Shown here: piece after piece, positions 1 to 30,219 of the stretch
Position numbering within the stretch: the stretch's first letter is position 1
How the letters are laid out: each line of letters begins with the position of its first letter
IMG/VR virus record: IMGVR_UViG_3300034375_001773
Location: 1-30,219 of that record
DNA length: 30,219 nt
Direction: 5' to 3' (one strand)
DNA from: a virus
Notes under the pieces: generated by a model
Database searches by the model: none
Told to the model about the DNA's origin: nothing
Seen by the model: only the letters and a program-made list of their open reading frames with translations
Program-made: the position numbers and the translations under genes

Positions 1-215
1 ATAAAACTGCAGAAGAAATTACAGAATACGATACTGCTGTAGCAGTACAAAACCGTGATCTTCGTAATAGTCTTTTATCTGAGACAGATTGGACAGGTCT
101 TTCTGATGTTACAATGTCTGCAGAGATGACTACTTACCGTCAAGCTCTTCGTGATATTACTACACACGCAAACTGGCCCAACCTTGAGCCAGATGATTGG
201 CCTACAAAACCGTAA
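1..215 (+). CDS. Tail assembly chaperone-like protein, C-terminal part (cut by window edge)
   Basis: The first codon read is at position 3; the gene begins upstream of the window and stops with TAA at 213-215. About 70 residues are visible. They carry the pattern RNSLLSETDW ... YRQALRDI ... WP.KP, which is the signature of the phage tail assembly chaperone family (Pfam Phage_tail_APC), whose members sit beside tail fibre genes and are thought to help fibres fold or attach. The same pattern recurs in the gene at 1065-1328, so the tail fibre gene is flanked by two related genes. The assignment rests on the pattern only. This copy could instead be the C-terminal domain of a larger fibre or of another structural protein that starts outside the window. 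Confidence 0.7.
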   Translation, partial: KTAEEITEYDTAVAVQNRDLRNSLLSETDWTGLSDVTMSAEMTTYRQALRDITTHANWPNLEPDDWPTKP

Positions 216-227
216 GGATAAACTGAG

Positions 228-1055
228 ATGAGTAAAGCAAGAAACTTAGCAGATATTGTAGCAGCAGGTCAGCCACTTGCGGATGGTACTATTGAAACGA
301 CAGACATTACGGATGTCACTGCTAGTGCTACAGAATTGAACTACACAGATGGTGTTACATCTAATATTCAGACTCAGTTAGATGCTAAGATGACACCGAC
401 TTATACAGGTGACGTAGACATTACTGGGAATATCACTGTGTCTGGTACTGTAGATGGGCGTGACATTGCAACCAACATTCCATCAACGCTTGGCACTGCG
501 GGTCAGGTTTTGACTGTTAATTCAGGTGCTACTGCGGGTGAGTGGGCTGATGGTGGCGGCGGTGGCTGGGAATTAATATCGACAACAACAATATCAGGTA
601 ACCCTAGTTCCGTTTCAATTAGTTTAGCAGATTATCCAGTTTTGCGTTTTGAGTACGTTGAGATAGAGCATTCTGCAAATTCTGGTCTGTATCTGAATGT
701 AAAAGCCAACGATGGTACAAATAATGTAACCTTTCGTGGCGCACGTTTTATTGAAACTTGGGCATCACGATCAAACTCTACTTTAAATAATGCTAGTCTT
801 TTATTTGTAACTCAAAGTAGTGAAACTTCAAATGGTACGGTACTCCTTTACAATGCATATAATACTGGAAAAACAGGGATTTATGCTTTTGGAGGTAATG
901 TAGATACTACAAACAATTACTATGGTACAGAAAGGTTTACGGGAGGTAGTAATGGTACATATGCGGATGATGCCGTTCCTTCTGTCACGTTCAATCTAAA
1001 TCAGGCTGCAACAATGTCAAGTGGAACAATATATCTTTATGGTTCTACCACATAG
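228..1055 (+). CDS. Tail fibre-like / receptor-binding protein (275 aa)
   Basis: The N-terminal half (about residues 1-110) is the low-complexity fibre shaft common in marine phages, with phrases such as TSNIQTQLDAK and GTAGQVLTVNSG, ending in a glycine run (GGGGG near residue 110). The C-terminal half (about 115-275) is a beta-rich Ser/Thr/Asn/Gly segment ending in SGTIYLYG, a form typical of the tip domain of small phage fibres, which presumably binds the host surface. The ATG is preceded by AAGGA at 9 bases spacing. It lies 12 bases after the preceding chaperone-like gene and 9 bases before the next one. No peptidase or enzymatic domain is visible. The fold of the tip is inferred from composition, not from a recognised family. 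Confidence 0.75.
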   Translation: MSKARNLADIVAAGQPLADGTIETTDITDVTASATELNYTDGVTSNIQTQLDAKMTPTYTGDVDITGNITVSGTVDGRDIATNIPSTLGTAGQVLTVNSGATAGEWADGGGGGWELISTTTISGNPSSVSISLADYPVLRFEYVEIEHSANSGLYLNVKANDGTNNVTFRGARFIETWASRSNSTLNNASLLFVTQSSETSNGTVLLYNAYNTGKTGIYAFGGNVDTTNNYYGTERFTGGSNGTYADDAVPSVTFNLNQAATMSSGTIYLYGSTT

Positions 1056-1064
1056 GAGATTATA

Positions 1065-1328
1065 ATGGCGAAATTATTAAAGCAAATAGGGGATACGTTG
1101 GTTCCTATCGAAGGGGCTGAATTAGAGCAATTCCTTAACGATCAAGCAGCAGCAGCCGTTGAATTTGCTCGTGAGCGTCGAAACAGCCTTTTAGCTGAAA
1201 CAGACTGGCGTTTCCGTTCAGATTTAACAGTTTCACAAGAATGGATTGACTACTGCCAAGCACTACGGGATGTCCCAGCGCAAGAGGGCTTCCCAGAGAA
1301 TATAACTTGGCCTATTAAGCCTGAATAG
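1065..1328 (+). CDS. Tail assembly chaperone-like protein (87 aa)
   Basis: Residues about 37-87 carry RRNSLLAETDW, YCQALRDVP, GFPENITWP and KPE, matching the Phage_tail_APC pattern (R..LL.E.DW ... Q.LRD.P ... WP..P). These small proteins lie next to tail fibre genes and probably act in fibre assembly. The N-terminal 36 residues are short and unremarkable. The ATG has AGGAG 6 bases upstream, which starts inside the region just after the fibre stop codon. It is paralogous in its last 50 residues to the gene cut by the left window edge (1-215). The two copies differ in sequence enough to be old duplicates or separately acquired. Confidence 0.75.
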   Translation: MAKLLKQIGDTLVPIEGAELEQFLNDQAAAAVEFARERRNSLLAETDWRFRSDLTVSQEWIDYCQALRDVPAQEGFPENITWPIKPE

Positions 1329-1360
1329 TTCTTGTTATTTAAGCCTTTATGAGTTAAACT

Positions 1361-1615
1361 ATGAGTGACATCAAACTTTCTCCAGAAGAAATAGAAGATA
1401 TGCTAGATCGTGCAGCAAGACGTGGAGCTAAAGAAGCCCTGCGTTCTATTGGCTTACTAGACGATGACGCACATAAAGATATTACAGAGATGCGTAGCTT
1501 GTTGGAAGCTTGGCGTGACACTCGTAAGTCTATCTGGTCTACAGTAGTAAAATTAGCTACCGTTGGAGTCCTGACGTTTATTGCAGGTGCGGTATGGATG
1601 ACAATGAATAAGTAA
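1361..1615 (+). CDS. DUF6127-like small membrane protein (84 aa)
   Basis: The sequence has a charged helical N-terminal part with RRGAKEALRSIGL, then DITEMRSLLEAWRD, and ends with one hydrophobic segment (about residues 61-80, rich in V, L, A, F, G) followed by MTMNK. This arrangement matches the DUF6127 family of alphaproteobacterial phage and prophage proteins as I remember it. Function is unknown. One C-terminal membrane helix in a gene between tail-fibre and virion genes would suit a lysis-associated (holin-like) role, but that is only inference. The Shine-Dalgarno sequence is weak (GAG about 9 bases before ATG), unlike its neighbours. The 32-base gap before it holds no clear signal. Confidence 0.6.
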   Translation: MSDIKLSPEEIEDMLDRAARRGAKEALRSIGLLDDDAHKDITEMRSLLEAWRDTRKSIWSTVVKLATVGVLTFIAGAVWMTMNK

Positions 1616-1654
1616 CACAGTAAGCTTGCTTATAAGCGAACAAGGTATAATATA

Positions 1655-4600
1655 ATGGCAACTGACTTCCAGTATAAAATTAAAGCTATTGATGCTAAAC
1701 CCCATCCTATGACAGGAAATAAGCAGTATGAGTATTTGCTTATGATCGACTATGCAGATGGCGGTACTGCTATGGAACGGTCTGGTGTATTTAGCAGTAA
1801 GCAAGCGGCTACAGATGCTATTAATACAATGATAGCTAAACATAAGTCTTCTGTAGAAGGTAGACCTGTAACCATAAAAACTAACTATGGTACAGAGACA
1901 CAGGAAGTTAATGCTAATCAAAGTTATGCCCTTGAAAAAGAAAAAGAGGCTCTTGAGCAGTCTCTACGTGACTTAACAGAAGACCCTAGTAACCCTGGTT
2001 ATACTGTAAGCGGTAGACAGTTAGTAGATCAAGATACATATAGCTCTCAATTAGGTGCTACAAAGAAACAGTATGCCACACCAGACCCAGCTAAACTAGA
2101 GGCAACAAAAAACCGATACTCTGAGATTAACTCTGTGTTAAGGAGCCAAGCCCCTAATGCTTCTGTTATTAACCGAACACGGCAACGTTTAGAGCAAGAA
2201 GGTCTGACTGTGGGTGCTATCCAAACAGGTGCTACTACACCTACAGAAGATGGGCAGTTTGGTGGTACTGGTGTAGGCACTGGCACTACTTATGATACAA
2301 CTACTGGAGGTGGTACTACTTATGTTGGTGACTCTACTGATGAAGGTGGTACACCTGTAGCTACTGATCCAACAGGCACTGGAACAGGCACAGGTACTAT
2401 AGGTGGTGGTACTACTTATGGTCAACAACCTATTACAGGTACTTTCGGTACACCTCTACAAACTTCAGGGCTATCTGCTGTACCTACATTCAACTATAAT
2501 CAGCCTGTACAACAACAGGCAGGGTTTACCCAACAGCAGTTGACCTCGACTATGCCAGGTATGGGGGGTGCACCTACAGGAGTCCAAACAGTACAATACA
2601 CAAATCAGTACGGACAGAGTATACCTGTCACAGAGTCTAATGGTCAGCCTATCACGTATGTGCCACCAGGATACACTAAAACTACTGGTGCTGCACAAGG
2701 TGGCCTTATGCGTAGAGGTTACGCTGGTGGTGGACTTACTGTGCAGCAGAATGAAGATGGTACGTCTGCTATAACTCTTAATGGAGAAACTATACGTACA
2801 TATCGTGCAGGTCATAGTCCTTCTGTAATACAAGATGAAACTAAACGTTTGCAAGAGTCTCTTAATAAAGTTCAGGATTACTTAGCAACAAATGCTACAC
2901 CTCCTCAAAACGTAGTTGATGCTTTTTATAACTCTACAAATCCAGGTGTTAGTCGTAGTATTTTTACTCGTATGTTTGGTAAGCTTCAAGAGAACGCAAT
3001 AAATAAGCGTATGGCTGAAGAAGCCAAGAAGTATGAAAAAACTTACGGTGTCCAAACTAATGCAGAACGTTATGCGGATCGTGAAGGTTACGGTCAAATT
3101 ACTGAGTCACCAAGTGGAGGCTTTCAACTTAACCTTCCTGGAAATCGTCCTACCTTTGCTACACGTGAGGCTGCACAAGCTTATCTTAGTGGGTTTAACC
3201 AGTTGGTTAATGAAGGATCAGCTCAGGCTTACATAGCTAAACAGCAAAAAGCAGACGGCTTCTTCAAACGCACCCCTCAACCCGAAGCTACCGATGAGTA
3301 CAATGCTAAGAAACAAGCTGCACTAGAGTCATTCCGTGCACTACAAGACCTTCGTGATTATGAGGGTGGTCCCTTATCTCCTGAGTTAATAAAGAAAAGG
3401 GCAATCCTTAGAACAGGTGCTAACACTGCTACACTAGACCCTCAACTTCTAAAAGACCAAGATTTTCTTCGCCAACTCAAAGGTATGGGTGTAGATAAAC
3501 TTGTGTCTGGTGGTATGGGACCAACTGGACTTCCAGAGTTTTCTGAGCTTAGAATTAATTCAGAGGGTACAGGTCCAAATGGACAGGAGCTTTTGTCTGT
3601 AAAAACTATGAGCAGTGGTATGGGGTGGAATGACCTAACCATACGTGACAATCTTGGTGGTACTATTCGTGGTAACGTATTCTTGGATTCAGACAGAATG
3701 GACCCGTCTGTTTTTAAGAATAAGATTGCTAGTTCAGCTGATATTGCAAGTGCTAACCGACTAGGTAAACCAGAGGCGTCTGAGTTTGCGGCTATAACTG
3801 GTCGAAGTCTTAATGAGTCGTTGAAAGCTCTTGGAGGAAACTTTGCATCTGGTGATATTCGTAACTGGGGTGCAATCCTTCAAGCTGGAGACCCGTACCA
3901 AGCTGCGATAGATGCTCAGAAACAGTTGTACTACAGGTATACTCCACAAGACTCTAGAGCAGAAAACACTGGTGCAGATCAATACATCCACCAGATACCC
4001 CAAACTTGGGACGAGATTATTCGTAACTATAGCACGGCTACCCCAGAGCAAAAAGAACTTCTATTAAGAGGGGATATCGTTAGGTTTAAGGACGTAAACA
4101 CAGGCGAGATGCGTGAGGAAGTTCTTAAAAAACCTTCTGAAAGAACAAACACTACACGTCTTGATAGGTATAAAGACCTAATGCGTATTGGTGCTATAGA
4201 CGAGTTTGATATAAAAGATTTTGAAAACTTACCTAACTATCCTGATGCATTCAGGGAAGAGTACGGACGTGACCCTACAGTAGAGGACTTTGCTGACTAT
4301 GGCTACACTGATCCAGAAGGTAGTTTTAAAAATATTATGGGTGATCAGACTCAGGATACTACTACTATAGATGATCAAACAGATGAATTGTTTCCACCTA
4401 GTGAGCCAGACGAGCCTGTCACACAACCAACAACTCCTTATGGTACAACTTACGGACAACAACCTATAACAACAAGTACTACAGGTACAACTTTACAAAC
4501 TGCAGGACTTTCTGCTGTACCTACATTTAATTATAATCAACCTGTACAACAACAAGCAGGGTTCACTCCACAGCAACTTACCTCAACTATGCCTGGTATG

Positions 4601-6625
4601 GGTGGAGGGTCCATAGGAGTACAGACAGTGCAATATACAAACGAATTTGGTCAAACTATTTCTGTAACTGAAAACAACGGACAGCCTATTACTTATGTAC
4701 CCCCTGGTTATAAAAAAACAACAGCTGCTGCACAAGGCGGTATGATGCGTAATGGCTATGCTGAAGGTGGCACTGTAGATAAAGCTATTCTTAAAATAGC
4801 TCAGATGAATGGCTTCCAAGGCTCAACACCAGAACAAGCAAGACTATTTATGAATAGCTCAGAAGGTCTACGTGCTAAGGCTCGTGCTATTGGTGCTATG
4901 ATGAATAAGGGTGGTGCTGTACTTTATGCACAAGAAGGTGTAGATGTACAACCAGGCACTTCAACCGATCCGTCTTTTGCTACACAACTAGCTGGTCAAA
5001 CTAAAGACCTTATCGGTCAGACTATGACACCTCAGCAGTCTACTGTAAATTATATCCAGCCTACTACAGAAGACTTTATACCTACGGGGGCAGGTCAAGT
5101 AGGGGAAACAGCACCTTATGCTGAAGCTGCAACAGTGGGTACAGTACAACAAGCAGGTATACCTACAGTCACAGGTGCTAATACAATGACTCCTACTATG
5201 GTTACTCCTGGCGTACAAGGTGTAACTTCAGGTATGCAGCCTGTAACAGGTACTGTGTCGGATCAAGCTCAAGTTACCGCTGCACAACAAGAAACCTCTG
5301 CTGTATCAGACTTAAAAGCACAGCAAGGTACAGCCATTATAATGGATAACCCAGTACAAAGGGAAATCCAAGATGGTGAGCTTATCTCTGGTGCAGCTAA
5401 TGCACAAAAAGCTGCAGAGTTTACAGAACAAATTGAAGCAGCTACAGCAGAGCCATCTGCTAAGGCTACCGTTCAAGGTCAGCTAGAAGGACTTATGCAG
5501 CAGTTTGAAGGCGGTAATACGCCTGCTTGGGCAGCTGGTTCTATGAGAGCAGCTATGGCTAATCTATCTGCTCGTGGTCTAGGTGCTTCATCTCTTGCAG
5601 GGCAAGCAGTTATTCAAGCTGCTATGGAGGCTGCACTACCTATCGCTCAGATGGACGCACAGACTACTGCACAATTTGAAGCTCAGAACTTGTCTAACCG
5701 TCAACAACGTGCAATGCTAGCTGCTCAACAACGTGCTCAGTTCTTAGGTATGGAGTTTGATCAAGCATTCCAAGCTCGTGTACAAAACTCAGCACGTATT
5801 GGTGACATTGCCAATATGAACTTTACTGCAGAGCAAAACATTGCGTTAGAGAACTCTCGTGCAGCTAACACAATGAACCTGCAGAACCTATCTAACTCTC
5901 AAGCTATGGTAATGGCAGAGGCTGCTGCACTAGCTAACTTAGATATGGCTAACCTAAGCAACCGCCAGCAAGCTGCAGTACAAAATGCTCAGAACTTCTT
6001 GCAGATGGATATGACAAACTTAGGGTTTGAACAACAGACAGCTATGTTTAAGGCACAGCAAAACATTCAAGCTCTATTCACTGATCAAGCTGCTGAGAAT
6101 GCTGCTGCACAGTTCAACGCTTCTAGTGAAAACCAGACTAACCAGTTCTTTGCTAACTTGTCTGCACAGACATCTCAGTTCAACGCAGCACAACAAAATG
6201 CTATGGATCAGTTTAATGTAAATAGTATTAATGCTTTACGTGAGTTTAACTCTGAAATGCAAAACCAGCGTGATATGTTTAACGCACAGAACGGTCTTGT
6301 AGTTGCACAAGCTAATGCACAGTGGAGACAGAACATTGCTACACTAAACACTGCAGCGCAGAACGAAAGCAATATGAACTTTGCTAAAACTATGAATGCA
6401 TTTACATCTACTAACCTAGATGCGTACTGGCAGCGTGAGCGTGACATTATGAGCTTTGCATTTACATCAGCTGAGAATGCTGCAGCACGTATGTCTGAGG
6501 TACTATTAGCAGAAATGAACGCTGAAGCTAAAGCTAAATATGCTGACGCACAAGGTAGAGGTATACTGGGTGCTACACTACTCAAGGGCGCACTCAACTA
6601 TATGGCTGGCGGCAAGATAGTATAA
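1655..6625 (+). CDS. Very large virion structural protein with internal duplication (1656 aa)
   Basis: I do not recognise a named enzyme here. Residues 1-110 form a compact domain. About 190-255 is Gly/Thr-rich linker. A 108-residue block at 253-360 recurs at 931-1039, each copy ending in GG(L/M)MR.GYA.GG. Residues about 360-930 are unique and charged. About 1040-1240 is Thr/Pro/Gln-rich. About 1240-1656 is Ala/Gln/Asn-rich and helical, with NLSN.Q repeats and the phrase RGLGASSLAGQA seen in marine phage virion proteins. The size, position and lack of catalytic motifs point to a capsid-internal or tail protein. The ATG follows AAGG with a 9-base AT-rich spacer. It is followed 11 bases later by the transglycosylase-like gene, consistent with a co-expressed internal virion set. 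Confidence 0.7.
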   Translation: MATDFQYKIKAIDAKPHPMTGNKQYEYLLMIDYADGGTAMERSGVFSSKQAATDAINTMIAKHKSSVEGRPVTIKTNYGTETQEVNANQSYALEKEKEALEQSLRDLTEDPSNPGYTVSGRQLVDQDTYSSQLGATKKQYATPDPAKLEATKNRYSEINSVLRSQAPNASVINRTRQRLEQEGLTVGAIQTGATTPTEDGQFGGTGVGTGTTYDTTTGGGTTYVGDSTDEGGTPVATDPTGTGTGTGTIGGGTTYGQQPITGTFGTPLQTSGLSAVPTFNYNQPVQQQAGFTQQQLTSTMPGMGGAPTGVQTVQYTNQYGQSIPVTESNGQPITYVPPGYTKTTGAAQGGLMRRGYAGGGLTVQQNEDGTSAITLNGETIRTYRAGHSPSVIQDETKRLQESLNKVQDYLATNATPPQNVVDAFYNSTNPGVSRSIFTRMFGKLQENAINKRMAEEAKKYEKTYGVQTNAERYADREGYGQITESPSGGFQLNLPGNRPTFATREAAQAYLSGFNQLVNEGSAQAYIAKQQKADGFFKRTPQPEATDEYNAKKQAALESFRALQDLRDYEGGPLSPELIKKRAILRTGANTATLDPQLLKDQDFLRQLKGMGVDKLVSGGMGPTGLPEFSELRINSEGTGPNGQELLSVKTMSSGMGWNDLTIRDNLGGTIRGNVFLDSDRMDPSVFKNKIASSADIASANRLGKPEASEFAAITGRSLNESLKALGGNFASGDIRNWGAILQAGDPYQAAIDAQKQLYYRYTPQDSRAENTGADQYIHQIPQTWDEIIRNYSTATPEQKELLLRGDIVRFKDVNTGEMREEVLKKPSERTNTTRLDRYKDLMRIGAIDEFDIKDFENLPNYPDAFREEYGRDPTVEDFADYGYTDPEGSFKNIMGDQTQDTTTIDDQTDELFPPSEPDEPVTQPTTPYGTTYGQQPITTSTTGTTLQTAGLSAVPTFNYNQPVQQQAGFTPQQLTSTMPGMGGGSIGVQTVQYTNEFGQTISVTENNGQPITYVPPGYKKTTAAAQGGMMRNGYAEGGTVDKAILKIAQMNGFQGSTPEQARLFMNSSEGLRAKARAIGAMMNKGGAVLYAQEGVDVQPGTSTDPSFATQLAGQTKDLIGQTMTPQQSTVNYIQPTTEDFIPTGAGQVGETAPYAEAATVGTVQQAGIPTVTGANTMTPTMVTPGVQGVTSGMQPVTGTVSDQAQVTAAQQETSAVSDLKAQQGTAIIMDNPVQREIQDGELISGAANAQKAAEFTEQIEAATAEPSAKATVQGQLEGLMQQFEGGNTPAWAAGSMRAAMANLSARGLGASSLAGQAVIQAAMEAALPIAQMDAQTTAQFEAQNLSNRQQRAMLAAQQRAQFLGMEFDQAFQARVQNSARIGDIANMNFTAEQNIALENSRAANTMNLQNLSNSQAMVMAEAAALANLDMANLSNRQQAAVQNAQNFLQMDMTNLGFEQQTAMFKAQQNIQALFTDQAAENAAAQFNASSENQTNQFFANLSAQTSQFNAAQQNAMDQFNVNSINALREFNSEMQNQRDMFNAQNGLVVAQANAQWRQNIATLNTAAQNESNMNFAKTMNAFTSTNLDAYWQRERDIMSFAFTSAENAAARMSEVLLAEMNAEAKAKYADAQGRGILGATLLKGALNYMAGGKIV
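2411..2734 (+). repeat. Internal repeat, copy 1 (108 codons)
   Basis: Codes for residues 253-360 of the 1656-residue virion protein. It starts TTYGQQPIT, contains SAVPTFNYNQPVQQQAGFT and STMPGMGG, and ends GYAGGG. Copy 2 lies about 2 kb downstream in the same frame. The two differ by one codon indel and many synonymous changes. Confidence 0.9.
4445..4771 (+). repeat. Internal repeat, copy 2 (109 codons)
   Basis: Codes for residues 931-1039 of the same protein, again from TTYGQQPIT through SAVPTFNYNQPVQQQAGFT and STMPGMGG to GYAEGG. Conservation is stronger in protein than in DNA, which suggests an old duplication kept by selection rather than a recent copying event. Confidence 0.9.
5685..6360 (+). 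repeat. Degenerate helical repeats in virion protein C-terminus
   Basis: This part of the 1656-residue protein repeats short units of the form NLSNRQQ.A or NLSN.Q followed by Ala/Gln/Asn-rich helical sequence (LSNRQQ at about 5692 and 5957, LSNSQ at about 5887, then several QFNA/QFFA units around 6110-6240). Units are degenerate in both length and sequence. They look like a long alpha-helical rod or bundle. Confidence 0.6.
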
Positions 6626-6636
6626 GGTAAAACAAT

Positions 6637-7476
6637 ATGGCAAACAATGAACCTGGTTTAGCAGACGTTATTGTAGGTGCAGCAACTAGTGTGCCTACGT
6701 CAGAGCAATCAGTTACAAAAACTAGAGGTCTTATGGCTCAACAAAGGCCAGGTCTAGGAGTAGGCGAAGACCCTGACTATGATTTGCCTACCTATATTGG
6801 TGACTTATTGTCTACTATGCGTGATGAACGTGCTACTATGGATTACCTCAAATCTACAGTAGATGAAACACGCTTAGATGATTACGATTATGGGGTTGAC
6901 GAACAGGCCCAACGTATGATAGACTCTGCAGATACACAGTACGATTATAGCTCAGGTGAAAGACCAGCTACACCTAAAACCCCTGAATTAAAAAATGCCT
7001 TAACTAAAGCTAAAAGTATAGTAGAAGAAAACATCGGCATCACTGGTGAGATGTGGGACATCTATAGAGACAAGGTTGGGTTTATCGAGTCTTCTAATAC
7101 TTACAATAAAGTAGGTGGCTCAGGCGATCACTACGATGGCTACTACCAGATGGGTCAAATGGCTAAGGCAGACGCTAGCAAGATACTTGGTTATGATCTA
7201 GGTCACGATAAAGCATCACGACAAAAGTTCCGTAATGACCCAGCGCTTCAAGAAGAAGCAGTAGCAGCTTACACAGCGCAGAACCATAGCTATCTAACAC
7301 AGAACTCTTCTAAGTATAGAGCATTACCAATAAAAGAAAAACTAGCTGTGTTAGCATACGCACACAACCAAGGATGGAAAGGTGCACGTGACTGGTTGAA
7401 CACTGGCGTAGAGGGTAGAGATGCTTTCGGTACTAAGGGCACCAAATATTATAACGCTATCATAGAAGCATTCTAA
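6637..7476 (+). CDS. Virion lytic transglycosylase-like peptidoglycan hydrolase (279 aa)
   Basis: The C-terminal half resembles a soluble lytic transglycosylase. FIESSN at about 149-154 places E151 as the likely catalytic acid. YDGYYQMG follows at about 167, like the G.(Y/M)Q motif, and LAVLAYAHNQG near 240 resembles the AYN.G motif. Such domains open a local hole in the cell wall during genome delivery, as the N-terminus of T7 gp16 does. Here the domain is a separate small protein encoded before the large internal virion proteins. The N-terminal 130 residues are acidic and probably disordered, with TRGLMAQQ at residues 29-36, a motif also at the end of the next gene. The ATG has AAGG upstream. 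The exact hydrolase family is uncertain, but the catalytic pattern is good. Confidence 0.7.
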   Translation: MANNEPGLADVIVGAATSVPTSEQSVTKTRGLMAQQRPGLGVGEDPDYDLPTYIGDLLSTMRDERATMDYLKSTVDETRLDDYDYGVDEQAQRMIDSADTQYDYSSGERPATPKTPELKNALTKAKSIVEENIGITGEMWDIYRDKVGFIESSNTYNKVGGSGDHYDGYYQMGQMAKADASKILGYDLGHDKASRQKFRNDPALQEEAVAAYTAQNHSYLTQNSSKYRALPIKEKLAVLAYAHNQGWKGARDWLNTGVEGRDAFGTKGTKYYNAIIEAF

Positions 7477-7490
7477 AGTAGGACACAATA

Positions 7491-8069
7491 ATGGCAGACG
7501 TATTCAGCGCCCCTATTCCTGGGCAGTCACTCACAGATACACCTAAGAACTATCCTTGGGAAAGACCAGCAGAGATTACTGATCCTCGTGAAGCTATCAA
7601 GTTTCATCTTGATGGTATTAACAGACCAGAAGCTCTCGACAACATTATTGAGATGCTTCAGTTAGGCATACCTGTTAATGCTTTATCTAAGACTGCACTT
7701 ACTACAGCACAGATGGAAGGTATTCACTCTGTAGATGTAAGCCTTATCATTGGTGATGTCATCAAAGAAGAGCTTATTAGCATCGCTGAGGAGGCTGGTA
7801 TTGATTACGTTACTGGTGATGAACCTTCTAAGATTGATACTAAAGAAAAAGAAGAACAAGAAGTCTTAGCTCTACTACGTAAGAAGATTGATGAAGCTGA
7901 TGAGATGGACGCTGGTGTTGAGATGATGCAGCAGACTGCTGATATGATGGCTGACCAAGAAGAAGAACCGCAAGAAGACATCGAAGCAGAAGCTGAGCCT
8001 ATGATGATGCAAGAAGAACAAGAAGAAACTATGCCACAAGAACCACGTGGCTTGATGGCGAAAGGTTAA
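7491..8069 (+). CDS. Small acidic virion-associated protein (192 aa)
   Basis: No enzyme family recognised. Residues 1-125 are a mixed helical region (PREAIKFHLDGI, EALDNIIEMLQLGIP). Residues about 125-192 are extremely acidic and Met/Gln-rich (runs such as DQEEEPQEDIEAEAEP and MMMQEEQEE), ending exactly in RGLMAKG. The position between the wall hydrolase and two giant internal proteins suggests an assembly or internal core protein. The acidic tail could keep partners apart before packaging. The start has TAGGA before ATG. It ends 4 bases before the next ATG, whose Shine-Dalgarno (AAAGG) lies in its last codons. Confidence 0.55.
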   Translation: MADVFSAPIPGQSLTDTPKNYPWERPAEITDPREAIKFHLDGINRPEALDNIIEMLQLGIPVNALSKTALTTAQMEGIHSVDVSLIIGDVIKEELISIAEEAGIDYVTGDEPSKIDTKEKEEQEVLALLRKKIDEADEMDAGVEMMQQTADMMADQEEEPQEDIEAEAEPMMMQEEQEETMPQEPRGLMAKG

Positions 8070-8073
8070 GAGT

Positions 8074-10977
8074 ATGGCAGGTTTTATGTCAGGGTTCGGC
8101 ACTACGCTAGCCCAACTAATCGAAGAAGATCGTAAGTATTACCGTGATGCTGCAGCTAAACGCCGTGACTACATTCAGACATACGGTACTCGTGCTGTAA
8201 TGGAGCGTGAAGATAAAGCTAATGCAGCGCTGGGTGTAGCTAATACGCTTATGAACCGAGGCTTCTCTAAAGAGTATGTAACTAGCATCGCTGCCAACAA
8301 CGGTGTGCGTTCTATGGTTGAGTTTGCTGATCAAATCTCTAAGCGTACAGACTTAACAGAGAAAGACATTAAAGAGATTGAAGCTTCAGCTAAAGACTTT
8401 GTAAATGATAACCCAGACGAAGACCTATCAACTGTAGTTAAACGTGCTTATGGTCTATACAAGAGTACGAAAGACCCAGTTGCACGTAAGCGTAATATCT
8501 TTGGTGCTATGCTAGGGCTAGACGCTTCTATGATGGAAGATGATGTACTAAATGATATGTACATTGATGGCTATACAGGCTCAGACATCTATCGTATTAT
8601 GGGTAGTGCTGGACCTGGGGCAGGTAAGCCTATGGGTGTTAAGCTTCCACCTAAACCCTTTACCTTCAAGCAGAACAATGACTTTATCAACGTGAAAATG
8701 GTGCCTAGCTTGGAGTCATCTATAGCTCAAGAAAGGGCATATATCCTTCAAGAATCAGCTAACAATCAGAGTTCAGAGACAGCTAAAACCCTTGGAGCTA
8801 TGAAACTTAAATTAGATGCTATTGACGAGCTAATAAAAAACAATAAGTACTCTGAGGCTATGCAAACATACTTAGAGTCAGATAACCTACTATATAGATC
8901 GTCTTTTGCAGCGTCACTACAGCAGTTTGATGAGTTTTATGCTGGGTCAGTATCACGTAACCCTCTACTGACTGACTCATTTAAAACTACATACCTTACA
9001 CAAATAGGTGACATTAAAGACGATGAAGCTGCAGCAGCAGGTACAACTGAGACAGCTGGAACTCAGGCTCCTGTTGTAACGACTGAAGTTAAACAGCCTC
9101 CTAAAAATGCTACTGTTACCGACACTGGCGTAATAAAGTTTGAAACTGTAGCGGATCGTGACGCAGCTGTTGAAGCTGGTACTATTCCCCTTAACGCTAG
9201 GGTAAAGGTCGGTGATGGGCCTATCGTTACATTCACTCCTCCTCCGTCTTACGAGCCAGTAGATACATCTATGACAGACACCTCATCTCTTGAAGGTGTA
9301 GCTGATGCTTCTGGTGTAAGTGTAGCTGAATTAATTGAACCTAAGCCAGAGCTTACTGTAGAAGAGCGTGTACAAGCTAAGCGAGATGCAGCACAAGGTG
9401 TGATTGACGCTGTTGATAGTAACGTATCTAGCTTTACCCAGCGCTTAGATCAAGGGTTTGCTTCAGGTGCAATGACTACAAACGCATACGGTAACACTAT
9501 ACTTGGTGGTGTTGCTCAAACAGTAGGGGCTAATGATCTGGCTGACTTCTTCTATACTCAGGCAGTTAAGTCTGAAGACGGAGCAGAAACTACTGAAGGT
9601 CTAATACCTGCAATCAACAACTTGTTAGATGAGTTTGGTGTACCAGACTATTCAGAGACAGATGATCCTCAAGTAGCACTAGATAAAGCAGTAGAGTTTG
9701 TACTCAGTGCTATCCCACAAAACAGTGAAATACCTAAACGTTCAAGTTGGACTCCTACTTCTCAGCCTGCAGATGAAAATGGTAGACTGCTTAGAACAGA
9801 TGATATTTTATTTGATACGTTAGTGTATGACAGGCAAAATGAGCCTTATCCAGATTCATCTTACATAGATGATGGATACACTCAAGAGCAACTTGATCGT
9901 GTGAAGAAAGAAGTTGATGCAGCCTTTAAAGGTTCTGACTTAGACGCTGCACTTGACAGAGCACCAGAGCATATTGAGAAGCTAGGCTCTCAAGCTACGG
10001 ATGCTTGGCGTAAACTTACAGCGGCAGTAAAAGACTTTAGTTTATCTGATGTGTCTTTGACTACAGCTGATGAAGACAATCCTACGCTTAAAATTATTGA
10101 GAGCTTAGGTGTTGTATCAGAAACGGAAGAGGATGTAGAAGAATATGCAAATGTATTTACTCGTGCATCTGATACACCTGCTTATAAGAGACTACAAGAG
10201 ATAATCTCAGATCGTACTAATGTACCTAAAAGAAAAGCTAAGAAAGTAGTTGAGCAAGTACAAGAGCTAGAAATTGATAATGCTATGGCTGGCTATGTAC
10301 AAAAGATGGATTTGATGGGGGCTACACCTTCACGAGAAGATATTGAAAACTTAAAGACTATACTAGAGCTAGAGCAGCTAATAGACACTGAGACACAAGA
10401 ACTATATCGTGGTCCTATTAGTGGTAAAACTCTTGTTGAAAAACTAGACGATTTAGTTAATCCAGCCATAGACTTCGTTAGAGGTAAGAACGCAGAGGCA
10501 TTTAGAAAAGCAGAAGCAAGACGTGGACGTGGTATACTAGAGAGAGACTCTGTTAATGTTGAGGACTCTCCAAGTCTATCGTTCTTAGCTGCTGAGAATG
10601 AACCTGATGCACAGACTAGAACAAGAGCACCACTAGGTGATACTCGTACTGATCCTGATGCAACTCTACCTACAAGTATGGTAGTAGAACAAATGACTAC
10701 TCGTGGCAAGAGAGCTACACCATCTGGATTAATGTCACCACCAAGTAGCGGTGCTGCACCTAAGTTAGGACAAGCTGAGTTTGGTGATTTGATTGATCGT
10801 GTACACGGCTCATCTAAAGCTGCTGAAGCTTTCAACAACAAAGTGTCGTCAGGTAAAGTAACAGCTGCTGATGTAACACGCTTGATTAAAGCTACACGTA
10901 AACTACCTAAAACATCATCAAGAGGAAGACTACTAGAATCCCTATTCGACTTACGTGACGCACTGAATAAACGATAA
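8074..10977 (+). CDS. Large internal virion protein (967 aa)
   Basis: No catalytic motif is visible. Residues about 1-320 are helical and charged. About 322-405 is a Thr/Pro-rich linker that contains a small segment with VADRDAAVEAGTIP (about 356-380) resembling a short beta domain. About 440-830 is again helical. About 860-900 is a Ser/Pro/Thr-rich linker containing SGLMSPPSSG. The last 60 residues are basic and helical, ending LFDLRDALNKR. Gene order next to a transglycosylase-like gene and another giant protein matches the ejection-protein sets of short-tailed phages. The ATG follows AAAGG with an 8-base spacer that begins in the last codons of the previous gene. Confidence 0.6.
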   Translation: MAGFMSGFGTTLAQLIEEDRKYYRDAAAKRRDYIQTYGTRAVMEREDKANAALGVANTLMNRGFSKEYVTSIAANNGVRSMVEFADQISKRTDLTEKDIKEIEASAKDFVNDNPDEDLSTVVKRAYGLYKSTKDPVARKRNIFGAMLGLDASMMEDDVLNDMYIDGYTGSDIYRIMGSAGPGAGKPMGVKLPPKPFTFKQNNDFINVKMVPSLESSIAQERAYILQESANNQSSETAKTLGAMKLKLDAIDELIKNNKYSEAMQTYLESDNLLYRSSFAASLQQFDEFYAGSVSRNPLLTDSFKTTYLTQIGDIKDDEAAAAGTTETAGTQAPVVTTEVKQPPKNATVTDTGVIKFETVADRDAAVEAGTIPLNARVKVGDGPIVTFTPPPSYEPVDTSMTDTSSLEGVADASGVSVAELIEPKPELTVEERVQAKRDAAQGVIDAVDSNVSSFTQRLDQGFASGAMTTNAYGNTILGGVAQTVGANDLADFFYTQAVKSEDGAETTEGLIPAINNLLDEFGVPDYSETDDPQVALDKAVEFVLSAIPQNSEIPKRSSWTPTSQPADENGRLLRTDDILFDTLVYDRQNEPYPDSSYIDDGYTQEQLDRVKKEVDAAFKGSDLDAALDRAPEHIEKLGSQATDAWRKLTAAVKDFSLSDVSLTTADEDNPTLKIIESLGVVSETEEDVEEYANVFTRASDTPAYKRLQEIISDRTNVPKRKAKKVVEQVQELEIDNAMAGYVQKMDLMGATPSREDIENLKTILELEQLIDTETQELYRGPISGKTLVEKLDDLVNPAIDFVRGKNAEAFRKAEARRGRGILERDSVNVEDSPSLSFLAAENEPDAQTRTRAPLGDTRTDPDATLPTSMVVEQMTTRGKRATPSGLMSPPSSGAAPKLGQAEFGDLIDRVHGSSKAAEAFNNKVSSGKVTAADVTRLIKATRKLPKTSSRGRLLESLFDLRDALNKR

Positions 10978-10988
10978 GGCTAAGCACT

Positions 10989-13900
10989 ATGTCTAAATAT
11001 GATAGCTACTTTGGTCAACCTGTACAGGCAGAGTCCAAGTACGACAGCTACTTTGGTAGTCCTGTATCTTCGGACCGTCCGAACATAGAAGATCAGACTG
11101 AAGGAGCCTTTACTCCAAGAGGTGTGCGTGACCTTACACGTGATGATGTATTCAATCGTTATGCTGGGTATATGGACTCTCACTTTGGTATGAATGAGGA
11201 CGACTACTCACGTCAAGAGATTGCTGATGCATATGTTAACCATATGCGTAAGTTTAACTTTGGTCAGTCTGTAACTACCCTAGAAGAACTAGCGTACATC
11301 AACAAGGTTAAAGGCTTAGATGATGAACGTCTGAAAGCTAAGCAACTAGCTGAGGCACGTGCTGCTTACGATACGTTTGACTCTATGAAGGGTGCCTTTG
11401 CTGACGGTACAACTGCTTGGGAAAAACTAGATGCAGTAGGTGACTACGGACGTGCACTTATTGTAGACCCAGTTAACCTTGTAGGTCTAGGCGTAGGTAA
11501 GCTAGTGTCAGGTGGTGCAACTAAAGCTGCAGCACAGGCAGCTAAGTATGCTGTACGTAAAGAAGCACAGAATGTAATCAAGAGTAAAGGTATTACTGAA
11601 GGTGCTCGTGCACAAGTTAAACAGCTTGAACGTGTAGCTGCTAACAAGATCATCAAAGAAGGTTCATTCAAGACAGCAGGCAAAGAGATTACCACTAATC
11701 AGATTGCTCGTAGAGAAGCACTAGGCGTAGGTGTAGTTGATGCTGTAGCTGGTGTAGGTATGGACGCTGTGTACCAGAACATTATGGATGATGTTGATCT
11801 ACAAGATGGCTACAATATGATGCAAGGCTCTATCGCCCTAGCAGGTGGTGCGCTGGGTATGGGCTTAGGTTATTCTTTTGCTCGTGGCTTCCAGATGGAT
11901 GAAGCTGATGTGTCCTCTCTTGGTGCTATCAAGTTCTTCCAAGCACAGGAACACTTAGCTAGAGCGCGTCAGCTTGCTGGGGATACATCACAGACTATTA
12001 AAGACTTAGATGTTAATGGCTTTGAAGCTAGTCTCCCAGGCTTCCGTGATATGGTAGAGACACTAAAGGACAAAGCTGCACGTGGTGAGCCTCTTCGTAT
12101 GGAAGCTGACAAAGGTTATCTACCTGATGAGCTAGCTTGGCAAGAGGCTTTCTTTGCTGGGGTGTCTAACGCACTAGCTGACAACGGTGTTAAGTACTGG
12201 GCTAAGCGTGGTCCTCAAGACGGCTTCCTTAACTGGATGTCTGACCTTATGAAAGCTATGCCTGATAATGTTAAGGACCAGCTGTCTGACATCTATGATG
12301 ATACACTAGGTGCTAACGTTGAGATATACAAAGGCAAGAAGCTGTTTGGTAATGAGGACGGAAAGTCTGCGCTTGATATGGTAGCTAGTGAAGTAAGTGA
12401 TGGCGCTAAGCTTATGAACTTTACAAGCCAAGCATCTAAGGTATTCACTAAGCTAAAAGAACTTAAACCTGATGCTGATGCAGACGAGCTTATCGAAGAG
12501 TTTATCCAAGTAGAAGCAGGAGCACCAGCACGTGCAGCTGTAAACAAGATCAAGTCGGGTGCTGACTATATGCAGCGTAACCTTATTCGTATGCTTGTTA
12601 CACACCCTGGTACTACTGCACTTAACTTGATTGGTTGGCAGACAGCTAGCACAATGCAAAGTATGGCTGACATTGTACGTGGTACTTTGTATGGTGGTGC
12701 CTCTGTGATTAACGCAGCTGTCTTGAACAAAGAAGGTGCAGCTAAGTTCGCTAAGAAAGCTGGGCTTATGTTCAGCCTACAGAAAGACAAGATGCGTAAC
12801 TTGCTAGACCCTAATATGACGTATGAAGCGTTTATGGATTTCCTAGCGTTTAACCCTGCAGCACAGAAAGATATGCTACGTTATATGGCTGGCGGTGTAG
12901 ACATTGAGCAGATGTCTCGTGATCTACAACTAGAAGAGTTCGCTGAGATAGCTAAGGATGCGCTGGGTAAGGATGCCATTAAAGATATTAGCCGTAGTAA
13001 GCTAGACAAAATAATGGATAAGATTCAGCTAGTCTATGGTGTTAAGCTGCAGGATATGGCTACTAAATCTCAGGAGTTTATGTACGCTATAGATAAGCAG
13101 ATGCGCTTGAAGTACGATATGACTTATGTAGACTTCTTGAATGACCCTAATATGTGGAAGCGTATGATGGGGGACGACTATGCAGAGATTGTAAGTACAG
13201 CTTCTCAAGATGCACTACGTAACGTGTTCTCTAAGAGCTATGCTGATTCTAAAACACCAGTAGGTACAATCGCTGGGTTTATTGAGAGCTTAAGTCGTCA
13301 GCCTATCATTGGCGCTATGGTTCCGTTTGGTCAGTTCTTCAACAACACTCTAGCTCATATGATGGATCATACAGGTATTAGTTTAGCTCACAAATACTGG
13401 GCAGGTACAACACGTGATCCTATGGAGCTTTTAACTAAAACCTCTATTGGTCTTAGCTCTATCGGTGTACTGTCTCAGTTTGAGAAAGAGAACCTAGATG
13501 CAGGCTTAGCTTGGTATGAAGAACGTGCATCAGATGGGTCTATCCGTAACCGTCTGTATGACTTCCCTTATATATTCTACAAAGCTATTGGACGTATGGG
13601 TGCTCACATTGAGAAGGATGGTACAGTACCTCGTGAATTGTTTGATGAAGTAGTAGTAACCTTTGGACCTGGTAACCTTACTCGTCAGCTAGACGACAAT
13701 ATGAAAGGTATGTATGACATTATCTCTGATGCTGTTACCGCCGAAGACCCTGAGTATGGTCAAGCCGTAGTCAAGCTTGTACAGAACACAACAGCTATGT
13801 ATGCATCAGGCTATACACGTTTCCTTGATCCAGTAAACCTCACTGCAAGTATGATGAAAGGTGAAGCTTACGTAGCACCTGATCGTAAGCAAGGCTCTGA

Positions 13901-14498
13901 GTGGGTAAACAAATCTGTACGCTACTCAGATGAACTACTGGAGTCTATCGGAGCTTACGTTAAGCCTGAGAAAAAGTATCAAGCTATTACTACAGAGGCT
14001 GATCAGGTTCCTATTGGTAAAGTGTTTGGTGTACGCTTCTCTCCTGCAACATCATCAGCTGAACGTGCATTCAACGAGGCTGGTATTGCTGATTGGAAGA
14101 CTAACATACGTACATCTATCCCTGAAGCACGTAACGATATGAACCGTATCATATCACCTATCTTAGAGTATGAGTTTGCTCTACTACTAGAAAAGCCTAA
14201 GTGGAAGTCAGGCACACCAGAAGAACGTAAACAGTACATCTACGACACTATCAATACAAGTAAGAAGTTTGTTAAGGAGATTTTAGCTAACAGCTTTGAC
14301 CCAGAGGATACACGTAGTCTGTTACTATATAAGCTGGGCGCTGGGGAGTACGCTAACAAGAGGCGCATACAGGAATACCAGAAAGAGTTTGGTCTAGATG
14401 AGGAAGAACTAACAGACCTAGAGCTACCACAGCTTCAACTCTTTGTAGGATACGTTGAGTTGATGGAAGAACTCAGGGACGAAAAGAGGGATGAATAA
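10989..14498 (+). CDS. Giant internal virion / ejection protein (1169 aa)
   Basis: This is the last gene of the late arm. Its first 29 residues are two tandem copies of SKYDSYFG.PV..(E/D). Small-residue, Gly/Ala-rich stretches at about 159-186 (VDPVNLVGLGVGKLVSGG), 280-301 (GSIALAGGALGMGLGYSF) and 538-554 (HPGTTALNLIGW) are amphipathic or membrane-seeking, while MVPFGQFFNNT at about 778 is a phrase I associate with large phage internal proteins. It has no lysozyme domain; that activity is probably supplied by the protein encoded at 6637-7476. A role in forming the conduit for DNA across the cell envelope is inferred from size and order. AAGG precedes the ATG by 9 bases. The stop codon overlaps the terminator. 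Confidence 0.65.
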   Translation: MSKYDSYFGQPVQAESKYDSYFGSPVSSDRPNIEDQTEGAFTPRGVRDLTRDDVFNRYAGYMDSHFGMNEDDYSRQEIADAYVNHMRKFNFGQSVTTLEELAYINKVKGLDDERLKAKQLAEARAAYDTFDSMKGAFADGTTAWEKLDAVGDYGRALIVDPVNLVGLGVGKLVSGGATKAAAQAAKYAVRKEAQNVIKSKGITEGARAQVKQLERVAANKIIKEGSFKTAGKEITTNQIARREALGVGVVDAVAGVGMDAVYQNIMDDVDLQDGYNMMQGSIALAGGALGMGLGYSFARGFQMDEADVSSLGAIKFFQAQEHLARARQLAGDTSQTIKDLDVNGFEASLPGFRDMVETLKDKAARGEPLRMEADKGYLPDELAWQEAFFAGVSNALADNGVKYWAKRGPQDGFLNWMSDLMKAMPDNVKDQLSDIYDDTLGANVEIYKGKKLFGNEDGKSALDMVASEVSDGAKLMNFTSQASKVFTKLKELKPDADADELIEEFIQVEAGAPARAAVNKIKSGADYMQRNLIRMLVTHPGTTALNLIGWQTASTMQSMADIVRGTLYGGASVINAAVLNKEGAAKFAKKAGLMFSLQKDKMRNLLDPNMTYEAFMDFLAFNPAAQKDMLRYMAGGVDIEQMSRDLQLEEFAEIAKDALGKDAIKDISRSKLDKIMDKIQLVYGVKLQDMATKSQEFMYAIDKQMRLKYDMTYVDFLNDPNMWKRMMGDDYAEIVSTASQDALRNVFSKSYADSKTPVGTIAGFIESLSRQPIIGAMVPFGQFFNNTLAHMMDHTGISLAHKYWAGTTRDPMELLTKTSIGLSSIGVLSQFEKENLDAGLAWYEERASDGSIRNRLYDFPYIFYKAIGRMGAHIEKDGTVPRELFDEVVVTFGPGNLTRQLDDNMKGMYDIISDAVTAEDPEYGQAVVKLVQNTTAMYASGYTRFLDPVNLTASMMKGEAYVAPDRKQGSEWVNKSVRYSDELLESIGAYVKPEKKYQAITTEADQVPIGKVFGVRFSPATSSAERAFNEAGIADWKTNIRTSIPEARNDMNRIISPILEYEFALLLEKPKWKSGTPEERKQYIYDTINTSKKFVKEILANSFDPEDTRSLLLYKLGAGEYANKRRIQEYQKEFGLDEEELTDLELPQLQLFVGYVELMEELRDEKRDE
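10992..11075 (+). repeat. Two tandem 14-codon units at N-terminus of the ejection protein
   Basis: Residues 2-15 and 16-29 are both SKYDSYFG followed by two residues of PV and an acidic end. The codons differ (for example AAATATGATAGC versus AAGTACGACAGC), so protein sequence rather than DNA is conserved. The second unit overlaps one copy of the 18-base palindromic repeat. Confidence 0.85.
11065..11082 (+). repeat. 18-base palindromic repeat, copy 1
   Basis: TATCTTCGGACCGTCCGA, with arms TTCGGAC and GTCCGAA around a single C. It lies inside the coding region of the 1169-residue protein (codons for SSDRP). Identical 18-mers are at 27773-27790 (minus strand) and 29880-29897. Confidence 0.9.
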
Positions 14499-14526
14499 AA
14501 AGAGGGGGGCTTAGTTGCCCCCCTTT
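14496..14526. terminator. Bidirectional intrinsic terminator between convergent arms
   Basis: The stem AGGGGGGC (14503-14510) pairs with GCCCCCCT (14517-14524) around the loop TTAGTT. On the plus strand it is followed by TTTCT. On the minus strand the same hairpin is followed by TCTTTTTATT, a better U-run. It lies between the stop of the last structural gene (14498) and the stop of the last minus-strand gene (14533), so it can end transcripts from both sides. Confidence 0.9.
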
Positions 14527-14532
14527 CTAGTT

Positions 14533-14742
14533 CTACTTAATGCCGTGTTTTGTAGCACAACTTCGTGCCCATAACGCAGCTTCTTTTAGAGCCTTAATAG
14601 CGTAATCCTTCTCATCAGCATTGTGTAGGTTATCATCTAAGTAATGTATTAAGTCAGACGCTGCATCGTCTAACCCTTGGATGAACTGCACACGCTTATG
14701 TTCAATGAAACGCTTAGCTTCTTCTTCTATACTAAATCCCAT
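14533..14742 (-). CDS. Small helical protein next to terminator, own promoter (69 aa)
   Basis: The product is two predicted helices: about residues 5-38 (EEEAKRFIEHKRVQFIQGLDDAASDLIHY) in two halves, then DEKDYAIKALKEAALWARSCATKHG at about 43-67, ending GIK. No family is certain. The second helix, with D.K...A...L.EA..WAR, faintly resembles the C-terminal helix of Acb2/Tad1-type hairpin proteins that sequester cyclic nucleotide signals, but the match is weak. It could equally be an unrelated phage small protein. The ATG follows GGAG by 5 bases. It is the last gene of the minus arm and is separated from its upstream neighbour by 62 bases holding a near-consensus promoter, so it can be expressed on its own. 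Confidence 0.65.
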   Translation of the reverse strand: MGFSIEEEAKRFIEHKRVQFIQGLDDAASDLIHYLDDNLHNADEKDYAIKALKEAALWARSCATKHGIK

Positions 14743-14772
14743 ACTAACTCCAGTGCTGGGGGATGTTCGTGT

Positions 14773-14801
14773 ATTCTACCATAAGTAAAACACACTGTCA
14801 A
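14773..14801 (-). promoter_or_regulatory. Sigma-70 promoter, TTGACA-17-TAGAAT
   Basis: On the minus strand TTGACA (14801-14796), a 17-base spacer and TAGAAT (14778-14773) point at the 69-residue gene starting at 14742. The expected transcript start is near 14766, giving a leader of about 24 bases with GGAG. It lies in one of the few true intergenic gaps of this arm. Confidence 0.8.
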
Positions 14802-14804
14802 CAC

Positions 14805-15032
14805 CTATTTGTGTGTTTCTACCCAGCGCTTTCGCATTCGATTGAGATACCAGATAGCTTTGTCGATGTCCTCTAAGCCATTCTTGTATTCGCATCGCCA
14901 CATATACTTTAATACGTTAGCTGCCTGTGGTGCTATAGCGCCTGACATATTCTCAGTCATAGCTTCTATAGCGTCAATGCATTCGATACCACTCTGGTTG
15001 TAGTGCACTGGTCTATTTACTGGATCGTTCAC
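14805..15032 (-). CDS. DUF3310 family phage protein (75 aa)
   Basis: DPVNRPVHYNQSGIECIDAIEAM at residues 3-25, NVLKYMWRCEYKNG at about 39-52 and DIDKAIWYLNRM at about 55-66 match the DUF3310 pattern (DPVN.P.HY ... E.IDAI ... KY..R...K .. D..KA.WYL). This family is widespread in phages, is sometimes labelled as a nucleotide kinase without good proof, and has no settled function. The start codon is GTG at 15032, supported by GCGGAG seven bases upstream inside the endonuclease VII gene, which it overlaps by 20 bases. The next in-frame methionine would remove the conserved N-terminal motif, so GTG is the better start. Confidence 0.85.
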   Translation of the reverse strand: MNDPVNRPVHYNQSGIECIDAIEAMTENMSGAIAPQAANVLKYMWRCEYKNGLEDIDKAIWYLNRMRKRWVETHK

Positions 15033-15417
15033 GTAGATACTCCGCTTGCTTGATTAACTTATCAGGGTCATCATTAGACTTACCCATACTGTGATTGCAT
15101 CCCTCGCATACATAACCCCTAAACTTCCCTGTAGCGTGATCGTGGTCTAAGCATAGAACTTCTGGTATATCTCCACAAGCCTGACACTTACCGTCTTTAG
15201 GTTTAGGGTGTAGCTTCTTTAATGTATTTACAAGCTTACCCATTTCGCTCATACAGCTTTTACACTGATTGCCATACACACGATAACCGCCTTTTTTAAA
15301 GTAGATAGTGCGAAACTTATGTTCAGGTTTTACCTCATTACATATGCTGCAGCACTTATGTGCTTCATCTATGTTAGGTTTATTTTCTACTTTTTCATTG
15401 AATAGATCAAGTTGCAT
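15013..15417 (-). CDS. Recombination endonuclease VII-like HNH nuclease (134 aa)
   Basis: LDHDHATGKFRGYVCEGCN at about 90-108, followed by MGKSNDDP and LIKQAEYL, is the signature of the endonuclease VII family (T4 gp49-like), which cleaves branched DNA such as Holliday junctions before packaging. H92, D93 and H94 belong to the His-Me finger site. C78, C81, C104 and C107 should hold a structural zinc, and a second CxxC pair set is present at C23, C26, C52 and C55, so an additional N-terminal zinc-binding module is likely. The start ATG has GGAG at 5 bases. It overlaps the upstream DUF1289 gene by 11 bases and has a candidate promoter of its own within that gene. Confidence 0.88.
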   Translation of the reverse strand: MQLDLFNEKVENKPNIDEAHKCCSICNEVKPEHKFRTIYFKKGGYRVYGNQCKSCMSEMGKLVNTLKKLHPKPKDGKCQACGDIPEVLCLDHDHATGKFRGYVCEGCNHSMGKSNDDPDKLIKQAEYLRERSSK

Positions 15418-15598
15418 CTTGTCTCCACTTTAACTCAAACAAGAGTTTCTGTTGCTCGTACTCTGACATTATACACCATTCTCGTATCTCGTCAAGAGTT
15501 CTTTTACACCCCACGCAAAAGCCATCATTGTCTATACGACAGACCTTCACGCAGGGTGATGGGACAGTACCCAGTTTCTTTGGCCTATTCCTACTCAC
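15407..15598 (-). CDS. DUF1289 family cysteine-motif protein (63 aa)
   Basis: SPCVKVC (residues 14-20), FC.GCKRTLDEI (27-38), W41 and an R/Q-rich end match DUF1289 (SPC...C ... C.GC.RT..EI..W), a family common in proteobacteria with four conserved cysteines, here C16, C20, C28 and C31, that probably bind a metal or iron-sulfur cluster. Function is unknown. It follows the ribonucleotide reductase and overlaps its end. The start is uncertain: I chose GTG at 15598 because it gives the usual family length, but no clear Shine-Dalgarno sequence precedes it. An ATG at 15646 would add 16 residues that overlap the reductase C-terminus. It may be translated by coupling to the reductase stop at 15591. 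Confidence 0.75.
   Translation of the reverse strand: MSRNRPKKLGTVPSPCVKVCRIDNDGFCVGCKRTLDEIREWCIMSEYEQQKLLFELKWRQDAT
15468..15495 (-). promoter_or_regulatory. Candidate sigma-70 promoter, TTGACG-16-TATAAT
   Basis: On the minus strand TTGACG (15495-15490), a 16-base spacer and a perfect TATAAT (15473-15468) lie inside the DUF1289 coding region. The predicted start, near 15461, is about 44 bases before the endonuclease VII ATG. Being within a gene and having a 16-base spacer, it is less certain than the other two. Confidence 0.6.
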
Positions 15599-17339
15599 AC
15601 TGACGTAAGCCAGTAGCAGGATCGAAGTAACAAGCACCACCTTCATCTACGTAGTCTTTTGTTTCCTCTACCTGTGGCTCCTCTACAACGTCCTCAGATG
15701 TGGATGCATTGAGGATACCGTATCGCTTACCTGCTGCACGGAATGTAGTACAACCAGATGAACCCCCATCATAGGCATCCATATACACCTGCTTGAACTC
15801 TTCCCACGTTACATCTTCACCTACGTTACACGTCTTAGAACAGGCTGAGTCAACAAAACGAGAGGCAACATTCAGTACCTTGACGTGATCGAACACAGAC
15901 AGTTCGTCTGCAGTCTTACCCTTCACACCAAACACACGATAGCCGTAGTCCTCTACTCGCTCAACCTTGGGTCCATCGAAGGTCTGGATAGTTCTGTCGT
16001 AGTAATGTGAGAAGACAGGCTCGATTCCAGAGGATACGTTGTCTGCTGACAGACTGATAGTTCCTGTTGGAGCAACAGAAAGCAGATGGCTGTTACGAAT
16101 ACCGTGATCGCTAATGAGATTGCGGATATCACTAGGTAAAGACTTAGCAAAGTCACTCTCCAGATAAGCTTGAGTAAAGAGAGGAAACGGACCTTTCTCA
16201 ATAGCAAGCTCGACAGATGTAGTATATGCAACATCCCTAATCACCCCCATAATTTCTTCAAGGGTCTGTAGGAATCGTTCACTGCCATACTCAAACCCTA
16301 GTGCTTCGATAGCATTAGCTACCCCAGTAACACCAAGGCCCATACGTCTTTTACTCTTGGCTTCTAACTCCTGTTCTTTTAGTGGATACGTTGCACGATC
16401 AACTACATTATCCATAGCACGTACAACGTGAGGGATGTCATTACGTAGTTGGTTCATATTGAAGACGTACTTACCTTCGTGCTCTACTACATACTTAGTC
16501 AAGTTGAATGAACCAAGTAGACACGCACCGTTAGGTGGTAGCGGCTGTTCACCACAAGGGTTAGTAGCTGCAATCTTCTCAGCGTACCACAAGTTATTCT
16601 TCTTGTTGATACGATCAATGAATAGGATACCTGGCTCAGCCCAGTCCCAAGTACTACGTAGTATCTGATCCCACAATGCACGAGCGTTTACTGTCTTGTG
16701 CACACGCCCATCAAACTTTAAGTCAAACTCTAGGTCATCCTTAACTGCAGTCATAAACTCATCAGTCACACCAACAGAGATGTTGAACTGTGTCAGTGTG
16801 TCACTGTTGTTCTTTGCTGTGATGAACTCTTCAATGTCAGGATGATCAACACGTAGGACGCCCATCTGTGCTCCACGTCTGTGACCTGCTGATGCAATAG
16901 TTCTACACACTGCATCAAAGATACCCATAAATGAGATAGGACCAGATGACTTAGACTCTAGTGATTTGATAAGTGTACCACGTGGACGTAGTGTACTGAA
17001 GTCATAACCAATGCCACCACCTAGACGCATAGTCTCTGCAGCACGACGAGCAGCTTCCATAATACCATCCATACTATCTTCAATAGTCATAGACACAAAG
17101 CAGTTGTAAGGTGTCACACGACGAGGTGCACCCATAGCTGACTGTACACGTCCTGCAGGTAGGAAGCGTTGCTCATAGAGGATTGTGCGGAAGTTATTAA
17201 AGTGTGACTCATTATCCTTCAAAGCTTCAGCTACACGTGTCATAGCTTCACGGAATGTCTCGCCCTTTGAGCGATACTTCATTGCGTGAATCTCTTCTGA
17301 TATATCTATTGTTGGTCCAATGTCGTTACGTAATGTCAT
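15591..17339 (-). CDS. nrdJ: Ribonucleotide reductase, class II (adenosylcobalamin-dependent), 582 aa
   Basis: Reduces ribonucleotides to deoxyribonucleotides for phage DNA synthesis. Landmarks in order: YNCFVS (C80, one redox cysteine), GGGIGYDFS...RP.G at about 107-121, NPCGEQPL at 260-267 (C262 the radical cysteine, E264), GACLLGSFNL with C273, APTGTISL at about 423-430, SSGIEP at 436-441, and a C-terminal pair C570 and C581 that would pass electrons. One chain of this size without an adjacent NrdB-type subunit, with GGGIGYDFS and the IEDSMDGI region, fits the B12-dependent class. Cofactor use is inferred from family, not directly visible. It overlaps MazG by one base (TAATG) and continues a nucleotide-supply operon. 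Confidence 0.92.
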   Translation of the reverse strand: MTLRNDIGPTIDISEEIHAMKYRSKGETFREAMTRVAEALKDNESHFNNFRTILYEQRFLPAGRVQSAMGAPRRVTPYNCFVSMTIEDSMDGIMEAARRAAETMRLGGGIGYDFSTLRPRGTLIKSLESKSSGPISFMGIFDAVCRTIASAGHRRGAQMGVLRVDHPDIEEFITAKNNSDTLTQFNISVGVTDEFMTAVKDDLEFDLKFDGRVHKTVNARALWDQILRSTWDWAEPGILFIDRINKKNNLWYAEKIAATNPCGEQPLPPNGACLLGSFNLTKYVVEHEGKYVFNMNQLRNDIPHVVRAMDNVVDRATYPLKEQELEAKSKRRMGLGVTGVANAIEALGFEYGSERFLQTLEEIMGVIRDVAYTTSVELAIEKGPFPLFTQAYLESDFAKSLPSDIRNLISDHGIRNSHLLSVAPTGTISLSADNVSSGIEPVFSHYYDRTIQTFDGPKVERVEDYGYRVFGVKGKTADELSVFDHVKVLNVASRFVDSACSKTCNVGEDVTWEEFKQVYMDAYDGGSSGCTTFRAAGKRYGILNASTSEDVVEEPQVEETKDYVDEGGACYFDPATGLRQCE

Positions 17340-17719
17340 TATCTTTTGTCTCCTGATCCTTGTAGTGTGCCACGTGCTTTACGTCCGTAGAGCTTCTCTA
17401 AATTCTTCATAGCTAAGTCGTGCATATTAATGTTTAAGTCTCGTGATAGTGCAGCAATATACCACAGCACATCACCGATCTCTGCTGAGATAGCTTGACG
17501 ATCAAAGTCACCATCACGCAGCATCTTCTTTACTTTGTTTGCTACTTCCCCTGCTTCACCTGCCAAGCCCAGCGCAGGATACAGGATAGAATGCTCGGCT
17601 TTGTAAATGGCTGTCTTGGCTGCTGCCTTTTGGTATGCATTTAATCCCATCTCTTTCTTACTGTACACGTCACTATAATATTCCCACGCTTCTAAGTCGC
17701 CATCACTTAACGTACTCAT
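17339..17719 (-). CDS. mazG: MazG-like nucleotide pyrophosphohydrolase (126 aa)
   Basis: The all-alpha NTP-PPase core is clear: GLAGEAGEVANKVKK at 51-65 gives E55xxE58, and AEIGDVLWYIAAL at 79-91 gives E80xxD83, the Mg-binding E..E and E..D pairs. Family members hydrolyse NTPs or dNTPs to monophosphates. In marine phages they are proposed to tune nucleotide pools or host starvation signals. The real substrate is unknown. The start ATG at 17719 overlaps the upstream 56-residue gene by 4 bases (ATGA), with GGAG inside that gene. The neighbour is ribonucleotide reductase, consistent with nucleotide metabolism. Confidence 0.9.
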   Translation of the reverse strand: MSTLSDGDLEAWEYYSDVYSKKEMGLNAYQKAAAKTAIYKAEHSILYPALGLAGEAGEVANKVKKMLRDGDFDRQAISAEIGDVLWYIAALSRDLNINMHDLAMKNLEKLYGRKARGTLQGSGDKR

Positions 17720-17886
17720 AGTCTCTCCTTAACTGTTATGTTTTCTGCTTCGACATCATCTACATCGTAGAATAAGTCTTTAATTAAATCATACACATCA
17801 TCAATATGTGCTTCTTCTACAGAGGATAGTAAGTTGTTATCCTCATCTACTTCAAGAACAAATGTCACACTAAAACGTTTGTTCAT
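17716..17886 (-). CDS. Small acidic protein of unknown function (56 aa)
   Basis: A short gene read from the minus strand: MNKRFSVTFVLEVDED, then NNLLSSVEEAHIDDV and YDLIKDLFYDVDDVEAENI, ending KERL. Its start overlaps the upstream stop by one base (TAATG), its stop overlaps the MazG start by four (ATGA), and its last codons hold the GGAG used by MazG. That tight junction at both ends is the main evidence that it is real. The pattern, a beta strand followed by acidic helix, suggests a small alpha/beta protein. I recognise no family. Confidence 0.7.
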   Translation of the reverse strand: MNKRFSVTFVLEVDEDNNLLSSVEEAHIDDVYDLIKDLFYDVDDVEAENITVKERL

Positions 17887-18182
17887 TAGGCGCTCCCATA
17901 TGTTTTACTGAAAGGTGTCAGTCGATTAGTTTCTAAGAAATCAGTTTGTGCTATCTCGTTACGCCGTTGCACAGCCATATCGACAAGCTGAGGGTAGTCC
18001 TCCATAAGATCAAACAGCGTAGCCATCAAGCTAGCTGCATCATAAAGTCTACCGTAAGTCTTATCATCTAGTGTCGTATCGTCGTGCGGCATAAGATACA
18101 GTGTCACTGTAGTGTATTCACCGTCTACTAAGCCTGTAGGTTTCAACACTACTGCAAACTCATCCTTGTCTATCTCACTCAT
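17886..18182 (-). CDS. Hypothetical protein (98 aa)
   Basis: Not recognised. It begins MSEIDKDEFAVVLKPTG, with a predicted beta region (EYTTVTLYLMPHDD), then a helical part (YDAASLMATLFDLMEDYPQLVDMAV) that resembles an alpha/beta fold. It has no catalytic motif, cysteine pair or membrane segment. It overlaps the endonuclease I gene by 8 bases upstream and the 56-residue gene by one base downstream, so it belongs to the same translationally coupled operon between DNA-processing nucleases and MazG. Confidence 0.7.
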   Translation of the reverse strand: MSEIDKDEFAVVLKPTGLVDGEYTTVTLYLMPHDDTTLDDKTYGRLYDAASLMATLFDLMEDYPQLVDMAVQRRNEIAQTDFLETNRLTPFSKTYGSA

Positions 18183-18618
18183 CTTTCTCTGCCTCTAGTT
18201 TAATGTGTGTAGTTCTAAGTGGCTCACCTTCTTCTGCTAACCACTCTTCGGGTATCACCCTGTGTGCATACTTGAAGTCGTGCTTCTTACACCAGACTGC
18301 ATACGTACTCTTGGCTCCCTTGTACAGCTTAGCATTAGCGTTACTAAATACAAACCTGATGTCTAACTCAGGGTGCTGCTCTCGTACTGCTACGTGCTTG
18401 CGTCTATCTTCACTATCGAAGATGCCCTTAGTTTCGATTATGATACCGTTGTCTAGTACGAAGTCTGGAGTGTAAGTTCTATAGCGTAAGTCCTTCCAGT
18501 CAATCTTGAGGTCTTCATATCTCAACCTCTTTTGTTTGTCCTTCAGGAACTTAGCTACAACTTTCTCCAGACCACTACGATACCTGCGAGGGTTATGTCT
18601 CTTCGCTGGCAAGTTCAT
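18175..18618 (-). CDS. T7-type endonuclease I, Holliday junction resolvase (147 aa)
   Basis: RSGLEKVVAKFL at 14-25, TYTPDFVLDNGIIIETKG at 48-65, REQHPELDIRFVFSNANAKLYKG at about 79-101 and IPEEWL near 122-127 align closely with phage T7 gp3. The catalytic set is E18, D52, E62 and K64, a PD-(D/E)xK site. The T7 enzyme cuts branched DNA and helps degrade the host chromosome. Start choice is open: AGGAG abuts the ATG at 18618 with no spacer, while TTG at 18612, in frame two codons on, sits 6 bases after it, so TTG may be used. It overlaps the Cas4-like nuclease gene by 26 bases. Confidence 0.93.
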   Translation of the reverse strand: MNLPAKRHNPRRYRSGLEKVVAKFLKDKQKRLRYEDLKIDWKDLRYRTYTPDFVLDNGIIIETKGIFDSEDRRKHVAVREQHPELDIRFVFSNANAKLYKGAKSTYAVWCKKHDFKYAHRVIPEEWLAEEGEPLRTTHIKLEAEKDE

Positions 18619-19465
18619 CTCCTATAAACACATAGTCTACCATAGGTTTCTCTGCAGCCTGTGATACACGTGATGGCTCAGTAGTTAGGTTAGGCCAACA
18701 CTTATGTTTGTATGCACAGAACTTACACGCAGAGTTGAGCACAAGATTACCTGACGCTTTCTTACGATACGTTTCAGGTACTGCATCAAAGCAACGCTCG
18801 AATGGTTGATCAGACTGTATGTACTCTACCGTCTTTTCAATCTTCTGTAGTTGCTCATCAACGTTAACATTACCAGCGTCAACATACTTGAACTCCCCAT
18901 TAGCTTTATTGACTACCCACCAACCGCCAACCTCTTTGTCGGCTGCTGTAGCGTACCCTACAAGCTGACTTACATAACCAAAGCTATCGCCTTGTGCTAG
19001 TGTTTCAAAGTCCTTGAACTTATTCTTGTATGACCAAGGTGATGCAGACTTAACATCATCCACCTTACCATCAAGAACCATATCGTACTCACCTTGTATC
19101 TCTGTACCGTCAGACAGAGTGAGTACAACCTTCTCGTTATCCGTAAACTCTACATCAGCAGCACGAAGTAACCCTTTGAACATCGCCTCTACAATATCGC
19201 CTAGCATCATATTAACTAGGAAGTGTGGAGGAAATGGTGTCTTATCTTCAGGGTCATTCTTCTCGAACCACAACTGACAAGTCGGACGCCCAAGGTTGGA
19301 CATCCGTAGTTTAAACTCGTCACGTGGACCGCCGCTGAACTGCTTACGCACAGCATCCGCTACGTCTTTACCTACCTGTTCGATCACAGCTTCATCAACT
19401 ATAGTCTCACCTGCAAGTGCTTTCTGTAGGAATGTGTGTAGTGCTAGCTCAGCTGTGTGGTTCAT
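18593..19465 (-). CDS. Cas4/RecB-like PD-(D/E)xK nuclease with cysteine cluster (290 aa)
   Basis: GEYDMVLDGKVDDVKSAS at about 125-142 gives D128, D137 and K139, the PD-(D/E)xK catalytic core, and SQLVGYA at 166-172 fits the following conserved Q helix. One cysteine before the core (C63, in RPTCQLWF) and three after it (C247, C250, C256, in ACKFCAYKHKCWP) match the arrangement that holds an iron-sulfur cluster in Cas4 and AddB-type nucleases. It is probably a DNA exonuclease acting in recombination or in processing of replication ends. There are no cas genes nearby, so a CRISPR role is not indicated. The ATG overlaps the SSB-like stop by 4 bases. Confidence 0.85.
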   Translation of the reverse strand: MNHTAELALHTFLQKALAGETIVDEAVIEQVGKDVADAVRKQFSGGPRDEFKLRMSNLGRPTCQLWFEKNDPEDKTPFPPHFLVNMMLGDIVEAMFKGLLRAADVEFTDNEKVVLTLSDGTEIQGEYDMVLDGKVDDVKSASPWSYKNKFKDFETLAQGDSFGYVSQLVGYATAADKEVGGWWVVNKANGEFKYVDAGNVNVDEQLQKIEKTVEYIQSDQPFERCFDAVPETYRKKASGNLVLNSACKFCAYKHKCWPNLTTEPSRVSQAAEKPMVDYVFIGDELASEET

Positions 19466-20343
19466 TCTGCTGCAACCTCGACTTCCACGATGTCGTTGAT
19501 CACCGCTTCAGCTTTAGCTGACATAGTGCCACCGCTACGCTCTTCGTGTTGGTCATTGATGTAACCATTCATCCCTGCAATCCAATCCATAAAGCTATCC
19601 AAGATGTCTTTGTCTGACTCGTCTAGCTCGTGCTTGTCTGCAAGGTCAAGCGTGAATGTAGCGTACTCACTACCGTTAGGCATCTCGTGTAGATCAGCAC
19701 CAAGTGTAAGGTAGTACTGCAAAGGCAGTGCATTCTTACGCTCAATCTTCTTGAGTGCATCATCAACAGCCTTGATAGAACCACGGCTCTTCACGTCCAA
19801 CACAAATGGAATCTCTTGTGCTGTGATAGATGAATCATCAATAGGATTACCCTGCTCATCCATAGCACCTTCCATCACTACAGTACCGAAGACTACCTTG
19901 GTGCGCTTAGTGTCACGCATCAACTGCTGTGTCTCTTTAGGTAGAGACTTGAAGTCTTCGACATAGCCTGATGGTCGGCCTGCGTTGAAGCCACCAGTGT
20001 TATCCTTCAGGTCACCATTCAAGTTGTTAACTAGAACAGTCTTGATCATCTCGTTAGCTTGAGAGTCCCAACGTGTCCACTGCTGGCGCTGGGCAAAGAT
20101 GCGAACCTTCGGGTTTGTAGCGTACACGATCTTGTCGTCTGATTGTGTAAGCTTGTATGCACCAGCTGGAATAGCATCGACTTTAATAGTCTTGCCGTTG
20201 ACTTCGATCTCACCTTTGACAGGCGAATGGATTTGACTGAAGCGAGGTAGCATTGAACGCTTACCACTTGAGTTCTCAGCTAGACCCATCATCTCTGCCA
20301 ATGATTTACCTTCTGTAGCCAGTGCGATTTGATTGTTACTCAT
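19462..20343 (-). CDS. Probable single-stranded DNA-binding protein (293 aa)
   Basis: There is no unmistakable family motif. The call rests on place and composition. It lies directly after DNA polymerase and before two nucleases. It has a beta-rich middle (about residues 40-240, including GEIEVNGKTIKVDAIPAGA, VRIFAQRQQWTRWDS and TKVVFGTVVM) and an acidic C-terminus (DIVEVEVAAE), features of phage SSBs such as T7 gp2.5. Start: ATG at 20343 has AAAGGA 6 bases upstream. An in-frame ATG five codons earlier, at 20358, would place that site inside the gene and is less likely. A strong promoter lies immediately upstream, so the product may be needed in quantity. Confidence 0.55.
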   Translation of the reverse strand: MSNNQIALATEGKSLAEMMGLAENSSGKRSMLPRFSQIHSPVKGEIEVNGKTIKVDAIPAGAYKLTQSDDKIVYATNPKVRIFAQRQQWTRWDSQANEMIKTVLVNNLNGDLKDNTGGFNAGRPSGYVEDFKSLPKETQQLMRDTKRTKVVFGTVVMEGAMDEQGNPIDDSSITAQEIPFVLDVKSRGSIKAVDDALKKIERKNALPLQYYLTLGADLHEMPNGSEYATFTLDLADKHELDESDKDILDSFMDWIAGMNGYINDQHEERSGGTMSAKAEAVINDIVEVEVAAE

Positions 20344-20383
20344 TGTGTATCCTTTCACATTTACACAGTTTCAAAGAGTCGTA

Positions 20384-20412
20384 GTTATAACACTAAACGT
20401 CCTTAGTGTCAA
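20384..20412 (-). promoter_or_regulatory. Sigma-70 promoter, TTGACA-17-TATAAC
   Basis: TTGACA (20412-20407), a 17-base spacer and TATAAC (20389-20384) on the minus strand. The -35 element lies in the last codons of the DNA polymerase gene and the -10 lies just after its stop at 20393. The expected start is near 20377, about 34 bases before the SSB-like ATG. Confidence 0.8.
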
Positions 20413-22441
20413 GCCAATTCGGACCGATTTTTGCTTCTAATAATAGAGGCACATTCATCTCTACTCCGTAAGCTTCTTCGATGATACGATTGAGATCATC
20501 GTTCAATGTATTTATCATAGCAATGACATACTCCTTCTCGTCTGGGTGAATATCTATTACAGCTGAGTCGTGTACTGTATTGACTAAGCAGGACTGCAAA
20601 CCCTTGAGCCTCTCCTCTATCTCCATCAGTACGACTGGCACCACATCACCAGTAGCAAAGCCCTGCACTGGATAGTTCTTGATGTTAGTCATATGAGTCA
20701 CGCTGCCATTCTCTCTACGCTTACAGTCAGGGAAAGCATACTGCCTACCACTCACGTTAGTAATCTTCAATAGGTTAACTGCTTCCTTGGCTAGCTTCTT
20801 GTGCCACTTAGCTACGCCTTTGTACTTCTCTGTGAAGTGTTCATAATACGCTGCGACAGCCTTGGGTCTTCCATAACCAGTTGCGCCAAAGAGGGGTGCG
20901 AAGGTGTGCTCCTTAGCTTCTTGGCGTGTCGTTGGTTGACCAGCATCAGTGATAACTTGCGCCGTGTAACTGTGCACGTCGAACCCTGTGGCGATCTCTT
21001 GCATTGCAGTCTCGTCCTGTGCGAGGAACGCTGCTGTTCTAAATTCAAGCTGGGCAAAGTCGGCCTCCATCACGTAGCCACCATCGAAGCGAGACACGAA
21101 GACCTTCTTGATTGGGAACGTGTTGCCTCTTGGCATATTCTGCATATTAGGGTTACGTCCACTGAACCGTCCAGTAGCTGCAGTAGTCTGTGATAGATCA
21201 ACGTGCAGCAAATCGTCAGGCTTAGTGAACAAACTGATACCACCTACAAAGTTATTCAGGTAGCTAGTGATAGCGTTTAACCTACGTAGATCAGCTAGGA
21301 AAGCCTCAGCCTCTAGCATACCTTTTGATCTAGCTGTAGCGATAAGTATATCAAGGTTACCCTTGGATGTAGAGAACCCACTATCGCTAACCCAGTCCTT
21401 GTTAGGCGGGAAGAAGTTGAGACCTGCTACTTGGTTGGTCTCTTCTAGTTTGTAGCCACGTGCATCACAGTCCTTGCACTTGTTAGGTCTAGCGTACTTG
21501 GTGCCATCCTTCTTGACTTTGTATGTATGCCCAGCGCCGTTGCACGTAGGACACGTGTAAGCTTTAGTCTTCATCACGTGAGTAGAGTTAGCCTTGACAG
21601 TAGAGCGATACTCATCGACTGTGTTGACGTGCTCAAATAGTTCAGCCCATTCCTTCTTGTTGTTAGGCTTCTTACTGTAGATCACTTGAGACTTCTGCTC
21701 AGGGGATGACATATTGATAGGCGTGTCTCCCATCAGGTCACGTACCTTAGCGTTGATGCGTGTCTCTAGTTCAACCTTCTCTTGCTCGAACTCTTCACGT
21801 ACTTGCTCTAGTGCATTACGATCTACCTTGAAGCCACGCTGATACATACGACACAGAGTCATACATACCTTCATACTGATGTCACGTACACGTATCATTG
21901 ACTTACTCTCTGGCTGTGAGAAGTCGTGCTCCTGTGCTAAGAACAATTCACGTGTCACATTCAAGTCACCTACAAGATACTCTGTCAGTTCAGCCAGTGG
22001 TATCTCATCTGTGTTGTACCCTTTCTTGTAGTACTCCTTGAGTGTGTCTAGTTTATACGATGGTAAGTTACGCACCTCAGCACAATGACCCAGACCCAAT
22101 CCTCGCTTGACCCCACGCAGTAGTAGGTACTCACCAATCAGTGTGTCGTATATCAAGCCATCATAGTTGAAGCCTGACTCCCATAGCCAAGGCAAGTCGT
22201 GACGTGCGTTATGCATAATCAACAAGGTAGTCTCATCAAGCACTGCTTGTAGCACGAATGCTGCACCACCTGTCGTGTCTTTAGCTTCAGTGTGATCGAA
22301 GTTCAAGATGTGCATCTCATCTGTGTTATCTACATTGAGAGTGCCTACCTGTACAAGTATGTTACCAGGTTGCCAAGGATCAAGTATAGTCTTACCTTCT
22401 ATCTTCTGGCTATTGTTTTCTACGTCTAATACTGTCCTCAC
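20393..22441 (-). CDS. polA: Family A DNA polymerase with DnaJ-like cysteine finger (682 aa)
   Basis: Replicative polymerase. The 3'-5' exonuclease comes first: LDVEN (D6, E8), HNARHDLPWL (D82) and YLVGDLN (D159). Between it and the polymerase domain lies CPTCNGAG at 297-304 and CKDCDARG at 322-329, two CxxC.xxG units like the zinc finger of DnaJ. The polymerase has motif A DFAQLE at 461-466, motif B R506...K510...F514...F518G519, and motif C VHDS with D625. F514 corresponds to E. coli Pol I position 762. F518 takes the place of the usual Tyr766. The start is GTG at 22441, with GAGGAG 6 bases upstream. It follows helicase by 13 bases. Confidence 0.95.
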   Translation of the reverse strand: MRTVLDVENNSQKIEGKTILDPWQPGNILVQVGTLNVDNTDEMHILNFDHTEAKDTTGGAAFVLQAVLDETTLLIMHNARHDLPWLWESGFNYDGLIYDTLIGEYLLLRGVKRGLGLGHCAEVRNLPSYKLDTLKEYYKKGYNTDEIPLAELTEYLVGDLNVTRELFLAQEHDFSQPESKSMIRVRDISMKVCMTLCRMYQRGFKVDRNALEQVREEFEQEKVELETRINAKVRDLMGDTPINMSSPEQKSQVIYSKKPNNKKEWAELFEHVNTVDEYRSTVKANSTHVMKTKAYTCPTCNGAGHTYKVKKDGTKYARPNKCKDCDARGYKLEETNQVAGLNFFPPNKDWVSDSGFSTSKGNLDILIATARSKGMLEAEAFLADLRRLNAITSYLNNFVGGISLFTKPDDLLHVDLSQTTAATGRFSGRNPNMQNMPRGNTFPIKKVFVSRFDGGYVMEADFAQLEFRTAAFLAQDETAMQEIATGFDVHSYTAQVITDAGQPTTRQEAKEHTFAPLFGATGYGRPKAVAAYYEHFTEKYKGVAKWHKKLAKEAVNLLKITNVSGRQYAFPDCKRRENGSVTHMTNIKNYPVQGFATGDVVPVVLMEIEERLKGLQSCLVNTVHDSAVIDIHPDEKEYVIAMINTLNDDLNRIIEEAYGVEMNVPLLLEAKIGPNWLDTKDV

Positions 22442-22454
22442 TCTACTCTCCTCT

Positions 22455-23684
22455 TTATGCGCTGTACTGCGCTATGTCTCCGTCTAACTCACAGGTGATA
22501 CGTCCGTGCCACCCACCGTCGAGTTTGTTCTTAGCAATAGTTAAGTACCGTGTCAAGTCCTCATCTGAGTCAACGCCCTCGACTTGTCTGTTCTTAGAGA
22601 TCAGTATCATCAGATCAGCTTCAGCAGCCTTGCCTGTCTTACTGCCCTCCATCATTGACATATCAGGTTGTACTACACCCTCAGCTACAGCACTCAGCTG
22701 TGACATCCAGATCACTGCACAGTCGTACAGCTTAGCGATGTTACGTGCGTGGATAGCTGCATCCTTCAAGTAGATGTCTGACTTATCACCAGTACGGTTA
22801 GCAAACTTGTCACCCATATCTAGCACTACAATGTCAGGACGGTAGCTCTTCACTACAGCCTCAACCCAGTTCATATCTTTACCTGTGCTGTCCTTCATCT
22901 GTACGTTCTGCTTGACTGCATTGTACCGTGTCAGAGCTAGAGCTTTGTTCTCTACGATCTGCTTGATGTTCATACCTGATGATGCCTGTACATAACGTGC
23001 AGCTACACGTACATACTTCTCTTCGTTGGTAAGCACAAGACACTTAGCACCCTGATGAGCAAAGCCATTCGGTGCAGCGATAAGAGATGCGTGGAATGTA
23101 GTCTTACCTGTGTTAGGACGTGCGCCCACCATCACTAAATGACCACCACTGATACCCTCAACACGTTGTCGCAGGCTAGGGATGTTCATCTTCCACTGGC
23201 TCTCAATCTGAATACCGTCAAGCACAGTGTCTAGCTCAATGTCCTCGAACTTGATGTTGAGGTTGGGTGTAAAGTTATCCTTGTAATCGTCGAGCAAAGT
23301 ACGCAGTGACTCCAAGTTATTCTCTTCGCCATTCACATACTTGAACCCAAGGTTAGCTACCTTCTCACCTACGTGCTGTTGAAACAAACGAGACATAACC
23401 TCAGTAGCAATCTCCTCGTGCATAGGCTGTTCGTTCTCTATGCGTTTGAACAGTTGCTTGTATGTCTCCTTGTTAGCTGTAGTCATAGTGCGGTTAGCTG
23501 TAAAGAACAACGCCTCCAGTTCAGCAGGGCTGACTGACTTATCGTAAACATCCATAGCTTGATCTAAGGCTTGCTTGATCTTACGCATATCTTTAGTGAA
23601 CAACTCATCAGGACAACGTATTCCTTTGTGGTTGTCGTAGAACTCTTTGTCTAACAGGGTACGTAGTAACGCTGTCTCACTCAT
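22455..23684 (-). CDS. DnaB-like replicative helicase (409 aa)
   Basis: Unwinds the fork ahead of the polymerase. GARPNTGKTT at 187-196 is Walker A, DIVVLDMGD at 284-292 is Walker B, and MSQLS near 327-331 is the sensor region of RecA-fold DnaB helicases. The N-terminal 140 residues are helical, like the primase-interacting domain of DnaB, and no primase domain is fused, unlike T7 gp4. Primase is encoded separately at 24537-25328. The ATG at 23684 has GAGGAG upstream and overlaps the membrane-protein gene by 8 bases. The stop lies in the leader of the polymerase GTG. Confidence 0.9.
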   Translation of the reverse strand: MSETALLRTLLDKEFYDNHKGIRCPDELFTKDMRKIKQALDQAMDVYDKSVSPAELEALFFTANRTMTTANKETYKQLFKRIENEQPMHEEIATEVMSRLFQQHVGEKVANLGFKYVNGEENNLESLRTLLDDYKDNFTPNLNIKFEDIELDTVLDGIQIESQWKMNIPSLRQRVEGISGGHLVMVGARPNTGKTTFHASLIAAPNGFAHQGAKCLVLTNEEKYVRVAARYVQASSGMNIKQIVENKALALTRYNAVKQNVQMKDSTGKDMNWVEAVVKSYRPDIVVLDMGDKFANRTGDKSDIYLKDAAIHARNIAKLYDCAVIWMSQLSAVAEGVVQPDMSMMEGSKTGKAAEADLMILISKNRQVEGVDSDEDLTRYLTIAKNKLDGGWHGRITCELDGDIAQYSA

Positions 23685-23877
23685 CGTCGTAGTCTCCTCT
23701 ACTTCGTAGTACTAAGTCCTCTAGCACAGTCATTACTGTAATGAAAGGCCAAGTCAAGGCTAGCCATATGTGTGCGTTAGGTCTATCAGGATCAGCTGCA
23801 TCTGTAATGTACAGCAATAGGATAGCACCCAGGCCATACATAACTAACAGACCGTAAATAAAATGTAAGTCTAACAA
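23677..23877 (-). CDS. Small two-helix membrane protein (66 aa), TTG start
   Basis: Two hydrophobic segments, about residues 4-25 (LHFIYGLLVMYGLGAILLLYI) and 37-52 (IWLALTWPFITVMTVL), are joined by a polar DAADPDRPNAH loop, with a charged end RSRGDYDDE. No family recognised. The start is TTG at 23877: GGAGG lies 8 bases upstream in the end of ThyX, while the next ATG (residue 13) would cut the first helix in half. The location between ThyX and helicase is typical of conserved accessory positions, but a role in replication is not supported by sequence. It could instead be a membrane-anchoring or holin-like small protein. Confidence 0.65.
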   Translation of the reverse strand: MLDLHFIYGLLVMYGLGAILLLYITDAADPDRPNAHIWLALTWPFITVMTVLEDLVLRSRGDYDDE

Positions 23878-23880
23878 AAA

Positions 23881-24540
23881 CTATTCCTCCTCGTACTCCA
23901 TTAGTGCATCCCACGATACAGGATATATCTTAGCCATAGTCAAAGCAACCTTCTGTGCTACTAACTGTGTCTCTTCTTGTGTGTCTGACTTCAAGCGTAG
24001 GCTACACATCTTAGCAAAGGCGAACAGTGTACCTGACCAGTACCACTCCGTCATCATAGACTGTGGTAAATGCATACGTGCTTGTTCAGGTGTTACACCT
24101 TCATCTAGTTGTTGGTTGTAAAGCATTAGAGCTTTTGTGTTGTAGTAGAACACATTCGCATTACTCTTTACTTCACCTTCACTGCCTTGCTTCTTATCAG
24201 CACTACGTCCACGCCACACATCAGGTACGTAGAACTCTGGCTCACTATCCACGTACCGCCTCGACACTTCGTTCCAAGGCATATACTCGTGTTTCTGAAG
24301 CTGACGTGCCACAAAGATAGGTGCCTTGACGTGGAATGTAACAAACGTGTGATTGAATGGTGACTTGTGTTTATGCTTAGCGAGATACTTGATTAGCTTA
24401 GCGTCTTTAGGTTTCAACACTAGCTCCTCACCGTAGTGTATGCGTGGCATCCATTCGCTTTTCTTACCGAAGCTAACACGTGCTGCGTTAACTACAGATA
24501 TGTCTGAACCCATATGATCTATGTATGTTACTTCAATCAA
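23881..24540 (-). CDS. thyX: Flavin-dependent thymidylate synthase ThyX (219 aa), TTG start
   Basis: Makes dTMP from dUMP using FAD, methylene-folate and NADPH. VSFGK near 22, KHKSPFNHT at 57-65, the motif region R79Q...KHEYMPWNEVSRRYVD at 83-98, and ARMHLPQS at about 154-161 identify the family. The classic RHR triplet reads K83-H84-E85 here, as in a subset of phage and bacterial ThyX with (G)KHxxxxxWNE.SRRY. The start is TTG at 24540, with AAAGGAG 8 bases upstream inside the primase gene, overlapping its stop by 4 bases (TTGA). No other start suits the N-terminus. It is part of the nucleotide-supply and replication operon. Confidence 0.92.
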   Translation of the reverse strand: MIEVTYIDHMGSDISVVNAARVSFGKKSEWMPRIHYGEELVLKPKDAKLIKYLAKHKHKSPFNHTFVTFHVKAPIFVARQLQKHEYMPWNEVSRRYVDSEPEFYVPDVWRGRSADKKQGSEGEVKSNANVFYYNTKALMLYNQQLDEGVTPEQARMHLPQSMMTEWYWSGTLFAFAKMCSLRLKSDTQEETQLVAQKVALTMAKIYPVSWDALMEYEEE

Positions 24541-25328
24541 TGTATCATCTCCTTTAATCTCATTATATCATCTTGTACACCATACTTGATGTCGTCGTCA
24601 AGTAGTAATGCTCTTGTAGGTAGGCCAGTCCATAGCTCTACCTCTCGCTTGTATTGCAAGGTCTTGTGTGTAGCGTCCCTGTCTAACGCTATGACTACCT
24701 CACGAAACTCACCCAAATGTTTCATTATTGTAACATTAAGTGATGTACCTAGTATGGCAAACCCTACTGCGCTGGGTGCAAAGTGTGACACTTTTATCGC
24801 ACTTATCACATCCTCAACTACTACAGCTACATCTGCATCAGGGTTCACCCGCTTAGTAAAGAAGTCAGCCTGACCTGAATAGCGATACCATTTAGGTACA
24901 GCACCATCAAGTGCACGTCCCACAGCATCCAGTAGTCTACCGTTGTAGTGGATAGGGAACACAGCACGTCTGTCCTTCACGTCATACATCAAGCCCTCGT
25001 TGTGCAGGTCATACTTGTCGATAAACTTATGTAACAAAATGTGATCAGACGTAGGCTGCACTACATATTCTGGATAAACTAAGGGCTGTAACTCTTTGTT
25101 TTCATTAGTGTTTCTAGGCTGAGCCATACGCAACTTGAGTTCCTCGACAGTCATATCTGTAGAGTACGCACCCTTGAGCTTACAGTCTAGCTTGAAACAG
25201 TTATACACATAGTCACCGCCATCCTTGAAGCACGTGAATGTGTTACGCCCCCTGCAGCTAGGGCAATCCAAGCGCAGGGAATCTCCATCCTTTAAGTTAA
25301 GTGTATCTAGGAAGCCTCTGATATTCAT
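24537..25328 (-). CDS. DNA primase with zinc ribbon and Toprim domain (263 aa)
   Basis: Synthesises primers for lagging-strand replication. An N-terminal zinc ribbon is given by C22, C25, C44 and C49 (CPSC ... CFKLDC). The Toprim part has VVVEDVISAIKVS at about 170-181 with E172, then VVIALDRDAT at 211-220 with D216 and D218. The overall plan matches the primase half of T7 gp4, with the helicase in a separate gene (22455-23684). ATG at 25328 has AAAGGA 8 bases upstream, within the end of integrase, and overlaps its stop by 4 bases. The stop overlaps the ThyX TTG. Confidence 0.9.
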   Translation of the reverse strand: MNIRGFLDTLNLKDGDSLRLDCPSCRGRNTFTCFKDGGDYVYNCFKLDCKLKGAYSTDMTVEELKLRMAQPRNTNENKELQPLVYPEYVVQPTSDHILLHKFIDKYDLHNEGLMYDVKDRRAVFPIHYNGRLLDAVGRALDGAVPKWYRYSGQADFFTKRVNPDADVAVVVEDVISAIKVSHFAPSAVGFAILGTSLNVTIMKHLGEFREVVIALDRDATHKTLQYKREVELWTGLPTRALLLDDDIKYGVQDDIMRLKEMIH

Positions 25329-26254
25329 TCAGTAATTCCTTTGCGTTTAGCTAGTGCAGCTGATGCACCGCTGAGTGTGTTGACTAGGTAAGGCTTAACA
25401 CTGGCAGGGTTCTGGTGTCCACTCACCTGCATAATACCTACGAGATCAACGCCTGCTTCCACCATCTCAGTGATAGCTGTGCGGCGTAAGTCACGTGCCT
25501 GTAAGTCAGGGTCTAGTCCTGCCTCATCCTTAACGCGATTGACGTAGTGATGTATGTCAGTCTCTGAGTATGGATTGTAGCTACCACTCTTAGGCTTGAC
25601 GTGTGGTGCTACGTATGGTTGGAACCCGAAGTCTTCCTTCTGTTGTTTGAGCATAGGCATTAGCCCATCATCAATAGGCAGGTGTACCTCAGCGCCACGC
25701 TTAGACTGTGTGATGTCTACACGTTCCTGTTCAAAGTCGATAGCGTCCCACTTGAGTAGACGCATATCACCTATACGTTGGCCCCACTCGTATGACATAT
25801 GTACGATTAGACCTATGCTACGGGACCACCAGTGTGAGTACGCTGTGTCTAGGAACAAGCGCACATCATCAGTCGTCCACTTCACATTGCGAGGCTTGTC
25901 AACCTTACGCTTCAGCAGGGACACAGGATTGTACAAGAGAGCCTCGTGCCGACGAGCTAGGTTAAGTACTATACTCAGGCACGAAGCGTTGTAGTTAGCT
26001 GCACGTGGGCCTCTCTCGTTAAGCCACGTGTCGTAAGCGTAAGTGACGTGCTTGAGGCTGATGTCACGTAGCTTGATGTTACCTAGCACCTTACCTTTCT
26101 GCACCTTAGTCATACAAACTACAACCAGTCTAGTCTCGTACTGCTTCTGTGTTGGGCCACTTAGTTCAGCAAAGGCAGGGCTATTCAAGTATGCAGTGAT
26201 TGCATCACGCAGGGTGTTAGTACCCTTCAAGTCTAGCTGTTTATGTTTCACCAT
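25325..26254 (-). CDS. int: Tyrosine recombinase / integrase (309 aa)
   Basis: The catalytic set reads R160 (WGQRIGDMRLLKW), K185 (TQSKRG), R254-x-x-R257 (QARDLRRTAITEM), H280 (VSGHQN) and Y289 (KPYLV). An N-terminal SAM-like core-binding domain spans about residues 14-110. The first position of the usual HxxR box is arginine here, a variant. A longer ORF begins at 26293, but ATG at 26254 has GAGG five bases upstream and starts within the previous gene's last codons (7-base overlap), so I use it. It probably integrates the phage genome, or resolves multimers. No attP site, excisionase or repressor could be identified beside it. Confidence 0.88.
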   Translation of the reverse strand: MVKHKQLDLKGTNTLRDAITAYLNSPAFAELSGPTQKQYETRLVVVCMTKVQKGKVLGNIKLRDISLKHVTYAYDTWLNERGPRAANYNASCLSIVLNLARRHEALLYNPVSLLKRKVDKPRNVKWTTDDVRLFLDTAYSHWWSRSIGLIVHMSYEWGQRIGDMRLLKWDAIDFEQERVDITQSKRGAEVHLPIDDGLMPMLKQQKEDFGFQPYVAPHVKPKSGSYNPYSETDIHHYVNRVKDEAGLDPDLQARDLRRTAITEMVEAGVDLVGIMQVSGHQNPASVKPYLVNTLSGASAALAKRKGITE

Positions 26255-26487
26255 TTTTTCCTCACTTTCCAGTATGCCCAACACTCTACACAATGTCCTT
26301 GCCCTAGCACAAGATCAATGAAGTACACAACGTTAGGTTTCTTTTCCTTTTGCCACTGGTAGTTCCTTGCGCTGAACGTCTGATTGTTTTGTCCTCCGAG
26401 GATTACGTTTATCAGTACGCTCAGTGCTGTCAGTACTCGACTCAGGTAGATTACCAACCCAGTGTGTAACATCATCAGTCGGGTCAT
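26248..26487 (-). CDS. Small membrane protein of phage NVLLGG/HC type (79 aa)
   Basis: A hydrophobic segment at about residues 8-30 (TGLVIYLSRVLTALSVLINV) is followed by ILGGQNNQTFSARNYQ, YFIDLVLG and GHCVECWAYW. This order (N.LLGG ... ES.SAR ... D ... HC..S) recalls a common small phage and prophage protein, occasionally mislabelled as a UvrD helicase. I know of no established function. The ATG at 26487 has GGAG six bases upstream. GTG at 26499 is an alternative. A nested ORF at 26512-26333 in another frame is probably a shadow. The stop overlaps the integrase ATG by 7 bases. Cysteines C66 and C69 may bind metal or form a disulfide. Confidence 0.7.
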   Translation of the reverse strand: MTRLMMLHTGLVIYLSRVLTALSVLINVILGGQNNQTFSARNYQWQKEKKPNVVYFIDLVLGQGHCVECWAYWKVRKKW

Positions 26488-26513
26488 CCTCTTCTCCACT
26501 CTCTTCTGTCATA

Positions 26514-26603
26514 TTAAAATACTCCAAAGCCTAGACCAAATGTAACCCACGCCATCAGTACGATGGCGCAGTACAATAGTAGGTCTTTAAAAATTTGGAA
26601 CAT
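26514..26603 (-). CDS. 29-residue single-helix membrane peptide
   Basis: Begins MFQIFKDLLLY and continues with CAIVLMAWVTFGLGFGVF to its stop at 26514. Almost all of it is one hydrophobic helix with a short charged N-terminus. The start ATG at 26603 has AAGGGGG six bases upstream inside the preceding gene, with which it overlaps by 17 bases. Upstream in-frame codons belong to that gene. It may be a tiny membrane protein or toxin-like regulator. Only the strong Shine-Dalgarno and the clean helix support it as a gene. Confidence 0.55.
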   Translation of the reverse strand: MFQIFKDLLLYCAIVLMAWVTFGLGFGVF

Positions 26604-26766
26604 ACAGTTCCCCCTTGTCACGTAGTGCATCAATGTGGCGTAGCTCTTGACGTAAAGCATCAGCCTCATCGAACTCACCATCCCAGTCAGCATCGTCGAT
26701 AGCACGAGCTACACGATTATGCTCCTCATTGATAGGTGACAAACGTGGATCATCATAGTTAGGCAT
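26587..26766 (-). CDS. Small charged helical protein (59 aa)
   Basis: MPNYDDPRLSPINEEHNRVARAIDDADW, then DGEFDEADALRQELRHIDALRDKGEL, ending YVPNF. It is mostly helical with alternating acidic and basic residues and no recognisable motif. The start ATG at 26766 has GAGGAG seven bases upstream. A longer reading frame (from 26811) would place this site in the coding region and overlap the neighbour's C-terminus, so it is not preferred. It overlaps the Api92-like gene by 8 bases and the 29-residue gene by 17. Confidence 0.65.
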   Translation of the reverse strand: MPNYDDPRLSPINEEHNRVARAIDDADWDGEFDEADALRQELRHIDALRDKGELYVPNF

Positions 26767-27244
26767 CTTCATACTCCTCTTGGTATTCTTTCCAGTTCTC
26801 ATACTCATCATCTAAACTCCACTCAGAGATTAGATCACTAGGTACATTATCAGACCAGTCATCATCTGTAAAGTCTACTTCGTAGCTGTTGTCTTCGCCT
26901 AGATCATACAGACCTATGAAGCACATACCTGGCTCATAGTATGACGCAGATATTTTGATGTCGTGATTAGCTTCACCATTCTGATAGGCTGCGATGGGTG
27001 GACCCCACGCACTATCAAAGCTCACGTAAGCAAAGTAATCACCTTCAATCTCTTCAGGTCCATCTACAGTAGCGTCACTGATCTCCCACTTAGTACCCCA
27101 CTCTTCGAGTGCTGTGCCGTAGTCCCACTCACCGATAGGGTTAAGGAACTCTAATAGTTTATCTTCTTGAGCAGCAGCAACCAGAGCATCCATCTTCTCT
27201 TTGGTTCCACTGACAGTGATTGTATTCATACACCAGTTAGGCAT
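26759..27244 (-). CDS. Api92/DUF1281-like protein (161 aa)
   Basis: The N-terminus MPNWCMNTITVSGTKE is the family signature of Api92-like proteins with a ferredoxin-type fold (MPNWC.N...V.G), found in phages and mobile elements. It continues with LEFLNPIGEWDYG, WGTKWEI and YVSFDSAWGPP, common in this family, and ends in an acidic tail of about 45 residues (DDDWSD, EYENWKEYQEEYEDA). Function is unknown. GGAG precedes the ATG. It starts about 30 bases after the UUCG-loop hairpin, making it the first gene of a segment that runs into integrase and the replication operon. Confidence 0.8.
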   Translation of the reverse strand: MPNWCMNTITVSGTKEKMDALVAAAQEDKLLEFLNPIGEWDYGTALEEWGTKWEISDATVDGPEEIEGDYFAYVSFDSAWGPPIAAYQNGEANHDIKISASYYEPGMCFIGLYDLGEDNSYEVDFTDDDWSDNVPSDLISEWSLDDEYENWKEYQEEYEDA

Positions 27245-27264
27245 TGTTGTTCTCCTATGTATAA

Positions 27265-27290
27265 GTAAAGGCGGGGCCGAAGCCCCACTA
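27265..27290 (-). terminator. UUCG tetraloop hairpin, probable terminator or attenuator
   Basis: On the minus strand GGGGC-TTCG-GCCCC (27286-27273) is followed by GCCTTTACTT. The stem is five G-C pairs with the very stable UUCG loop, but the U-tract is weak, so partial read-through is likely. It lies between the 74-residue gene (stop 27293) and the Api92-like gene (start 27244). Confidence 0.65.
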
Positions 27291-27292
27291 GT

Positions 27293-27517
27293 TTAGCCTG
27301 CAAAGTGACGCACCTTACGTGAGCCACGCTTGTTGCCAGACTGTTCGATGTACACGCTGCGCTTACCTATGTGGTATGCAGTCATACAAGCACCACGTGT
27401 CACGCCAAAGCGTTTGATATATTGGCGCTTGCGGGTCAAGCCCTTGATGCCTGCGAAGTTAAAGCGGAAGCCAGTAGTGCCATCGTTAAGTGGTTTAGTT
27501 GCGAAACATACAAACAT
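27293..27517 (-). CDS. Small basic protein (74 aa)
   Basis: The sequence has short aromatic and basic clusters (GLTRKRQYIKRFGVTRGA, HIGKRSVYIEQSGNKRGSRKVRHF) and a net positive charge, which could indicate nucleic-acid binding. No family recognised. The start ATG overlaps the 44-residue gene by one base (TAATG) with GAGGAG eight bases upstream. The next downstream signal is the UUCG hairpin, so it ends a local transcription unit. Confidence 0.7.
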   Translation of the reverse strand: MFVCFATKPLNDGTTGFRFNFAGIKGLTRKRQYIKRFGVTRGACMTAYHIGKRSVYIEQSGNKRGSRKVRHFAG

Positions 27518-27651
27518 TATTTTGTCTCCTCTAGTGCTGTACGAATTTCAGATAGTAAGTTCTTGAGTTCTGCGTTGTTAGCCATACGAGTGTTAGGCAA
27601 TATCTTCTCACACATATCAAGTATCTTCAGGTTTAGTTGTTTAGTAATCAT
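27517..27651 (-). CDS. Small helical protein (44 aa)
   Basis: MITKQLNLKILDMCEKILPN followed by TRMANNAELKNLLSEIRTALEETK: two amphipathic helices, so probably a helical hairpin or an oligomerising peptide. It overlaps the upstream 100-residue gene by 4 bases (ATGA) and the downstream 74-residue gene by one base, with GAGGAG for the next gene in its last codons. That junction geometry at both ends supports it as a gene. No family recognised. Confidence 0.65.
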   Translation of the reverse strand: MITKQLNLKILDMCEKILPNTRMANNAELKNLLSEIRTALEETK

Positions 27652-27950
27652 TTGTCAAGCCCTCCGTCTATGACAATAAGTTTAGGTTTGTAGGCAGCCT
27701 TGGGTACAGGACGTATGAGTTCGTGTCTGTACTCAAGGAACCTATCGTAGTCATACTCATCGAGTCTTAACTTCGGACGGTCCGAAGATAGATCAAACCA
27801 AGCGAAGTTGAACAGGGTCTCAAGCAATGCAAGCATACGTATGCCTGACTGCTCAGTCCTGCAAGCCGTAATCAAATACTTGTTGTCGTTGATCACCTCG
27901 GAAAGGTAGCGGGTATCCTCGTCTGTCTCGTCGAGTGTATGCATAGTCAT
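27648..27950 (-). CDS. Hypothetical protein (100 aa)
   Basis: No family recognised. Residues 1-20 are acidic (LDETDEDTRYLSEV), then ITACRTEQSGIRMLALLETLFNF (helical), DLSSDRPKLRLDEYDYDRFLEYRHEL and a short C-terminal KLIVIDGG. The SSDRP codons contain the second copy of the 18-base palindromic repeat. AAGGAG lies eight bases before the ATG. Its first 98 bases overlap the end of the preceding gene in another frame, the longest overlap in this arm. The Shine-Dalgarno quality is the main support. Confidence 0.65.
   Translation of the reverse strand: MTMHTLDETDEDTRYLSEVINDNKYLITACRTEQSGIRMLALLETLFNFAWFDLSSDRPKLRLDEYDYDRFLEYRHELIRPVPKAAYKPKLIVIDGGLDK
27773..27790 (-). repeat. 18-base palindromic repeat, copy 2
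   Basis: On the minus strand it reads TATCTTCGGACCGTCCGA. With the following AG, arms CTTCGGAC and GTCCGAAG (8 bp each) surround one C. It is in the gene at 27648-27950. Confidence 0.9.
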
Positions 27951-28068
27951 TGTTGTGTCTCCTTACATCTACTTTGTAATGTCTTAACTTCTTGAGCGTA
28001 CCATCTATACGATCTTCAGGTACAGTTGCTATGAACTTACCGTCAATGAATATTTTATATGTATTCAT
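27853..28068 (-). CDS. Small Arg-rich protein (71 aa)
   Basis: MNTYKIFIDGKFIATVPEDRIDGTLKKLRHY looks like a compact beta-beta-helix start, then a strongly basic tail (VDVRRHNND, TRRDRRGYPLPFRGD). No family recognised. AGGAG precedes the ATG by six bases, inside the preceding gene (overlap 14). The C-terminal third overlaps the next gene's N-terminus for 98 bases in another frame. It may end earlier in function, or the overlap may be real. Confidence 0.6.
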   Translation of the reverse strand: MNTYKIFIDGKFIATVPEDRIDGTLKKLRHYKVDVRRHNNDYAYTRRDRRGYPLPFRGDQRQQVFDYGLQD

Positions 28069-28462
28069 AGCCTGCTCCTAGCATCACCTTTGTCGTAACC
28101 TTCTGGTCACCACCACCAGTTAGCACAGCCAATGTTGCTTTGTCAATAGGCTCTCCAGTGTCCTTAACTACGAAGCTGCTGTACTTGTATGGATTGTACG
28201 TCACCTCCTTGCCGTGAAACACAGCGTGGAAGTAGTTACGAGCACAAGCCTCGTCATCCTCTGGCAAGATGTAACCACGTACAAAAGCGTGGACATTCTT
28301 CTTACGCTCACGTAGTACACGCTCACGTCCTGCCTTACGTACTACGAACTGAGGGTTAGCGATAGCAATGTGATTAGTGTGGTCAATCACACGCCCTGTC
28401 TTACAGTCACGCACACTGAATAACTTCTTGTGCAGATTAAAGTATACTTCAACTCGTTTCAT
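28055..28462 (-). CDS. Conserved phage protein of unknown function (135 aa)
   Basis: The segment KRVEVYFNLHKKLFSVRDCKTGRVIDHT followed by VRKAGRERVLRERKKNVHAFVRGYI is a pattern I associate with a conserved protein in many phages, with no known function. The rest includes FHGKEVTYNPYKYSSF and a Gly-rich end. ATG at 28462 is preferred to GTG at 28468 because AAAGGG is then about seven bases upstream. It overlaps the upstream 46-residue gene by 14 bases. Rich in Arg/Lys, it could bind nucleic acid, but no motif shows this. Confidence 0.7.
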   Translation of the reverse strand: MKRVEVYFNLHKKLFSVRDCKTGRVIDHTNHIAIANPQFVVRKAGRERVLRERKKNVHAFVRGYILPEDDEACARNYFHAVFHGKEVTYNPYKYSSFVVKDTGEPIDKATLAVLTGGGDQKVTTKVMLGAGYEYI

Positions 28463-28589
28463 TGACACACCCTTTCTTCCATTTACTTACATAAGGTTTA
28501 TTTCCTGTGGCTTCCGACACCTCTAAGTAAATAACCCATCCATTTATTTCTACATAAACCGATTCATCTGTACGTCTATCAACTCTCAT
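28449..28589 (-). CDS. Small hypothetical protein (46 aa)
   Basis: A short open frame: MRVDRRTDESVYVEINGWVIYLEVSE, then ATGNKPYVSKWKKGCVNETS. It has two likely beta strands and a basic loop. The predecessor stop (28579) overlaps it by 11 bases and its end overlaps the next gene by 14. A GGAG lies ten bases before the ATG, with a second purine run (GGAAG) adjacent to it. Without it there would be a 116-base gap in an otherwise gapless block. No family recognised. Confidence 0.55.
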   Translation of the reverse strand: MRVDRRTDESVYVEINGWVIYLEVSEATGNKPYVSKWKKGCVNETS

Positions 28590-28770
28590 CTTCCAATAAC
28601 TCCACATCTGTTTCCCATACCCAATCACCTACACCGCTGTCGTTGAACTCGCCACCGTCAACGTTGTCCTTGATCCAACGCCACCATTCGTCCTCTGGAA
28701 TATCATCAGGTACATAACCCTCCCAATCCAAGAAGCTAATCATTTGTGCTGTCGATCTAACTCTGGGCAT
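28579..28770 (-). CDS. Small very acidic Trp-rich protein (63 aa)
   Basis: Of 63 residues about 18 are Asp/Glu and only 4 are Arg/Lys, with six tryptophans: FLDWEGYVPDDIPEDEWWRW, then GEFNDSGVGDWVWETD and ELLEDES. No family recognised. Such composition can mark a DNA mimic, but this is inference only. ATG at 28770 has GAGG about seven bases upstream. A GTG one codon earlier (28773) is equally possible. It overlaps the preceding gene by 14 bases and the following 46-residue gene by 11. Confidence 0.6.
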   Translation of the reverse strand: MPRVRSTAQMISFLDWEGYVPDDIPEDEWWRWIKDNVDGGEFNDSGVGDWVWETDVELLEDES

Positions 28771-28999
28771 CACTCATCTCCTCGTTAAGTAAGTAGCTAC
28801 CTATAGTCTCCTCGACTATATCGAATAGCGTATTGAATCTATCTTGTGCATCATCCGTGTACATCACACAGTCGTGCACCTTGTCGTGAAAGTACAAGTC
28901 CTCTGGTGCAGTCACATTAGCATAGTACATATTCTCTAGTACAGCACCTGCAATCTCAGCTACAAGTTCTGTTCGTGTTGCTCTACATATTAGGGGCAT
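28757..28999 (-). CDS. Small helical protein (80 aa)
   Basis: MPLICRATRTELVAEIAGAVLEN, then MYYANVTAPEDLYFHDKVHD and a helical end RFNTLFDIVEETIGSYLLNEEM. No family recognised. The start is ATG at 28999: GGAGG lies seven bases upstream within the previous gene, and the stop of that gene overlaps it (TAATG). A longer frame from 29071 reads over a well-supported neighbouring gene in another frame and is rejected. It overlaps the acidic Trp-rich gene by 14 bases. Confidence 0.65.
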   Translation of the reverse strand: MPLICRATRTELVAEIAGAVLENMYYANVTAPEDLYFHDKVHDCVMYTDDAQDRFNTLFDIVEETIGSYLLNEEMSDAQS

Positions 29000-29142
29000 T
29001 AGTTTTCCTCCTGAAGTAATCTCTGCATAAACTTTAGCATCTGCTCTTCGTACTCGAATGTGATCTGCCATTCGTTGTCAGGCATAGCATTCCACAGATG
29101 ATACTGTCCGTCAGGATATGATATGATAAACTTATACTTCAT
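28999..29142 (-). CDS. Small hypothetical protein (47 aa)
   Basis: MKYKFIISYPDGQYHLWNAM, then PDNEWQITFEYEEQMLKFMQRLLQEEN: a beta strand or two followed by an amphipathic helix. The start ATG overlaps the previous stop by four bases (ATGA) and is served by the repeated GGAGTTAGAACA cassette. Its own end carries GGAGG and TAATG for the next gene. This two-sided coupling is good evidence for a short gene. No family recognised. Confidence 0.65.
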   Translation of the reverse strand: MKYKFIISYPDGQYHLWNAMPDNEWQITFEYEEQMLKFMQRLLQEEN

Positions 29143-29154
29143 TGTTCTAACTCC
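29139..29154 (-). promoter_or_regulatory. Gene-junction cassette GGAGTTAGAACAATGA, copy 1
   Basis: GGAG is the Shine-Dalgarno, ATG the start of the 47-residue gene, and ATGA also closes the 110-residue gene. It codes for the C-terminal residues ELEQ of the preceding protein. Two further exact copies are at 29468-29483 and 29671-29686. Confidence 0.9.
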
Positions 29155-29471
29155 ATTACATAAGGTTTGCTACCAAAGTCGGTAACGTTACACCAGTTAT
29201 CAATCCACTTGCCGTGCAAGCAGTCACAGATAGTTTCATCAGGTGCATTGCCGTGCACTAGGTATGCCCAGTCTACAGGTGTAAGCTCCAGTGTGTCAGG
29301 GTTCACGGTGCATAGCTCAAGCTCTACCTCATCACACGCAGTGGCAGCTTCCCATATCGCATCAGGGTTGCGGCCTGTGTAATCTATCTCACCCTCCCAC
29401 GATATCATTACTACGCACTCAGTGTGTGTAATCACATCGTTGATCATCTTGTATGCTACATCGTTACTCAT
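29139..29471 (-). CDS. Hypothetical acidic protein (110 aa)
   Basis: MSNDVAYKMINDVITHTECVV, GEIDYTGRNPDAIWEAATACDEVELELCTV and DWAYLVHGNAPDETICDCLHGKWIDNWC, ending VMELEQ. Five cysteines are scattered, not in a tidy zinc pattern, though C94 and C96 (ICDC) and C104 could bind metal. No family recognised. ATG at 29471 is chosen because it overlaps the upstream stop as ATGA and has the GGAG cassette. The frame is open 13 codons further upstream (29510) but without a site. Confidence 0.65.
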   Translation of the reverse strand: MSNDVAYKMINDVITHTECVVMISWEGEIDYTGRNPDAIWEAATACDEVELELCTVNPDTLELTPVDWAYLVHGNAPDETICDCLHGKWIDNWCNVTDFGSKPYVMELEQ

Positions 29472-29483
29472 TGTTCTAACTCC
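29468..29483 (-). promoter_or_regulatory. Gene-junction cassette GGAGTTAGAACAATGA, copy 2
   Basis: Same 16 bases as copies at 29139 and 29671. Here it closes the 68-residue gene and starts the 110-residue gene with an ATGA overlap. It decides the start of the latter at 29471. Confidence 0.9.
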
Positions 29484-29674
29484 TCTGGTACAACATCCCA
29501 ACCAATCCATTCAGTATAATAACATATCTGTTTGGCATCAGGTTCATCATACAAATCATCACGCTCTAAATTATCTGCCATATTACGAAGCTCATCATCA
29601 GTACAATCGTCTGCTACACGGCGTGTGACCTCGTATTCAACCGTAGTATTTAAACGTATCTTAACTGTCTTCAT
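29468..29674 (-). CDS. Small acidic protein (68 aa)
   Basis: MKTVKIRLNTTVEYEVTRRVADDCTDDELRNMADNL, then ERDDLYDEPDAKQICYYTEWIGWDVVPEELEQ. A short beta pair (KTVKIRLNTTVEYEV) precedes an acidic helix. No family recognised. Both ends lie in the junction cassette (GGAGTTAGAACAATGA), with four-base overlaps to both neighbours, and the protein ends in ELEQ as its neighbours do. Confidence 0.7.
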   Translation of the reverse strand: MKTVKIRLNTTVEYEVTRRVADDCTDDELRNMADNLERDDLYDEPDAKQICYYTEWIGWDVVPEELEQ

Positions 29675-29686
29675 TGTTCTAACTCC
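29671..29686 (-). promoter_or_regulatory. Gene-junction cassette GGAGTTAGAACAATGA, copy 3
   Basis: Same 16 bases as the copies at 29139 and 29468. It closes the HhH-like gene and starts the 68-residue gene at 29674. Confidence 0.9.
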
Positions 29687-30219
29687 ATAATTGCAGTGAC
29701 GTGATACTTAGACACAGCATCACCAGTTGGCAAGGACTTATTCATACCACCCTTGTCAGCTACGTAGTTACACCACGTGTTCCACCAGTACTCGGCACCT
29801 CTGCGTCTACACAGCTTAACGTAGTCACGTATCTTGCGGCGGCGTAGCTCAGGCTTGACCTTCTTGTTAAGCAGCAAGCTATCTTCGGACCGTCCGAGCA
29901 TACGAATGTTGTGGCGATCCAGACAAGCCACCTCAAAGCCGCACATCTGTGCAATGAAACCCGCCTTGACCATACCGATAGACGGAATAGCCACAAACAA
30001 ATCGACAGCCTCTTGAGCACCATCAATAGTGTCCTTGCCATACTGCTGAGCGATGGCGTTGATCTCTTCGTGCAAGCGCTGGGCGTTAGCCTTGGCATAC
30101 TCTATGCCTTGCGCCTTGGTACTGGACACCCACTTGCTGTGGATGCCCTCCGCTTTAATAGATACACGCTGTTGTATGACACGTGAGAGTGGCATATTGA
30201 TTGTGCATAGGGTGAACTC
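29671..30219 (-). CDS. HhH-GPD glycosylase-like DNA-binding protein, probably N-terminally cut by the window (at least 174 aa)
   Basis: Counted from the ATG at 30195, residues 70-96 read IPSIGMVKAGFIAQMCGF then EVACLDRHN. This resembles the helix-hairpin-helix and Asp region of endonuclease III (LPGVGRKTA ... VDTH), with D93 in the place of the catalytic Asp and K77 one residue away from the Lys position. A basic helix RRRKIRDYVKLCRRRGAEYWWNTWC follows at about 118-142. It may be a small HhH DNA-binding or glycosylase-derived protein; activity is uncertain. The frame stays open to the window edge, and no Shine-Dalgarno precedes the ATG at 30195, so the true start may lie outside. It ends MELEQ in a junction cassette. 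Confidence 0.55.
   Translation of the reverse strand, partial: EFTLCTINMPLSRVIQQRVSIKAEGIHSKWVSSTKAQGIEYAKANAQRLHEEINAIAQQYGKDTIDGAQEAVDLFVAIPSIGMVKAGFIAQMCGFEVACLDRHNIRMLGRSEDSLLLNKKVKPELRRRKIRDYVKLCRRRGAEYWWNTWCNYVADKGGMNKSLPTGDAVSKYHVTAIMELEQ
29880..29897 (+). repeat. 18-base palindromic repeat, copy 3
   Basis: TATCTTCGGACCGTCCGA on the plus strand, inside the minus-strand HhH-like gene. The central palindrome TCGGAC-C-GTCCGA is intact. The outer bases differ from copies 1 and 2. Confidence 0.9.

Follow-up and report, generated by a model that had tools for sequence, protein, structure and literature searches.

A three-copy start-site junction in a roseophage small-gene array whose gene content varies at start codons

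The small-gene array and its junction cassette

The window (the whole 30,219-base viral record analysed here) belongs to a marine phage, an HMO-2011-type roseophage, of which it is a fragment. Its DNA polymerase is 67% identical to those of Roseobacter phages CRP-603 and CRP-2 and 54.7% identical to that of HMO-2011, and the same block carries an integrase, endonuclease I, a DnaB-type helicase and RNR, which fit that group. The window end bears, on the minus strand, a run of small overlapping genes, A to F, then another small ORF, and then G (Table 1). Genes were called by a simple ORF rule. No family was found for A, B, C, D, E or F in a PHROG search, and tblastn of B, C and E against 50,697 phage records gave no match.

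Table 1. Genes and shared junctions of the small-gene array (window coordinates)
Feature	Position	Strand	Remarks
Gene A, 174 aa	29671-30195	minus	conserved anchor gene; C-terminus ..IMELEQ
Cassette J1 (A/B junction), GGAGTTAGAACAATGA	29671-29686	minus	exact 16-mer; 20-bp identity to J3 spans 29669-29688
Gene B, 68 aa	29468-29674	minus	in IMG/VR, only in the L053/L054 lineage and L016
Cassette J2 (B/C junction)	29468-29483	minus	exact 16-mer
Gene C, 110 aa	29139-29471	minus	present in L016, L056 and L057 (76-98% aa identity)
Cassette J3 (C/D junction)	29139-29154	minus	exact 16-mer; at 3' end of gene C
Gene D, 47 aa	28999-29142	minus	absent from L016, L056 and L057; homologues elsewhere with other neighbours
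Gene E, 80 aa	28757-28999	minus	start codon marks the right border of D gain or loss
Second shared junction, GAGGAGATGAGTGATG, end of E	28768-28783	minus	then three different genes (F in the window; others in L016 and L056)
Gene F, 63-64 aa	28579-28770	minus	absent from L016; displaced in L056/L057 by at least two other genes
Gene G (phrog_586 / Phage_L5_gp82 family)	28055-28462	minus	conserved downstream anchor

We found exactly three copies of GGAGTTAGAACAATGA, all on the minus strand, at the consecutive stop-start junctions A/B, B/C and C/D, and no fourth copy within two mismatches in the whole 30,219-base record. The A/B and C/D copies are identical over 20 bp, ATGGAGTTAGAACAATGAAG. In each copy a GGAG Shine-Dalgarno (SD) sequence stands 8 nt before the ATG, ATGA serves as both stop and start, and the codons read E-L-E-Q. 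An earlier note on this DNA had described just this, a 16-base junction used three times in a row to join four genes and made up of Shine-Dalgarno, ATGA stop-start and ELEQ codons, and the description holds in full. It had added that the proteins otherwise differ; indeed B, C and D have no protein homology (best blastp E 0.14). At 16-20 nt, with coding sequence overlapping it on both sides, the cassette leaves no room for a promoter or terminator. The cassettes are translation-coupling junctions, with the Shine-Dalgarno within the last codons of the upstream gene.

A profile for 8-oxoguanine DNA glycosylase/AP lyase of the HhH type matches gene A weakly (E 0.0065), and the HhH lysine (K77) and aspartate (D93) are invariant. 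Its AlphaFold model (pLDDT 87) has only a poor match to 3knt (TM 0.36), and the fold search gave nothing reliable. Gene A is possibly a phage HhH glycosylase-like protein. Elsewhere in the window, a 1656-aa structural ORF contains an internal 299-nt repeat (2435-2733 and 4472-4770, 76% identical). A palindrome around CGGAC[C/G]GTCCG occurs at 11065-11087, 27768-27790 and 29880-29902, and three sites were reached in 0/100 shuffles; relatives have 3-6 copies with clade-specific flanks (TTCGGACCGTCCGAA, CTCGGACCGTCCGAG, TGTCGGATCGTCCGACGAC), some within coding sequence, and the palindrome may be an operator or other DNA-binding site.

Repetition beyond chance

Every match to GGAGTTAGAACAATGA in IMG/VR (2.9 million viral contigs) falls at an SD-ATG start, and most are lone sites in unrelated phages; the sequence is thus a natural RBS as well. 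No lineage but the window's own has three adjacent copies; it includes L053 and L054, near-identical contigs from two other datasets with the same three cassettes. L016, which is 90-91% identical to the window over most of its length, has two full copies and GGAGTTAGAACAATGC at the third place. These are metagenome contigs, in which misjoins are possible; the paired contigs L053/L054 and L055/L056, from separate datasets, agree, and the main alleles are found again in independent datasets.

The observed cassette count was reached in 0/100 shuffles. A random junction equals GGAGTTAGAACAATGA with p ~2.2e-6, as estimated from 429 SD-bearing start contexts in 27 phage clusters, so that the chance of two further matching neighbours arising by convergence is negligible. 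More generally, with one representative for each of the 27 clusters, 9 pairs of neighbouring junctions (3 of them the window's own) have at least 13 nt in common, where shuffled gene orders predict 2.5 (0/5000).

Convergence on a good ribosome-binding site would be in keeping with the single start sites that this 16-mer forms in many unrelated phages; at about 2e-6 per junction, three in a row and a 20-bp match between two of them are not expected, and the junction at the end of C is conserved by descent. We reject chance convergence as extremely improbable, given the composition-matched probabilities and the conserved C-end junction.

Gene content at the locus in relatives

The gene order in L016 is A-B-C-E, with D absent exactly from ATG to ATG and the junction reading GGAGTTAGAACAATGCCCC. 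L056 has A-X-C-E, with another gene in place of B and no D, and L057 has A-C-E, with neither B nor D. The borders of the D absence in all three are the AATG of the cassette and the AATG of E; they share only these 4 nt, not the full cassette, which stands on one flank only. The check that the earlier note proposed, whether gene content between cassettes varies, thus finds variation among close relatives, both between such junctions and after them, with breaks exactly at start codons.

All relatives with C (L016, L056 and L057) keep its terminal junction, GGAGTTAGAACAATG, and follow it directly with E, so that the same short sequence is followed by D in the window and by E in the relatives. The earlier note would have taken junctions that differ in relatives with the same genes as a sign of chance convergence; the C-end junction is instead kept wherever C occurs. 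The junctions after A in L056 and L057 differ from that of the window (GGAGATGTAATAATG and GGGAGACATGAACCAATG, respectively): the A-end junction changes where the neighbouring gene changes, and the C-terminus of A varies among relatives (IMEM-stop, IMGDMNQ-stop, IMGE-stop). Since the C-end junction is kept while those after A differ, the end of C would appear to be the oldest visible home of the cassette.

Change continues downstream. Gene F lies directly after another gene in L147, and the ATG of gene G is the right border of several replacements. Identity between L016 and the window rises to 97-98.6% in the small-gene block A'-E (window 28770-29858, L016 12491-13438), from 90-91% in the rest of the shared genome (p 1e-21), a sign of recent exchange or transfer. 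Among all exact 16-mer matches of IMG/VR we found none of the excised forms A-J-C, A-J-D and B-J-D, a point against the account that we favour below. In the window at 27428-27535, the start region of a 74-aa gene has 73% DNA identity to cobavirus CRP-5 (Zobellviridae, another family), and the likeness takes in some 20 nt ahead of the start codon.

Modular duplication, one of the origins that the earlier note had offered, would have a gene and its junction duplicated in tandem and the body of one copy later replaced, leaving the junctions repeated. Repeated junctions are in fact concentrated among neighbours, and in these phages gene bodies are often replaced between borders at ATG; yet B, C and D have no trace of mutual homology, and a duplicated C was seen in no relative examined. 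We consider this origin distinctly unlikely. Simple tandem duplication of genes, with B, C and D as paralogs, was rejected, there being no mutual blastp match better than E 0.14.

Gene D as a start-to-start unit

Homologues of D lie between other neighbours in L155-L159, L163, CRP-603 and CRP-9. The comparison of L157 with L149, whose flanks are near-identical on both sides, places the entry of D exactly before ATGGGTAAAG, just ahead of the start codon of the next gene, and D in L157 brings its own terminal Shine-Dalgarno. The proteins of the D homologues align up to residue LL43, after which their tails diverge, as determined by the junction. The insertion and the junction-set tails define the D unit as running from its start codon to the next start codon. 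In CRP-603, D is followed by an E-like gene, so that the event at the window locus may be a gain (in the window lineage) or a loss (in L016, L056 and L057). Transposase-like insertion of D with target-site duplication was rejected: AATG flanks D in the window, and there is no repeat in L157.

Other cassettes and event borders

The clearest repeat-flanked gain or loss is that between L110 and L117, of a related phage group, where gene variation around a cassette is as the earlier note had predicted. L110 has the order GAGGTATGTATCATG, a 78-aa gene, GAGGTATGTATCGTG, a 138-aa gene, the 78-aa gene being flanked by a different cassette, GAGGTATGTATC[A/G]TG; in L117 this gene is gone and one copy of GAGGTATGTATC[A/G]TG is left. 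In L119 and L102 other genes follow the same cassette. The gain or loss that separates L058 from L063/L064 is flanked by the imperfect repeat AGGAATAARCAYATGGCAT (19-21 bp), and that between L053 and L057 by GATGCGTAAG (10 bp). In L058 and L061 a copy of GGAGAGTAACTATG stands on either side of the gene after A; L068 lacks the genes between A and a conserved gene downstream, with a GGAGAGTAACTATG start site as the left border.

We collected 162 indels and replacements across the loci of the A gene family and cultured phages. When each distinct border is counted on the coding strand, 17/69 of those on the left and 20/76 of those on the right fall 0-2 nt from an SD-preceded start codon, compared with ~1.2% at random (p 6e-18 and 1e-21, respectively); the random-position null ignores the need for intact genes, so these figures measure precision, not mechanism. 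At start sites the events show overlaps of 0 to 21 nt. Several clean gains and losses have start-site repeats of 10-21 nt; the cleanest events at the window locus share 3-4 nt only (AATG, GATG).

Two models for the exchange of tiny genes have been distinguished, targeted short homology and random joints followed by selection (PMC3233612). Under the second, illegitimate recombination at random positions with selection for intact genes would have produced the borders, and the cassettes would have been copied separately, by gene conversion or slippage of one RBS, with no role in swapping. Where genes overlap by ATGA, about the sole tolerated joint would be the start codon, and both models predict borders at gene ends: selection that keeps genes intact would by itself bring borders there too, which counts against our preferred account. 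Phage module boundaries usually coincide with gene boundaries without conserved boundary sequences (PMC3233612), and many clean events at the locus share 3-4 nt only. Set against these points, 10-21-bp repeats containing SD and ATG flank several gains and losses in relatives, and borders are far commoner at the ATG (17 left, 20 right) than just upstream of the SD (7 and 10). Overall, the 10-21-nt repeats favour short homology in some events, while 3-4-nt overlaps fit either model; we regard random joints with separately copied cassettes as rather unlikely.

The cassette could instead be a regulatory element through which a translational regulator coordinates A, B, C and D. Its RBS position in several adjacent genes is compatible with this, and the start-associated sequence (SAS) of cluster K mycobacteriophages is a precedent (PMC3203893). 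However, relatives with A and C have unrelated junctions upstream of them, the record holds only three copies, and other lineages repeat wholly different junctions; nor does the window have an Rfam match, which leaves a regulatory RNA unsupported. Such a regulatory role seems very improbable.

Two other kinds of repeat were seen in these searches. A 32-36-bp palindromic repeat, GAAACCGTCCAATGTTGGACACTTTAAACGGA, borders gene gains and losses of 246-272 bp in L108, L110, L119 and L102 (about 1600 and 7580-7890), and is a candidate promoter/operator cassette of the PeSL type (promoter early stem-loop; see below). An unrelated phage, L012, has the same 16-mer twice, at 1911-1926 and 2881-2896, each copy within a repeated unit of ~60 bp that comprises a terminator-like hairpin (CCCCTTGATTGGGGC), an A+T-rich leader and an RBS; this two-copy unit looks like a mobile regulatory cassette.

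Proposed mechanism

Repeated junctions, borders at start codons, variable gene content, and gain or loss of genes between repeated cassettes in relatives are observed in these phages. The account that we favour, and think probable, is that gene blocks running from start to start are gained, lost and replaced, while junction copies spread by short-homology recombination. The array of this HMO-2011-type roseophage would change fast, each block beginning at its own start codon and ending at the next one. The last codons of a block would carry the Shine-Dalgarno for the gene that comes after it, and the new junction would complete the stop codon, so that a block could enter at any start codon with translation on either side undisturbed. 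A good junction, here native to the 3' end of C, would be copied by short-homology recombination between start-site junctions, the step that makes the copies being replication-linked annealing or template switching of phage DNA between junctions. Most likely, the terminal junction of C was copied upstream during the recombination that brought in B. Duplicated junctions would be direct repeats, and the gene that they enclose could then be lost. As the cleanest events at the window locus share 3-4 nt, the full 16-bp cassette was not needed for them, which also tells against this account.

We infer from sequence comparison both the end of C as source and junction recombination as the maker of the copies. 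The earlier note had suggested that identical junctions, arising by duplication or homologous exchange, let small genes be swapped in and out. The process is supported, for gene content does vary at start codons; the copies themselves probably arose by short-homology recombination and less likely by duplication or RBS copying. More tentatively, the small-gene arrays of these marine phages may follow a general plug-in grammar, a possibility to which we give something under an even chance: the start-to-start unit would carry the Shine-Dalgarno of the next gene and borrow the stop of the recipient, with lineage-specific repeated RBS cassettes as landing pads.

The way in which phages swap tiny early genes and leave the neighbours intact is a long-standing question. 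These phages offer a concrete, testable case, in which breakpoints can be placed within 2 nt of start codons and genes gained and lost are flanked by start-site junctions in repeated form. It also follows that the C-termini of such small proteins (ELEQ here) are dictated by the junction and not by what the protein does.

Comparison with known systems

The Hendrix/Hatfull model explains the gene mosaicism of phages by illegitimate recombination and selection. As in that mosaicism, the joints described here coincide with gene boundaries; they differ in lying within 2 nt of the start codon and, in several cases, in repeated SD-ATG homology.

PeSLs of T4-type phages are mobile regulatory cassettes (Arbiol 2010, Comeau 2014). 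Like them, the junctions form a repeated control element among small early genes and would mediate the shuffling of these genes, and repeated copies flank small genes of varying presence (L110/L117 and other events). Unlike them, the junctions are 14-21 nt of overlapping coding sequence, whereas a PeSL is an intergenic early promoter with a stem-loop terminator; of the repeats seen here, the two-copy element of L012 and the palindromes of the L108 group have more the look of PeSLs. T4 PeSLs are reported to shuffle small genes, in work cited in PMC4503421.

The SAS of cluster K mycobacteriophages occurs in 11-19 copies, with one 13-mer conserved across the cluster, and mostly before genes with gaps of >50 bp (PMC3203893). 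Our junctions resemble SAS/ESAS in that both are short, asymmetric repeats that occupy the RBS position of genes from different families, and differ in having three copies here, in overlapping genes, with a sequence not conserved across relatives.

That phage module boundaries coincide with gene boundaries is already known, and in lambdoid phages short conserved boundary sequences between genes have been modelled as targets of homologous recombination (PMC3233612). The present junctions are likewise identical short sequences at which the modules of relatives differ and have their joints, but here the repeated sequence is the coding stop-start and RBS itself, is lineage-specific, and recurs within one genome. 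The junction thus resembles both boundary sequences and PeSLs, and differs from them in being coding, shorter and lineage-specific.
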